The notes beneath the pieces are model-generated. The model saw only the letters and a list, made by a program, of their open reading frames with translations, did no database searches and was not told where the DNA came from. From Oscillospiraceae bacterium (GTDB lineage Bacteria; Bacillota; Clostridia; Oscillospirales; Acutalibacteraceae): DNA of 64,000 nt. Made by a program: the position numbers and the translations under genes. This document shows positions 1 through 64,000 of this stretch, one piece after another (within the stretch, counting starts at the first letter, position 1; each line of letters begins with the position of its first letter). The stretch is taken from assembly GCA_015066515.1 (NCBI GenBank), contig SVOH01000002.1:62001-126000 (forward strand), given 5' to 3'.

Positions 1-716
1 CTTTGGGTTGATTTTACCGATTTTCCCTCCGCCTCAAACGTCAGATTCTGAACACTGGCCGACTTGTATCCTTTTTCTTTATATTCAGCCATAACCTCGT
101 TGTAGCTTTTTGCTTTTACCGAAGAACTAAGTGTTACTTTTTTTATTAGACAACGTTCACGCGATACTTGAATTGTTAAAGTATGCGAGCCCTTTGAAAA
201 ATAATACTCCAAATCGCCAGAAGAAGCGTCAAGCGCACGTAACTTCTTTGTACGCCACATTTGTGCTTCAACTTGATTAGGACGAATTTGATTTCCATAT
301 ATATCATATTGCTCGGTGTTATCGTTCACCCAACTGCGTTCCAATGGTAAATTTGACGATTCAGAAAAAGGAAGTTGCCCGTCGACAAGCACATCAATAC
401 TTATTGAATCATATGTATCGGGAAGAGCAAAATACTCAACCTCTATCCAATAATTTCCTTCTAAAGCAATATCTACATTCCATGTTGCACTATCGCCCTC
501 TTCAAGAGAAAGGACCTTACCCTTGTCAGCGTCATCCTTTAAAGTTGCATCTGTAGCCGCTTCTGCACCCAATTCATATTTTTCCGAAAACTGAGATTGT
601 GAGTTTACCTTATAGTCAGAATATTTTATATTTGATGAAACTCCAAAGACTAAACAAGGTGTTATTATAACAAGAGCAAGCACAATAGAAATTATCGATA
701 ATAAGCTCTTTTTCAT
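1..716 (-). CDS. secreted protein, probably ABC-transporter extracellular substrate-binding protein with N-terminal carbohydrate-binding-like domain (truncated at window edge, 3' end missing)
   Basis: Own translation of minus strand from ATG at 716: MKKSLLSIISIVLALVIITPCLVFGVSSNIKYSDYKVNSQSQFSEKYELGAEAATDATLKDDADKGKVLSLEEGDSATWNVDIALEGNYWIEVEYFALPDTYDS...; signal peptide, open to window edge; absent from ORF track because it has no stop in the window. Confidence 0.7.
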   Translation of the reverse strand, partial: MKKSLLSIISIVLALVIITPCLVFGVSSNIKYSDYKVNSQSQFSEKYELGAEAATDATLKDDADKGKVLSLEEGDSATWNVDIALEGNYWIEVEYFALPDTYDSISIDVLVDGQLPFSESSNLPLERSWVNDNTEQYDIYGNQIRPNQVEAQMWRTKKLRALDASSGDLEYYFSKGSHTLTIQVSRERCLIKKVTLSSSVKAKSYNEVMAEYKEKGYKSASVQNLTFEAEGKSVKSTQ

Positions 717-818
717 AAACCAACATTCCTTTCTCAATTATTTTAAAATATAATCGAAGCATATTTAACCGCAATGGCAACAGCAACAACAATGGCTGTT
801 ATACACAATTATCTACTC

Positions 819-2198
819 CTACTTAACTGCTTCTATAAGTATTACCGCCATATCACCGGCATCAACCTTAACACTTACCGATTTTTTGTCGGTTTTAATA
901 TCGTAACCGTGCAATATTTCGGTTATTGTATACTCTGAATCATTAAGACCCATATCTGTATATGGTATCTGGGCAGTTATTTGGGCCTCGACATCTAAAG
1001 TGTTCGGTAATACAAGTACTCCGTGATTATCAAAATATCTTGCATATGCCTGAAGCTTGCAGTTTGATTCAACCTTGCATATATTCGATTCACGATGATT
1101 TTCAGGAAAATATTCAAAGATATCCGGATACAGACGACGAACTCGCATCATATTTGTCATAGCTTCAAGATATGCTTTATTTTTCGGATCATCGATTAAA
1201 TCCCAACGAATAACATTGTTAAACAATACACGGCCTGTTTCAAGCGGATTGTTCCACTCTTCACCAAGAAACCATAACGGAATATATGGCCCAAAAATTG
1301 CCTGATAACCCGCGCGTATTTTATCGCCTTCGAGGCAAGGACGTGGATTATCGTGACAAGCAAGACACAAGCAATAAAATCTTGCCATACCGCCAAGTCC
1401 GCGATCTTGTGTATAAATTGTTCCGTGACCGTTACCGTTTTTAACAGCGTCAACAATATTAAGACGTTCGGTAAACATTGTATGCATATTCCAACGTTCA
1501 GGATCCTCATTGGTTATTTGTTCGTCAAAATCATATGCTTCATCACGTTCGCTGGTACACTCGGCAATAAACATAAGTTTTCTACCCATATCAAGCAGTC
1601 TTTTACGAATGCCCGCAATATACTGATGACCGGTTACAAACGGCTCAAGGTCAACACGGTAACCATCTATTCCGGTTTTAAGTGCAACCTCAACCATCTG
1701 ATCAGCAAACCAAGTTTTAAGGCCTTCGCTATGCCAATTCCACTTATAGCCGCCCCAAACCTCTAACTTTCCACTGTACCAATCAGGATGTTCTTCAACA
1801 AGTGGACTTTCTTTTACTGTACCCCAAACGATAGCATCTAAAATAATGCGTATATCGCGCTTATGAGCTTCGTCAACAAACCATTTAACAACCTTCCAGC
1901 TTTCCTCGTACGTGTCTTTACCTGTAAGCGCAGGATTAACGGTATGTATACCCATATTTCCGTAACCGTTACCGGATGTTCCTTTATCATAAATAGGTGT
2001 AAGCCACAGTGCGTTAACACCCATTTTTGCATAATGGTCTAAAACGCGAATTGCCGCCTCAAAGGTACCCTCATCGGTTGCGCTTTCTATTCTCAGTTCA
2101 GCAAGAACCATACTCTTTACCCAATCAGGATGCCATGATTCCATTTCAACTTGATCATCAGGTACATATTTAGGCATTATTGGTCTTGTGATTTCCAT
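819..2198 (-). CDS. alpha-amylase family (GH13) glycosidase, no signal peptide
   Basis: ORF 459 aa; GH13-like motifs GVNALWLTPIYDKG, DAIVWGT, GIDGYRVDLEPF, FIAEC. Confidence 0.85.
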   Translation of the reverse strand: MEITRPIMPKYVPDDQVEMESWHPDWVKSMVLAELRIESATDEGTFEAAIRVLDHYAKMGVNALWLTPIYDKGTSGNGYGNMGIHTVNPALTGKDTYEESWKVVKWFVDEAHKRDIRIILDAIVWGTVKESPLVEEHPDWYSGKLEVWGGYKWNWHSEGLKTWFADQMVEVALKTGIDGYRVDLEPFVTGHQYIAGIRKRLLDMGRKLMFIAECTSERDEAYDFDEQITNEDPERWNMHTMFTERLNIVDAVKNGNGHGTIYTQDRGLGGMARFYCLCLACHDNPRPCLEGDKIRAGYQAIFGPYIPLWFLGEEWNNPLETGRVLFNNVIRWDLIDDPKNKAYLEAMTNMMRVRRLYPDIFEYFPENHRESNICKVESNCKLQAYARYFDNHGVLVLPNTLDVEAQITAQIPYTDMGLNDSEYTITEILHGYDIKTDKKSVSVKVDAGDMAVILIEAVK

Positions 2199-2228
2199 TT
2201 TTAAAACCTCACTTTTTAATAATATTTA

Positions 2229-5225
2229 TTATTCCGCTTGTATAATTTCAACTGTAATTTCTTCTATTCCAAAAGGAATAACGCCATAATTATCGTCCCA
2301 TATATTTTTGCCGTAAAGTTCAGGAACCATAAATCCGGTAAGCGCATCCCAACGCCCCTCAAACGTAGCTGGACCTATCAGGTAGCTCTCTCCATTAACA
2401 TGATGATGTGGGCCAAATAGATTACGGTTACTACCAATTAAGGTGATTGTGATTTCCTCATTATCAGCAAACGGTATGTCTGTAACATCAAATTTCGCAG
2501 GGCATTTGCTTGAATAAAGCTTTTTACCACCACATTCAAATGCTACTAAAGTACCATGATAATTATCGACGCATATTATGGTTCTTCTGCCGTCAATTTT
2601 TTCAGGTGCCGGAATTTTATAGCAAGCATTTCCGCGATAAAACCACATATTTTGCTTTGTAAGGTCACCTAAACATTTTTTTGTAGGCGGCACAAGTGTA
2701 AACCCTCCGCCAACGCTATAGCAATATCCTCTATCGGTTATATCACCATCTGTTACAACATCAAAGTCACCTAAAATATAAATGCTTTCAGGTTCTACCG
2801 GATAACAGAATCTGTTGCGTTCTGTTTCAAACATTTCAAGTAATCCATCAGAATTTTTCTTAGGCTTTACCGAATAATGCACTGTTACTGTATTTAAACC
2901 TTCATTGACGTGTTCTGAAATATCATAAAGTCCTATACAGTTATCTATCCACCAATCTAGGCGCCTATCGCTAACAGAAATGCCATTTACCTCTATTTTT
3001 TTACACTCGATATCTTCAACAGCAACATTAAGTGTTTTTGCCACTGATAAGCATTTGCAATAAAAACTGTATCGTACTGCAAAATCAAGCTCTCTACCGT
3101 CGGTTTTTTCGTATATCTTATCAAGCAAGCGAATAACCGGTTCACTCGGTGCAAATGTTTTTCCACCGTCAAGCGAAAGCTCGGCGTAGTCAATAGTAAG
3201 TGAATTTTTTTCACAAAGATATATATCTGTTGGTTCTACCGCACATTTAGAAACCATACGCTTCTGTGGCATAATATATTGCTCATTGGTCATATCAAGC
3301 TCTATGACAGTATTTGTGAATGCATCAATTGTAATGGGTACCAATATACCATCATCAAAATATTTAACCGCCAACTTCTGACGACTTCCGTCGTATAAAT
3401 TAACTTCGTATACCGTTGCTTTTTTATCAAAGCGCAAAAATATATTTTGAGATAAAAATGTATCATCGGTCCAAATATGTACACGGTATCCGTTTTCTAT
3501 ATGTCTTGTATGTAAACGCAGATTACTTACAGGTTTAAGATTATCTGTTCTAACGGCAGAGATTGTTCTTTTTATACCGTAATACTCAACGTATTTTTCA
3601 AAAGTATTTCTACGATTTACTATTATTGCAGGTGTCTCCCCGCACCAGTTGCGCGGCAAACGGTTTACCGCTATAAGACGACCGCCCGATTTCACAAAAT
3701 CGCAAAGCAACGTGCATAGTTTTTTATCTATTTCAATAGTTTCCGATAGAATAACAGTGTCGTACTTTACATTACCCAAACGCAAATTTCCGTTTTCAAC
3801 AACAGAATCACGGCAGAGCAAAAATTCATCACCATAATCGAAATCAAGCTGCATATCCAATAAATTTTCAGATAATTCTCTGAATTCTGAGGCAATACGC
3901 TTGATTTCGGTTTGATTATGTTGCTCGTCCTGATAACTGCTTTTTATACTACTTTGTGGTGGAATAACCAAGGTATGAAGCTCGCGCTCACCCTGCGTCA
4001 TAAGAGAATTAAGTCTTTGCATCCAGTTAGCAAACCCTTTAAATTCATTCCACCACGGTTCTTGATAAGAATAAAACGCCGGATAATCACGCTTGCGTCT
4101 TCCTTCGATAGAGTAGGCCGACAAATGATAACATGGCTTTGTAATACCCAAAACCGACTGTCCGCCCCATATCCACTCAAGGCGTTTAAAGGTAACTCCC
4201 CAGCCCGCGCAACCAAACGTTTCGCTAAGCACATTGCCGTCACAATATTGACGTGAAACACTTGATGCCTGCTTCATAAGCACCGGACTTGCCACACGCG
4301 AACCAAGATGATCAATAGCTGGGAGCTGCATAGCGCTGTAGTTGCGCATTAGATCGCCACAGGAAGCAGTTTGTTGACACAAACCATCCTCTGCCGCAAA
4401 GTGACCTGTAAGCTTAACACCATGCTTACTGCACCATTCCGACAACTGCCAAACAAAGTTTTTATAATACAAATCAGATACTATATTCCAAAAACTTAGT
4501 TTAAATTGTTCGGCTTCTGAAGTATCAAAGGCCAAAAGCCACAGTTTATCTAACAATTCACAGTTTTCCTTGCACCTATATGCATCACACAAACTAATGC
4601 TCCACGGATATCCGGAATTATTCATTTGAGGTTCATCAGTGAAAAAACCTTTTATAACGGTTCCAAAATACTCGCCCATTTTTGCGTAATATTTTTCGTG
4701 GGTGCTTTTTATGAACTCGACCGTCACGTTTGGATTCATCAAATCCACATAATGACTATCAGCTTCATACCAAAAAACTATCGAATCAGGAGAAGTACTA
4801 TCCGTTATAGCAAGTTCAGAACGTTCATACTCTCCTTCACCTTTTTTATTGTAAACCGCAACAATCTGATGAGAAGATAAATCTGACAGACTTAAATCTT
4901 TAAAAACGGAATACTGCAAGCATTTGTGCCAATAATCCTCACCAAGTGCCGTAACAGCGCCACCGCCAAATCCGCTTGGCCAACCTTCCTCGTCATAAAT
5001 CCAAACTTCTAATCCAAGTTCGCTTGCCCGTGCTGCAGCGTATTTGAACAGTTCAAACCATTCCTCGCCCATATACTGTATTTTCAGACCGCCTCGGGCG
5101 TGAATAACAACACCGCCTATGCGTCCATCAGCAAAATCTTTAAGTTGTTTATCTATGCCTTCGCGAGTAATTTCACTGTTCCAACTCCAAAAACAAACCG
5201 ACACATTTTTGTTGCATATTTCCAT
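2229..5225 (-). CDS. GH106-like glycoside hydrolase (alpha-L-rhamnosidase-type architecture), no signal peptide
   Basis: ORF 998 aa; N-terminus CFWSWNSEITREGIDKQLKDFADGRIGGVVIHARGGL...EVWIYDEEGWPSGFGGG typical of GH106-like proteins. Confidence 0.75.
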   Translation of the reverse strand: MEICNKNVSVCFWSWNSEITREGIDKQLKDFADGRIGGVVIHARGGLKIQYMGEEWFELFKYAAARASELGLEVWIYDEEGWPSGFGGGAVTALGEDYWHKCLQYSVFKDLSLSDLSSHQIVAVYNKKGEGEYERSELAITDSTSPDSIVFWYEADSHYVDLMNPNVTVEFIKSTHEKYYAKMGEYFGTVIKGFFTDEPQMNNSGYPWSISLCDAYRCKENCELLDKLWLLAFDTSEAEQFKLSFWNIVSDLYYKNFVWQLSEWCSKHGVKLTGHFAAEDGLCQQTASCGDLMRNYSAMQLPAIDHLGSRVASPVLMKQASSVSRQYCDGNVLSETFGCAGWGVTFKRLEWIWGGQSVLGITKPCYHLSAYSIEGRRKRDYPAFYSYQEPWWNEFKGFANWMQRLNSLMTQGERELHTLVIPPQSSIKSSYQDEQHNQTEIKRIASEFRELSENLLDMQLDFDYGDEFLLCRDSVVENGNLRLGNVKYDTVILSETIEIDKKLCTLLCDFVKSGGRLIAVNRLPRNWCGETPAIIVNRRNTFEKYVEYYGIKRTISAVRTDNLKPVSNLRLHTRHIENGYRVHIWTDDTFLSQNIFLRFDKKATVYEVNLYDGSRQKLAVKYFDDGILVPITIDAFTNTVIELDMTNEQYIMPQKRMVSKCAVEPTDIYLCEKNSLTIDYAELSLDGGKTFAPSEPVIRLLDKIYEKTDGRELDFAVRYSFYCKCLSVAKTLNVAVEDIECKKIEVNGISVSDRRLDWWIDNCIGLYDISEHVNEGLNTVTVHYSVKPKKNSDGLLEMFETERNRFCYPVEPESIYILGDFDVVTDGDITDRGYCYSVGGGFTLVPPTKKCLGDLTKQNMWFYRGNACYKIPAPEKIDGRRTIICVDNYHGTLVAFECGGKKLYSSKCPAKFDVTDIPFADNEEITITLIGSNRNLFGPHHHVNGESYLIGPATFEGRWDALTGFMVPELYGKNIWDDNYGVIPFGIEEITVEIIQAE

Positions 5226-5310
5226 CTTTTCACCCCTTTTTTAATGACAAAATTGCATATATATATATTTACATTATTTTACTTTTATATATTAGCATAA
5301 AACACTAATT

Positions 5311-5329
5311 AAGTCAATCGGTTTAATAA
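5311..5329. promoter_or_regulatory. candidate LacI-type operator A (AAGTCAATCGGTTTAATAA) upstream of the GH106-like gene
   Basis: CG-centred imperfect palindrome, nearly identical to AATCAATCGATTTAATAAA at 9065. Confidence 0.55.
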
Positions 5330-5420
5330 AGATTTTTTATTGCTTAATCACCTCGTTGTTAAAAAATAAATCGTTATATTTATGCAATATTAACAAATTT
5401 TAGATGCTTTTATTTTATTG

Positions 5421-5438
5421 AATTCAATCGATTGAATT
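5421..5438. promoter_or_regulatory. candidate LacI-type operator B, perfect 18-bp palindrome AATTCAATCGATTGAATT
   Basis: perfect inverted repeat directly upstream of the lacI-family gene promoter. Confidence 0.7.
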
Positions 5439-5451
5439 ATTACTCTTGCAC

Positions 5452-5480
5452 TTGCAATCATATGTAAAAAATGGTAAAAT
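5452..5480 (+). promoter_or_regulatory. candidate sigma-A promoter for LacI-family gene
   Basis: TTGCAA (5452-5457), 17-bp spacer, TAAAAT (5475-5480). Confidence 0.45.
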
Positions 5481-5524
5481 TATAATATGATTATACTTGT
5501 AAATTAAATTTAAGGAAGCTGATT

Positions 5525-6538
5525 ATGTCCGTTACAATTTATGACATTGCCAAAGAAGCCGGTGTATCGCCATCTACCGTGTCGCTTACTATGAACAACA
5601 GCGAAAAAATAAAGGAAGATACCAAACAATATGTCCGCGAGGTAGCCAAACGCTTGGGATACACACCGAACTACGCAGCACGAAGTCTTATCAACAATAG
5701 ATCGTTTACCATAGGAGTTGTAGTTCCAAATCTGACAAATCCTGTTTTTACTACAACGCTAAGCGAAATTGTTCACACAGCAAACGATTACGGCTATAAC
5801 ATTATGTTAGGGTCATCGGAACAGTCGATCGACAAAGAACGTAACTACATTCAAATGTTATCCGAACAACGTGTAGATGGTATTGTTCTTTTTCCCTCAT
5901 TTCTTGAAGAACTTTTTCCCGAGTTTATAAAGGGAAAGGACGATGCTACTATTCCATTAGTTTTATGTGGCAGTTCAACTAAATCAAGCGAAAAAATCAC
6001 CTTTGTAAAATGCGATAACCATATGGGCGGATATTTAGCCACCGAGCATCTTATAAAGTGTGGCAAAAAACGTATTGCTTGTTTGTGTGCTGTTAAAGAA
6101 AAATCTCAAGCACAAAGTCGTATATCCGGCTATCGCGATGCTCATGAGTTTTTTGGACTTGCATACGACGAAAACCTTATTTGTTTTTGCCAAAACGAGC
6201 CTGACGACATATTTAATTCTACAATATCTCTTATCGAAAATCATAATGTTGATGCTTTTTTCTGTCTCTTCGACGATATGTGTCTCCCCGTTATAAAGGC
6301 TGTGCAATCGTTGGGCAAATCCATACCCGATGATATAGCTATTGTTGGATACGACAACATTGACAGTTCGTCACACCTGCCAATTCCACTTACCTCGATT
6401 GATACCCATTCAAGATCCATTGGTAGCATGGCAATTAAGCAGCTTATTAACAAAATAGAGAATCCGACATCTGAGGTCCGAAAGATTATTTTAAAACCCG
6501 AACTTGTAGTACGCGAAAGCACCGTAAAAAATGCATAA
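5525..6538 (+). CDS. LacI family transcriptional regulator
   Basis: MSVTIYDIAKEAGVSPSTVSLTMNNSEKIKEDTKQYVREVAKRLGYTPNYAARSL HTH plus periplasmic-binding-like domain. Confidence 0.95.
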   Translation: MSVTIYDIAKEAGVSPSTVSLTMNNSEKIKEDTKQYVREVAKRLGYTPNYAARSLINNRSFTIGVVVPNLTNPVFTTTLSEIVHTANDYGYNIMLGSSEQSIDKERNYIQMLSEQRVDGIVLFPSFLEELFPEFIKGKDDATIPLVLCGSSTKSSEKITFVKCDNHMGGYLATEHLIKCGKKRIACLCAVKEKSQAQSRISGYRDAHEFFGLAYDENLICFCQNEPDDIFNSTISLIENHNVDAFFCLFDDMCLPVIKAVQSLGKSIPDDIAIVGYDNIDSSSHLPIPLTSIDTHSRSIGSMAIKQLINKIENPTSEVRKIILKPELVVRESTVKNA

Positions 6539-6549
6539 ATTAAATAAGC

Positions 6550-6584
6550 AAAGGCTGTTGCGAAAATCGCAACAGCCTTTTTTA
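6550..6584. terminator. bidirectional rho-independent terminator
   Basis: AAAGGCTGTTGCGAAAATCGCAACAGCCTTTTTT perfect hairpin with T tract between convergent genes. Confidence 0.9.
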
Positions 6585-6622
6585 TTGTACATATAGTAAA
6601 CCAAATTGATTCTTAGAATATA

Positions 6623-8977
6623 TTAACCAAGCTGTACATCCCAACCATTGATATATCTCATAATCAAAGCATAATCCTTATTGCCGATTTTGCCGTTTGA
6701 ATCAACATCAGCTACATCGAGATCAATTTCAACATTCCAGTTGTTCATATACTGCATAAGCAATGCAAGGTCTTTATTGTCAACAGATCTATCCCCGTTA
6801 ACATCGCCTGCCAACTTGCCTTTTACGCCAACAGTTGCAGTAATGGTTTCTGCGGGAATATCGTTAAACTTAGCGTTGAAAATATTACCTGTGTTATCCG
6901 GAACAATAGAAATATCATAATTACCTTCAGCGGCATCGTCTTTAACTCTAAATGTCACTATAGCAAATGTTCCGTTTGTGAATATGTTTTTGCTAAACGG
7001 ATTAACCCAGTTTACAGCAAATGGATTTGCTGTAATATCGCCAAAGTTATAGCAGTTAATATTCTCGCCTAAGCTTTCTATTGTTTTGTCGAAATTGCCT
7101 TCTTTAACACCTACTAATTCAAATACATTTGAATCATAAGCAACATCCAACTTAGCTGAGATTATACCGGGGTTACTGTCAACCGAGATAACAACGTCAA
7201 ACTCGTCACCTACGTAAGCCTCTGTATTTTGGGTTGAGAACACAATTGGAGTAATCTGTTCTTTGCCAAACTCAGTATACACAGCAAAGTCAGAAATAAC
7301 GGTGTCCAAAACTGTGCCCTGAGCGTTAAAGCCTGCTTTACCGTCCTTGAGTCCGCTTACAGGGATTACTGTTTTTGACTGATAGCCGTCAAGCATATCT
7401 ATAAATACAACAGGTGTACCGTCTACAAACACTTCAATAGTGGTTGGTGTCGTTATAACCTCTACATCAAAATTCGCTCCGGCAACAACACCGTAATTAG
7501 ATGCCGTTGCTACCGCAATGAGTGCCTTATCTGTTGTATACTCATAGCCAATTCTGATTTGGTCTAACAGAACATTAAACACAATGAATAAGCCCTCGGA
7601 ACCATCAGTTGCTGCACTGCTATCGCGTACTGCAAATGTAGGTAATAAATAGCCTTCGGTAGTGGTTGTATTTACATTAAAGTTATATTTGTATGATGCG
7701 TCAGCATAAATGTGTCCCGGAATCGAATCCCAGAAATAATCGGTAAGTGTAATACTGGGGAAACCGTCTACCATATTGGTCTCTGACCATCTTGGAGTAT
7801 CCATTGCTTCAACGTTTTTATCTCTGTAAATAGCTATATCGGTAATTTGGGTATCCAATACATTACCCTGTGTGATAAAGCCAGCCTTTGCATCGGCAAA
7901 CTCTTTTGTAGGTACCTGTGTCATAGATTGATAAGTACCGCTGACCATATCGGTAAAAGTCATCAAATTACCGTTCATATACACTTCAATAGCATTTGGT
8001 GTTGTAATAATATCTACCTTATAGGTGCCGGCAGGCTTAAATCCTGCATTCATCGCTACCGCTATAAGTGAAGAATTTGTTGTATTTTCATAACCAATTC
8101 TAATCTGATCATCTGCATTATTAAAGACTACATATAAACCGTCTGTACCATCGGAATTTGCGCTTACATCACGCACAGCGACTGTTGGAAATCTATAGCC
8201 TTCTGTGTTCGAAGCTATAATATCAAAGCTGTATTTGTACGATTCGCTACCTTTAATTGTTGGAGTCATCCATTTCCAGAAATAGTCAAGAGTTAGATTT
8301 GGCTGTCCTGCTACGATGTTGTTATCAGACCATTCAATTTCAGGCTCAACAGGCTCTTCAGCGCCTGATTCACAGTAAAGCGCGATGTCGCTGATGGTGA
8401 TATCCGGATGTGAGCCCTGACCGATAAAGCCAATCTTACCGTCTGCAATACGCTTGCTTACGGGGATTTGTGTAGCAGTGCCACCAGAGGTAAGGTACAT
8501 AGTTTGAAGCTGACCAGCAACATAAAGCTCGACATAATCCGGCATAATTACGATAGAAATTGGGTATCCCACGCCGGCAGCGATAACACCAACACCCTCA
8601 ACGGCGGTTTGAGAAGCATTACTAATATCGTTTTCTGCAAAACGAAGCTGACCTGTACCGTCACCTGCATCATTCCAAGCGCCAAATGAAATAAGGTCGC
8701 TTTCGGATTGACGAAGCATGTTGGACATATAGTTCCAATTACCTGCAACGTTGGTGTTGAAGGTTATGGTATAGTCAAGTCGATAACCAGTATCCCCATC
8801 AAGTGTTACGTCAAGGTACGCAGGATTGTAGCCGTTAAGTACAATGTCTCCCTGACCTTCTACAAGATTTGTTGTTGACCATTCGATGCCATCAGCCGCA
8901 AATACGCCCATAGGTATCTGCAAGCATATAAGCACAACTGCTATAATTACTGCCAATAATTTTTTGAAGTTTTTCAT
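6623..8977 (-). CDS. secreted multidomain protein: signal peptide, three related ~200 aa lectin/LamG-like repeats, cohesin-like domain, C-terminal type I dockerin
   Basis: start set at 8977 (MKNFKKLLAVIIAVVLICLQIPMGVFAADG, RBS GGAG); cohesin-like ...QNTEAYVGDEFDVVISVDSNPGIISAKLDVAYDSNVFELV...; dockerin GDVNGDRSVDNKDLALLMQYMNNW...ADVDSNGKIGNKDYALIMRYINGW. Confidence 0.85.
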   Translation of the reverse strand: MKNFKKLLAVIIAVVLICLQIPMGVFAADGIEWSTTNLVEGQGDIVLNGYNPAYLDVTLDGDTGYRLDYTITFNTNVAGNWNYMSNMLRQSESDLISFGAWNDAGDGTGQLRFAENDISNASQTAVEGVGVIAAGVGYPISIVIMPDYVELYVAGQLQTMYLTSGGTATQIPVSKRIADGKIGFIGQGSHPDITISDIALYCESGAEEPVEPEIEWSDNNIVAGQPNLTLDYFWKWMTPTIKGSESYKYSFDIIASNTEGYRFPTVAVRDVSANSDGTDGLYVVFNNADDQIRIGYENTTNSSLIAVAMNAGFKPAGTYKVDIITTPNAIEVYMNGNLMTFTDMVSGTYQSMTQVPTKEFADAKAGFITQGNVLDTQITDIAIYRDKNVEAMDTPRWSETNMVDGFPSITLTDYFWDSIPGHIYADASYKYNFNVNTTTTEGYLLPTFAVRDSSAATDGSEGLFIVFNVLLDQIRIGYEYTTDKALIAVATASNYGVVAGANFDVEVITTPTTIEVFVDGTPVVFIDMLDGYQSKTVIPVSGLKDGKAGFNAQGTVLDTVISDFAVYTEFGKEQITPIVFSTQNTEAYVGDEFDVVISVDSNPGIISAKLDVAYDSNVFELVGVKEGNFDKTIESLGENINCYNFGDITANPFAVNWVNPFSKNIFTNGTFAIVTFRVKDDAAEGNYDISIVPDNTGNIFNAKFNDIPAETITATVGVKGKLAGDVNGDRSVDNKDLALLMQYMNNWNVEIDLDVADVDSNGKIGNKDYALIMRYINGWDVQLG

Positions 8978-9063
8978 AATTTTTTCTCCTTTTTTAAATT
9001 TATGCCATTGACATTGTTTAATTTGTCTTAACATCTCCCTTTCAAATTAAATTTTCCGTACAC

Positions 9064-9084
9064 AATCAATCGATTTAATAAATA
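9064..9084. promoter_or_regulatory. candidate LacI-type operator C (AATCAATCGATTTAATAAA)
   Basis: CG-centred palindrome upstream of the cohesin-dockerin gene, near match to operator A. Confidence 0.55.
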
Positions 9085-9180
9085 TTTTTTTATATTTTAA
9101 TACAATTTAAACAATATTTCAATAAGAATTTTTATTTTTTTATAAAAAATGCATTATTTTTTTGCATAAATACTCAAATA

Positions 9181-9200
9181 AAATTAATTCGATTGAATTT
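9181..9200. promoter_or_regulatory. candidate LacI-type operator D (AAATTAATTCGATTGAATTT)
   Basis: CG-centred palindrome, related to operator B. Confidence 0.5.
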
Positions 9201-9231
9201 TTACTTAAAAAATTTTTACCAAAAACTATAC

Positions 9232-10662
9232 TTATTTAAATGATTCATCAAGTATTTGCACTTCTATTCCCAGCAGCTTAGCCACTGTTTTCCACTCTTC
9301 TATGTAATCGCCGTACACACCGTGAATGTGATTACAGGGATAATATTTTAGAAACGTTTCAGCAGATGGTGCAACCTTTGTGAACGCAACCGGCCATTGC
9401 GGCGTTGCCATACCACCAAGTTTTTCCATCTTTTCACGATCAAACTGGACAATTTCTGCCGGAACAAGCGTAAGATAATATTTATCCTTTTTTCGCGCTA
9501 GGCGTGCCATTGTAACCTTACCCGGTGCCGCAAAATAATGAACACTGCCACCGCCTGCAGGATAATCTTTTGATTCGGGCAAAAGCGACACATATTTCAT
9601 ATTTTCATATGGGTCTTCCGAGCCGCCGGCATAGTACGTAGCAGAGGTTCCCGAATTACCAAAAAACCAAACATTCTCCGATTGCTCATAATGACGAACA
9701 TCTGCAAAAAGCACGGGTTTGCCTGTCATATACTTAAATATCTGCATAGTGAGTGCGCCGTCCATATCCGATTCGGTTGCTGCCACAATAGGCTCGTGCT
9801 CACCATCCATATCGTATGAATCGTTTAAAAAAGCTTCGGCAAGATCGACGGTAACATACCAATCGGTTAAATCACCGTGCGCCTTGATTCCTACAAAATC
9901 AAGACCGCGCTCATCAATAATATTTCTAAGGCCATAATAAGAACGTATCTGAGTTTCGAGCTTTTCCGGAGTAAAGTTAGAATCGTTATATCCAACCGTT
10001 CGAGCGTGCTCTTCAAGCCAAAGCCTTGCTTTTTTCACCTTGTCGTCAGAAACCATTTCGCCATATCTGACAATATCATACTGCTCAATATCTTCCACAT
10101 CAATACCAAACATCTTTTGCCATTGATCAAGATTGGCAACAGCAGTATACATACCCATTGGTCTGCCACCAAAATTACCGTATGTGTTTCCGCGAAGTCT
10201 TCCAACAGAGGCTGCTGCGCGAATAAATGCCATTACTCGACGTAAAACTTCAGGGTCCTCTATTTTGCCCCATATTCTTTCGTATTGAACGCCCAACTGG
10301 TCAAAAGTTCCTGCTGCGGCCATCATGCCAACCATTCCACATTCAGAAGGATGAATATTGCAAAACAAAATATATGGTCCCGGCGCATAATTTGCAGCTA
10401 CCGCACTAAACTGCGGATAGCACCATATAGCATAGTTAAAAATGGTAAGTTCAACACCGGCATCCTTAAGCCGCATCGCTTCTTCTTTGGCGGCAGTATT
10501 AGAATTAATAGGAGCTGTTCCCGCAACAACCTCTACCTGTCCGGTTGCTTCAAGTGCAGCCTTTATGGCATTTTGGTATTGCATATTCATTTCAAACTGT
10601 GTCTCGTGCAGATACGATCTGCCGTCTGACATTGTCAATAATCCGACCTTATATTTTTTCAT
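9232..10662 (-). CDS. L-fucose/L-arabinose isomerase-family protein
   Basis: ORF 476 aa; MKKYKVGLLTMSDGRSYLHE..., ILFCNIHPSECGMVGMMAAAG, GNFGGRPMGMYTA, AATESDMDGALTMQI. Confidence 0.8.
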   Translation of the reverse strand: MKKYKVGLLTMSDGRSYLHETQFEMNMQYQNAIKAALEATGQVEVVAGTAPINSNTAAKEEAMRLKDAGVELTIFNYAIWCYPQFSAVAANYAPGPYILFCNIHPSECGMVGMMAAAGTFDQLGVQYERIWGKIEDPEVLRRVMAFIRAAASVGRLRGNTYGNFGGRPMGMYTAVANLDQWQKMFGIDVEDIEQYDIVRYGEMVSDDKVKKARLWLEEHARTVGYNDSNFTPEKLETQIRSYYGLRNIIDERGLDFVGIKAHGDLTDWYVTVDLAEAFLNDSYDMDGEHEPIVAATESDMDGALTMQIFKYMTGKPVLFADVRHYEQSENVWFFGNSGTSATYYAGGSEDPYENMKYVSLLPESKDYPAGGGSVHYFAAPGKVTMARLARKKDKYYLTLVPAEIVQFDREKMEKLGGMATPQWPVAFTKVAPSAETFLKYYPCNHIHGVYGDYIEEWKTVAKLLGIEVQILDESFK

Positions 10663-10699
10663 AAATTTGGTCTCCCTTTTATTTCGTTAAAAATAATCT

Positions 10700-11422
10700 T
10701 TATAAATTCTCTTTACTCTGCAAATACACACAATACTCATACTTGCTTGCAACCAATTTATTTACGCTATACTCGAAAATTCCTAAACTATTATTAGTGA
10801 TTCTGCGACTACATAGCAACGGATCACCAACATTTATATTCAATAACTGTGATTCGGTAAAGGAGGCCACTGTCGCCGAAAGATACTCGACTGCTTCTCG
10901 CATCAATATGCCGTATTTCTCTTCAAGAAATGCATAAAGCCCCGAAAAAGTATTAACATAACTCTCTAACTCCGGTGTCTGTCCAACCTTAAGATAATTA
11001 ATCATTATAGCAATCGGTTCTCCGTCAGCGCACTGTATTCGTTGTATCTGATAAACCTCTTCACCGGGTGTGATTTGTAACGCCTTTGCCACATCGGGCG
11101 ATGAAGAAACAATCCTTATATCCATACCCTTTGTTGTAACAACACAACCCTTTGTGATTAATGTTTCAGTTATGGAACTGACACAATTAAGCTTTTGCAC
11201 GGTAGATGCATCTAAAACCTCTGTTCCCTTGCCCTGTGTCACCTTTATGTAACCATCATCAACCAACATTCCAATAGCCTTGCGAATAGTTGTTCTACTG
11301 ACAGCAAATTCCGCACAAAGTTCTGGTTCGGTAGGCAGTAATGTGCCACACGGGTATTTCTTTTCTTTAATTTGTTGTTTTAAAGCATGATAAACCGTAA
11401 GATACGTCGGTATTCTTGCCAT
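10700..11422 (-). CDS. GntR family transcriptional regulator (UTRA/HutC type)
   Basis: winged HTH: YHALKQQIKEKKYPCGTLLPTEPELCAEFAVSRTTIRKAIGMLVDDGYI; UTRA-like C-terminus. Confidence 0.93.
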   Translation of the reverse strand: MARIPTYLTVYHALKQQIKEKKYPCGTLLPTEPELCAEFAVSRTTIRKAIGMLVDDGYIKVTQGKGTEVLDASTVQKLNCVSSITETLITKGCVVTTKGMDIRIVSSSPDVAKALQITPGEEVYQIQRIQCADGEPIAIMINYLKVGQTPELESYVNTFSGLYAFLEEKYGILMREAVEYLSATVASFTESQLLNINVGDPLLCSRRITNNSLGIFEYSVNKLVASKYEYCVYLQSKENL

Positions 11423-11447
11423 GTTTTATCCTTTCTTGTTTAATATG

Positions 11448-12212
11448 TTAAATCACGGTGTAACAACCGTCAATAACAATATTACTGCCCGATGTATAGG
11501 TTGAAGCATCAGATGCAAGATAAATTACCGCACCACCAAGTTCTTCCGGCTTGCCCATTCTTCCGAACGGGATTTTACTTACCCATGCATCCTTCCAATC
11601 CTGTCTTACTTCCTTGATCATATCTGTAGCTATATATCCGGGGCTTATACAGTTAACACGTATATTTTTATCAGCCCACTCAATTGCTAAAGATTTTGTC
11701 ATTTGAATAACTGCCGCTTTAGATGAATTATAATGCGTGTGACTTTGAGGGATATTTACTATTAATCCTGACATAGAGGCTGTATTTATAATGGAGCCTC
11801 CTTTATTTTGCGAAATAAGGTATTTGGCAAAAGCTGTTGCCACATAAAAAACACCATTAACGTTAACATCTAGAACCTTTTTCCAGCCTTCAGGTGTGAT
11901 TTCAAGAGCCGGAGTATGAGGTCCGATACCCGCATTGTTAAATAAAATGTCTAACGTACCCATAGCATCTGCTGATTTATTCACCGTATCGGTAACCTGT
12001 TCCGGATTTGTAACATCACAAACAAAAGCACACGCGCGAACACCGTATTCTTTTGCAATCTCATTGGCAACCTCTGTTGCATCGATAAGATCCCATAAAA
12101 CAATATCGGCACCTGCATCTGCAAGTGACATTGCAACGGACTTTCCTATTCCGCGATATCCACCCGTAATAACAGCCACTTTCCCTTTTAAATTAAAAAT
12201 ATCGTTTTTCAT
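11448..12212 (-). CDS. SDR family oxidoreductase
   Basis: VAVITGGYRGIGKSVA, NNAGIG, YNSSKAAV, SPGYIATDM. Confidence 0.93.
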   Translation of the reverse strand: MKNDIFNLKGKVAVITGGYRGIGKSVAMSLADAGADIVLWDLIDATEVANEIAKEYGVRACAFVCDVTNPEQVTDTVNKSADAMGTLDILFNNAGIGPHTPALEITPEGWKKVLDVNVNGVFYVATAFAKYLISQNKGGSIINTASMSGLIVNIPQSHTHYNSSKAAVIQMTKSLAIEWADKNIRVNCISPGYIATDMIKEVRQDWKDAWVSKIPFGRMGKPEELGGAVIYLASDASTYTSGSNIVIDGCYTVI

Positions 12213-12235
12213 ATGTACTATTCCCTTCTAAAATA

Positions 12236-13012
12236 TTAATGAATTGTGTATCCGCCATCTACAACCAGATTTTCTCCGGTTATCATATTTGATGCATCGC
12301 TGGCCAAAAACAATGCCGCACAGGCAATTTCTACAGGTTGACAATAACGACCTGCAGGTGTGTTTTCGATTGTTTTGGTGTGTCGCGGTTCTTCATACCA
12401 AAAACCCTCAGTCATCGGAGTCTTGGTAACCGTAGGGGAAATTGCATTAACCTGTATACCATATTTACCCCATTCATAAGCCAATGATTTTGTCATAGAG
12501 ATAACGCCCGCTTTAGAGGCACTATAAGCCACGTGCTTATCAATAGACACCAAACCCGCCTGTGAAGCAAGACTTATTATCTTTCCACCAGTTTTGGCAT
12601 TAATCATCTCTTGACCCAATCGTTGAGACATAAAAAATGTTCCTGAAAGGTTAATATCAATAACCTTTCGCCAAGTTTTTTCAGACATTTCCTCTGCCCA
12701 TTCTATATCACCAACTCCGGCACTGTTAACAAGAACATCTATCTTACCGTGATCTGATATTATTTTTTCGGCAAGTGCATTTACCGACGATGTATTAGAA
12801 ATATCAACCACATATCCGTATGCATTAGATAATTTACTTGCCGCATCAACTACCTTTTCCCCGCTTAAATCACAAATACATACTACTGCGCCTTTTTCAC
12901 TAAAAAGTTCTGCTGTTGCTAGTCCAATACCAGAGGCACCGCCTGTAATAACAGCCACCTTTCCGTCAAGACGAAAGTCGGTTTTACAAGGATTACTAAC
13001 CATTTTTATCAA
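12236..13012 (-). CDS. SDR family oxidoreductase
   Basis: VAVITGGASGIGLATAELF, NSAGVGD, YSASKAGV. Confidence 0.93.
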   Translation of the reverse strand: MIKMVSNPCKTDFRLDGKVAVITGGASGIGLATAELFSEKGAVVCICDLSGEKVVDAASKLSNAYGYVVDISNTSSVNALAEKIISDHGKIDVLVNSAGVGDIEWAEEMSEKTWRKVIDINLSGTFFMSQRLGQEMINAKTGGKIISLASQAGLVSIDKHVAYSASKAGVISMTKSLAYEWGKYGIQVNAISPTVTKTPMTEGFWYEEPRHTKTIENTPAGRYCQPVEIACAALFLASDASNMITGENLVVDGGYTIH

Positions 13013-14528
13013 CCTTTCTCATTGCAGCCTGCATATAATCACCAAGCTCGGCCGCTATTTCGTTTATGTGAGTGAATACTGTGAAAAGTTTATCGTATTT
13101 ATTGGCTGATGCTTCGCAAGGTAAATACAACTTATTCACGCATTGAAGTTCCTTTAAGGGAGAATAATCTTTCCAAATACCAATTCCACGTGCCGCTATT
13201 GCTGCCGCGCCAAGAGAAGCTGCATCTTGATCGATGTTGCTTTTTGCTATTGGCATATTAAACACATCGGCAAACATCTGCATCCAAAACGGACTTTTGC
13301 TACCGCCACCACAAAATAAAATACTATCCGACAACTCAACCTTTTCCTTTAAATACTGTAGCGACATTCTAAGATTTAATGCTATGCCCTCCATCGTTGC
13401 ACGAACCATATCATCACGGGTTGTTCCCAGATGAAGTCCAACATAAGCACCTCTTATGTGAATACTTTTATCTTGCGACGTGCCGCCGGCAAGACTGGGA
13501 TTAAAAAGAATTCCATTCGAACCAATAGGAACCTTATCAGCCATTTTGTCCATAGTTATATAAATATTATCATCTGTAACATCGGCAAATAACGTATCAC
13601 GCGCCCAACGCAATGAACTACCGCCGGCAAAAATAGAAAAGGCTGATGTAAACATTCCTTCTTGTATGTGTGCAAAAACATATGGCTTTTTTTTAACATC
13701 TAAAACCGGATCTTGTGAATTTACAGGAATCCAACTTGATGAACCAAGCGAAACATATGCTTTACCACTTTCGGGACCTACAGCCCCCAACGCCATACAC
13801 GCATTGTCAACGCCGCCACAGACTACTTTGGTACCAACACACAAGCCAGTTTTTTGTGCGGCCTGCTCGGTAACGCTACCTATAATTTTATGCGATACAA
13901 CCGGTTCTAAGAATATGTCTTCTGAAAGTCCTGCCGCACGCAAAAACTCGCGTTTCATACTGCCTGTTTTTAATTCATATGCGCCTGTGCCCGAAGCATA
14001 TGAGAAGTCAGTTGCAAGATTGCCTGTGAGCATAAAGTTGATATAATCCTTAGAGCCGAGAACATAAGCAGTTTTTTCAAAAACATCTGGCATATGTTTT
14101 TTTAGCCACATTAACTTAAAAATTGAATAACACGGCGCAGGAAAACCGTTACCCGTGGTCATATACCACTCGTTGCGGTCTATAATAGAAAAAAACTCTT
14201 CACTTTCTGCTTCGGCACGGGTGTCTGACCAAATTGGAACCTGTTCAAGCAAGGGGTTATTATCTTTGTCCATAGGTATAGCCACTAAACTTGCTCCTGA
14301 TAAAGAAACGCACTCAATATTATGTGGATTTGTCTTTGTTTTATCAAGCAGCTTTTTAGTGCTTTCGCAAATAGCGTTCCACCAATCCAAAGGACGTTGC
14401 TCGTGCATTGAAGCGGTTGGATAAAAAGTATTATATTCCAAAAAAACCTTTGCTAATGTTTGCAGTTTGTTATCATAAAGCGAGGCCTTAACCCCACCGG
14501 TTCCTAAATCATATGCAATTATATTCAA
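12996..14528 (-). CDS. FGGY family carbohydrate kinase (xylulokinase-like)
   Basis: MNIIAYDLGTGGVKASLYD; CGGVDNACMALGAVGPESGKAYVSLGSSSW; FCGGGSKSPFWMQMFADVFNMPI. Confidence 0.93.
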   Translation of the reverse strand: MNIIAYDLGTGGVKASLYDNKLQTLAKVFLEYNTFYPTASMHEQRPLDWWNAICESTKKLLDKTKTNPHNIECVSLSGASLVAIPMDKDNNPLLEQVPIWSDTRAEAESEEFFSIIDRNEWYMTTGNGFPAPCYSIFKLMWLKKHMPDVFEKTAYVLGSKDYINFMLTGNLATDFSYASGTGAYELKTGSMKREFLRAAGLSEDIFLEPVVSHKIIGSVTEQAAQKTGLCVGTKVVCGGVDNACMALGAVGPESGKAYVSLGSSSWIPVNSQDPVLDVKKKPYVFAHIQEGMFTSAFSIFAGGSSLRWARDTLFADVTDDNIYITMDKMADKVPIGSNGILFNPSLAGGTSQDKSIHIRGAYVGLHLGTTRDDMVRATMEGIALNLRMSLQYLKEKVELSDSILFCGGGSKSPFWMQMFADVFNMPIAKSNIDQDAASLGAAAIAARGIGIWKDYSPLKELQCVNKLYLPCEASANKYDKLFTVFTHINEIAAELGDYMQAAMRKVDKNG

Positions 14529-14741
14529 ATCTACACCTCATAATATAACTATGACAATTATATTTTGATTATATATTCATAATTATGTTTTGTCAAGACT
14601 TCAATCATTTGTAAGGTAATTTTTTATAAATAATTTAAATAAATATAAATTTTAATGTTGAAATTGTATATTAATTATGATAATATATAAAAGAAACATC
14701 ATTATCTTTATTGATTGATATTTTGAAAGGATGCAAATGAT

Positions 14742-15485
14742 ATGTGTAGCAAAAACATAGATTTATCCAAAATTGGAAGAATAACCGATATAAGTACTGT
14801 ACGTACCGATGTTACTATGCAAGAAGTAGATCAGCTTATAGATATAGTTAAAGGTTTTAACTGTATTTGTGCTAGTCCAATGCCAGCCGTAACAAAATAT
14901 GTTATAGACAAACTCGCCGACACTCCCGAAACGGTTGTTACCGGTGTTGTTAGTTTTCCAGCAGGAGCAGACACAACATCGATGAAGGTGTTTACTGCAA
15001 GAGAAATGATTTCTCTTGGATGCAAAGAACTAGATATGGTAATAAACGTAGGTGCCTTAAAGTCCAGACAGTACGATATTGTATATGACGACATAAAAGC
15101 CGTTGTTGATGCCGCAAATGGCGTTCCTGTAAAATCCATACTTGAGATCTGCTATCTTACAGATGATGAAATTAAGCGCGGCAGTGAAATTGCGGTTAAG
15201 GCAGGCGTAACGTTTGTAAAAACCGGTACAGGTTGGGGACCAAAACCAACCACCGTTGACACAATTCATCTTATCAAAAAAACTATTGGCAACAGTGCGC
15301 TTATAAAGGCTGCGGGCGGTGTGCGTGATCTTGATACCATGCTTGCTATGGTAGATGCCGGATGTGACCGTTTTGGAATCGGTATTCGTTCTTCATTAAA
15401 TATTTTCAAAGAAGCATATAGCCGAATAGGAATTCCCCTGCCTAAATTAAATTCATTTAGCACTGCGGATAATGATAATTATTAA
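14742..15485 (+). CDS. deoC: deoxyribose-phosphate aldolase (DeoC)-family protein, divergent motif variant
   Basis: ORF 247 aa; VVSFPAGADTTSMKVFTAREMISLGCKELDMVINVG, KTGTGWGPKPTT, IKAAGGVRD. Confidence 0.8.
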   Translation: MCSKNIDLSKIGRITDISTVRTDVTMQEVDQLIDIVKGFNCICASPMPAVTKYVIDKLADTPETVVTGVVSFPAGADTTSMKVFTAREMISLGCKELDMVINVGALKSRQYDIVYDDIKAVVDAANGVPVKSILEICYLTDDEIKRGSEIAVKAGVTFVKTGTGWGPKPTTVDTIHLIKKTIGNSALIKAAGGVRDLDTMLAMVDAGCDRFGIGIRSSLNIFKEAYSRIGIPLPKLNSFSTADNDNY

Positions 15486-15619
15486 TATATAATAAATTAA
15501 AAGGTTAGTTTTCACATAAAACGTTATGTAAAAATCACTTTAAAGGCATAACTCTAATTTTGGTCACAACCATCATTTTGTAGTACACATGCAAAACGCA
15601 AACGATATACAATAAAACC

Positions 15620-15650
15620 AAAGCACTTACTGCTGCAGTAAGTGCTTTTA
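15620..15650. terminator. rho-independent terminator
   Basis: AAAGCACTTACTGCTGCAGTAAGTGCTTTTA hairpin. Confidence 0.75.
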
Positions 15651-15756
15651 ATTTTAAAAAACTTATGAAAAAATTACCTATAATAAAAAAATAAATACTC
15701 CACAAGATAATATTGCAAACGCAAACAAAATTTGTGTATGTAAGGAGTGAAACACA

Positions 15757-15945
15757 ATGGCTAAAAAGAACGTAGTACCAGAGGCTAAAGAAGCTCTCAA
15801 CCGTTTTAAGATGGAAGCTGCTAACGAAGTTGGCGTAAATCTTAAGCAGGGTTACAACGGTGACCTTACCTCTAAGCAGGCAGGTAGTATCGGCGGTCAG
15901 ATGGTTAAGAAGATGATCGAATCTTATGAAAACAGCATGAAATAA
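15757..15945 (+). CDS. small acid-soluble spore protein, alpha/beta type
   Basis: 62 aa MAKKNVVPEAKEALNRFKMEAANEVGVNLKQGYNGDLTSKQAGSIGGQMVKKMIESYE; canonical SASP motifs. Confidence 0.95.
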   Translation: MAKKNVVPEAKEALNRFKMEAANEVGVNLKQGYNGDLTSKQAGSIGGQMVKKMIESYENSMK

Positions 15946-15976
15946 GTTGTAGGTTACTGCAACTAACCGAATTTGA

Positions 15977-16007
15977 CGTCGGCAGTTAAATCTGTCGACG
16001 CTTTTTT
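15977..16007 (+). terminator. rho-independent terminator after SASP gene
   Basis: CGTCGGCAG-TTAAAT-CTGTCGACG followed by CTTTTTT. Confidence 0.75.
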
Positions 16008-16075
16008 AAGTCGCGAGTATATTTTTTAAAAAACACACTCAAACTAATAATATATTATTTAAAGAGGTGAATTTA

Positions 16076-16288
16076 ATGTTTGATAAAATTTGTCTTATTC
16101 TCGCCATTATAGGTTGCCTTAACTGGGGTCTTGTAGGCCTTTTTAGTTTTGACCTAGTGGCTTGGATTTTTGGCGGTACCGGTGCGTTGCTAAGCCGCAT
16201 TATCTACACTGTAATAGCTCTTGCTGGTGTATGGTGTATATCTTTGCTGTTTCGAAGCGAACACGCTCATCATCAGGTAGCTGATTAA
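16076..16288 (+). CDS. DUF378 family small membrane protein
   Basis: MFDKICLILAIIGCLNWGLVGLFSFDLVAWIFGG...IYTVIALAGVW; start moved from 16067 to ATG at 16076 after RBS AGAGGTG. Confidence 0.88.
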   Translation: MFDKICLILAIIGCLNWGLVGLFSFDLVAWIFGGTGALLSRIIYTVIALAGVWCISLLFRSEHAHHQVAD

Positions 16289-16303
16289 CCCTAACAAATA
16301 GCA

Positions 16304-16341
16304 AAATACCCCGATTGTCAATGAGACAGTCGAGGTATTTT
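16304..16341 (+). terminator. rho-independent terminator
   Basis: AATACCCCGATTGTC-AATGA-GACAGTCGAGGTATT followed by T tract. Confidence 0.7.
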
Positions 16342-16342
16342 T

Positions 16343-17521
16343 TTACCAATTTACCTGCCAGCGTTTTGAATATTTGCCGCTTGCATTTTTATTTTCTTTT
16401 GGGTCGTTGGTTTTTGAGTTTTTAATTTTTTTATTTAACTCTTTATCAAATTCACGCTCATTAAATGGAAGCTTAACCGGCACGCCGCCCTTCCAGCTTG
16501 AAAGATATGCCGCATTTGAAAGAGTAAGCTCATAAATACCATCGGTACCGGGAGAAAGCAATTCTTCATCATAAAGGATAGCATTTACGTAGTTTTGAAT
16601 AATTTTCATATGGGCTTCGCCATCTTTACTTTGTGTGACAAATTCTTCGTAATCACACTTAATGCTTGGAAATAGCTGTTCCGCATTAAAGCAAATCTGG
16701 CGTTCGTCCTCGGGTAATTTCCACCACTTTAGTGTACCGCTTTCCACAACGATTTTACCCTTTGTGCCTGAAATTTCAAGTCGGTTAGTACCCGGAAATT
16801 CACCTGTAGAGGTAATAAACATACCTGTAGCACCGTTTTCATAACGGGTAAGCAAGGTTACGTCGTCTTCAACTTCAATATTATGGTATTTACCTACCTC
16901 GCAGTTAGCCTGAACTTCTACAGGCATACCACAAATCCATTGCCATAGGTCAAGGTTATGAGGCGCTTGGTTAAGTAACACGCCGCCGCCTTCGCCTGCC
17001 CATGTAGCGCGCCAACCAGCCGAATCATAATAGCGCTGTGTACGATACCAGTTAGTAATTATCCAAACAGTTCTCTTAAGCTCGCCCAACGCGCCGCTTT
17101 TTACAATTTCTCTTGCCTTTGCAAAAATATCATTTGTGCGTTGGTTAAACATTATAGCAAACTTTTTATCAGTTTCCTTTACAAGTTCGTTAATTGCCAT
17201 TGCTTTGCTAATCGTGATATCAACAGGCTTTTCAACCAAAACATTAAGCTCTGATTTCAAAGCATCCATAGCAATATCACAATGCAATTTATGTGGTGTA
17301 GCAACAATTACCGCATCAATAAGACCGCTTGCAAACATAGTTTTATAGTCTTCAAATATTTCTACGCCTGTATAATTATCTTTACAAAACTGTCTGCGGT
17401 CAGCCGAAATATCACAAATAGCGCCAAGCGTTGCGCCTGCTACCTTGCCGGCAAAAATTGTATTTGCATGAGCCGTACCAATATTGCCAACACCCACAAT
17501 ACCTATTCGAACTTTATCCAT
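16343..17521 (-). CDS. Gfo/Idh/MocA family oxidoreductase
   Basis: MDKVRIGIVGVGNIGTAHA Rossmann motif; VEKPVDI; WRATWAGEGGGVLLNQAPHNLDLWQWICGMP. Confidence 0.93.
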   Translation of the reverse strand: MDKVRIGIVGVGNIGTAHANTIFAGKVAGATLGAICDISADRRQFCKDNYTGVEIFEDYKTMFASGLIDAVIVATPHKLHCDIAMDALKSELNVLVEKPVDITISKAMAINELVKETDKKFAIMFNQRTNDIFAKAREIVKSGALGELKRTVWIITNWYRTQRYYDSAGWRATWAGEGGGVLLNQAPHNLDLWQWICGMPVEVQANCEVGKYHNIEVEDDVTLLTRYENGATGMFITSTGEFPGTNRLEISGTKGKIVVESGTLKWWKLPEDERQICFNAEQLFPSIKCDYEEFVTQSKDGEAHMKIIQNYVNAILYDEELLSPGTDGIYELTLSNAAYLSSWKGGVPVKLPFNEREFDKELNKKIKNSKTNDPKENKNASGKYSKRWQVNW

Positions 17522-17541
17522 AGTAACACCTACTTTAGAAA

Positions 17542-18720
17542 TTATACCTTTGCGCTGCCGTAAGTACCGTTCGTATCAGCAAAAGTAGCTGTTACATTTT
17601 CTTTCTTTTTAGAGGTAGCAACACGCTTCATAAGTTCTTCATAGTAAAGGTCTTCGTCAAATGGAATTTCAACCTCACGACCTAAGAAATCAGAAAGGTG
17701 CATAGCGTTTGAAAGAATAACGCCCTTAAGACCTTCAGCGCCTTCAGCGATAAGTGGTGTGCCGTGGAGAATCTTACCTGCCCAAGCATTTACAACGCCA
17801 ATGTGCTGTGGGTTTTTACTTTCAATCTCAATTTCGAGATTGTGGGTTTTAACCATACCAAATACTTCGGTATTTGTCTTGGTAAATTCAGACTCTTTCA
17901 TCTCAAATTCAGTAACAGTAAGCTTGTCGTCTTCAACAACCAATTTTGCGCCGTCCATTTGAACTTCAAAGCGGTTTGTACCCTTACCGTCGCCTGTTGT
18001 GGTAATAAATACGCCTGTTGCACCATTTTCGTATTCAACAAATGTTGTTACGTCATCATCAACCTCAATATCGTGCCACTTGCCATACTTAATCTTTGAC
18101 TGAACCTTAACGGGCATACCGCAAATCCATTGCCAAAGGTCAAGCTGGTGAGGACACTGGTTAAGAAGAACGCCGCCGCCTTCGCCTGCCCAGGTAGCAC
18201 GCCAGTCGCTTGAATTGTAGTAAGCTTGTGAACGGTACCAGTTGGTAATAAGCCAGTTTGTACGACGGATTTCACCGTACTTGCCAGAGTGAACAAGCTC
18301 GTGCATTTTACGGTAAACGGGATTTGTACGTTGGTTAAACATCATACCAAAAACAACCTCTGGGTGCTTTTCTGATTCAGCAATCATTTCACGAACCTGA
18401 CGGGTATAAACACCTGCAGGCTTTTCACACATAACGTGAATACCACGCTTCATACATTCCATTGAATATTTAGCATGGTCATAGTGAGGAACTGCTACAA
18501 GACAAGCGTTGATAAGACCGCTGTCAAGCATTTCGATAGCATCGGTAAAATATGTAATATTTGCATCGGGGTATTTAGATTTACCAAATTCGCATCTATC
18601 TGGATTTTTATCGCAAATAGCAACAAGCTCAACCTCGGGGCAGTTGCCACCCATAATGTTAGAGGTGTGGCCTGTACCCATATTACCAAAGCCTATAATA
18701 CCAAGTTTAATTTTATCCAT
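17542..18720 (-). CDS. Gfo/Idh/MocA family oxidoreductase (paralogue of preceding)
   Basis: MDKIKLGIIGFGNMGTGHT; CEKPAGV; WRATWAGEGGGVLLNQCPHQLDLWQWICGMP. Confidence 0.93.
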   Translation of the reverse strand: MDKIKLGIIGFGNMGTGHTSNIMGGNCPEVELVAICDKNPDRCEFGKSKYPDANITYFTDAIEMLDSGLINACLVAVPHYDHAKYSMECMKRGIHVMCEKPAGVYTRQVREMIAESEKHPEVVFGMMFNQRTNPVYRKMHELVHSGKYGEIRRTNWLITNWYRSQAYYNSSDWRATWAGEGGGVLLNQCPHQLDLWQWICGMPVKVQSKIKYGKWHDIEVDDDVTTFVEYENGATGVFITTTGDGKGTNRFEVQMDGAKLVVEDDKLTVTEFEMKESEFTKTNTEVFGMVKTHNLEIEIESKNPQHIGVVNAWAGKILHGTPLIAEGAEGLKGVILSNAMHLSDFLGREVEIPFDEDLYYEELMKRVATSKKKENVTATFADTNGTYGSAKV

Positions 18721-18850
18721 AATAATTACTTTCCCTTCTAAAAAGAATATAAAAAGATTTTTAAAGGAAATTGTTCACAGTGCCTTTTTGACGCGGGCGG
18801 TGCTGTATATTTTATACCGCCCCGAGCAAAAAATGGTGCTGTGGGCAATT

Positions 18851-19621
18851 TTAAAAACCACAAGATTTGAGATACTTGTAGCTGCGTGTGATACAATCAA
18901 ATGGGTTTTCGCCGTGGCAGTTGTCCTGCTCTACGAGCATATACTTAACGCCGGCACCTTCAGCTGCCTTAAATACGCGGTCAAAGTTAATGTTACCTTC
19001 ACCTACTACTGCAATATTGTCGTTAAACTCTTTAAATGTATCGCTAAAAGCATAGTCTTTAAGATGAATTACAGGAAGTCTACCCGAAAGCTTTTCAATC
19101 CAAGCCGCAGGGTCTGCACCACCTGCTTGTACCCAGAAGGTATCAAGTATAAAGCCAAGCTCATCAGCAGTAAAATCCTCTGCCAAGTGCTCAAGAACGT
19201 TTTTGCCGTCAAACTTTAAAAACTCTTTAGCGTGGTTGTGGTACATAAAGTATTTACCATTTGCCTTAACAGCCTTGATAATGTCAACATATTCGTTATA
19301 AAAATCTTTATATGTAAGACCTTCACGGCTGGTAGAAAAGTCATGATAGCCAAGACCAATATTGTCACAACCAAAGATATCGTGGCCCTTACAAACCTTT
19401 ACAATATCCTCTTTAAGCTGTGCGGGTGGAGTATGAGTTACTACGCACTTAAGGCCGTTTTTATCGAGATTTTCTTTAAGCCATTCGGGTTCGTAGTCAC
19501 AAACACCGCTTATCTGAACATTTTTATAACCAATGTCGGCTACCTTTTTAAGTGTTTCTGCAAAATCATCAAGATTTTTACAATGGTCACGCAAAGTATA
19601 AAACTGAATACCTATTTCCAT
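18851..19621 (-). CDS. sugar phosphate isomerase/epimerase-like TIM-barrel protein
   Basis: MEIGIQFYTLRDHCKN...VADIGYKNVQISGV...YMYHNHAKEF...VQAGGADPAAWIEKLSGRLPVIHLKDY. Confidence 0.9.
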   Translation of the reverse strand: MEIGIQFYTLRDHCKNLDDFAETLKKVADIGYKNVQISGVCDYEPEWLKENLDKNGLKCVVTHTPPAQLKEDIVKVCKGHDIFGCDNIGLGYHDFSTSREGLTYKDFYNEYVDIIKAVKANGKYFMYHNHAKEFLKFDGKNVLEHLAEDFTADELGFILDTFWVQAGGADPAAWIEKLSGRLPVIHLKDYAFSDTFKEFNDNIAVVGEGNINFDRVFKAAEGAGVKYMLVEQDNCHGENPFDCITRSYKYLKSCGF

Positions 19622-19644
19622 AATTTGTACCCCCTAAAACTATT

Positions 19645-20493
19645 TTAAAATAGTTTTTTAAATTCGTTACAAGCATAATCAAAAGCAGCATCGTTGCTGT
19701 CAAATGATATTTCGCCAACATTACTTTCCTCACCTTCGCGTTCAAGACCTGCAAGGCCTACAAACTCGGTAAGGTGTGGTTCCATAGTAAACACTGTGCC
19801 ACCCTGAGCCAAGTATTCTGGAATAATGAGGCTATAGTTGCCGTCACCCTTGCCGGGAGGCACTACAACACCGTCAGACATTCTTGCGTCTTTAACGTGA
19901 ACGTACTTAATGCGGTGTTTAAGCATATTCCAAGCTTCAGCGGTATCTTGACCACACTGAACAAAGTTTGCAGTATCAAATACACCCTCAATTTCGGGGA
20001 AGGTATCAAGAATTTCAAGACAACGAGGAGCAATGTCACCGTAAATGCCCTTTTCGTTTTCATGGCAGAATGTAACACCCGAGCCGCGAATTATATCAAG
20101 CATTTTACCCAAGCGGTCCATAACCTCGTTTTTGTAATCAGCGGGGTCCTTGCCCTTTGGAATAAAGAATGAGAACGCACGAAGATTTTTAGCTTCAAGA
20201 ATGTGCGCAAACTCAATCATCTTTTTAAGGTTTTCAAGGTGTGCTGCAAAATCGCCTGTTTCGATGTCGATTTTACCAATAGATGAACCAATAGCCCATG
20301 TTTCAAGACCTGCGGCGTCCATTTTTGCCTTTACTTCACGAATTTTGTCAACCTCAACACCTGCAATCCAAGTGCCGTCAACGTTACGAATTTCAAGACC
20401 TGCAAGGCCATTGCGGTGCATAGCCTTGATTTGTTCGTCTATCATTGGGCTTGCTTCGTCAGCAAAACCGTAAATTTTTACGTTATTGTCCAT
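19645..20493 (-). CDS. sugar phosphate isomerase/epimerase-like TIM-barrel protein
   Basis: start at MDNNVKIYGF after RBS AAAGGAATG; ...TFCHENEKGIYGDIAPRCLEIL...VFDTANFVQCGQD...YVHVKDARMSDG. Confidence 0.88.
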   Translation of the reverse strand: MDNNVKIYGFADEASPMIDEQIKAMHRNGLAGLEIRNVDGTWIAGVEVDKIREVKAKMDAAGLETWAIGSSIGKIDIETGDFAAHLENLKKMIEFAHILEAKNLRAFSFFIPKGKDPADYKNEVMDRLGKMLDIIRGSGVTFCHENEKGIYGDIAPRCLEILDTFPEIEGVFDTANFVQCGQDTAEAWNMLKHRIKYVHVKDARMSDGVVVPPGKGDGNYSLIIPEYLAQGGTVFTMEPHLTEFVGLAGLEREGEESNVGEISFDSNDAAFDYACNEFKKLF

Positions 20494-20532
20494 AAGAAAC
20501 ATTCCTTTCATAAACCACAGTTTTACTAAAGT

Positions 20533-21357
20533 TTATACTCCAGAATAAGCTGAGAAGCCACCGTCAACGGGAACTGTTATTCCTGTAACAAAACCAGATT
20601 TTGTTTCGTCAAGCAACCACTCTACTGTACCGAGTAATTCCTCAGCTTCACCAAAACGTCCCATAGGTGTTGAACGCAAAATCTTGTCAGTACGTGGTGT
20701 CGGTGTGCCGTCTTCATTGAAAAGCAATGCACGGTTTTGGTTTGATACAAAGAAACCGGGAGCAATAGCATTTACACGGATACCTTCTTTTGCAAAGTGA
20801 ACTGCAAGCCAAGAGGTAAAATTAGTTACTGCTGCCTTTGCTGCAGAGTAAGCAGGAATCTTGGTAAGGGGACGGTAAGCGTTCATTGAAGATACGTTAA
20901 GTACCGAGCAACCCTTACGGCCAATCATATCCACCATAAATACCTGACTTGGAAGAAGTACGCCTTTAAGGTTAAGGTCAAATACAAAATCAAAGCCCTT
21001 TTCATCAATGTTAAAGAATGTAAGAATATCTTCTGCAGATTCATCACCCTTAACGTACTCTTCGTGAGCGGTTGTGCATTTGGGATTGTTACCGCCTGCA
21101 CCGTTTACAAGAATATCGCACTTGCCAAAATCAGCAAGAACCTGCTCGTGAACAGATTCAATATCTGCTTTATCAAGGCAGTTACATTTATAAGCCTTTG
21201 CAATGCCGCCCTTGGCATTGATGCCGTCAGCCACCTTTTGAGCAGCCTCTTCGTTAAGGTCAAGTAGCGCTACCTTAGCGCCCTTTGATGCTAAAAATTC
21301 AGCAAAGCCTGAGCAAAGCACGCCGCCTGCTCCAGTTACTACTATTACTTTTTCCAT
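20533..21357 (-). CDS. uxuB: SDR family oxidoreductase, D-mannonate oxidoreductase (fructuronate reductase)-like
   Basis: VIVVTGAGGVLCSGFAEFLASKGAKVALLDLN...SSMNAYRPLTKIPAYSAAKAAVTNFTSWLAVHFAKEGIRVNAIAPGFF; overlaps uxuA at 21357. Confidence 0.85.
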   Translation of the reverse strand: MEKVIVVTGAGGVLCSGFAEFLASKGAKVALLDLNEEAAQKVADGINAKGGIAKAYKCNCLDKADIESVHEQVLADFGKCDILVNGAGGNNPKCTTAHEEYVKGDESAEDILTFFNIDEKGFDFVFDLNLKGVLLPSQVFMVDMIGRKGCSVLNVSSMNAYRPLTKIPAYSAAKAAVTNFTSWLAVHFAKEGIRVNAIAPGFFVSNQNRALLFNEDGTPTPRTDKILRSTPMGRFGEAEELLGTVEWLLDETKSGFVTGITVPVDGGFSAYSGV

Positions 21358-22439
21358 TATTTATTACCTTCCTTTTCAAGTGTATCCCAAACACCAAGCA
21401 TATACATAATGCCGAGTGCTCTGTCATATAAACCATAACCTGGTCTTACTGTACCTGCCTTTTCGCCCCAAAGGTGTCTGCCGTGGTCGGGACGGATGTA
21501 TCCGTCAAAGCCACAATCGTGGTAAGCCTTAAGTATATCAAGAATACCTGTGTCACCGTCACAGTCGCGGTGGCTGGCTTCTGAGAAATCGCCGTTCTCG
21601 AAATGCTTAACGTTACGAACGTGAGCAAAAGCAATGCGGTCGCAGTGCTTTCTAACAATGCTTGCCACGTTATTTTCGGGGTTAGCGTTAAGGCTACCCG
21701 AGCAAAGTGTTAAGCAGTTATATGGACTGTCAACCATCTTTAAGAATCGGTCAATGCTTGGCTCGTCAATAAGAAGACGTGGAAGACCAAATATATCCCA
21801 TGGTGGATCATCCATATGTATTGCCATCTTAATACCTGTTTCTTCACAAACAGGCATCAATTTTTCGAGGAAGTATTTAAGATTTGCCCAAAGCTTTTCG
21901 TGGTCAACGCCCTCATATGCCTTAAACAACTCGTCAAGCTTTGCCATTCTTTCAGGCTCCCAACCCGGAAATGACATATTATATTTTTCGGTAAACTCAA
22001 GAATGTAGTTTGCCATTGCATTGTAGTCGTCTTGAATCATACCCTTTTCATAGAAAAGTGCGGTAGATCCATCACCTACAGGGTGGAACAAGTCCGAACG
22101 GGTCCAGTCAAATATAGGCATAAAATTATAGCAAATAACCTTTACACCAAACTTTGCAAGATTACGTATTGTTTGAATATAGTTTTCAATGTACTTATCG
22201 CGTGAAGGCAAACCGATTTTAATATCATCGTGAACGTTAACCGACTCAACAACATCAATGTTAAAGCCGTACTCATCACACTGCGCCTTTACCTTTGCGA
22301 TTTCTTCTTCGCTCCAGATTTCACCGGGCATTTTGTCGTGAAGAGCCCAAACAATTCCCGTAACACCGGGGATTTGCTTGATATCTTGCAGCGAGATTTT
22401 GTCATTACCCTCGCCATACCAACGAAATGTCATTTGCAT
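21357..22439 (-). CDS. uxuA: mannonate dehydratase
   Basis: MQMTFRWYGEGNDKISLQDIKQIPGVTGIVWALHDKMPGEIWSEEEI; CLTLCSGSLNANPENNV; YIRPDHGRHLWGE. Confidence 0.95.
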   Translation of the reverse strand: MQMTFRWYGEGNDKISLQDIKQIPGVTGIVWALHDKMPGEIWSEEEIAKVKAQCDEYGFNIDVVESVNVHDDIKIGLPSRDKYIENYIQTIRNLAKFGVKVICYNFMPIFDWTRSDLFHPVGDGSTALFYEKGMIQDDYNAMANYILEFTEKYNMSFPGWEPERMAKLDELFKAYEGVDHEKLWANLKYFLEKLMPVCEETGIKMAIHMDDPPWDIFGLPRLLIDEPSIDRFLKMVDSPYNCLTLCSGSLNANPENNVASIVRKHCDRIAFAHVRNVKHFENGDFSEASHRDCDGDTGILDILKAYHDCGFDGYIRPDHGRHLWGEKAGTVRPGYGLYDRALGIMYMLGVWDTLEKEGNK

Positions 22440-22494
22440 GTGCTTACACCATCCGTTTTTAAAATTTTTTCAACAATTTTATAGGCATAGTATA

Positions 22495-22535
22495 CCATTG
22501 TTAAATACATTATACCCAATTACTTTTAACAATGG
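22495..22535. promoter_or_regulatory. 11-bp perfect inverted repeat CCATTGTTAAA...TTTAACAATGG between uxuA and araC-family gene
   Basis: arms 22495-22505 and 22525-22535, 19-bp spacer. Confidence 0.6.
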
Positions 22536-22536
22536 A

Positions 22537-22573
22537 ATTGCAAATATTATCTTTAAACATTGCAAATAGTATC
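22537..22573 (+). promoter_or_regulatory. AraC-type direct-repeat operator: ATTGCAAATATTATC / ATTGCAAATAGTATC
   Basis: 14/15 identical direct repeats with 22-bp start-to-start spacing, directly upstream of AraC-family gene. Confidence 0.65.
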
Positions 22574-22588
22574 AAAGTGTGGTATAAT
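22560..22588 (+). promoter_or_regulatory. candidate sigma-A promoter of AraC-family gene
   Basis: TTGCAA (22560-22565), 17-bp spacer, TATAAT (22583-22588). Confidence 0.6.
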
Positions 22589-22604
22589 GGCCTTTGGTGA
22601 TAAT

Positions 22605-23423
22605 ATGAGCAAGTATTTTTCGCATAAACAAGACGGGCTTAACTGTCATTACTACTGTGACGAGCACCCCGACAAAGAGTCTTTTAAACTACATACGCAC
22701 GACACGTTTGAGCTATATATCTTTGTGCACGGGCGCGGTAAATTTTTGATAGAGGGTAATGAATACCCCCTATCTCACGGAGATATTATACTGATGCGCC
22801 CTACCGAAGCGCATTACATAGATATAGACGCCACACGTCCCTATGAGCGTTTTTCGGCGCACTTTAGCAAAGATTTTTTCAAGCCCTTTGATAAAGACGG
22901 CGTGTTGCTTGAAGCTTTTTTAAATCACGAGCCGGGCAGCTTTAACCGCTATACCCGTGACGACTTTAAACCTGAAATATATAACCTATTGGTTCAAAAT
23001 CTTTTGAGCGAATCACAAAATCGACATTTGCAGGTAAGCTGTAATATGCTGTCGCTACTAAACGAAATCTATAAAGTATATAAATCCCGCCGCGACACAG
23101 AAACACAGGGCGAATCCCCCACACAGCGTATAGTAAGATATATAAACAACCACATAAATGATAACCTAACCCTTGATACTATATGCAATAAGTTTTATAT
23201 AAGCAAAGCGCAGCTGTGCCGCAGTTTTAAGACCGCTACCGGCTCTACCGTGCAAAACTATATAAACGCCAAGCGACTTGTAAACGCTAAACGAATGTTA
23301 TCAGAGGGCATCTCCCCCACCCGAGCCGCAACGCTTTGCGGATTTAACGACTATTCGGTATTTTATCGCGCATTTTATAAAGAATACGGCAAAGCGCCGA
23401 AAAAGGAATATAATAAAATATAG
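22605..23423 (+). CDS. AraC family transcriptional regulator
   Basis: MSKYFSHKQDGLNCHYYCDEHPDKESFKLHTHDTFELYIFVHGRG cupin; C-terminal double HTH; start chosen at 22605 with upstream GGTGATAAT. Confidence 0.92.
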   Translation: MSKYFSHKQDGLNCHYYCDEHPDKESFKLHTHDTFELYIFVHGRGKFLIEGNEYPLSHGDIILMRPTEAHYIDIDATRPYERFSAHFSKDFFKPFDKDGVLLEAFLNHEPGSFNRYTRDDFKPEIYNLLVQNLLSESQNRHLQVSCNMLSLLNEIYKVYKSRRDTETQGESPTQRIVRYINNHINDNLTLDTICNKFYISKAQLCRSFKTATGSTVQNYINAKRLVNAKRMLSEGISPTRAATLCGFNDYSVFYRAFYKEYGKAPKKEYNKI

Positions 23424-23425
23424 TC

Positions 23426-23461
23426 CAAAAGTCATTACGTGCTACACGCAATGACTTTTTA
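23426..23461 (+). terminator. rho-independent terminator
   Basis: AAAAGTCATTACGTG-CTA-CACGCAATGACTTTTT. Confidence 0.75.
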
Positions 23462-23619
23462 CATTTTTGTAACCTATTGTTACAAATTGTGTGTTTTTTG
23501 TTACCTCACATTACAAAATTGTTGTTTGACCAAAATTTTTTCAAAATATACAATTAAATTACTGAGAAAAATTGGAATTTTGTTCGTCAAATATATAGTA
23601 AAAAATGGGGGGCATTACA

Positions 23620-26226
23620 ATGAAATTTAAAAACAAAAGAAAAATAATTTTCATCATGGGCATTTTTATATTAATGGCAAGTATTATATTATCAGTTTTT
23701 GTTTTAATGCCGCCTGAAACCAATAACAAAAAAACAGAAACTCAAAATTCTGCAACCCCAAATGAAACACAATCAAAAATACCGAGCACCTACGGCGACC
23801 TTATGAAAAGCTTTAACGAAAATGTGCCGGAATTTTACTATTATTATAAAGACTTAGATGGTAACGGAGTATACGAACTACTTATTCTTGAAAACTGTGC
23901 ACTTTATATTTACACATACGACGATAACGGAGTACGACAAATTGGCAGTCACGATTTTGTAACGGGTACCTTTCAATTTTTAGAGTCTCAAAATTATGAT
24001 GGTATTTTTGTGTTTACACAAGGCGGCAGCTGTGATAATTATCGTTATTTGACACTAATTGATGAAAATATCACTATTGCCGAGGTTTGCAAATATGATT
24101 ATACGGGAGATAAGGCCGTTTGGGTAGACATAAACGAAAATAATGAACTTATTGCCGAAGCAAAAAAAGTTTCCGAAAACGGCGATTTCATAAACTTTAC
24201 TCAATATCTTCCACTCGATTTTCAAGGCAACGATGCAGTAAGCCTTGTATGTGGCACCAATAAATACGTAGCCGTTGTCGAATTTGAGGAAGTAGTGGCA
24301 AGGAGTTTAAAAATTTATAACGATACAACAAAGGATTTATTGCAAACAATACCGCTTAATCGCTCGGAGGACCTACCTAAAACTGACAGAAGCATCTATG
24401 CCTCAGATATTAACTTTGACGGGTATCTTGATATACTTATTCCCGATATGCACCCTGCTCGCGCCATATTCTATAATGCATATATTTACAACACAAAACA
24501 ACAAAAGTTTATAGAAGCACCTTCTTTCAAAGAACTACCAAACCCTGCACTTGATACTAAAAACCGCCGCATTTTACATAGCAGTAGCGGTGACAGTATA
24601 ATGAGCTTCGGTATGGATTATTATGATGATAACACAAAAGATTTTGTGTCGATAGGCAGCATATCAATATCACCAAAGAACGACCAATATCATTTTGTAG
24701 AATACAGTTACAAAGATGGCAAAAGAAGTGTAAAAAACGAGTTTTACGTGCCTCTGCACGAGTACTACCTTATACCAAAACAAAACCACGACGTAGTTCC
24801 CTATTACGAGGATGGCGGCCTTTGGGAATTAGATTCTGATAAGTGGAATAAATTAGTAACAACTATGGAAACCGATTTTTCGGTGGATACTACACCAAGC
24901 GATAATCCGTTATCAATCGAAAAGGTTAAAAAGATATTTGAGCCGCTGCTTGCAAAAGCGGTAGAAGTAGAGCAAACCATAATTAACGATTCTGCTACCT
25001 TTAAATATGAAAAAGAAATCACTTTCAAAACCGATGACGGAAGTTCTTATTCACTCATAACCGATAATAACTTTCAAAAATTAGACGATGTATGGAATTA
25101 CACCTATACTGCATTCACTATGGATGCTGCTCACAGAGCGTTTGGTATGAGACTTGACCAACAGACAATATCTCCCCGCTTTTTAGAAAAGGATGGTAAG
25201 CTTTACTACAACTGCAACGGGCACGGTTATAATTCTAATTTTGATATCTCAAGTTTAAAAATTTTAAATCAATTTAAAAACACAATTATTGTAAGTGTAA
25301 ACGACCACGAATTACCCGATGAAACAAGTATATTTATATTACAAAACACCGAAAACGGTTGGCGGTTTGCCAACACGCAAGTGGAAAGCCATAAAATAAA
25401 CGTCGATAACTATTTGTTAAAATTGGTTGCGGTAAACGAAAAACAACAACCCGCCATTGACGCTTTCACAAACTTTTTAAATGGTAAAGCAGTTGCAAAA
25501 AACATAACACCCAATAAGCCGGCACAAAGCAAAGACTTTATTTATATATCCGACTTAAATTGTCGCAATATTACACTGCCTGGCATTGATGCGTTTACGC
25601 TATTTGACCTTAATGACGACGGTATTCCCGAGCTTGTAACCGATGGCTATACTATGGATGTCTTTTCATACGATAATGGCGAGCTGAAAATGATTTATTC
25701 ATCCCCCGCAGGTTCATCATCACTAAAATATCTTTTGGCAAGCAAAAAGATTTATTGGAGCCTTACAACTACAGGCGTTTCATACGAAATTGCAAGTTTT
25801 GATAAAACCCTTAACGTTACGGTAAACACCTATTTTGACGGTAAAACCGAGCAAGTGGGCGATGAAGAGATTTTTTATCATAACGAAAACAAAATAACCG
25901 AATCCGAATTTTATAAGCTTAAAGCTGAGTTCTTTGCGCCGCATTTTTTCGAATCACCTGACACAGTTTGGTATGCCTATAACACACCAAACAACTCATT
26001 AGCTACAAGCCGTGGCATAGGTGAAATGCAGCCTGAAACTACCGAAATTATCACAATGGACGGTAAATGCTATCAGTCATACGTAGCGTCAAATGTCGAT
26101 ATACGATACATTTGGGTAAGTAAAGAAGAACACGAAATGTCAGCCAAATGGGACTGGGTACCCGTTGGCACACAAAAATTCTATTCCCTACTTTTGTTAG
26201 ACAAGGTTAATGAGGGTGGGCAATAA
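23620..26226 (+). CDS. membrane-anchored extracytoplasmic protein with FG-GAP/VCBS-like calcium-binding motifs, function unknown
   Basis: start MKFKNKRKIIFIMGIFILMASIILSVFVLMP after GGGGGG RBS; motifs DLDGNGVYELLILE, DINFDGYLDILIPD, DLNDDGIPELVTDG. Confidence 0.75.
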   Translation: MKFKNKRKIIFIMGIFILMASIILSVFVLMPPETNNKKTETQNSATPNETQSKIPSTYGDLMKSFNENVPEFYYYYKDLDGNGVYELLILENCALYIYTYDDNGVRQIGSHDFVTGTFQFLESQNYDGIFVFTQGGSCDNYRYLTLIDENITIAEVCKYDYTGDKAVWVDINENNELIAEAKKVSENGDFINFTQYLPLDFQGNDAVSLVCGTNKYVAVVEFEEVVARSLKIYNDTTKDLLQTIPLNRSEDLPKTDRSIYASDINFDGYLDILIPDMHPARAIFYNAYIYNTKQQKFIEAPSFKELPNPALDTKNRRILHSSSGDSIMSFGMDYYDDNTKDFVSIGSISISPKNDQYHFVEYSYKDGKRSVKNEFYVPLHEYYLIPKQNHDVVPYYEDGGLWELDSDKWNKLVTTMETDFSVDTTPSDNPLSIEKVKKIFEPLLAKAVEVEQTIINDSATFKYEKEITFKTDDGSSYSLITDNNFQKLDDVWNYTYTAFTMDAAHRAFGMRLDQQTISPRFLEKDGKLYYNCNGHGYNSNFDISSLKILNQFKNTIIVSVNDHELPDETSIFILQNTENGWRFANTQVESHKINVDNYLLKLVAVNEKQQPAIDAFTNFLNGKAVAKNITPNKPAQSKDFIYISDLNCRNITLPGIDAFTLFDLNDDGIPELVTDGYTMDVFSYDNGELKMIYSSPAGSSSLKYLLASKKIYWSLTTTGVSYEIASFDKTLNVTVNTYFDGKTEQVGDEEIFYHNENKITESEFYKLKAEFFAPHFFESPDTVWYAYNTPNNSLATSRGIGEMQPETTEIITMDGKCYQSYVASNVDIRYIWVSKEEHEMSAKWDWVPVGTQKFYSLLLLDKVNEGGQ

Positions 26227-26241
26227 ATCAAGGAGAATTTT

Positions 26242-27021
26242 ATGAAAAAATTTTTATTATCTATTACTGCATTGTTTCTTACATTATCGCTTTGTGCTTG
26301 TAATAAAATAGACACAACCAAAACGGATGATTATTCTTCTTTTTACAATAAATCTTCCGATATTCAGGCTATAAAAGAATCGCCGGAAGATAAAAAAATC
26401 GATAGCGTCGAATATGAAATTTCACGTCAGGACAATTCATATCGGAACCAGAGCGGTGAGATTTTGATTGAAAATTACTACGATCAAGTTATTCTTAAAG
26501 GCGATAGTGAAAGTATTTTTTTAATAAATAGTGCGATTAGTAACGATATGCATAAAAATTTTCTTAAGCCCGAGGATATGCAAAATTATGCACAACATGC
26601 AACACCAGAATTTGCGTATATGTCGAATTATAAAGCAGAAGTAACACATAACGCTAACGGATATATATCCATTAAAATGTTTACAGAATGGTATATGGGT
26701 GGTGTGAACAACAGCATTTGGTATGGTATGACGTTTAACCTTAACACAGGTTCACATGCAACCCTTACCGAACTTACAGGTATAGATTCTAAAACGCTGG
26801 AATCCCGACTTAAAGAAAAAACGTGGAGTTATTTAACAAACGAACGAGGAGACGAATTGTTTGCAGAGGCATACGATACGTTGCAGGATTATACTTTAGA
26901 TAAATTTAATTTTTCTCTCGAAAACGGTGAAATTATTTTACTTTTTCCTGTGTATACATTTGCTCCGGGAGTCTCAGGCTCAATGACGGTTCCAACCGGT
27001 GTGTACATAAATGCAAAATGA
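26242..27021 (+). CDS. lipoprotein with DUF3298/RsiV-like domain
   Basis: lipobox LTLSLCACN; YMGGVNNSIWYGMTFNLNTGSHATLTELTG...; C-terminus LFPVYTFAPGVSGSMTVPTGV. Confidence 0.75.
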   Translation: MKKFLLSITALFLTLSLCACNKIDTTKTDDYSSFYNKSSDIQAIKESPEDKKIDSVEYEISRQDNSYRNQSGEILIENYYDQVILKGDSESIFLINSAISNDMHKNFLKPEDMQNYAQHATPEFAYMSNYKAEVTHNANGYISIKMFTEWYMGGVNNSIWYGMTFNLNTGSHATLTELTGIDSKTLESRLKEKTWSYLTNERGDELFAEAYDTLQDYTLDKFNFSLENGEIILLFPVYTFAPGVSGSMTVPTGVYINAK

Positions 27022-27055
27022 CTTGTAAATGTTTGCCGAATAATAAAACAAAACA

Positions 27056-27083
27056 AAAACGGACGAGGTGTACTCGTCCGTTT
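27056..27083. terminator. rho-independent terminator between convergent genes
   Basis: AAAACGGACGAG-GTGTA-CTCGTCCGTTT. Confidence 0.75.
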
Positions 27084-27087
27084 CGTT

Positions 27088-27813
27088 TTATTCCAATATA
27101 TCACTTGTTATATAATCTACGCCGTAGTCTATTAGTCGCTCGGCGTCGCCGGGGTTATCTACTATCCAGCAATTTACCTTTATACCGTTTTCGTGACAGA
27201 TGTCAATAACCTCTTTCGAGCATACCCAATAGCCGATATCTAAATCAAGCTTATACTCTTTTAAATAACCTAATATCTCGTCATCAAAGCGTTGAACAAG
27301 ATACTGTATATTAGCATTTGGTCGCAAGGCTCTTAAATCCTTTAGGTTTTCAAGAGAAAAAGAAATAAATATTAGCTTTTCGGGGTCGTAATATTTTTCT
27401 ACCTCAGCGTAAATTTCTTTTATAACCTCAGGTGTCATTCGCTCTTTTAATTCAAGAACTGCAACCTTATCATAAAATGCGCAGATTGAAAGATAATCCT
27501 TTAAATCTGGAATTACGAAATCACTGCCTACAGTGCGATTCTTTTGTGGCTTTAATGTCAGAGATTTAAGCTTTTTATAATCGGTGTCACCAATTTTTAC
27601 ATCCTCGTTGCAAAGGCGCTCGGTAGTATCATCGTGATACAACACAAACTTGCCGTCACGTGTCACGTGAACGTCGGTTTCAATACCCGTATAGCTACGG
27701 TTACCTGCCGCAACAAAGGCAGAGATTGTGTTTTCAAGTTCAAGGCCAGAAAGACCTCTATGCGCTACAAATTTTGTTCCGTTTTTGTTTTCAATTTTAA
27801 TTGTGTTTGGCAT
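27088..27813 (-). CDS. glycerophosphodiester phosphodiesterase family protein
   Basis: FVAHRGLSGLELENTISAFVAAGNRSYTGIETDVHVTRDGKFVLYHDDTTERLCN. Confidence 0.93.
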   Translation of the reverse strand: MPNTIKIENKNGTKFVAHRGLSGLELENTISAFVAAGNRSYTGIETDVHVTRDGKFVLYHDDTTERLCNEDVKIGDTDYKKLKSLTLKPQKNRTVGSDFVIPDLKDYLSICAFYDKVAVLELKERMTPEVIKEIYAEVEKYYDPEKLIFISFSLENLKDLRALRPNANIQYLVQRFDDEILGYLKEYKLDLDIGYWVCSKEVIDICHENGIKVNCWIVDNPGDAERLIDYGVDYITSDILE

Positions 27814-27819
27814 TGTTAT

Positions 27820-27866
27820 CCCTCCACCACTACCGTGGTCCCCCTCCCTTTAGGCAAGGGAGGCAT
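27820..27866. repeat. short intergenic repeat element with two hairpins
   Basis: CCCTCCACCACTACCGTGGTCCCCCTCCCTTTAGGCAAGGGAGGC: stems CCAC/GTGG and CCTCCCTT/AAGGGAGG. Confidence 0.5.
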
Positions 27867-27881
27867 TAATATCAATATAAT

Positions 27882-28562
27882 TTATTTTGCTAAATCTTTT
27901 ACCACTTCGCCTGCAATTATAAGCCCTGCTACACTTGGTACAAAAGGCACCGAACCAATTATATTATCGGGGTTTGTAATAGGCTCTTCTTTAGAATATA
28001 CAACCTTAAGTTTTTTAATGCCCTCTTTTTTAAGACGGGTGCGCATAACCTTTGCAAGCGGACAAACGCTTGTTTTATATATATCGGCTATCTCAAATAA
28101 TTCAGGGTGCAGTTTATTACCCGTACCCATACTGCTGATGATTTTTGTGCCAACTTTATCGGCACGAACTATGAGCTCTACCTTGGCGGCAACCGTATCA
28201 ATAGCATCAACAATATAATCATACTGTGACAAATCAAGCCCGTCGGCATTTTCGGGCAGATAAAACATTTTATGTGCCGTTACCTTGCATTCGGGGTTTA
28301 TGTCAAGTATTCTTTCACGGGCAACATCAACCTTATACTGCCCTATTGTTTTGTGTGTGGCATAAAGCTGACGGTTTATGTTAGTAACGTTAAATGTGTC
28401 GTTGTCAATAAGGTCTATAGCGCCAATACCCGCGCGCGCAAGCGCCTCGACAGTATAACTGCCAACACCCCCCACACCAAAAACCGCAACACGACAGTTT
28501 TTAAGCTTGGTTATAGCATACTCACCTAAAACAGCAACAGAACGTGTGTATTGATTTTCCAT
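27882..28562 (-). CDS. tcdA: tRNA threonylcarbamoyladenosine dehydratase-like ThiF/E1-like protein
   Basis: VAVFGVGGVGSYTVEALARAGIGAIDLIDNDTFNVTNINRQLYATHKTIGQYKVDVARERI. Confidence 0.88.
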   Translation of the reverse strand: MENQYTRSVAVLGEYAITKLKNCRVAVFGVGGVGSYTVEALARAGIGAIDLIDNDTFNVTNINRQLYATHKTIGQYKVDVARERILDINPECKVTAHKMFYLPENADGLDLSQYDYIVDAIDTVAAKVELIVRADKVGTKIISSMGTGNKLHPELFEIADIYKTSVCPLAKVMRTRLKKEGIKKLKVVYSKEEPITNPDNIIGSVPFVPSVAGLIIAGEVVKDLAK

Positions 28563-28569
28563 AAAACAC

Positions 28570-28965
28570 CTAATCCAATTTAAACGATGCGGGAAGAAGC
28601 TCGGAAAGAGTATATTCTTGGAATTTATCCTCGCCCGTCACTACCAAAACGGTAAAATCATCACTACAAAATTCTGACATAACCTGACGGCACACGCCAC
28701 AAGGTGTAAAGGTGCTAAGCTTACCGTCTTTTTTAGCCGCAATAGCTATAGCCGAAAACTTAGTAACGCCCTCGCTTACCGCCTTTGCAAACGCTGTACG
28801 TTCGGCACAAATGGTGGGCGAAAATGAAGCATTTTCAATATTACAGCCCGTAAAAACTTGACCATCAGCACTAAGCAGCGCGGCACCAACCTTACAATTT
28901 GAATATGGAGAATATGCCTTATTCGTAGCGCTAATTGCCATATCACACAATACTTTTTTATCCAT
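28570..28965 (-). CDS. cdd: cytidine deaminase
   Basis: AYSPYSNCKVGAALL, GCNIENASFSPTICAERTAFAKAVSEG, TPCGVCRQVMSEF. Confidence 0.95.
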   Translation of the reverse strand: MDKKVLCDMAISATNKAYSPYSNCKVGAALLSADGQVFTGCNIENASFSPTICAERTAFAKAVSEGVTKFSAIAIAAKKDGKLSTFTPCGVCRQVMSEFCSDDFTVLVVTGEDKFQEYTLSELLPASFKLD

Positions 28966-28973
28966 TTTATTTC

Positions 28974-30575
28974 CTACCTATCGTATTTATCACAAAGCGC
29001 ATTTATTTGGTCAGCGAACTTTGCGATTTCTTTGTTTGAACTTTCCTTATTTTTATTAATAACCGAAAGCAAACGTTGGCCTGCAGCATAAAGACGCGCA
29101 AATACTGTATTAGCACGATGGCGTCCTTCACTTTTCTTTTCAATGCGTACGATTCTACCTTTTTCAAGGCATTCCCCCGTTGCAAGATCATATTTATCCC
29201 CACTGAAAGGTGCTATTGCATTAACACCCAGCTTATCCTTTATTAGCTTTGCAAAGGTGTCGCATACGCTGTCATCTCCGTGGTTTACAAATACGGTTTT
29301 GATGCTGTTTTTTATATTAGAAAGCCAGTCAACAAGCATATTACAATCGGCGTGACCACTAATTCCCGTAAGTGTGGCAATGCGTGCGTTTACGTTTATC
29401 TCTTCGCCAAAAAGTTTTACTACCTTTTCACCGTCAACAAGCTTGCGACCTACAGTACCTTCCGACTGATAACCTACAAAAAGTATTGTGCTATCACTAC
29501 GCCACAAGTTATGCTTTAAGTGGTGACGGATTCGTCCCGCTTCACACATACCCGAAGCCGAAAGTATTACCTTTGGACTCTCATCAAAATTTATCATCTT
29601 AGAATCGTCTGACGTTACCGAAAGCTTAAGTCCATTAAAGCGTATAGGATCTACGCCCTGTTCTAACAAGTCAAGGGTTTCGGTATCATAATAATCAGTA
29701 AGGCCTGACGAATAAATATTTGTAGCCTCAACCGCCAAAGGACTGTCTACATACACCGCAAAGTTTGAATGATTTTTTATAAGCCTCTGTTCTTTAATAT
29801 TCCGTATAAGATACAACATTTCTTGCGTTCTGCCTATAGCAAAGGACGGAATCACCACATTACCGCCACGATCAAAGGTTTCTTGCAAAATCTCAGTAAG
29901 CTGTACTGTATAATCAGGTCTAGCTCCGTGCGTACGGTCACCGTAGGTTGATTCAACAACTACGTAATCAGCAACAGGCGGGATAGCAGGATCATTAATA
30001 AGGGGACGATTGGTGTTACCAAGGTCACCCGAAAAGATAACTCGTTCGGTTTTACCGTTTTCAGTAATTTCGAATAATATACTGGCCGAGCCAAGCAGAT
30101 GCCCTGCATCGATAAATGTAATTCTTATTCCGTCAAAAATTTGCACAGGCTCATTATAATCATAATGCCTAAATTGCTTCAACGCATTTTCTGCATCTTT
30201 AAGAGTATAAAGCGGTACATATTCTTCGCGACCTGCGCGTTTTGCCTTGCGGTTACGCCAATCGGCTTCAAATTCTTGTATATGTGCCGAGTCGCGAAGC
30301 ATAATGTTGCATAGTTTGTGGGTAGCGAGTGTTGTATAAATATCACCCTTAAACCCCTGCGCTGTAAGCATGGGAATTTTTCCCGAATGATCGATATGAG
30401 CATGTGTAAGACATACGGCATCGATATCGCAAGCCGCGACAGGAATATCGCAATTTTCATATATATCAGCGCCCTGCTCTAAGCCACAGTCTACAAGTAT
30501 ATTTTTACCATTAGCCTCAATCAAAGAGCAAGAACCTGTAACTTCATGTGCAGCACCTAAAAATGTTATTTTCAT
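28974..30575 (-). CDS. MBL fold / beta-CASP metallo-hydrolase (CPSF-like RNA exonuclease family)
   Basis: LTHAHIDHSGKIPML; FSGDLGNTNRPLINDP; VVESTYGDRTH; PKVILSASGMCEAGRIRHHLKHNL; GISGHADCNML. Confidence 0.93.
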   Translation of the reverse strand: MKITFLGAAHEVTGSCSLIEANGKNILVDCGLEQGADIYENCDIPVAACDIDAVCLTHAHIDHSGKIPMLTAQGFKGDIYTTLATHKLCNIMLRDSAHIQEFEADWRNRKAKRAGREEYVPLYTLKDAENALKQFRHYDYNEPVQIFDGIRITFIDAGHLLGSASILFEITENGKTERVIFSGDLGNTNRPLINDPAIPPVADYVVVESTYGDRTHGARPDYTVQLTEILQETFDRGGNVVIPSFAIGRTQEMLYLIRNIKEQRLIKNHSNFAVYVDSPLAVEATNIYSSGLTDYYDTETLDLLEQGVDPIRFNGLKLSVTSDDSKMINFDESPKVILSASGMCEAGRIRHHLKHNLWRSDSTILFVGYQSEGTVGRKLVDGEKVVKLFGEEINVNARIATLTGISGHADCNMLVDWLSNIKNSIKTVFVNHGDDSVCDTFAKLIKDKLGVNAIAPFSGDKYDLATGECLEKGRIVRIEKKSEGRHRANTVFARLYAAGQRLLSVINKNKESSNKEIAKFADQINALCDKYDR

Positions 30576-30683
30576 ACCGAATCCACTCCTTATTACTATT
30601 CTAAATTTATTTTAACATATTTATGCTGTAAAATAAAGAAAAAAACAATTCGAATTCAAAGAAATTTATTTTAAACAATACTT

Positions 30684-31472
30684 TTAAGTTAAATCTGTCA
30701 ACAGTGTTTTGATATCTTTATATATGTAGTCGGGTTGTACGTTATAGCGCGCGATATCGTCCATTGTTCCCTCTCCCGACAGTACGAATATGCCGTTTAT
30801 ATTAGCATTTTTTGCACAGGCTATATCGGTATAAAGTCGGTCGCCTATAATGGCTGCTTGCTCCCTCTTAAAACCTGTTTTTTTGACAGCCAAGTCAACC
30901 ATTAAAGAGTTTGGCTTGCCAATAAAAAACGGCCTTTTGCCAGTAGCGTTAAATATCATCTCGCTTACCGAGCCGCAATCGGGTACCGAGCCATACCACG
31001 TTGGACACACAAGGTCGGGGTTGGTGGCAATATAGTCGATATCTTCTCGCAGCAAGATGCATGCATCCTCAAGCTTGCGAAAAGAAAGCTCGGTATCAAA
31101 GCCCATACAAAGACAGTCGATACCATCCTCTAGCTTGTCGGTTATGGGCAGACCCTCGCCTTTTAACTGACTTTTAAACGATTCAGTACCTAAAGCGTAT
31201 ATCTTTTTATAATTTTTTGGCTTAAGATAAAAGACGGTTGCATCAACAGAGGTCAAAAAATCATCTGTTGTAGCTGTAATGCCAAGTGATTTTAATTTTT
31301 CGATATACTTATCCACACTTTTTGACGAATTATTGGTAAGAAACATATATCTGCCGCCCACCGATTTAACGTGTTCAAAAAATTCTATAACACCGTCAAA
31401 CAAACACTCGTCAAGGTAGATTGTTCCGTCCATATCTAATAGATATAGCTTTACGTTTTTAAGTCTTTGCAT
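30684..31472 (-). CDS. HAD-IIA family hydrolase (NagD-like)
   Basis: LYLLDMDGTIYLDECLFDGVIEFFEHV, FLTNNSSKS, IIGDRLYTDIACAKNANI. Confidence 0.92.
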   Translation of the reverse strand: MQRLKNVKLYLLDMDGTIYLDECLFDGVIEFFEHVKSVGGRYMFLTNNSSKSVDKYIEKLKSLGITATTDDFLTSVDATVFYLKPKNYKKIYALGTESFKSQLKGEGLPITDKLEDGIDCLCMGFDTELSFRKLEDACILLREDIDYIATNPDLVCPTWYGSVPDCGSVSEMIFNATGKRPFFIGKPNSLMVDLAVKKTGFKREQAAIIGDRLYTDIACAKNANINGIFVLSGEGTMDDIARYNVQPDYIYKDIKTLLTDLT

Positions 31473-31822
31473 TATTTACTCCTGTTTTGTGTAGCAACGA
31501 TATTGCTGCCACACACGTTTTTTATAATTACATCGCCTATTTTTATCGGCAAGCACGCCGTTGTGGAATTGATAACTTCCATACACTCAAATATTTTTTC
31601 TTTGGGTATGGGCTCGTCAGTCTTTACCGAAACCGTACATCCATCCTCACACAATATGGTTGAAGTCACCGTTCTTTTTGGGTTGGTACACTCGTTTTGT
31701 GCGTAAGCCTCGCCGCGCTTGCAGGTATTACCTCGAACCTCAAGCACACGGTTTTCTTCTAATGTTACAACTAGTTCACAGCCTAACGGACACACTATAC
31801 AGGTAAGTTTTCTTTCTATCAT
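31472..31822 (-). CDS. DUF1667 domain-containing protein
   Basis: ERKLTCIVCPLGCELVVTLEENRVLEVRGNTCKRGEAYAQNECTNPKRTVTSTI; adjacent to FAD oxidoreductases. Confidence 0.9.
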   Translation of the reverse strand: MIERKLTCIVCPLGCELVVTLEENRVLEVRGNTCKRGEAYAQNECTNPKRTVTSTILCEDGCTVSVKTDEPIPKEKIFECMEVINSTTACLPIKIGDVIIKNVCGSNIVATQNRSK

Positions 31823-31826
31823 ATTA

Positions 31827-33059
31827 CTACACCTCCAAAGAAAAATGCAACTCTTTTGCGCTTTTTATTTGCTCGGTCTTTAATGTTATTTTTTCCATCT
31901 CACCAGGAGCCAGCTTTGCTTTGGTTTTTGATAAAACAGTTTTGTTGCTATCGGTTATAACTATTTTTGCGTTTTTATACACGTCATTTACCCTAAAATA
32001 CACCGTTACGTCCTTTGCCTCGGTTATAATTTGCGGCACGGTATATCTGATTTTACCATCGGTTTTAATTGGAATAACAAATGATTGCTTTTTGCCGCTT
32101 TTTATATATTCTGCGGCTGATTTCCCGGCAATTTCTGCCTCTTTAGACACAAAATCCACCAAATCGTGTACGTGAAGAACGTTGCCGCAAGCAAATATAC
32201 CCACACACGAGGTGTGACGATCTTGGTCTACAACGGCACCGTTTGTTATACCGCTTAGCTTAATGTCGGCTTTTTTAGAAAGCTCGTTTTCGGGGATAAG
32301 CCCCACAGACAATAGCAGCGTATCGCACGGAATATATTCCCTTGTTTCAAGAATCGGTTTTCGGTTTTGGTCAACCCTTGCAATGGTTACGCCCTCCAAA
32401 CGGTCCTTGCCGTGTATTTCAACAACGGTGTGCTCGAGGCGCAGCGGTATGTTAAAATCATTAAGACATTGCTCTATATTTCGGGCAAGACCTCCTGAAT
32501 ATGACATAAGCTCACACACGGCGTGAACCTTTGCACCCTCTAAAGTCATTCGCCTTGCCATAATGAGTCCTATGTCGCCGCTGCCTAAAATTACTACATT
32601 TTTTCCCGGCAAATAACCCATAGTGTTTACGTATTTTTGCGCTGTGCCGGCGCTGTAAATACCTGCAGGACGAGTGCCCGCAATATTAAGCGCACCCTTT
32701 GAACGCTCACGACAACCCATAGCAAGAATTATCGCCTTCGCCTTAATGTGAAACACTCCATCGCTTGAGTTGGTAGCCGTTATTACCTTATCTTCTGTAA
32801 TGTCAAGCACCATAGTGTTTAGCTTGTACTCTAAACCTAATTCATTTACCTTTTTTTCGTATTTCCACGCATACTCAGGGCCCGTTAACTCTTCACCAAA
32901 CATATGAAGTCCAAAGCCGTTGTGTATGCATTGCTGTAAAATGCCGCCAAGCTGACCGTCACGTTCTAAAATAAGTATATCTTGTACACCGCTTTCACGC
33001 GCAGCTATTGCCGCGCTCATTCCTGCAGGGCCGCCGCCAATAATAACCAAATCTCTCAT
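31827..33059 (-). CDS. NAD(P)/FAD-dependent oxidoreductase
   Basis: DLVIIGGGPAGMSAAIAARESG; GMGCRERSKGALNIAGTRPAGIYSAG; CGNVLHVHDLVD. Confidence 0.93.
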   Translation of the reverse strand: MRDLVIIGGGPAGMSAAIAARESGVQDILILERDGQLGGILQQCIHNGFGLHMFGEELTGPEYAWKYEKKVNELGLEYKLNTMVLDITEDKVITATNSSDGVFHIKAKAIILAMGCRERSKGALNIAGTRPAGIYSAGTAQKYVNTMGYLPGKNVVILGSGDIGLIMARRMTLEGAKVHAVCELMSYSGGLARNIEQCLNDFNIPLRLEHTVVEIHGKDRLEGVTIARVDQNRKPILETREYIPCDTLLLSVGLIPENELSKKADIKLSGITNGAVVDQDRHTSCVGIFACGNVLHVHDLVDFVSKEAEIAGKSAAEYIKSGKKQSFVIPIKTDGKIRYTVPQIITEAKDVTVYFRVNDVYKNAKIVITDSNKTVLSKTKAKLAPGEMEKITLKTEQIKSAKELHFSLEV

Positions 33060-34495
33060 TGGGGTGCACCTCCCTTTGTTTTTGCAACGTTTATCAATGA
33101 TTGTCCGCCAAATTTTGTAACCTTATCAAAAGGAATTTCAAGCTCTCGTGATAAAATCTCGGTTATATAAGGTCCGCAAAAGCCGCCCTGACAGCGCCCC
33201 ATTTGAGCGCGTGTTCTGCGCTTGATGCCGTCTAAATCACGTGCGCCGGGATTACAATGAATAGCATCAATAATTTCGCCCTCGGTTATACCCTCACATC
33301 GACATACTATTCTGCCATAAGATGGATTTTCTTTTATCATTTTATTCTTTTCTTCTGTTGAGGCTTCAAAAAATGTATGGCTCGACATTCTGATAGGATT
33401 ATAGTTTTGTTTTTTCACAAGCGTTAGGCCTTGCTCGCTTAAAAGCTCTACAATATATTCTGCTATTGCAGGAGAAGCCGACAACCCCGGTGACTCTATA
33501 CCTGCGGCATTTATAAAGCGTTTTTTAGGTGAATTTATTATAAAATCTCCGGTGCTGCCCACGGCTCTTAGGCCGCAAAAGGATGTTATTGTTCTTGAAA
33601 GTGGCAAAACGCTCAAATTTTCCTTTGCTTTTTTAATTATTTCGTCAATTCCGTCTTGTGTGGTGGCTTTGTTTTCCTTGTCAGTAATATCTACCGACGT
33701 TGGTCCTAGCAACAAATTACCGTCAACGGTAGGCGATATCAATATTCCCTTTCCCATCTTGGTAGGAGTTCTAAAAATGGTGTGCGTTACCATATCACCA
33801 CACTCTTTATCGAGCAAGATGTACTCTCCTCGACGGGCATGAACGTCAAAACTATTATCTCCTACAAGAGTGGCTGTTTTATCACTATAAATACCTGCGC
33901 AGTTTACTACATAACGCGCTTCAACGCTGTCGTTTTGTGATTTGATTATATAACCGTTTGAGGTGTCATCAATACTTGCGACCGCAAAATTGCGTTTTAA
34001 CTCGGCACCGTTATCCATAGCATTGCCAATAGCCGCAATGGTAAGGTCGTACGGGCAAATTATAGCACCCGTTGGGGCATATAACGCACATAGCACATCA
34101 TCAGAAAGGTTAGGTTCCATTTGTTTTAGTTCTTGCTTTTCTACGACACGCAACCCTTCTACGCCGTTTTTTATTCCTCTTTTTAAAAGTTCGTTTAAAG
34201 TATCGCGATCCTCATTATCAAAGCCTATTACTAACGAACCGTTATTTTTATACTTAACACCAAGTTCATTACAAACTATAGGCATCATTTTTGAGCCTTG
34301 CACATTAAGTCGCGCCTTTAGGCTACCCTCTTTGGCATCAAAACCTGCATGAACTATTGCCGAATTCGCCTTACTGGCACCCATGGCAACATCGTTTTCT
34401 CTGTCCAAAATACATATTTTTAAATTGTATTTTGATAATGCGCGTGCCGTCATTCCACCAATAACACCCGCCCCAACAATTGCTACATCGTACAT
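33056..34495 (-). CDS. NAD(P)/FAD-dependent oxidoreductase, glycerol-3-phosphate dehydrogenase (GlpA)-like
   Basis: DVAIVGAGVIGGMTARALSKYNLKICILDRENDVAMGASKANSAIVHAGFD; C-terminal CRCEGITEGEI...CQGGFCGP BFD-like domain. Confidence 0.92.
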   Translation of the reverse strand: MYDVAIVGAGVIGGMTARALSKYNLKICILDRENDVAMGASKANSAIVHAGFDAKEGSLKARLNVQGSKMMPIVCNELGVKYKNNGSLVIGFDNEDRDTLNELLKRGIKNGVEGLRVVEKQELKQMEPNLSDDVLCALYAPTGAIICPYDLTIAAIGNAMDNGAELKRNFAVASIDDTSNGYIIKSQNDSVEARYVVNCAGIYSDKTATLVGDNSFDVHARRGEYILLDKECGDMVTHTIFRTPTKMGKGILISPTVDGNLLLGPTSVDITDKENKATTQDGIDEIIKKAKENLSVLPLSRTITSFCGLRAVGSTGDFIINSPKKRFINAAGIESPGLSASPAIAEYIVELLSEQGLTLVKKQNYNPIRMSSHTFFEASTEEKNKMIKENPSYGRIVCRCEGITEGEIIDAIHCNPGARDLDGIKRRTRAQMGRCQGGFCGPYITEILSRELEIPFDKVTKFGGQSLINVAKTKGGAPQ

Positions 34496-34541
34496 TAGTA
34501 AAACCTCCTATTGACAAGGTAAAATAGTATATATTATAATA

Positions 34542-34600
34542 AAACAATCAAAAACGCGTGTCAATAAGTGACCAAAACAACGATAAACAATCAAAAACGC
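34542..34600. promoter_or_regulatory. 16-bp exact direct repeats AAACAATCAAAAACGC, candidate DeoR/GlpR operators
   Basis: copies at 34542-34557 and 34585-34600 in divergent glp-like / DeoR intergenic region. Confidence 0.6.
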
Positions 34601-34618
34601 TCAAATGAGGTGTTTAAA

Positions 34619-35374
34619 ATGTTAAAAGAAGAAAGATACGATAAAATACTTTCTATTTTAGATGAAGAAAAGTATATATCTGCTCAAAAATTAAGCGAAA
34701 TGCTTTTTGTAAGTTTGCCTACCATAAGACGTGACCTTGCAGAGCTTGACCACAGAAATCAAATAATACGCAGTCACGGTGGCGCAAAAGCAATAGAACC
34801 CGAGCATATTGTAACACCGCTAAATTTTAGAAAAACCGTTAATTCGTTACAAAAGCGAACTCTTTGTCAAGCGGCCGCCAACATGGTAAGTGATAACGAA
34901 ATAATTTTTATCGATTCGTCAACCACCACACTTCAAATGGCTGATTTTTTAAGCGAAAAAAAGAATATTACCGTAATCACTAACGGTATTTCTCTTGCTA
35001 CGTTACTTGTACAAAAAGGTATTAAAACCTATTGTACAGGCGGCGAAATTTTTCAAAATTCGTTAGCTCATTTTGGCAGCTTTGCCGAAGATTTTATTAG
35101 AAGATTTAATATAGATACAATGTTTTTTTCTTGCCACGGTGTAAATGATAATGGTATGCTTACCGACCCTTCGTTACCCGAAACACAAATTAGAAGGGTT
35201 GCCATTAATCAGTCTAAAAAAACGGTTTTTCTTTGTGATAAAACAAAATTCACTTTATCTACACCATATAATTTAATGCCGATTAACGATGTAAATTTTA
35301 TTGTTACCGACTATGCAGATATTACCCATTACTTAGAAAAAGATGGCAAAAATAAAACTATTATTGTAAAATAA
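34619..35374 (+). CDS. DeoR/GlpR family transcriptional regulator
   Basis: start at MLKEERYDKILSILDEEKYISAQKLSEMLFVSLPTIRRDLAELDHRNQIIRSHGGA after RBS GAGGTG. Confidence 0.93.
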   Translation: MLKEERYDKILSILDEEKYISAQKLSEMLFVSLPTIRRDLAELDHRNQIIRSHGGAKAIEPEHIVTPLNFRKTVNSLQKRTLCQAAANMVSDNEIIFIDSSTTTLQMADFLSEKKNITVITNGISLATLLVQKGIKTYCTGGEIFQNSLAHFGSFAEDFIRRFNIDTMFFSCHGVNDNGMLTDPSLPETQIRRVAINQSKKTVFLCDKTKFTLSTPYNLMPINDVNFIVTDYADITHYLEKDGKNKTIIVK

Positions 35375-35375
35375 C

Positions 35376-35411
35376 AAAAACTCGTCAAAGTTAAGCTTTG
35401 ACGAGTTTTTT
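35376..35411. terminator. bidirectional rho-independent terminator
   Basis: AAAAACTCGTCAAAG-TTAAG-CTTTGACGAGTTTTTT. Confidence 0.88.
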
Positions 35412-35418
35412 ATATGCA

Positions 35419-36543
<1,125 letters not shown>

Positions 36544-36566
36544 GTTTTTGTCAACCCTTTGTTTAA

Positions 36567-40524
<3,958 letters not shown>

Positions 40525-40559
40525 TTACGCCACCTGCCTTTCCTTTGTGCATCGTTGTT

Positions 40560-40769
40560 TTACTTAATTTCGATTACGGTATATCCTTGAGATTCTATTG
40601 CATTTTTTATTGTTTCATCAGAAACATCAGCATTTAGTTCAATGCTTGCAATACCTGTTTTATGGCTGATATCCAAAACAACTACACCGCCAATAGCATC
40701 TAATGCATTTTTAGCGTGAGCCTCACAATGTGGGCACATAAGTCCTTCAATTTTAACCGTTTTTTTCAT
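40560..40769 (-). CDS. candidate internally initiated CopZ-like heavy-metal-associated domain (69 aa)
   Basis: in-frame ATG (MKKTVKIEGLMCPHCEAHAKNALDAIGG...) preceded by AGAGAGGGAAATAAACCT. Confidence 0.4.
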   Translation of the reverse strand: MKKTVKIEGLMCPHCEAHAKNALDAIGGVVVLDISHKTGIASIELNADVSDETIKNAIESQGYTVIEIK

Positions 40770-43019
40770 AGGTTTATTTCCCTCTCTTTTTGTATTCTTT
40801 GCCTTAAAAAAGTTTAAACGCAAAGCATTTGTAACAACACAAAAGCTCGATAAACTCATGGCCGCGGCACCAAACATAGGGTTAAGTTCCCAACCTAGCA
40901 CCGAAATAAATAAACCCGCAGCCAGAGGTATTCCTATTGTGTTATATATAAACGCCCAAAATAAATTCTCTTTTATATTTTTAAGTGTTTTTCGGCTAAG
41001 CCTTACTGCATTTACCGCCTCATTAATACTGCTATTGGTAAGAATAACATCGGCCGATTCTATAGCAATATCCATACCACTTCCTATTGCCATACCAATA
41101 TCGGCTGTTGTGAGAGCAACCGCATCGTTTATACCGTCGCCAATCATAATAACCGGACCCTGTTTTTTAAGTTCATTTATAACAAAAGCCTTTCCATCCG
41201 GTTTAACTCCCGCCTTAATATCTTCGATGCCAATTTGTTTTGCGATGGCATTGGCGGTTGACTCATTATCACCCGTAAGCATAACAGTGTGAAATCCCAT
41301 CTCTTTAAACTTGGCTATTGCTTTTGAAGCCTCTTTTTTTATGGTATCCGCTACAGCTATAATTCCAAGCAAAAGATCGTTTTCAACAAATAAGAGCGGT
41401 GTTTTGCTTTCTAATGCCAACCTGTCGGTAAACTCAATGGCGTCACTTATGTTTATTCCCTTTTCTTTAGCGGCGCTTACACTGCAACCGTAATAATAAT
41501 TATTATTAATGGTACCACTTACACCAAAACCTGCCGTTTCAGTAAAATCAGATATTTTTAAGGCAGTTACACCTTTTTCTTTAGAGTATTCGTTTATTGC
41601 CGTCGCCAAAGGATGTGCGCTCCCATTTTCAAGCGTGTATGCTATTTGCAACAATTTTTCTTTATTATTGTTGTTTAAGGCAATAACATCAGTAACGGTT
41701 GGCTTACCCACTGTAATTGTTCCGGTTTTGTCAAAAACCACAACATTACATTTACCGCACATTTCGAGTGATGCGGCCGTTTTAAAGAGTATTCCGTTAC
41801 GTGCTCCAACACCGCTACCCACCATTATAGCAACAGGTGTTGCAAGTCCCAATGCACACGGGCAACTAATTACCAACACCGATATTGCGCGCGCTATAGC
41901 AAAACCAAAGCCTTCACCCAAAGCCAACCAAACAACAAGCGTTATAACCGCAATTATGAGCACGACAGGTACGAATATTGCCGACACCTTGTCTGCTATT
42001 CTGGCAATAGGCGCCTTTGTAGAAGATGCATCGCTTACCATTTTTACTATTTTGGCAAGCGTACTATCCTCGCCTACCGCAGTTGCACGACAAATCAACT
42101 TACCTGTTTTGTTTATAGTGCCTGCAAAAACACGACTGCCTGCCGATTTATCTGTGGGTATGCTTTCGCCCGTAAGTGACGATTCATCTACCGCGCCGTT
42201 TCCTTCTAGCACAACGCCGTCGACCGCAAAGCTTTCACCAGGTAATACTATAAACACATCATCTTTTAAAACTTCATCAGCGTTTACAGTTATTTCTTTT
42301 TCGTCTTTTATAATGCGAACTGTTTTAGGCGCCAATTGAAGTAATGATTTTATGGCATTTGTGGTTTTGCCCTTGGCATAACCCTCCAACAGTTTTCCCA
42401 CAGTTATAAGTGTTAAAATCATTGCAGCAGATTCAAAATACAATCCGTGAAGCAGATGATGTGCCATTTCGCCGCTTGCTACAGTCATTTTAAATACGTT
42501 TGCAAGGCTGTACCCATAAGCCGCTATAGAACCAAGTGCTACAAGGGTATCCATATTAGGCGCGCGGTTAATAATACCCTTAAATCCATTTATAAAAAAC
42601 TTTTGATTAATTACCATAACCGCTGTAGTAAGCAGCAGTTGTATAAGCGCCTGAGCTATATAATTTTCGGCAATTATCTTTGGTAGCGGTGCTCCCCACA
42701 TATTGCTAAACATTGAGAAATACATCAAAACCGCCAACAAAACACAGGAACTTATTAGCCTTGCCAAAGTGTTTTTGTTAGAACTATTATCTTCTTTTAA
42801 TTTAAAATCTTTTTTACTATGGTTTAACTGCTCTATACCATATCCTGCGTTTATTACCGCATCAATAACCGATTGAGTTTCGGCACTGTCATTTACAGTC
42901 ATATCACCCGTAAGCAAATTAACGTTGCATTCAGTAACGCTTGATACAGCACATACGGATTTTTCAACGCGTGAACTACAAGCCGCACAGCTCATACCTG
43001 TAACTTTAAATTTTTGCAT
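40560..43019 (-). CDS. copA: copper-translocating P-type ATPase with N- and C-terminal heavy-metal-associated domains
   Basis: N-term GMSCAACSSRVEKSV; SCPCALGLATP; FDKTGTITVGKP; GDGINDAVAL; C-term GLMCPHCEAHAKNAL. Confidence 0.93.
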   Translation of the reverse strand: MQKFKVTGMSCAACSSRVEKSVCAVSSVTECNVNLLTGDMTVNDSAETQSVIDAVINAGYGIEQLNHSKKDFKLKEDNSSNKNTLARLISSCVLLAVLMYFSMFSNMWGAPLPKIIAENYIAQALIQLLLTTAVMVINQKFFINGFKGIINRAPNMDTLVALGSIAAYGYSLANVFKMTVASGEMAHHLLHGLYFESAAMILTLITVGKLLEGYAKGKTTNAIKSLLQLAPKTVRIIKDEKEITVNADEVLKDDVFIVLPGESFAVDGVVLEGNGAVDESSLTGESIPTDKSAGSRVFAGTINKTGKLICRATAVGEDSTLAKIVKMVSDASSTKAPIARIADKVSAIFVPVVLIIAVITLVVWLALGEGFGFAIARAISVLVISCPCALGLATPVAIMVGSGVGARNGILFKTAASLEMCGKCNVVVFDKTGTITVGKPTVTDVIALNNNNKEKLLQIAYTLENGSAHPLATAINEYSKEKGVTALKISDFTETAGFGVSGTINNNYYYGCSVSAAKEKGINISDAIEFTDRLALESKTPLLFVENDLLLGIIAVADTIKKEASKAIAKFKEMGFHTVMLTGDNESTANAIAKQIGIEDIKAGVKPDGKAFVINELKKQGPVIMIGDGINDAVALTTADIGMAIGSGMDIAIESADVILTNSSINEAVNAVRLSRKTLKNIKENLFWAFIYNTIGIPLAAGLFISVLGWELNPMFGAAAMSLSSFCVVTNALRLNFFKAKNTKREGNKPMKKTVKIEGLMCPHCEAHAKNALDAIGGVVVLDISHKTGIASIELNADVSDETIKNAIESQGYTVIEIK

Positions 43020-43030
43020 TATTTCCCTCT

Positions 43031-43732
43031 TTAATTTGTCATCTCATTAAACGATGCTTCAAACGCCTGCTTCGATACATCACATTCAAGCAGATACACC
43101 TGCGCTTTTTGCAACATATCGCCCAATAATTGCAATGTTTTTGAAAGAGCCATTGCATTTTGGGGTAGGTATACCTGACGCATTAAATGATTTATTGCGT
43201 CATTTGTATTTAACATTTTGATAGAATTTGTTTTTCCTTGTTTTAAAATACAAATAGCCTTAAGTGGTGCATTTGCGTTTCGGTGAAGTCCTTCTTTCCC
43301 CGCCCAAGGAGTACCGTAAACCATAGGAGAGTCGGCAACATTTATTATTGGTTTGTCGCCGTTTATAATTTTAACTCTATCGCCCAGATACTGACGCCAT
43401 AAATTTATATGCGTGGTTTTTCCTGTTCCGCTTGGTGCTGTAAAAAGATATGCATTTCCACCATATTCAATAGCTGCACCATGAAATACAAAACGGTTAT
43501 ATTCGGGTAGTTGTTCGGCAATATCACGATAAATACATAAGCTTTCGCATACCTCTATCGGAGCTGCTGGCACCGCTTCTTTTTCCTTTAAAACAGCGTT
43601 TTCTTCGGCCGATGCATAAATATCAGCGGTATCAAAATCCGCAATATATTTTTTGCAAAACGATGTCATAAAATCGTATTTGTGCTCAATTTTAATTTTT
43701 AATCCCGACAATAAAATATGAGTGCTATTCAT
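43031..43732 (-). CDS. HPr kinase-like P-loop protein
   Basis: RFVFHGAAIEYGGNAYLFTAPSGTGKTTHINLWRQYLGDRVKIINGDKPII...GTPWAGKEG. Confidence 0.75.
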   Translation of the reverse strand: MNSTHILLSGLKIKIEHKYDFMTSFCKKYIADFDTADIYASAEENAVLKEKEAVPAAPIEVCESLCIYRDIAEQLPEYNRFVFHGAAIEYGGNAYLFTAPSGTGKTTHINLWRQYLGDRVKIINGDKPIINVADSPMVYGTPWAGKEGLHRNANAPLKAICILKQGKTNSIKMLNTNDAINHLMRQVYLPQNAMALSKTLQLLGDMLQKAQVYLLECDVSKQAFEASFNEMTN

Positions 43733-45060
43733 TATTCGGTCTCCTGCTCTGCAAAGCGTATTTCACAACCGAGATGCTGTTGACACACACTTAATCCGTC
43801 CGACATAATCTTTCGTGTTCGCTCGTATGAATCTTTAGCCTTTTGTACAGTTGCAGCATCAAGACCGTAATTTTCAGCCGTAGCCATATTTTCAAGCGGG
43901 TACATTGTGTATTGATAACTACCCCTTTCACCGTATCTATCAACCCAAGTGGGTATGATATCTACAGCGGTAAGAGATACATCACCGCTTTGATCCTTTG
44001 TAAAGGTGTAGCTAAACAACACACCGTCTTCGGTGTGTCCGGTTTCGCAAAGACCTGTCATTTCCGAAATTCGTTGGTTTGATATTGCATTTCCCATCGA
44101 GTAAAGACAAACCGTTGTATTTTGGCTATCCTCTGAATGTATTAGTTCTATTGGCTGCAACACGTGCGGATGCCCACCAACTATTACATCTACACCCATA
44201 TTACACAGTTTTTGCGCAATGTCTTTTTGATATACGTTAGGTTTGGTTTGGTATTCGTTACCCCAATGCATATAAAAAACTATTGCCTCTGCACCGTTTT
44301 GCTTCATATCATCAATCACAGATTGCGCTTCGCTATAAAAGGCGGGTAGATTTGCACTGCTAAAATAGTTTATTAATTCATCTGCGCCTGCCGCAGAACT
44401 ATTTGTACCATAAGTATAAGCCACCATACCAATTTTGATACCGTTTATATTCTTTACAACATACATAGGGTCACTGGTTGTTTCTTTTGTGCCTAAAATG
44501 TCAAGACCCGAAGCCTTTATTTGCTTTGCAGTGCGTTTCATACCGGCAAGGCCTGTATCTAAGCAGTGATTATTTGCCGTAAGCAACATATCAAAACCGT
44601 CAGCTTTTACATAATCTAAAATGCTATCGGGGCTATTAAAGCCAGGGTAACCACGATAATTACCGGCTTCGGTACCACCAAGTGTTACCTCAAGATTAGC
44701 TACGGCATAATCAGCTTTTGTTATATACGGTCTGGCAAACTTAAAAAGTTGAGAAAAATTATAACTACCGTCAGATTGCTTAGCACCCCATAAAACATTA
44801 TCGTGTAAGAGTATGTCCCCTGTATTCAGAATAGTAGCAGTAATTTCTTTGCTTTCGGGTTTTGAGTTTATACTTTCGTTATTGCTTGAAGTAAGCTCTG
44901 AATTACTTTGTGCTTCTTTATCATCTCTGTGAGTATTTTTAACAATAGCGCATATAACAACTGACAATAATGCAACTATTGTAGCCAACAACACCGCCAA
45001 AATCGCTATAAAAATTCTGCGCCTTACTATCGCTTTTTGTCTGTTAGTTTTCCTTTTCAT
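43732..45060 (-). CDS. CapA family protein (poly-gamma-glutamate synthesis-type metallophosphoesterase fold), membrane anchored
   Basis: ILNTGDILLHDNVLWGAKQSDGSYNF...VANLEVTLGG...LTANNHCLDTGLAGM...MHWGNEYQTKPN...GGHPHVLQP. Confidence 0.92.
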   Translation of the reverse strand: MKRKTNRQKAIVRRRIFIAILAVLLATIVALLSVVICAIVKNTHRDDKEAQSNSELTSSNNESINSKPESKEITATILNTGDILLHDNVLWGAKQSDGSYNFSQLFKFARPYITKADYAVANLEVTLGGTEAGNYRGYPGFNSPDSILDYVKADGFDMLLTANNHCLDTGLAGMKRTAKQIKASGLDILGTKETTSDPMYVVKNINGIKIGMVAYTYGTNSSAAGADELINYFSSANLPAFYSEAQSVIDDMKQNGAEAIVFYMHWGNEYQTKPNVYQKDIAQKLCNMGVDVIVGGHPHVLQPIELIHSEDSQNTTVCLYSMGNAISNQRISEMTGLCETGHTEDGVLFSYTFTKDQSGDVSLTAVDIIPTWVDRYGERGSYQYTMYPLENMATAENYGLDAATVQKAKDSYERTRKIMSDGLSVCQQHLGCEIRFAEQETE

Positions 45061-45226
45061 TATTTAAGTCCCCAATATATAAAAGCATTAATGTTAATCT
45101 TATCATAAAAACATTCCATTTCATTATCCATAATACAACAAATTTATAAAAAAATCAATAATTCACTTGTATTTGTAGAATAATTATTGTAAAATATATA
45201 ATATATAAAATTGGGAGGGTTGTATT

Positions 45227-45868
45227 ATGCCAACTTCTAACACAATGAAGATTGAAACCAAGCGTAAGGACTTGTTTTTACGCGTATGTAAAGGCCACTT
45301 TGCTACCAGTAACAGCCACAGTAACTACTATATTGATGTTGTTGCTCAAAAGACACGTCTTTCCGAAGCTCGTGCCGTTGCTGAAGAGCTTTGTAGTTAC
45401 TACCGCACTAACACAATAGTTGATACTATTTTGTGCCTTGACGGTATGGAAGTTGTAGGCGCGTGTCTTGCTTCTCGCCTTACCGAAGCCAACTACGCTA
45501 ATATGAACGCACATCAGACAATCTATGTTGTAACACCTGAGTTTACAGGTTCTAGCCAGCTTATGTTCCGTGATAATATTATTCCCATGATTCAAGGTAA
45601 AAACGTGCTTATTTTAGCAGTATCTGTAGCCACAGGTCGCACGGTTGAAGCTGCTGTTGATGCTATTAAATATTATGGTGGTAACGTTGCAGGTATATGC
45701 TCAATATTTGCTACCAAAAAAGAGCGTGCAGGTATTCCTGTACATTCGGTATTTAATCCGGAAGACCTTCCCGATTACCAAAACTACAAGCCGCACGAAT
45801 GTCCGCTTTGTAAAGCAGGCGAAAAAATTGACGCGCTTGTAAACTGTCACGGTTGTTCAAAACTTTAA
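45227..45868 (+). CDS. orotate phosphoribosyltransferase-like protein with C-terminal Cys motif
   Basis: PRTase-like fold pattern (HSNYYIDVV...LDGMEVVGACLASRL...GKNVLILAVSVATGRTVEAAVDAIKYYGG); CPLCKAGEKIDALVNCHGC tail. Confidence 0.65.
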   Translation: MPTSNTMKIETKRKDLFLRVCKGHFATSNSHSNYYIDVVAQKTRLSEARAVAEELCSYYRTNTIVDTILCLDGMEVVGACLASRLTEANYANMNAHQTIYVVTPEFTGSSQLMFRDNIIPMIQGKNVLILAVSVATGRTVEAAVDAIKYYGGNVAGICSIFATKKERAGIPVHSVFNPEDLPDYQNYKPHECPLCKAGEKIDALVNCHGCSKL

Positions 45869-45887
45869 ATTTAAGAGGTACAAAAAA

Positions 45888-47135
45888 ATGAGTAGATTAG
45901 AAGAAGCTAAAAAACAATATGCAGCACTTGGTATTGACGTTGACGCTGTAATTGAAACACTAAAAAAACAGCCTGTATCACTTCACTGCTGGCAGGGCGA
46001 CGATGTTATCGGTTTTGACCACGACGGCCCTCTTACCGGCGGTATACAAACCACAGGTAACTACCCAGGTAAAGCGCGCACACCCGAAGAATTAATGGCA
46101 GATATGGATATGGTTATCTCACTTTGCCCAGGTATGAAAAAGATTAACGTTCACGCGTGCTACGCGATTTTTGAAGATGGCTTTGTTGACCGCGATAAGT
46201 TAGAGCCAAAGCACTTTAAAAAATGGGTAGACTTTGCAAAGAAGCATGGTATGGGTCTTGACTTTAACCCAACATTTTTCTCGCATCCAATGGCTGACAG
46301 TGGTCTTACACTTTCCAGCCCTGACGAGAATATCCGTAATTTCTGGATTGAGCACGGTAAGGCTTGTGTAAGAATTTCAGAGTATTTTGCAAAAGAAACA
46401 GGCGTGCCCTGCGTTATGAACATCTGGACAGGCGACGGTCTTAAGGATATTCCTGCCGACAGAATGGGACCACGCGTTAGATATAAAGAATCTATCGAGG
46501 CTATTTTATCAGAGCCATTTGACAAAAATCTTGTTAAGCCTTGCGTAGAATCTAAAGTATTCGGCATTGGTGTAGAGGCTTATACAGTAGGCTCGGCTGA
46601 ATTTTCACTAACCTTTGCCGCAACACATGACGGTTGCTTACCACTTATGGACAACGGTCACTATCATCCAACCGAGGTTGTATCTGACAAGATTCCGGCC
46701 CTTCTTGCCTTCTTCCCTGAAATCGCATTACATATTACTCGTCCAATTCGTTGGGACTCTGACCACGTAGTGCTTTTTGATGATGAAACACGCGAGATGG
46801 CAAAGGAAATCGTTCGTTGCGATGCGTTTGATAGAGTTTATATGGCGCTTGACTACTTTGATGCAAGCATTAACCGTATTGCCGCTTGGACTGTTGGTCT
46901 TCGTAGCTGGCAAAAGGCTTTACTTATGGCAATGCTTACACCAAACGCCCAACTTAAAGAATTGCAAGACAAGGGCAATTACACCGAGCTTATGGTAAGA
47001 AGTGAAGAGGTTAAGACCTTACCTTTCGGTGATATTTGGAACTATTACTGCGAGTGCTGTGGCGCACCGGTAGACGGCGAGTGGTTTAGCAAAGTTCATG
47101 AGTACGAAAAGGATGTTCTTTCAAAGAGAGCATAA
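45888..47135 (+). CDS. rhaA: L-rhamnose isomerase
   Basis: VSLHCWQGDDVIGFDHDGPLTGGIQTTGNYPGKARTPEELMADMD...KKINVHACYA...GLDFNPTFFSHP. Confidence 0.95.
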   Translation: MSRLEEAKKQYAALGIDVDAVIETLKKQPVSLHCWQGDDVIGFDHDGPLTGGIQTTGNYPGKARTPEELMADMDMVISLCPGMKKINVHACYAIFEDGFVDRDKLEPKHFKKWVDFAKKHGMGLDFNPTFFSHPMADSGLTLSSPDENIRNFWIEHGKACVRISEYFAKETGVPCVMNIWTGDGLKDIPADRMGPRVRYKESIEAILSEPFDKNLVKPCVESKVFGIGVEAYTVGSAEFSLTFAATHDGCLPLMDNGHYHPTEVVSDKIPALLAFFPEIALHITRPIRWDSDHVVLFDDETREMAKEIVRCDAFDRVYMALDYFDASINRIAAWTVGLRSWQKALLMAMLTPNAQLKELQDKGNYTELMVRSEEVKTLPFGDIWNYYCECCGAPVDGEWFSKVHEYEKDVLSKRA

Positions 47136-47147
47136 TTAAATGCAAAG

Positions 47148-47178
47148 ATAAAAGGGATGGCTGTTGCCATCCCTTTTT
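47148..47178. terminator. rho-independent terminator
   Basis: AAAAGGGATGG-CTGTTG-CCATCCCTTTTTG. Confidence 0.85.
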
Positions 47179-47184
47179 GTTTTG

Positions 47185-47682
47185 TTATTTAATCGAAAAA
47201 GTTTTCTTAACTACATTATCGTTTAAGCTAAACAATTCTTTTACTTCTACCTCAATATCAGTTGTTGAATCATTTAATTCATAAGCTGCTTCAACCTCAA
47301 GCGACGCACCGGTTTTTATTTCTTTAGTTTGATTGCCTGAATCGTAATTCGCGCTATCATCAACAAAAAAAGTTTCGTTAAGTCCCACACCATTTTGATA
47401 TACATTCTCATCGAAAGCAAACATAAAAGATGCCGGTTCATCACCATTATTCGTAAATTTATATTTTACAATAACAACATCCTTATCCTGAAATCCTGTT
47501 GCGGGTGCTAAACGACAACCTTCAATTTCCACTTTATACACACCTATGTTGCTTTCTTTGTCCGATGATTGAACCTTGCCGCTTCCTTGGTCGACCGTTT
47601 CACTTTCGCCACTTGCCAAAGCAAAAAGCGAAAAACTTACAATTAAAATCATTGCTAAAATAAGACTAATAATTTTTTTCAT
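47185..47682 (-). CDS. secreted DUF5067-like protein
   Basis: signal peptide MKKIISLILAMILIVSFSLFALASG; ...VKYKFTNNGDEPASFMFAFDENVYQNGVGL... Confidence 0.65.
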   Translation of the reverse strand: MKKIISLILAMILIVSFSLFALASGESETVDQGSGKVQSSDKESNIGVYKVEIEGCRLAPATGFQDKDVVIVKYKFTNNGDEPASFMFAFDENVYQNGVGLNETFFVDDSANYDSGNQTKEIKTGASLEVEAAYELNDSTTDIEVEVKELFSLNDNVVKKTFSIK

Positions 47683-48113
47683 TTTGTTTCTCCTCTTTTT
47701 TGTAAAAATAAATTTATTAAATTGACAGTTATTGCTGCCAATAAATACATAATAACATCAACAATATCACCTGTACCATTTATAAAATCTATCGTTTGTA
47801 AAATTTCATATAAAGCACCTATTAAAAATACTATTGTTGTTAGTAAGAACGAACATTTTATATTAGGTAAAAAAATAGTATGTAAACCACAATTCAAACT
47901 AAAAGCCCATAAATAATCGACAAAATAATACTTAATAAAATTTATATCTAAAAATGAAAATAATTCACGCAAAAACATAACACTTATCAAATGTGAAATG
48001 CATTCTGCTATATACGTGTTTTTTCTGAACAACAAATATATAAAGCCACCAATAACCAATGCATTAATCTCTAACATTATAAAAATTAAGATTTTCTTTT
48101 TATTTATTAACAT
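47679..48113 (-). CDS. small membrane protein, VanZ-like
   Basis: multi-TM; C-terminal ALYEILQTIDFINGTGDIVDVIMYLLA pattern. Confidence 0.5.
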   Translation of the reverse strand: MLINKKKILIFIMLEINALVIGGFIYLLFRKNTYIAECISHLISVMFLRELFSFLDINFIKYYFVDYLWAFSLNCGLHTIFLPNIKCSFLLTTIVFLIGALYEILQTIDFINGTGDIVDVIMYLLAAITVNLINLFLQKRGETK

Positions 48114-48122
48114 AACTACATT

Positions 48123-48142
48123 ATAGTCACAATTATGACTAT
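48123..48142. promoter_or_regulatory. candidate operator: near-palindrome ATAGTCACAATTATGACTAT
   Basis: 7-bp perfect arms ATAGTCA/TGACTAT in divergent promoter region. Confidence 0.55.
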
Positions 48143-48167
48143 TGTCAAGAATAAAATCTGCTTATAT

Positions 48168-48189
48168 CCTAATAATATGTTATATTAGG
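48168..48189. promoter_or_regulatory. inverted repeat CCTAATA-ATATGTTA-TATTAGG overlapping XRE gene ribosome-binding site
   Basis: 7-bp perfect arms; right arm contains AGG of the SD sequence. Confidence 0.5.
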
Positions 48190-48195
48190 TGGTGA

Positions 48196-48420
48196 GTGTT
48201 GTTGATAAGTTATGAACCTTTTTGGAAAACCTTAAAAAAGAAAAACATTACAACATACACTTTAATAAATAAATATCATATCAGCAGTGCTACCATCGAC
48301 CGTATGAAAAAAGGTAATGGTATCTCTACTATGAAAATTGATGATTTTTGTAAAATATTAAAATGTGAAGTTTCAGATATTATAGAATATAGTGAAGAAA
48401 CAACATCTCCCAACAACTAA
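48196..48420 (+). CDS. XRE-family HTH regulator (start uncertain: GTG 48196 / TTG 48199 / TTG 48202)
   Basis: FWKTLKKKNITTYTLINKYHISSATIDRMKKGNGISTMKIDDFCKILKCEVSDIIEY. Confidence 0.85.
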   Translation: MLLISYEPFWKTLKKKNITTYTLINKYHISSATIDRMKKGNGISTMKIDDFCKILKCEVSDIIEYSEETTSPNN

Positions 48421-48452
48421 AAACGTGAGGTATTGTTTTTTAAAAAGAATAA

Positions 48453-48480
48453 CGGACGAGCAATGCTCGTCCCTACAATA
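48453..48480. repeat. short intergenic hairpin element (ACGGACGAGC-AAT-GCTCGTCCCTACAAT)
   Basis: same outer signature (TGTAGGGA ... TCCGT) as elements at 50751 and 57982. Confidence 0.6.
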
Positions 48481-48483
48481 AAA

Positions 48484-48520
48484 AATTCTCTGCTTAGATC
48501 AAAAGCAGAGAATTTGTTTT
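48484..48520. terminator. rho-independent terminator
   Basis: AATTCTCTGCTT-AGATCA-AAAGCAGAGAATT plus T tract. Confidence 0.75.
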
Positions 48521-48521
48521 T

Positions 48522-49610
48522 TTATAACTTAGATTTTAAGAACTTGATATAATGATTCCAGTCTTCTCGTGAGAAGAAATGTCTGTGCGCGCGTAGGTGG
48601 TAACCTATGTTACCGTCGGTTAAGTGGTCATTTACTTCGGGCATTTTATCGGGAGTAATAAGTCCCTTTTCTCCCAAAAGCTCCCAAGCGCTGCTTGCAT
48701 GAAGTGTGGTCAAAAACTCTGACACGGGGTCAGCACCCCAATCCTCTACTGCAGATCCAACACACACAAGACGCGGCGCTATACATGCTATAAGATGCGC
48801 TTGGTCGTAGGGTTTATCATCTTCAGCGTCTACGAAATCCTTAAAATATTCGCAAAACCAATCCCAACTGCCAAATCGTAAAAATGCCTCTATCTTCTCA
48901 CCTGTGCTGTGCTTTGAGCTTGCGGCGCCGCCATAACCCGAATCATTTGATATCGCACACCAAAAGCGTTCATCCTGTGCGGCGGTCCAAAGCGCAGTTT
49001 TGCCAAGACGTGAATGACCAACAACCGCAGTATGCATAGCATCAATATCGTCGCGGGTAAGCAGATAGTCAAGCGCACGTGATGCGGCATACGACCACAT
49101 ACCAATCTTACCCCATTCGCTTTTATCTTGACGTGGGTGCGTTACACCAAACATTTTACCCATTCCGTCCGAAAAATCGCCGCCCAAATTGTCGTTTACA
49201 ACATCGGTATAAACCATTATAAACAACGCAAAACCTTGGTCGGTTATTTCTTCAATAGGTAAATAACGGTCGGGCGCGCGACGAAATGCGTGATTTAAAA
49301 ATACAGGTGGTTTTTCTACACCGTTTGGAATATATAATTCACTATAAAATGTAAACGGTCCGTTTGGCGTATTTAAGGTAATGTTTATATGCTGTTCGGT
49401 TACCTTACCGGCATAGGCAATTTTATCTTCAAAAATAACTTCGCCCGTACCCTCACCCAAACAATCGGGAGTGTAGCCGTAAGAATATTTTTGCAGTATG
49501 TCAAGCATTTCGGCTCGACGCTCACGCCAATTTTCTACTGTAACTACGCTGCCGTCGTTCATCTTTAAAATAGGTAGTAAGTCGCGTTCTTTAAGTATTT
49601 CTTTTAACAT
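48522..49610 (-). CDS. alpha/beta hydrolase, CE15 glucuronoyl-esterase-like, no signal peptide
   Basis: nucleophile motif VVGHSRLGKTALWTAAQDERFWCAISNDSGYGGAA; IACIAPRLVCVGSAVEDWGADP; YHLRAHRHFFSREDW. Confidence 0.75.
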   Translation of the reverse strand: MLKEILKERDLLPILKMNDGSVVTVENWRERRAEMLDILQKYSYGYTPDCLGEGTGEVIFEDKIAYAGKVTEQHINITLNTPNGPFTFYSELYIPNGVEKPPVFLNHAFRRAPDRYLPIEEITDQGFALFIMVYTDVVNDNLGGDFSDGMGKMFGVTHPRQDKSEWGKIGMWSYAASRALDYLLTRDDIDAMHTAVVGHSRLGKTALWTAAQDERFWCAISNDSGYGGAASSKHSTGEKIEAFLRFGSWDWFCEYFKDFVDAEDDKPYDQAHLIACIAPRLVCVGSAVEDWGADPVSEFLTTLHASSAWELLGEKGLITPDKMPEVNDHLTDGNIGYHLRAHRHFFSREDWNHYIKFLKSKL

Positions 49611-49611
49611 A

Positions 49612-50178
49612 TTATCTCACCTGCTGTAATTTAGACTTTCGGTTGTTTATGTATTCGCCAATCTTTTTAACAATAAATATTGCAAGCAAGCCGTCTATTA
49701 CACCCAAGGCTGCGCCCGCTAAAACATCGGTCGGATAATGTACATAAAGGTAAAGTCTTGAAAGACAGGTCAGCACCGCAACCGTTATTGCTACTATGCC
49801 CCATTTTTTATTGTTATAAAAAATGGCTACGGCACACTCAACTGCGCAACGCGAATGACCTGACGGAAAAGAAAAGCTTGAAAGCTTATCGACAATAAGC
49901 GTTACATCGGGATTTACGGTATATGGACGCGGTCTTTCAAAAAGCTTTTTAAGAATTTGATTACCCAAAATCTCACCTATAAGCAGTACAACGCCCAAGC
50001 AAATACCCGTTTTGCGAGTCTTTTTAAAGCAGAGTAGAACTACCGCCAAGATTATCCAAAAAATGCCTTTGTTTGAAAGACTTGTAATGCCTACAAAAAA
50101 GTAATCTAAAAATTTGCAAGAAAATGTTTCTCTAATAAAATCAAGAATACCTATTTCAAATTGATTAAGCGCATCCAT
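49612..50178 (-). CDS. PAP2 superfamily phosphatase
   Basis: KKLFERPRPY, SFSFPSGHSRCAV, SRLYLYVHYPTDVLAGAALG. Confidence 0.93.
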   Translation of the reverse strand: MDALNQFEIGILDFIRETFSCKFLDYFFVGITSLSNKGIFWIILAVVLLCFKKTRKTGICLGVVLLIGEILGNQILKKLFERPRPYTVNPDVTLIVDKLSSFSFPSGHSRCAVECAVAIFYNNKKWGIVAITVAVLTCLSRLYLYVHYPTDVLAGAALGVIDGLLAIFIVKKIGEYINNRKSKLQQVR

Positions 50179-50191
50179 TTAAAGCACCTCT

Positions 50192-50731
50192 TTATTTAAA
50201 AAATAAAGGTAATTTTTCCAAAAAGATTATATCATCGCGCTCTGCGGCATCGCCTTCGGCTAAGAATGCGCAAGCAGCGGCTTCAACGGCTCCTGCCTGT
50301 TTTAAAAGTTCACGAACAGCGGCTAGTGATTCGCCTGTGCTGATAACGTCATCAATGATAAGCACTCGCTTACCCTTTATAGCGTTAACCTCGGTTTCAC
50401 CAAGATATAAATGCTGTTCATTTTGTGTTGTAATAGAATTTACCGAAACGTCAAGCGGGTTTCGCATATAAACCTTTACGCCCTTACGAGCAATTATGTA
50501 AGGCTTGCCGCTCTGACGAGCCATTTCATAAGCCATAGGAATACTCTTTGCCTCGGGGGTAAGAATTACATCAAATTCAGGAACCTTTTTAAGAAGCTCA
50601 GCACAGCCCGCAATAGTGAGCTCAACGTCACCAAAGATTATAAAAGCGGCAATATCGAGCTTGTCGCTTACGGGGAATTTTTCGAGCTTACGCTCAAGAC
50701 CAGCAATTTTTAAAGTATAAAATTCAGACAT
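50192..50731 (-). CDS. phosphoribosyltransferase family protein (adenine PRTase-like)
   Basis: PYIIARKGVKVYM..., GKRVLIIDDVISTGESLAAV PRPP motif. Confidence 0.88.
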   Translation of the reverse strand: MSEFYTLKIAGLERKLEKFPVSDKLDIAAFIIFGDVELTIAGCAELLKKVPEFDVILTPEAKSIPMAYEMARQSGKPYIIARKGVKVYMRNPLDVSVNSITTQNEQHLYLGETEVNAIKGKRVLIIDDVISTGESLAAVRELLKQAGAVEAAACAFLAEGDAAERDDIIFLEKLPLFFK

Positions 50732-50750
50732 ATTAATTTCTCCTTACAAT

Positions 50751-50782
50751 ACGGACCGTCAAGGATGCCGGTCCCTACAATA
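50751..50782. repeat. short intergenic hairpin element (ACGGACCGTCAAGGATGCCGGTCCCTACAATA)
   Basis: shares outer signature with elements at 48453 and 57982. Confidence 0.6.
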
Positions 50783-50809
50783 TAATGCTAATTTAATTGT
50801 GCATTAATT

Positions 50810-51151
50810 TTAGCCTGGTGGCCACTGTAAATATCTGCGTGCAAGTAGGTGGAAGTGTATATGACCTACTGTTTGGCCGCCCTCTTCGCCGCAATTGTTT
50901 ACAACACGAAAACCTTTTTCAAGATTTTCTTGTGCTGCGATTTTTGCCACAGCCTCAAAAATTTTTGAAACGTAATAACTGTTTTCTGCATTTATTTCAG
51001 CCGCAGATACAACGTGTATCTTTGGCACTATAACTGCGTGAAATGGTGCTTGTGGGTCAATGTCTAAAAAAGCGTAAACCCACTCGTCTTCATAAACCTT
51101 GGTAGAGGGTATCTCCCCCGCGATTATTTTACAAAACAGACAATCAGACAT
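50810..51151 (-). CDS. HIT family hydrolase
   Basis: MSDCLFCKIIAGEIPSTKVYEDEWVYAFLDIDPQAPFHAVIVPK; QTVGHIHFHLLA. Confidence 0.95.
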   Translation of the reverse strand: MSDCLFCKIIAGEIPSTKVYEDEWVYAFLDIDPQAPFHAVIVPKIHVVSAAEINAENSYYVSKIFEAVAKIAAQENLEKGFRVVNNCGEEGGQTVGHIHFHLLARRYLQWPPG

Positions 51152-51162
51152 ATTTCATTCTC

Positions 51163-51987
51163 CTATATCTCTATTTCTAAGTCTTCATAAGAAGTAATAA
51201 AACCGTTTTCTTTTGCAATAGGCACAAAATCATCATACACGGCATCTCCGCCATTGTGCGAAAAATGATTGAGTATAAATTTAGTGTTGCCGTCAACCAG
51301 TCCACATTCAAGCATCTCGTCACGGGTTTTAATGTTGCGTGGCAAGCCCATATGTGACGAATAGGAAATATCGGTAGTGCCTGCGGTACAATCCATTACA
51401 ACCGCATCAAAATAAAGACCGCTGTTTTTTAAATATTCCCAAGTTTCTTCGGGTAGCAAACCTGTATCTTGCGCGTAAAGTAGCGTTTTGTTTTCCTTAA
51501 CAATTATGTATATATACGGATTTTCGGTGCCGTGAGTAGCCTTGAGGGCAGTTACAGTATAATCGCCAACATTAAAAGGCTTGAACGAGGAATGTGATTC
51601 ACACCTTAAAAACCCGCGCGAATTTGCCACTATTTCGGAAAGTGGTGACTCAATATCACAACTACCGTGAACCGTAATACCGTGCCAATCCTCAGGAGGA
51701 CAAGAAAAACCTCTTGCCATCCAGTTTAAATCATTAGGATAAAAATGGTCGTCATGTATATGGGTAATAAGAACATTTTTAATATCTAAAAGATTTATAT
51801 TGTGCGTTATTACGTGATAATTGGTATCACACGGATAATCTATAAATAAATCGTTATCTATGAGTGTCTGTGACCGTGTGCGAATATTTTTACCGCCAAG
51901 AGCTTTTGCCTTTTTGCAATTTTCACAATCGCAAAACATTGCGGGAAATGCCTCGGCCGCGGCTGTACCTAAAAATTTAATTTTCAT
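51163..51987 (-). CDS. MBL fold metallo-hydrolase (PhnP-like)
   Basis: MKIKFLGTAAAEAFPAMFCDCENCKKAKALGGKNIRTRSQTLI; LITHIHDDHFYPNDL. Confidence 0.88.
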   Translation of the reverse strand: MKIKFLGTAAAEAFPAMFCDCENCKKAKALGGKNIRTRSQTLIDNDLFIDYPCDTNYHVITHNINLLDIKNVLITHIHDDHFYPNDLNWMARGFSCPPEDWHGITVHGSCDIESPLSEIVANSRGFLRCESHSSFKPFNVGDYTVTALKATHGTENPYIYIIVKENKTLLYAQDTGLLPEETWEYLKNSGLYFDAVVMDCTAGTTDISYSSHMGLPRNIKTRDEMLECGLVDGNTKFILNHFSHNGGDAVYDDFVPIAKENGFITSYEDLEIEI

Positions 51988-51992
51988 AATAC

Positions 51993-54602
51993 TTATTTCA
52001 ACTGACCTTCAACGATAGAGCTTACTGCAGCCAAAGCTTCGTCAACCTTTGCAATTTCTTTACCGCCTGCCATGGCGCTGTCGGGCTTACCGCCACCGTT
52101 ACCGCCGGCAATTTGAGCAACTGCCTTTACAATGTTACCTGCGTGTGCGCCCTTTGCAAGCGCCGCTTTACCAACGCCTGCGCAGAAAGTAAGCTTTTCG
52201 CCGTTAACGGCCGCCAAAACTGCTACAGCGTCATCATTTTCTGCCTTAATGGTATCAATCATCTTGCGAAGCTCGTCGGGTGCAGTACCGTCAAATTTAG
52301 CGGTTGCAACCTTAACACCGTTTATATCGATAGCATTCGCCATAAGGTCATTGAGTTTGCCGGAAGCAAGCTTGGCTTCCAAAGATTCAATTTTCTTTGA
52401 ATCCTCTTTCATTTGCTTAACGGTAGCCGCAGCTTTTGTTGCAACATCCTCGATATTGCCGATTTTAAGGGTAGCCGCAGTGTCTGCAAGCAATGATTTA
52501 TAATGATTTATAAGATTTACAACGTTAAAGCCTGTGTATGCCTCAATACGTCTTGTACCTGCCGCAATACCGCTTTCACTTATAATTCTGAAAAGACCGA
52601 TTTTGCCCGTATTGTCAACGTGGGTACCGCCACAAAGCTCGGTAGAAAAGTCGCCCGCTTTTACAACGCGAACGATATCGCCGTACTTTTCGCCAAATAG
52701 TGCCATAGCGCCAAGTGCGCGAGCCTCGTCAATAGGCATTTCACGGTTATCAACCACAATACCGTCAAGAATTGCGGTATTAACTAAAGTTTCAACCTGC
52801 TGGGTTTCTTCTGCAGTAAGGGCCGAAAAATGAGTAAAGTCGAAACGTACTGCCTTTTCATTTACAAGCTGACCTGCCTGCTCAACATGAGTGCCGAGAA
52901 CCTTACGCAAAGCCGCCTGCAACAAGTGAGCCGCAGTATGATTACGGCGAATAGCCTCACGACGAGCAACGTCAATCTTTACATTTACCTTATCGCCTAC
53001 CGAAATAGTATCATTTGCAGTACCAACGTGAGTAAATATGCCATCTACAGTCTTTTTGGTGTCAACAACATCAAAGCCTGTAATAACACCGCTATCACCT
53101 ACCTGACCGCCGCTTTCAGCATAGAAAACGGTTTTGTCAAGCACAACAATAGCCTTTTGACCTGCCATTGCCGAAGATACGTGCTCGCCCTCAACAACTA
53201 TGTCAAGAACGGTAGCATCACATTCATTTTGTGTATAACCCAAAAATTCGGTAGTGGCAATATCGTCAAAGTTAATGCCGTCACTGCTCCAGCTCTCGCC
53301 GTCAGATGCTTTACGAGCATTACGTGCTTTTTCGCGCTGTTGTTGCATCAAATTATTAAAGCCATCCTCGTCAACAGTCATACCCTTTTCGGCCAAAATA
53401 TCACGTGTTAGGTCAAGCGGGAAACCGTAGGTATCATATAGACGGAATGCATCCTCACCCGAGAGTGTGCCGCCGTTTGTTGTAAGGTCGGCAAGTATTG
53501 TAAGACCTTGGTCAATAGTCTTTGAAAAGCTTGCTTCTTCGTTAGCGATAACCTTTTTAATAAGCTCTTGCTTATCTACAAGTTCTGGGTAACCTGAAGC
53601 GTTTTCTTTGATAACAGCCTCTACCATTTCTACAAGAAATGCGCGGTCGATGCCTATAAGGCGTCCGTGACGGGCAGCACGACGAATAAGACGGCGAAGC
53701 ACATAGCCACGTCCCTCATTTGAAGGAATAATACCGTCGCTAATCATAAATGTAGAAGCGCGTGCGTGGTCGGTAATAGCGCGGATAGAAATATCTACCT
53801 TTTGGTCTTCTCCATAAGTCTTGCCCGAGATTTCACAAACCTTGTCAAGTATATTGCGAATGGTATCAACCTCAAACATATTGTCAACGCCCTGCATTAC
53901 GCAAGCAAGACGCTCAAGGCCCATACCTGTATCAATGTTTTTGTGTTCAAGCTCGGTGTAGGTGCCGTCACCCATATTATTAAACTGAGTGAAAACGTTG
54001 TTCCAGATTTCCATATATCTGTCACATTCGCAACCTGGCTTACAATCAGGACTGCCACAACCGTACTTTTCGCCGCGGTCAAAATAAATCTCACTGCAAG
54101 GACCGCAAGGACCTGTGCCGTGCTCCCAGAAGTTATCTGCCTTGCCAAGCTTTACAATTCTTTCTTCGGGCACACCGATAACGTCACGCCAGAGTGCATA
54201 AGCCTCGTCATCCTCTTCATAAACAGATGGCCAAAGTAACTCTGCAGGAATTTCCAAATCCTTTGTCAAGAATTCCCAAGCCCACGGAATAGCCTCTTTT
54301 TTAAAGTAATCACCGAAAGAGAAGTTACCAAGCATTTCAAAATATGTACCGTGACGCGCAGTAATACCAACACGCTCAAGGTCGGGTGTGCGAATACACT
54401 TCTGACAAGTGGTAACGCGACTTCTTGGTGGGGTTACCTCGCCTGTGAAATACTTTTTCATAGGCGCCATACCCGAGTTTATAAGCAGTAATGATTTATC
54501 ATTATTTGGTACCAAAGAGAAGCTGCCAAGACGCAAGTGACCCTTTGATTCAAAAAATGATAAATACCTTTCTCTAAGTTCGTTAAGTGACATCCATTTC
54601 AT
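51993..54602 (-). CDS. alaS: alanine--tRNA ligase
   Basis: start at MKWMSLNELRERYLSFFESKGH (54602); class II motifs, HTAAHLLQAALRKVLG, ELCGGTHVDNTG. Confidence 0.98.
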   Translation of the reverse strand: MKWMSLNELRERYLSFFESKGHLRLGSFSLVPNNDKSLLLINSGMAPMKKYFTGEVTPPRSRVTTCQKCIRTPDLERVGITARHGTYFEMLGNFSFGDYFKKEAIPWAWEFLTKDLEIPAELLWPSVYEEDDEAYALWRDVIGVPEERIVKLGKADNFWEHGTGPCGPCSEIYFDRGEKYGCGSPDCKPGCECDRYMEIWNNVFTQFNNMGDGTYTELEHKNIDTGMGLERLACVMQGVDNMFEVDTIRNILDKVCEISGKTYGEDQKVDISIRAITDHARASTFMISDGIIPSNEGRGYVLRRLIRRAARHGRLIGIDRAFLVEMVEAVIKENASGYPELVDKQELIKKVIANEEASFSKTIDQGLTILADLTTNGGTLSGEDAFRLYDTYGFPLDLTRDILAEKGMTVDEDGFNNLMQQQREKARNARKASDGESWSSDGINFDDIATTEFLGYTQNECDATVLDIVVEGEHVSSAMAGQKAIVVLDKTVFYAESGGQVGDSGVITGFDVVDTKKTVDGIFTHVGTANDTISVGDKVNVKIDVARREAIRRNHTAAHLLQAALRKVLGTHVEQAGQLVNEKAVRFDFTHFSALTAEETQQVETLVNTAILDGIVVDNREMPIDEARALGAMALFGEKYGDIVRVVKAGDFSTELCGGTHVDNTGKIGLFRIISESGIAAGTRRIEAYTGFNVVNLINHYKSLLADTAATLKIGNIEDVATKAAATVKQMKEDSKKIESLEAKLASGKLNDLMANAIDINGVKVATAKFDGTAPDELRKMIDTIKAENDDAVAVLAAVNGEKLTFCAGVGKAALAKGAHAGNIVKAVAQIAGGNGGGKPDSAMAGGKEIAKVDEALAAVSSIVEGQLK

Positions 54603-54759
54603 AATTATTACTTCCTTAAAATAAAGATAAACATACACAATGATTATATACCGCAAAAGGTATTTTGTCAATGATACTATACCGTAAAAAATAGCGAATT
54701 TTAAACTTTTTAGTGACATTTTGTCATCCGTATGTTATTATGTTTTTGAGGTGAGAATT

Positions 54760-55515
54760 ATGTTTTTTACTCCTGAGGCTAACATCCCCGAGGGCTTAGG
54801 CTTTAGCCTTTATGATTTAACGCATCTTATGTGGCTTGGCATTTTTGTGTTGTTGTGCATAGTAAGCGTTATAACTTATAAAAAACTTAATACAAAGCAC
54901 CGCAACATAATGCGAATTGGAATTGCCGTGACGGTTATAACACTTGAAACTGCAAAAAACATCGTGGCATTTGCAGTAGGCGACTTTGGTATAGGCCATA
55001 TGCCGTTTCATTTGTGCGGTATAAATGTGTTGCTTGTAACATTTTGTATTTTTAAACGCAGTAAAACAGTTGAAAATTTCTTGTATTACATAGGCATACC
55101 GGGCGCAATGCTAGCGCTTCTTACTCCCGACTGGACCAATATGCCATGCCTTAACTATTTTCATATGCACAGCTTTGTAATACATATGTTTTTGGTGATT
55201 TACCCGTTTGTTTTGGTAGCAAGCGGCGACCTTAAACCCGATTTTAAATCGATGCCCAAGTGCGTGTTGCTGCTTATTGGCTTTGCAATACCTGCCCTCG
55301 TGTTAAACATTATATTTGACCAAAATTTTATGTTTTTAATGAACACGGCAGACATCGGCTTTTTGCAAATTTTTGAAGATATATTCGGCGCGCATCAGTG
55401 GGCATTCCCTATACTTTTGCCGATAATTATGTTAATTATGTCAATACCCATAATCATAGCAAACAAAATAACAAAACATAAAACTGCGACAAAAAAAGAA
55501 ACTGTAAACGTATAA
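54760..55515 (+). CDS. TIGR02206/YwaF-type membrane protein
   Basis: start at MFFTPEANIPEGLGFSLYDLTHLMW after RBS GAGGTGAG; GHMPFHLCGINVLLVTF; LNYFHMHSFVIHMFLVIYP. Confidence 0.82.
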   Translation: MFFTPEANIPEGLGFSLYDLTHLMWLGIFVLLCIVSVITYKKLNTKHRNIMRIGIAVTVITLETAKNIVAFAVGDFGIGHMPFHLCGINVLLVTFCIFKRSKTVENFLYYIGIPGAMLALLTPDWTNMPCLNYFHMHSFVIHMFLVIYPFVLVASGDLKPDFKSMPKCVLLLIGFAIPALVLNIIFDQNFMFLMNTADIGFLQIFEDIFGAHQWAFPILLPIIMLIMSIPIIIANKITKHKTATKKETVNV

Positions 55516-55544
55516 AAAAACGACTCCAATCGGAGTCGTTTTTT
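55513..55544. terminator. bidirectional rho-independent terminator
   Basis: AAAAAAACGACTCC-AAT-CGGAGTCGTTTTTT. Confidence 0.9.
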
Positions 55545-55549
55545 GTTTT

Positions 55550-57259
55550 TTAGAAGCCCAACAATTTAGTTCCTGCAATTTCCAATTTTTCACGCCAAGC
55601 AGTAGCATCAGCATCGGTAGCGCCAACTGCGCTGATATAAAGCTTAATCTTAGGTTCAGTACCCGACGGACGAACTATAAGCGAGCTGCCGTCTGCAAGA
55701 TAAAAGCCTAAAACATTTGATTTTGGTAAATTGATAGCTGTGATTTTACCACTTGCTATATCAAGGCTTTCACTCTTATTAAGGTTATCAAAACGAGCAA
55801 CCTTAATACCCTCAACCTCACCGGGCGGATTATTGGCCAAGCGCTCCATAATATCGGCAATCTGCTTCATACCGGCTTGACCCTCACAGGTAAAGCTCTT
55901 TTGTGAGCAGTAGTAATAACCGTATTTGTCATAAAGCTCTGAAAGAACCTCAATAAGATTTTTACCCTGTGACTTATAATAAGCTACCATTTCGCAGATA
56001 AGCATTGACGCAATTACCGCGTCCTTATCACGCACGTAGGTGCCTGCCAAATAGCCATAGCTTTCTTCAAAGCCGAACACGTAACGCTCGGGGTGACCTT
56101 CTGCCTCAAGGTTTGCAATTTGCTCGCCTATAAACTTAAAGCCTGTAAGAACGTCACGAAGCTCGCAACCGTAATCCTCGGCAATTTTAAGACAAACGTC
56201 GCTTGTAACAATGGTCTTTACCGCAACAGGATTTTCGGGCAAAGTGCCGTTTGCTTTGCGGCATTTTAATATATATTCGAGCAATAACGCGCCAACCTCG
56301 TTACCGCTAAACAAGCGATACTCGTCACCGTTTGGTACAGCTATACCAACGCGGTCAGCATCGGGGTCGGTTGCAAGAAGCAGGTCGGGTTTTACTATTT
56401 CGGCAAGCTTTAACGCGCACTCAAATGCTTGACGGATTTCAGGGTTTGGGTACGGCGCTGTCGGGAAATTACCGTCGGGTTTCTCCTGTTCGGGAACTAC
56501 AGTTACGTTAGTAGCACCGATTTTTGAAAGAATTGCGCGAACAGGCTTGTTACCTGAGCCGTGAAGCGGAGTATAAACCACATTAAGCTTAGACATATCA
56601 ATATCGCGGTTTACGCGTCTGTCTTCTACAGCGGCAAGATAAGCATCAATTACATCTTCGCCTATGTATTCAATCTTGCCTTCAGCCAAAGCGGTATCAA
56701 AATCCATGCGACGAACGCCGTCAAAAATATCAACCTGATTCATAACCGAAAGCACGTAATCGGCCGCCTCAAGACCTAACTGACAACCATCGTTACCATA
56801 AGCCTTGTAGCCGTTATATTTTGATGGGTTGTGGCTGGCTGTAACAACAATACCCGCATCACACTTTAAATGGCGTACTGCAAATGAAAGCATTGGAGTA
56901 GGCATAAGCTCTTTATAAATATATACCTTAATACCGTTTGCCGCAAGAATAGCAGCGGCGTCACGCGCAAAAACATCTGATTTAATACGGCTGTCATAAG
57001 CTATTGCTACACTGCCGTTTTTAGTTACCGAGTTAACGTAATCTGCAAGACCTTGCGTAGCCTTACCTACGGTATAAACGTTCATACGGTTGGTACCTGC
57101 GCCAATAACGCCGCGAAGACCGCCTGTACCGAATTCAAGATCTTTATAAAAAGCATCGTTTATAGCTTCGTCGTTACCCTCAATAGCCTTCAGCTCTGCA
57201 ACCAAGTCAGCATCAATTGTTGCTTTTTCACACCAAAGTTTATATTGTTCATTAACCAT
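55550..57259 (-). CDS. phospho-sugar mutase (phosphoglucomutase/phosphomannomutase)
   Basis: start at MVNEQYKLWCEKA (57259); FGTGGLRGVIGAGTNRMN, GIVVTASHNPSKYNGYKAYG, DPDADRVGIAV, VRPSGTEPKIKLY. Confidence 0.95.
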   Translation of the reverse strand: MVNEQYKLWCEKATIDADLVAELKAIEGNDEAINDAFYKDLEFGTGGLRGVIGAGTNRMNVYTVGKATQGLADYVNSVTKNGSVAIAYDSRIKSDVFARDAAAILAANGIKVYIYKELMPTPMLSFAVRHLKCDAGIVVTASHNPSKYNGYKAYGNDGCQLGLEAADYVLSVMNQVDIFDGVRRMDFDTALAEGKIEYIGEDVIDAYLAAVEDRRVNRDIDMSKLNVVYTPLHGSGNKPVRAILSKIGATNVTVVPEQEKPDGNFPTAPYPNPEIRQAFECALKLAEIVKPDLLLATDPDADRVGIAVPNGDEYRLFSGNEVGALLLEYILKCRKANGTLPENPVAVKTIVTSDVCLKIAEDYGCELRDVLTGFKFIGEQIANLEAEGHPERYVFGFEESYGYLAGTYVRDKDAVIASMLICEMVAYYKSQGKNLIEVLSELYDKYGYYYCSQKSFTCEGQAGMKQIADIMERLANNPPGEVEGIKVARFDNLNKSESLDIASGKITAINLPKSNVLGFYLADGSSLIVRPSGTEPKIKLYISAVGATDADATAWREKLEIAGTKLLGF

Positions 57260-57346
57260 TGCCAAAACCTCCCTAAATTTATACATTATAATTTTATAAT
57301 GTATTGAGTAACTTGTCAACCAAAATTTAGTAAGAGGTTTCGACAA

Positions 57347-57456
57347 TAAATTGAAAATTGAAAGTTGAAAATTATGGTGTGCCTATGGCACATTTATATT
57401 TCGTTCGCATAGCGAACTCCAAAATTATTCATCATTCATTTTTCATTCTTCATTTA
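57347..57456. repeat. MITE-like ~110-bp element with imperfect terminal inverted repeats and internal hairpins
   Basis: left end AATAAATTGAAAATTGAAAGTTGAAAATTATGG; right end reverse complement AAATGAAGAATGAAAAATGAATGATGAATAATTTTGG; internal GTGTGCCTATGGCACA and GTTCGCATAGCGAAC. Confidence 0.5.
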
Positions 57457-57807
57457 ACTAAAGCTTCCAAGTCCAAAACTGACGGACAAAGCCTTGTCCA
57501 CACGGTTCATAGCTCCGGGGTCAATACTACCCATTTTTTCTTTAAGTCGCTGTTTATCAATTGTTCTCACCTGTTCAAGCAGCACAATGCTGTCCTTTGC
57601 AAGACCGCAACACTCGGCGCTTATATCTATATGCGTAGGCAATTTTGATTTTTCGTGCTGACTGGTTATCGCGGCGGCAATTACCGTAGGACTGTACTTA
57701 TTTCCAACATCGTTTTGAACTATAAGCACAGGCCGCACCCCGCCCTGTTCAGAGCCAACAACGGGGCTTAGGTCGGCGTAGTATATTTCTCCTCGTTTTA
57801 TATTCAT
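57454..57807 (-). CDS. mazF: MazF/PemK-family endoribonuclease toxin
   Basis: [49 protein letters not shown]...HIDI...[14 protein letters not shown]. Confidence 0.95.
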
Positions 57808-57943
57808 TGACTATTCACACTCCGAAATATTACATTGTTGCATTACTATTTTTACCGATTTTGTAAAAATATAATCACGGCAAAATATAAATTTTGCCTT
57901 AATGCATTTTATGAAAAATAAATGCGTAGTGTGAAAATGAAAA

Positions 57944-57965
57944 AGGCGGGGATGACTCCCCGCCG
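57944..57965 (-). terminator. rho-independent terminator for the upstream minus-strand operon
   Basis: minus strand GGCGGGGAGTCATCCCCGCCTTTTT. Confidence 0.75.
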
Positions 57966-57981
57966 TGAGATTAATGTTTTA

Positions 57982-58011
57982 TTTGTAGGGAACACATTAA
58001 TGCGTTCCGTT
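57982..58011. repeat. short intergenic hairpin element (TTGTAGGGAACACATTAATGCGTTCCGT)
   Basis: shares TGTAGGGA...TCCGT signature with elements at 48453 and 50751. Confidence 0.55.
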
Positions 58012-58052
58012 TGGTCAATCAGAGAAGTGTACCCTAATTAACTGATTTATAT

Positions 58053-59147
58053 TTACCTTGGTCTGTATCCGCCGCAGTTTAAGGTTCTTCCTTTAACACT
58101 ACCCGAACATTTAGATGCGTTTGCACAGCGTGAACACATATGTGATGCGGCATTTCTCATATCTTGTTCTGCACGTCTTGCTTCACTGGCCTGTCTTGCC
58201 GCCTCTCTTTCAGCAGCCCTGTTAGCAGCACGCTGTTCTTCAATCATAGCCTTGTTGTGCATTTGCTGCTGTCTTTCCATCTCCTGATTATGACGTTGTG
58301 CTTCAAGTGCGCGTCTTTCTTCTGCTTCAGCCTGTTCGCGCATAATCTGAGTGCGTTGTGCCTCTTCAGCTCTTCTTGCAGCCTCGGCTTGCTCTTCTCT
58401 ATCCTCCTGAATAGCAAGATTAAGTGCTTCTTTATAATTATCTGCCCTGCCGGATTTAAGCAATTTGATTACATGACGGATAAGATGATAATACTCGGTC
58501 GGAACGAAGTCGTATGTTTTGGCTTCTTTCATTTTTTCTACGAAGTTTTCCATAGCATCTGCTTTTTTACTTACACATTCTTTTAACAAACGATCATATT
58601 CTTCGTATGCCTCTTTATACTGACAAGCAAATTCCTTTGCTGCAGCAATGCCTTCCGTCTTTTCTTGATCATAAAAATTCAATGAATTTCTAAATGCTTT
58701 AATGCTTTTTTCATAAGCAGCTACTGAATCATCATATTTCTTTTTTTCTAGATTATATGTTCCGTTTGATTTAAAAAACAAATAACCGAAAAATATAGAA
58801 GCCAATATTCCTATCGAAGCAACGCTATTAAAAAAGCGCCAATTACTAATAAGGAATATTAAAACGCAAACGATGGTGATACACAATATAACCATAAATA
58901 TCTTTTTTGACTTGTCGCGTTCTTGTCGTGATTCATCGTATTTGGCTTGGTCTATTGGAAATGATGGTAAATTCGAAAAAACCGAAGGTGCACCCTTTAA
59001 ATCATCAACGGTTTTTACCACCTTTGCTACTTTTTCGGCATATTCACTTGTACAACCGTGTTCTACATATTCACTCAATTCAAATGATTCGTCGAGTAAA
59101 CTTTGCAGTTTTTCTAATTTTTCTATAATTTCTTTATTTTCAGTCAT
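58053..59147 (-). CDS. uncharacterised membrane protein with two TM helices, Glu/Arg/Ala-rich coiled coil and C-terminal Cys motif
   Basis: start at MTENKEIIEKLEKLQSLL (59147) after AGAGGGGGT; KIFMVILCITIVCVLIFLISNWRF; MCSRCANASKCSGSVKGRTLNCGGYRPR tail. Confidence 0.75.
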   Translation of the reverse strand: MTENKEIIEKLEKLQSLLDESFELSEYVEHGCTSEYAEKVAKVVKTVDDLKGAPSVFSNLPSFPIDQAKYDESRQERDKSKKIFMVILCITIVCVLIFLISNWRFFNSVASIGILASIFFGYLFFKSNGTYNLEKKKYDDSVAAYEKSIKAFRNSLNFYDQEKTEGIAAAKEFACQYKEAYEEYDRLLKECVSKKADAMENFVEKMKEAKTYDFVPTEYYHLIRHVIKLLKSGRADNYKEALNLAIQEDREEQAEAARRAEEAQRTQIMREQAEAEERRALEAQRHNQEMERQQQMHNKAMIEEQRAANRAAEREAARQASEARRAEQDMRNAASHMCSRCANASKCSGSVKGRTLNCGGYRPR

Positions 59148-59164
59148 CACATTTACCCCCTCTT

Positions 59165-59692
59165 TCATTTAAGAAACATCCATACCAAAGCCAATTGCAG
59201 TTGTTGTAATTTTTGATCGATATCGTAATTTTCAGGGTCTATCATAATTAAAGAACTTGTAGAAAATAATTTTATACCACGTTCACTTAAATCTTCTATA
59301 AAATCATCCGAATCAATTACTGCTTCATTATATATCCATTCTGATTTATCAAAGGGGTTAACCTTGTTGTGCAAAATCGCTGTCAATATAATATATGTTA
59401 TTTCATTACCGTAAAATTTAGGAGCATTTGCTAAAAAAGCCACAAACGGATTGCTGTCCGATTTTAATATTTCAGGATATTTATTGTAATCAACATCCGA
59501 GTTGCAAACGATATCAGCAATAAATAAAGCCAACTTAAAAAGTGTTTTGTCTTTTTCAAAACTCTCACTTGCTATTGTTTTTAGATAAGAATAAATAAAT
59601 ATCGTACGCTCCTCTAAGGAACTAAGGGTAGCAAATTTTTTGCCACCCTCGTCAGAGAGGAACCACGCAGTATCTTTTTTTAGTAGTTCCAT
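59165..59692 (-). CDS. uncharacterised protein
   Basis: ORF 175 aa, co-directional, consistent coding composition. Confidence 0.65.
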   Translation of the reverse strand: MELLKKDTAWFLSDEGGKKFATLSSLEERTIFIYSYLKTIASESFEKDKTLFKLALFIADIVCNSDVDYNKYPEILKSDSNPFVAFLANAPKFYGNEITYIILTAILHNKVNPFDKSEWIYNEAVIDSDDFIEDLSERGIKLFSTSSLIMIDPENYDIDQKLQQLQLALVWMFLK

Positions 59693-59726
59693 TTCGTTTT
59701 ACATCCTTTAATTAAATTGTTATAAA

Positions 59727-60194
59727 TTAAATTTCTTTTTTGCCGGCATATCTCATTATTTTGTTTGCCCAATTCCTTGTTTCTTCAGACAACTGAGGCA
59801 CATTCTTTGCTAAGCCTGCAACTAAATCTGCAACTTTTGAATATTGTGCTGCAATACGTTGTTCTGCTGTTGGGAGCGCACTACCCTGATCTTTTTCAAC
59901 ATTGAGCAAAATTTTACTAGTTTCACCATCGTTAAATTCGATTTTTATATAGTGCTGACCGCTTGAATCATTTTCACTGTCCAAATAAAAGGTTGTTATA
60001 TCCTCTTTTATTACATGCTCAGCCTCAATTGCGGCTACCTTTATAAATGTAAGCTTATCAAACGCACTGTTCATTGAAACTTTGCAAAGCTTATACTTAC
60101 CATCAGTAACCGTACCGTAAGAATGTGCCGCTGCTATTAGTGCACCCTTAAGCGCACTCTTACCTGCATCTTTCAACTTGTCCATAAATCCCAT
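59727..60194 (-). CDS. uncharacterised protein
   Basis: ORF 155 aa MGFMDKLKDAGKSALKGALIAAAHSYGTVTDGKYKLCKVSM..., co-directional. Confidence 0.7.
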   Translation of the reverse strand: MGFMDKLKDAGKSALKGALIAAAHSYGTVTDGKYKLCKVSMNSAFDKLTFIKVAAIEAEHVIKEDITTFYLDSENDSSGQHYIKIEFNDGETSKILLNVEKDQGSALPTAEQRIAAQYSKVADLVAGLAKNVPQLSEETRNWANKIMRYAGKKEI

Positions 60195-60244
60195 AATTTT
60201 TACCTCTTTCGATAATTAATTTATAATAATGCGCTGTACGCTTA

Positions 60245-60517
60245 TTACCCTCTCAAATCCTTTAAAATTCTTCTGATTGTTCGTTCACTATAGCCATATT
60301 TACGTGCCAATTGCTTGTAATTTGCACCATTAAATTCGCTGTATATTTGTTCATATATGTACTGCTTGGTATAAAGCTCTAATGGGAAGGATATTTGCTG
60401 GCCTTTAAATTCCTCAAAAACCAATTTTGTGTTTTCTATACCGATCAAATCCACAAACTTTTTATATGAACCATTAAAATATTCCTTTTTATTTTCCAAT
60501 TTCAAACCAAATCGCAC
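60245..60517 (-). CDS. Mor-like HTH protein
   Basis: 90 aa; FKGQQISFPLELYTKQYIYEQIYSEFNGANYKQLARKYGYSERTIRRILK. Confidence 0.75.
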   Translation of the reverse strand: MRFGLKLENKKEYFNGSYKKFVDLIGIENTKLVFEEFKGQQISFPLELYTKQYIYEQIYSEFNGANYKQLARKYGYSERTIRRILKDLRG

Positions 60518-60693
60518 CTCATATACATCCTTCCTTTATATGATAAACTTTTTCTTTTGATATTACAAAAGACCTACAACAATGTTTTTTGTCAAAACAA
60601 GATGTCGCAATTTGTTGTAAAAACGTTTTACGTATATAAAGACACAGCAAATTGAAAAAATTATGTTATTTTTAAAATTTTTTAAAAATGCAT

Positions 60694-60722
60694 AAAAAAA
60701 GACACCATAAAAATGGTGTCTT
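60694..60722 (-). terminator. rho-independent terminator of sigma-factor fusion gene
   Basis: minus strand AAGACACCAT-TTTT-ATGGTGTCTTTTTTT. Confidence 0.85.
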
Positions 60723-60737
60723 AATTAATTATAAATG

Positions 60738-62414
60738 CTATTGTATTTCTTCGCCGTTCCACTGCTGATAGTCTGCGTCGTAATCTTGTACTATATTTCT
60801 ATAATAATAAAACGTAGATGTTTTGCATTCCCGCGAGCAATGAATTGTAAGCTTTGAAGTACGTTTAGATAAATCGGCAAAAGCGTTTTCAAATATATCT
60901 ATGGTACTACCACGTAAATAAATGTCGGTTAAATTATAACAATCAGAAAATGCATTTTGCCATATTGTTTTTACCGACGAAGGCACAACAACCTTTTTAA
61001 CCGAATCTTTAATCGCAGCATCACAAAACGCCGAAGGCATAATTGCCGCTACTTTTTTTCCGTCAATAATATCGGGTATTATATATACTCCGTCACTCGA
61101 GGCAGTTGAAACGCCCGTAATAACTATAACATTTTCCACCGGTGTAGCGGGGATATTACCACTGGTAAAGCAATCCTCTGCCGTAGCATCACGATAACTA
61201 TAGGTTGCTGATACAGTAGGTTTTTGTGTTTCTGTCGGCTTTGAATTTGGCGGTTCGGTCTCTGAAGACACATCGCTCGTTGACGAAGATTCTATCACAG
61301 AAGACGTAATTGATGAATCAATCACAGTCGATAAATTTTCATTTTCTTCGTTAGAAGGCTCTTTATTATTATCGGGCTGTTGCGGATTGTCGGTTGCAGT
61401 CGACTCGTGTGTATTATCATCAACTGCCGTTTGCACACTGCTGTTTTGGTACTCGTTACTACTTGTTTCTTGTGATGAAATAATAATAGCACTGTCACTT
61501 GATGATTCTGTGCTAATATTTGGGCTCTGTATTTTATTTTTGCCAAAGCCAATAAGCGCAAATACCGTTATCAAAGTTATTAAAGTTGTAATCATTGATA
61601 TCGCAACTATACACGAGGCAATTTTTAAAACGTTCTTTTTTTGTTGTTGCTTTATAACCTTTGATACAGCTATTTCTTTTTGGTTACTACCCTTTACAAC
61701 ACCGTTTAATATTTGCTGTGCAATAGCAACACTAAGCAATGCTGTACCAATCACATTGCGTATTGCAGTTGCAATCATTGCAACAAAATCGCCACTGTAT
61801 ACCGACTTGTCTATTCCGTGAACCGCAAGTTGAGATTTCAAATTGCGTTTTGCCCTATTTAACTGGGTATATACAGTAGCAGCGGGTACACCGCGCATTT
61901 TTGCGATTTGTGTAACACGCATACCATCATAATATACCAAGGAAAGCAGTTCAGCGTCTTGCGGCTGTAATTCTCTAAGAACCGCTGCAACATCTAACTC
62001 AACATCTTTTTGCGTTTGATCTTGCCTTAAAAATTCAGAGTAATCCTCTTCTTCTGTAATAGAACTTTCATTGCGTTTAGACCGCAAAAAGTTTTTTGCA
62101 GTGTTTTTTGCAATTGTAGTAAGCCAGCTATAATATGCATTAGGTGAACGCAGACTTGATATACCCTTAAACACTTTAATAAAGGTTTCTTGTATTGCGT
62201 CATATGTCGTTTCATCATCGGGAATATATTGTCGCACAACAAAAAACACGTAGCGATAGCTTTGCATATAAAGCTGTTCAAATGCAGCTTTATTACCGTT
62301 AATTGCTTTTTGAATCAAATCGGTATTTTTTAATAAATTTTCTTCTGTATCGTTAACCGATATCAGTTCACCTTGTATATTGTGCAATTGATTATCGCCT
62401 TTAAAATTTGACAT
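60738..62414 (-). CDS. ECF-like sigma-70 factor fused to TM helix, Ser/Thr-rich linker and BspA-like leucine-rich domain
   Basis: start at MSNFKGDNQ (62414) after AAGGTGGTGA; sigma2 AAFEQLYMQSYRYVFFVVRQYIPDDETTYDAIQETFIKVFKGISSL; sigma4 LLSLVYYDGMRVTQIAKMRGVPAATVYTQLNRAKRNLK; TM VLKIASCIVAISMITTLITLITVFALIGFG; LRR VKKVVVPSSVKTIWQNAFSDCYNLTDIYLRG. Confidence 0.9.
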   Translation of the reverse strand: MSNFKGDNQLHNIQGELISVNDTEENLLKNTDLIQKAINGNKAAFEQLYMQSYRYVFFVVRQYIPDDETTYDAIQETFIKVFKGISSLRSPNAYYSWLTTIAKNTAKNFLRSKRNESSITEEEDYSEFLRQDQTQKDVELDVAAVLRELQPQDAELLSLVYYDGMRVTQIAKMRGVPAATVYTQLNRAKRNLKSQLAVHGIDKSVYSGDFVAMIATAIRNVIGTALLSVAIAQQILNGVVKGSNQKEIAVSKVIKQQQKKNVLKIASCIVAISMITTLITLITVFALIGFGKNKIQSPNISTESSSDSAIIISSQETSSNEYQNSSVQTAVDDNTHESTATDNPQQPDNNKEPSNEENENLSTVIDSSITSSVIESSSTSDVSSETEPPNSKPTETQKPTVSATYSYRDATAEDCFTSGNIPATPVENVIVITGVSTASSDGVYIIPDIIDGKKVAAIMPSAFCDAAIKDSVKKVVVPSSVKTIWQNAFSDCYNLTDIYLRGSTIDIFENAFADLSKRTSKLTIHCSRECKTSTFYYYRNIVQDYDADYQQWNGEEIQ

Positions 62415-62476
62415 TATATTCACCACCTTACATAAACGATTATACATATTTTTGTTATATTTTCAACTTTAACTTT

Positions 62477-62511
62477 AAAAGCACCCGCCATACTCATACG
62501 ACGGGTGCTTA
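62477..62511 (-). terminator. rho-independent terminator of antiporter gene
   Basis: AAAAGCACCCG...CGGGTGCTT hairpin, T tract on minus strand. Confidence 0.65.
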
Positions 62512-62520
62512 ATACTATTA

Positions 62521-63780
62521 TTATTTATTTCTTTCGCTAACAGCGCCTTCGGGATTAATTTCGCCAGCTTTAAGAAGTGACATTTTTGTAAGCGCAGGGC
62601 CAACGATTTCGTAAATCAAAACTGCGAACAAGGTTATATTTGCAATTATTAAACCAACCGGTCCCAGTTCCTCCGCTTTTATAGCCATACCAAGAGCCAC
62701 ACCGGCTTGTGGGAACAAGGTTATACCTAAATACTTTACAATATTTTCATCGCACTTTACCCACTTAGAGCTAATGCGTGCGCCAAAGTATTTACCGACA
62801 CAGCGCGAAGCTATGTAAACCACACCGATAAGCACAACGGCTAAATCCTTAAATATAGAAAGCTCTAACTCTGCGCCTGATATTACAAAGAAAAGTATGA
62901 ATAACGGCGCGGTCCAACGGTCGAGTCGGTCCATAAGATTTTCAGAAAAATCGCACATATTGCAAAATACGGTGCCAAGCATCATGCAAACAAGCAGTGA
63001 TGAAAAGGCAATATGCACACCGCCAATTTCAAAATTTATTTTTGAAAGACCTACGGTTGCCAACACAAATGCCACCGACATTGCAAGACGTTTTGAACGG
63101 GAATGGAAAAATCTTTCACAAAATGTAAAGATTGCACCCATTACAAAACCAAGCAATAACGACATAACAACCTCTGCAATAGGCTCTACAATTACAGATA
63201 TCATATCCACTGTTCCACTGCTTATCGCCTTTGCCACACCAAAAGATATTGCAAAAAGCACAAGACCAACAGCATCATCGAGCGCTACGACCGGTAACAA
63301 AACGTCGGTAACAGGGCCCTTTGCCTTATACTGACGCACTACCATAAGCGTTGCCGCAGGCGCCGTTGCGGCTGCCACCGCACCAAGAACCACTGCCGCC
63401 TCAATTGGAAATTTATCGGGAATAATAAAGTGCAAGCCAATAAGCACCGCATCAACCAAAATGGTTGTAAATACCGCTTGAAAAACACCTATCACAGTTG
63501 CCTGCTTACCAATCTTTTTAAGTTGTGCAAGTCTAAACTCATTACCAATAGCAAATGCAATAAAGCCGAGTGCTATATCGCTTAAAAGACTAAATGATTT
63601 TACGTTTTCGTGGCTTGTAAAGCCAAGGCCCTCAATGCCCAAAGCGCCCAAAGCAAAAGGCCCTATAAGCACACCGGCTACAAGATAAGCAGTTACTGCA
63701 GGCAGTTTTAACTTTTTAGCCACACGTGACAGCATAAGTCCTGCAAAAATCGCTACAGACAATGTGAGTAAAATCTCCAC
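62521..63780 (-). CDS. cation:proton antiporter (CPA2/Na+/H+ exchanger family)
   Basis: 12-TM-like; LKLPAVTAYLVAGVLIGPFALG, DIALGFIAFAIGNEF, VALDDAVGLVLFAISFG. Confidence 0.92.
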   Translation of the reverse strand: MEILLTLSVAIFAGLMLSRVAKKLKLPAVTAYLVAGVLIGPFALGALGIEGLGFTSHENVKSFSLLSDIALGFIAFAIGNEFRLAQLKKIGKQATVIGVFQAVFTTILVDAVLIGLHFIIPDKFPIEAAVVLGAVAAATAPAATLMVVRQYKAKGPVTDVLLPVVALDDAVGLVLFAISFGVAKAISSGTVDMISVIVEPIAEVVMSLLLGFVMGAIFTFCERFFHSRSKRLAMSVAFVLATVGLSKINFEIGGVHIAFSSLLVCMMLGTVFCNMCDFSENLMDRLDRWTAPLFILFFVISGAELELSIFKDLAVVLIGVVYIASRCVGKYFGARISSKWVKCDENIVKYLGITLFPQAGVALGMAIKAEELGPVGLIIANITLFAVLIYEIVGPALTKMSLLKAGEINPEGAVSERNK

Positions 63781-63947
63781 AAAAATCCCCTCTTAATAAA
63801 AAATTTCGTACGGGAGTAAGTATAGCACATTTAGAACAGTAAAGCAAGTTTAAAATTACATAAATATAGTATATATTCTGCTTGCATTATTATATTGTTA
63901 TATTTATAATTAAAGGTAATTACCATTTTGTGTTAGGAGTAGTTGCT

Positions 63948-64000
63948 TTGAGTGAAAAAATTTGGAGTACACTTGTACATCTAGGAACAAATTTATGGTA
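63948..64000 (+). CDS. 5' end of a CDS truncated by window edge (TTG start), product unknown
   Basis: RBS AGGAG at 63935; TTG AGT GAA AAA ATT TGG AGT ACA CTT GTA CAT CTA GGA = MSEKIWSTLVHLGTNLWY. Confidence 0.5.
   Translation, partial: MSEKIWSTLVHLGTNLW

Follow-up and report, generated by a model that had tools for sequence, protein, structure and literature searches.

The window examined in this study, a stretch of 64,000 nucleotides from an Oscillospiraceae bacterium, carries on its minus strand an intact gene for a 558-residue protein in which an ECF sigma factor, a transmembrane (TM) helix, a linker and a leucine-rich repeat (LRR) ectodomain follow one another in a single polypeptide, as a preliminary description of this DNA had proposed (Table 1). 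Sigma-70 regions 2 and 4 are complete (E 1.7e-12 over profile positions 1-69 of 71 and E 1.4e-9 over positions 4-54 of 54, respectively) and region 3 is absent, which identifies the protein as an ECF sigma factor; its TIGR02937 score is 93 bits, compared to a cut-off of 42.9. The sigma half matched the sequences of AlgU/SigH, RpoE and SigW in the PDB. When residues 1-305 were modelled with AlphaFold from a 32-row alignment, both sigma domains reached pLDDT values mostly above 90, and a Foldseek search with the sigma model returned AlgU, RpoE and SigW.

Beyond the TM helix, 69% of the linker consists of S/T/N/E/D/Q residues (S/T share 35%), and it is possible that this region serves as a wall-spanning spacer. 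The ectodomain is of the BspA type, with an LRR_5 match at residues 471-541 (E 7.9e-8; 32.7 bits compared to a curated cut-off of 27.7) and matches to PDB entries 4gt6 and 6mlx, and the C-terminal end matched BspA-like and TpLRR proteins in the PDB. The BspA-like C-terminus reported earlier is thus present, as a small domain of about four repeats plus an end piece and not as a long array. An AlphaFold model of the ectodomain made without an alignment was uninformative (pLDDT only 41). Pfam detected neither an anti-sigma domain nor a zinc-finger domain in the reading frame, Cys268 is the sole cysteine ahead of the linker, and no autocleaving periplasmic domain was recognised in the protein. The locus also lacks an adjacent anti-sigma gene, as had been noted before.

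Table 1. Features of the sigma-TM-LRR locus, in window coordinates.
Feature	Position	Strand	Details
Housekeeping-type promoter of sigma gene	62439..62466	minus	TTGAAA (62466-62461), 16 bp, TATAAT (62444-62439)
Sigma-TM-LRR gene	60738..62414	minus	558 aa, ATG to TAG, no internal stops
Sigma-70 region 2	62073..62273	minus	residues 48-114; Pfam PF04542; AlphaFold pLDDT mostly >90
Sigma-70 region 4	61839..61991	minus	residues 142-192; Pfam PF08281
Conserved juxtamembrane segment	61623..61826	minus	residues 197-264; hydrophobic ~211-231, Lys-rich 238-264
Transmembrane helix	61554..61610	minus	residues 269-287; hydropathy 2.47; Lys/Arg-rich N-terminal side
Ser/Thr/Asn/Glu-rich linker	61206..61544	minus	residues 291-403
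Ectodomain	60741..61205	minus	residues 404-558; BspA-type LRR 471-541 + end piece
Terminator-like hairpin 3' of sigma gene	60692..60724	minus	AAGACACCATTTTTATGGTGTCTTTTTTT in sequence
Candidate cognate ECF-type promoter of Mor gene	60637..60663	minus	TAATTTTTT-N10-TGTCTTTA; exact match to 6/6-locus pattern
Mor-family transcription activator	60245..60517	minus	90 aa; Pfam PF08765 Mor, E 1.9e-13
MGFMDKLKD-type protein downstream of Mor	59727..60194	minus	no Pfam family over cut-off

A family of sigma-TM fusions and its ectodomains

The same genome contains a paralogue on contig 31 that is 63% identical over the sigma-to-TM half and has another ectodomain, and four congeneric genomes contain orthologues of 737-797 residues with an ectodomain of the paralogue's kind. 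Across the sigma-to-TM half, the window protein is 53-65% identical to the paralogue and these orthologues. The orthologue ectodomains are unrelated to the window's LRR domain and are DUF5050-like where recognisable; DUF5050 exceeds the Pfam threshold in one orthologue, and the others align with it while scoring below thresholds. The LRR domain, which the preliminary description had treated as the defining sensor, is therefore not the defining part: because the orthologues, including one whose locus is homologous to the window's, bear a different ectodomain, sequence comparison describes the family as a sigma-TM chassis with exchangeable sensors.

The architecture is found in many genomes of the order, with sigma-TM fusions identified by profile search in at least 19 of 297 (our own tally of the listed table, combined with a TM check). 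In 36 family members the sigma part is followed by a TM segment and then by a C-terminal domain, which excludes the earlier concern that a frameshift had artificially joined two reading frames. The C-terminal domains of these members are diverse and mostly extracytoplasmic, and include LRR_5 (up to eight matched stretches), weak LRR_4/14 matches, WG repeats, PQQ-like domains, Big_2 and lipase 3. The HxxxCxxC motif of zinc anti-sigma domains occurs in none of the 36 members (first 330 residues of each). Mapping the LRR label onto a tree built from the sigma part takes at least four changes, and the close group forms a long branch, so that its TM half is only possibly homologous to that of the wider group. 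Three sigma fusions of approximately 1050 residues (L099, L100 and L104) have no TM segment after the sigma part and were set apart as another type.

The full window protein had no match among GTDB contigs, and a six-row alignment matched only two close-family loci there. In a scan of the phylum (E 1e-45), nearly all matches outside the order were ordinary sigma factors of about 200 residues, with long frames only in G201 (660 residues) and G871 (551 residues). The nearest named records are Clostridia metagenome-assembled genomes from the ruminant gut, consistent with a clostridial and not an actinobacterial host.

The window locus and contig 21 of genome G004 are homologous but rearranged, with identities of 97% for phosphoglucomutase, 95% for the antiporter, 85% for the mannosidase and 60% for Mor. 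The sigma-TM gene on that contig bears a DUF5050-like ectodomain, while a separate protein encoded about 5 kb away (G004:C21:12970-13977) joins a zinc ribbon, a TM segment, a linker and an LRR domain that is 66% identical to the window ectodomain over 156 residues. The two sigma proteins share high identity as far as residue 280 or so, which lies in the TM helix; beyond this point the identity collapses. Since the G004 sigma gene has another ectodomain and the LRR domain lies on a separate protein nearby, the window ectodomain has probably been swapped, and replacement of everything outside the membrane would be the simplest account of the difference between the two loci.

Zinc-ribbon-TM-LRR proteins of the same genus resemble the window protein in their homologous LRR ectodomain, similar linker and TM anchor, but differ in having a zinc ribbon as the cytoplasmic head and in having as neighbours a small gene and one for a Ser/Thr kinase. 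On G004 contig 21 (L108:12257-14448), the kinase, the zinc-ribbon-TM-linker-LRR protein and the small gene, which has no Pfam match and appears HTH-like by eye, are clustered; this arrangement suggests a parallel signalling system using the type of sensor found on the window sigma factor.

Promoters of the sigma genes and their neighbours

The ATG at 62414 is the correct start of the sigma gene, since the alternative in-frame ATG at 62447 sits upstream of the predicted -10 element (62439-62444). The TTGAAA/TTGACA...TATAAT arrangement is also found 5' of all five close homologues, giving housekeeping-type promoters in 6/6 sigma genes. The preliminary description had suggested looking for a repeated -35/-10 motif that would include the gene's own promoter; that promoter looks housekeeping, and autoregulation of the close-group sigma genes by an ECF motif is unsupported. 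A weak resemblance occurs upstream of one wider-group sigma gene (L034). In addition, a dyad, ACAAGGACACATTTCCTTGT or a near match, adjoins the -35 element of the sigma gene in L028, L030, L031 and L032 and also lies ahead of Mor in L031; it is absent from the window and G004, and is a candidate Mor-binding or feedback site.

The Mor-like cluster downstream of the sigma gene had been recorded as a neighbour. It is present as described, and its position is not incidental: a Mor-family gene (90-110 residues) comes next after the sigma gene on the same strand in 6/6 close loci, each with a conserved candidate promoter. The promoter pattern, [CA][GA]TAATTTT[TC]T-N10-[CT]GTCTTTA, begins 142-148 nt before the Mor start in 6/6 loci, which share ancestry and are themselves the loci on which the motif was defined, so that their own matches do not count as independent. 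The -35 and -10 parts have mean pairwise identities of 0.78 and 0.86, compared to 0.36 for the spacer and 0.39-0.43 for the flanks. A greedy search yielded 12 conserved columns at the motif, compared to 4-8 in 20 shuffles. The exact motif occurs seven times in 70 congeneric genomes, namely at the six loci and once inside a reading frame. The window and G004, whose sigma domains have the highest identity, have a common variant of the motif. Its layout, with CGTC in the -10 element, resembles that of Bacillus ECF promoters. Taken at the level of sequence, it is likely that the Mor gene is a direct target of the window sigma factor. A wider regulon was considered and rejected: one-mismatch matches in the 70 genomes are approximately at the level of the reversed-pattern control, and therefore no claim is made for targets other than the adjacent gene.

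A different motif accompanies a second group of sigma-TM-LRR genes (G004 contig 37, G077, G078 and G015), in which a lipoprotein gene comes next and is preceded by AAAACCNAA-N8-TAAATCCCCTTTRT. Scanning 70 genomes for this motif with up to two mismatches gave five matches, all of them exact, compared to none for the control. The fifth match (G023) lies between a previously unseen 864-residue sigma-TM-LRR gene and its lipoprotein gene, at a locus that played no part in defining the motif; the motif therefore predicted a fifth, unseen member of the group. Being out of sample, this match provides the strongest evidence that the proteins are functional sigma factors and have a promoter at the next gene. 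A further element, CTTTATTAATGTAAGG, at and just downstream of the -10 element, is common to Mor promoters (L028/L031) and lipoprotein promoters (L034/L038), two classes that are otherwise different.

Similar-looking MGF(L/M)DKL proteins are encoded near Mor genes in other genomes, and the MGFMDKLKD-type protein of the window is a possible further output. At other loci Mor is followed by genes for collagen-repeat proteins or lipoproteins, and for this reason one might guess at surface remodelling as an output of Mor.

Several additional observations concern these neighbourhoods. Very long collagen-repeat surface proteins follow Mor at L028:1-2441, L029:9184-12816 and L031:9432-13862, and that of L029 also carries an LRR_5 domain. 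A SpaA-domain membrane protein is encoded divergently from the paralogous sigma gene (L028:5677-7050), and in the window a PemK/MazF-like gene (57454-57807) separates the Mor cluster from phosphoglucomutase. Other loci of the genus (L228-L232 and L236) have Mor homologues that are more distant (40-43%), mostly in genomes without a close sigma-TM gene; one is near an MGFLDKL-type protein and another is beside a zinc-ribbon-TM-LRR gene.

Membrane topology and activation

Summed over the family, Lys/Arg residues flanking the TM helix number 115 on the N-terminal side versus 62 on the C-terminal side, and Asp/Glu residues 35 versus 114, in counts that used automatic TM placement, which is poor for a few members. 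Because of this positive-inside bias and the Lys-rich stretch between the hydrophobic segments, the better topology model places the sigma part inside and the ectodomain outside, and the orientation proposed in the preliminary description is thus probably right. Of the single TM segment given there, the strong helix at 269-287 holds, but a second, weaker hydrophobic stretch at about 211-231, within the best-conserved part of the close family, had been missed. Mean pairwise identity among the six close homologues is 0.81 for residues 200-236, compared to 0.70-0.72 for the sigma domains; the linker (0.35) and the ectodomain (0.39) have lower values, on alignments that are unreliable. AlphaFold predicted helices in the juxtamembrane segment at low confidence, and its model of this low-confidence region gave no support for docking on the sigma part; that the segment is an intramolecular regulator of sigma is offered as a suggestion only.

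We consider it fairly probable that the protein is a one-component transmembrane sigma receptor that is released by proteolysis and activates the adjacent Mor gene. Basal synthesis would proceed from the housekeeping promoter, and the ECF sigma domain would be held at the cytoplasmic face of the membrane by its own TM helix, inhibited by the tether, the juxtamembrane segment or both. The disordered Ser/Thr-rich spacer would reach into or through the wall and display the exchangeable ectodomain, here a small LRR domain. Sensing of a ligand or of the state of the wall would lead to loss of the tether, most likely through two-step intramembrane proteolysis, whereupon the freed sigma factor would bind RNA polymerase and transcribe Mor from its dedicated promoter, and Mor in turn would regulate downstream genes for the surface or envelope. 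Proteolytic release is plausible in view of the parallels with IutY, ECF52 and RsgI (PMC8999054, PMC5826349, PMC12203970). The genome encodes site-2-type protease homologues, which adds little weight because such proteases are near-universal.

There are several potential alternatives to this reading. Activation could occur without cleavage, in the manner of ToxR/CadC-type regulators, if a ligand altered the oligomer state or freed the sigma part from the juxtamembrane segment. This segment is the most conserved part of the protein, which a mere tether for proteolysis would not require, and soluble ECF sigma factors with C-terminal extensions are regulated by conformational change (PMC8999054). 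However, IutY, the tethered sigma factor for which experiments address this point, is activated by proteolysis (PMC8999054), data on truncated ECF52 have been read as supporting release (PMC8999054, PMC5826349), and transcription requires the sigma factor on a large, mobile polymerase; we regard activation without cleavage as rather unlikely. A hairpin topology, in which residues 211-231 also span the membrane and a cytoplasmic C-terminal domain senses an internal signal, draws on the fairly hydrophobic character of this stretch in all close homologues (octanol-scale sum approximately -2.4 to -5.9) and on its prediction as a helix by AlphaFold. It would nevertheless place the Lys-rich KEIAVSKVIKQQQKK between the stretches outside, in conflict with the positive-inside rule. 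Both the linker and the LRR/DUF5050 domain types belong to surface proteins, and in most other members of the family just a single TM helix is clear, making the hairpin improbable.

It is very improbable that the LRR ectodomain is decorative or adhesive with the sigma part mainly a passenger or decaying: the same ectodomain does occur on a zinc-ribbon-TM protein without sigma, but the sigma regions are complete with 70-72% mean identity and the candidate cognate promoter motif is conserved. Finally, the exact combination of sigma-TM half and LRR ectodomain was found in one genome assembly only, as a metagenome chimera of a sigma-TM gene and an LRR gene would be, yet such an artefact is scarcely credible, as it requires two junctions, one of them in frame, while the homologous G004 locus is matched both by the sigma half upstream and by Mor and its promoter downstream, and LRR ectodomains arose several times on sigma-TM proteins.

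Relation to known tethered sigma factors

ECF52 (SCO4117 of Streptomyces) likewise combines an ECF sigma factor, a TM segment, a flexible linker and an extracellular domain in a single polypeptide (PMC5826349, PMC8999054), and ECF48 and ECF53 resemble the window protein in joining an ECF sigma factor to a TM segment. Unlike the window protein, ECF48, ECF52 and ECF53 separate sigma from the TM segment by a zinc-finger anti-sigma domain (HxxxCxxC), and they are actinobacterial (PMC8999054) whereas the window host is clostridial. In IutY (ECF243) of Pseudomonas putida, sigma is fused to a membrane region and freed by Prc and RseP (PMC8999054). IutY has an anti-sigma domain fused C-terminally to sigma and is part of a cell-surface signalling system of the Gram-negative kind, unlike the window protein, in which Pfam recognised no anti-sigma domain and the ectodomain is an LRR. 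In the SigI/RsgI system of Clostridium thermocellum, RseP and then ClpXP act to release sigma (PMC12203970). RsgI is similar to the window protein in its TM helix, trans-wall region and divergent extracellular sensor domains (PMC12203970) but is a separate anti-sigma factor, while in the window protein sigma itself holds the cytoplasmic position.

A literature search found no published description of a sigma-BspA fusion. Tethered ECF sigma factors are known (IutY, ECF52); as far as searched, there is apparently no description of a clostridial family that lacks an anti-sigma domain, has swapped its ectodomains and is linked to a promoter. An ECF group number for this family may already exist, because a review based on the 2021 ECF classification counts 15 groups with extensions as unstudied (PMC8999054). 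We tentatively propose, as a generalisation with slightly less than an even chance of being correct, that in this order of Clostridia an ECF sigma, a conserved juxtamembrane segment and a TM helix form an anti-sigma-free chassis with unrelated, recombination-swapped extracellular sensors and a dedicated promoter for switching on the next gene, in which the juxtamembrane segment would be a new intramolecular off-switch and the Mor output of the window's group would form a two-tier circuit.

The family offers a natural domain-swap experiment, in which like sigma halves and target promoters are paired with different sensors. If the proposal is true, a single protein would act as receptor, anti-sigma factor and sigma factor, making the activation of a tethered sigma factor by an external signal directly accessible to study, and the family would represent a natural modular receptor for anaerobic gut bacteria, with the conserved promoter as a ready reporter.
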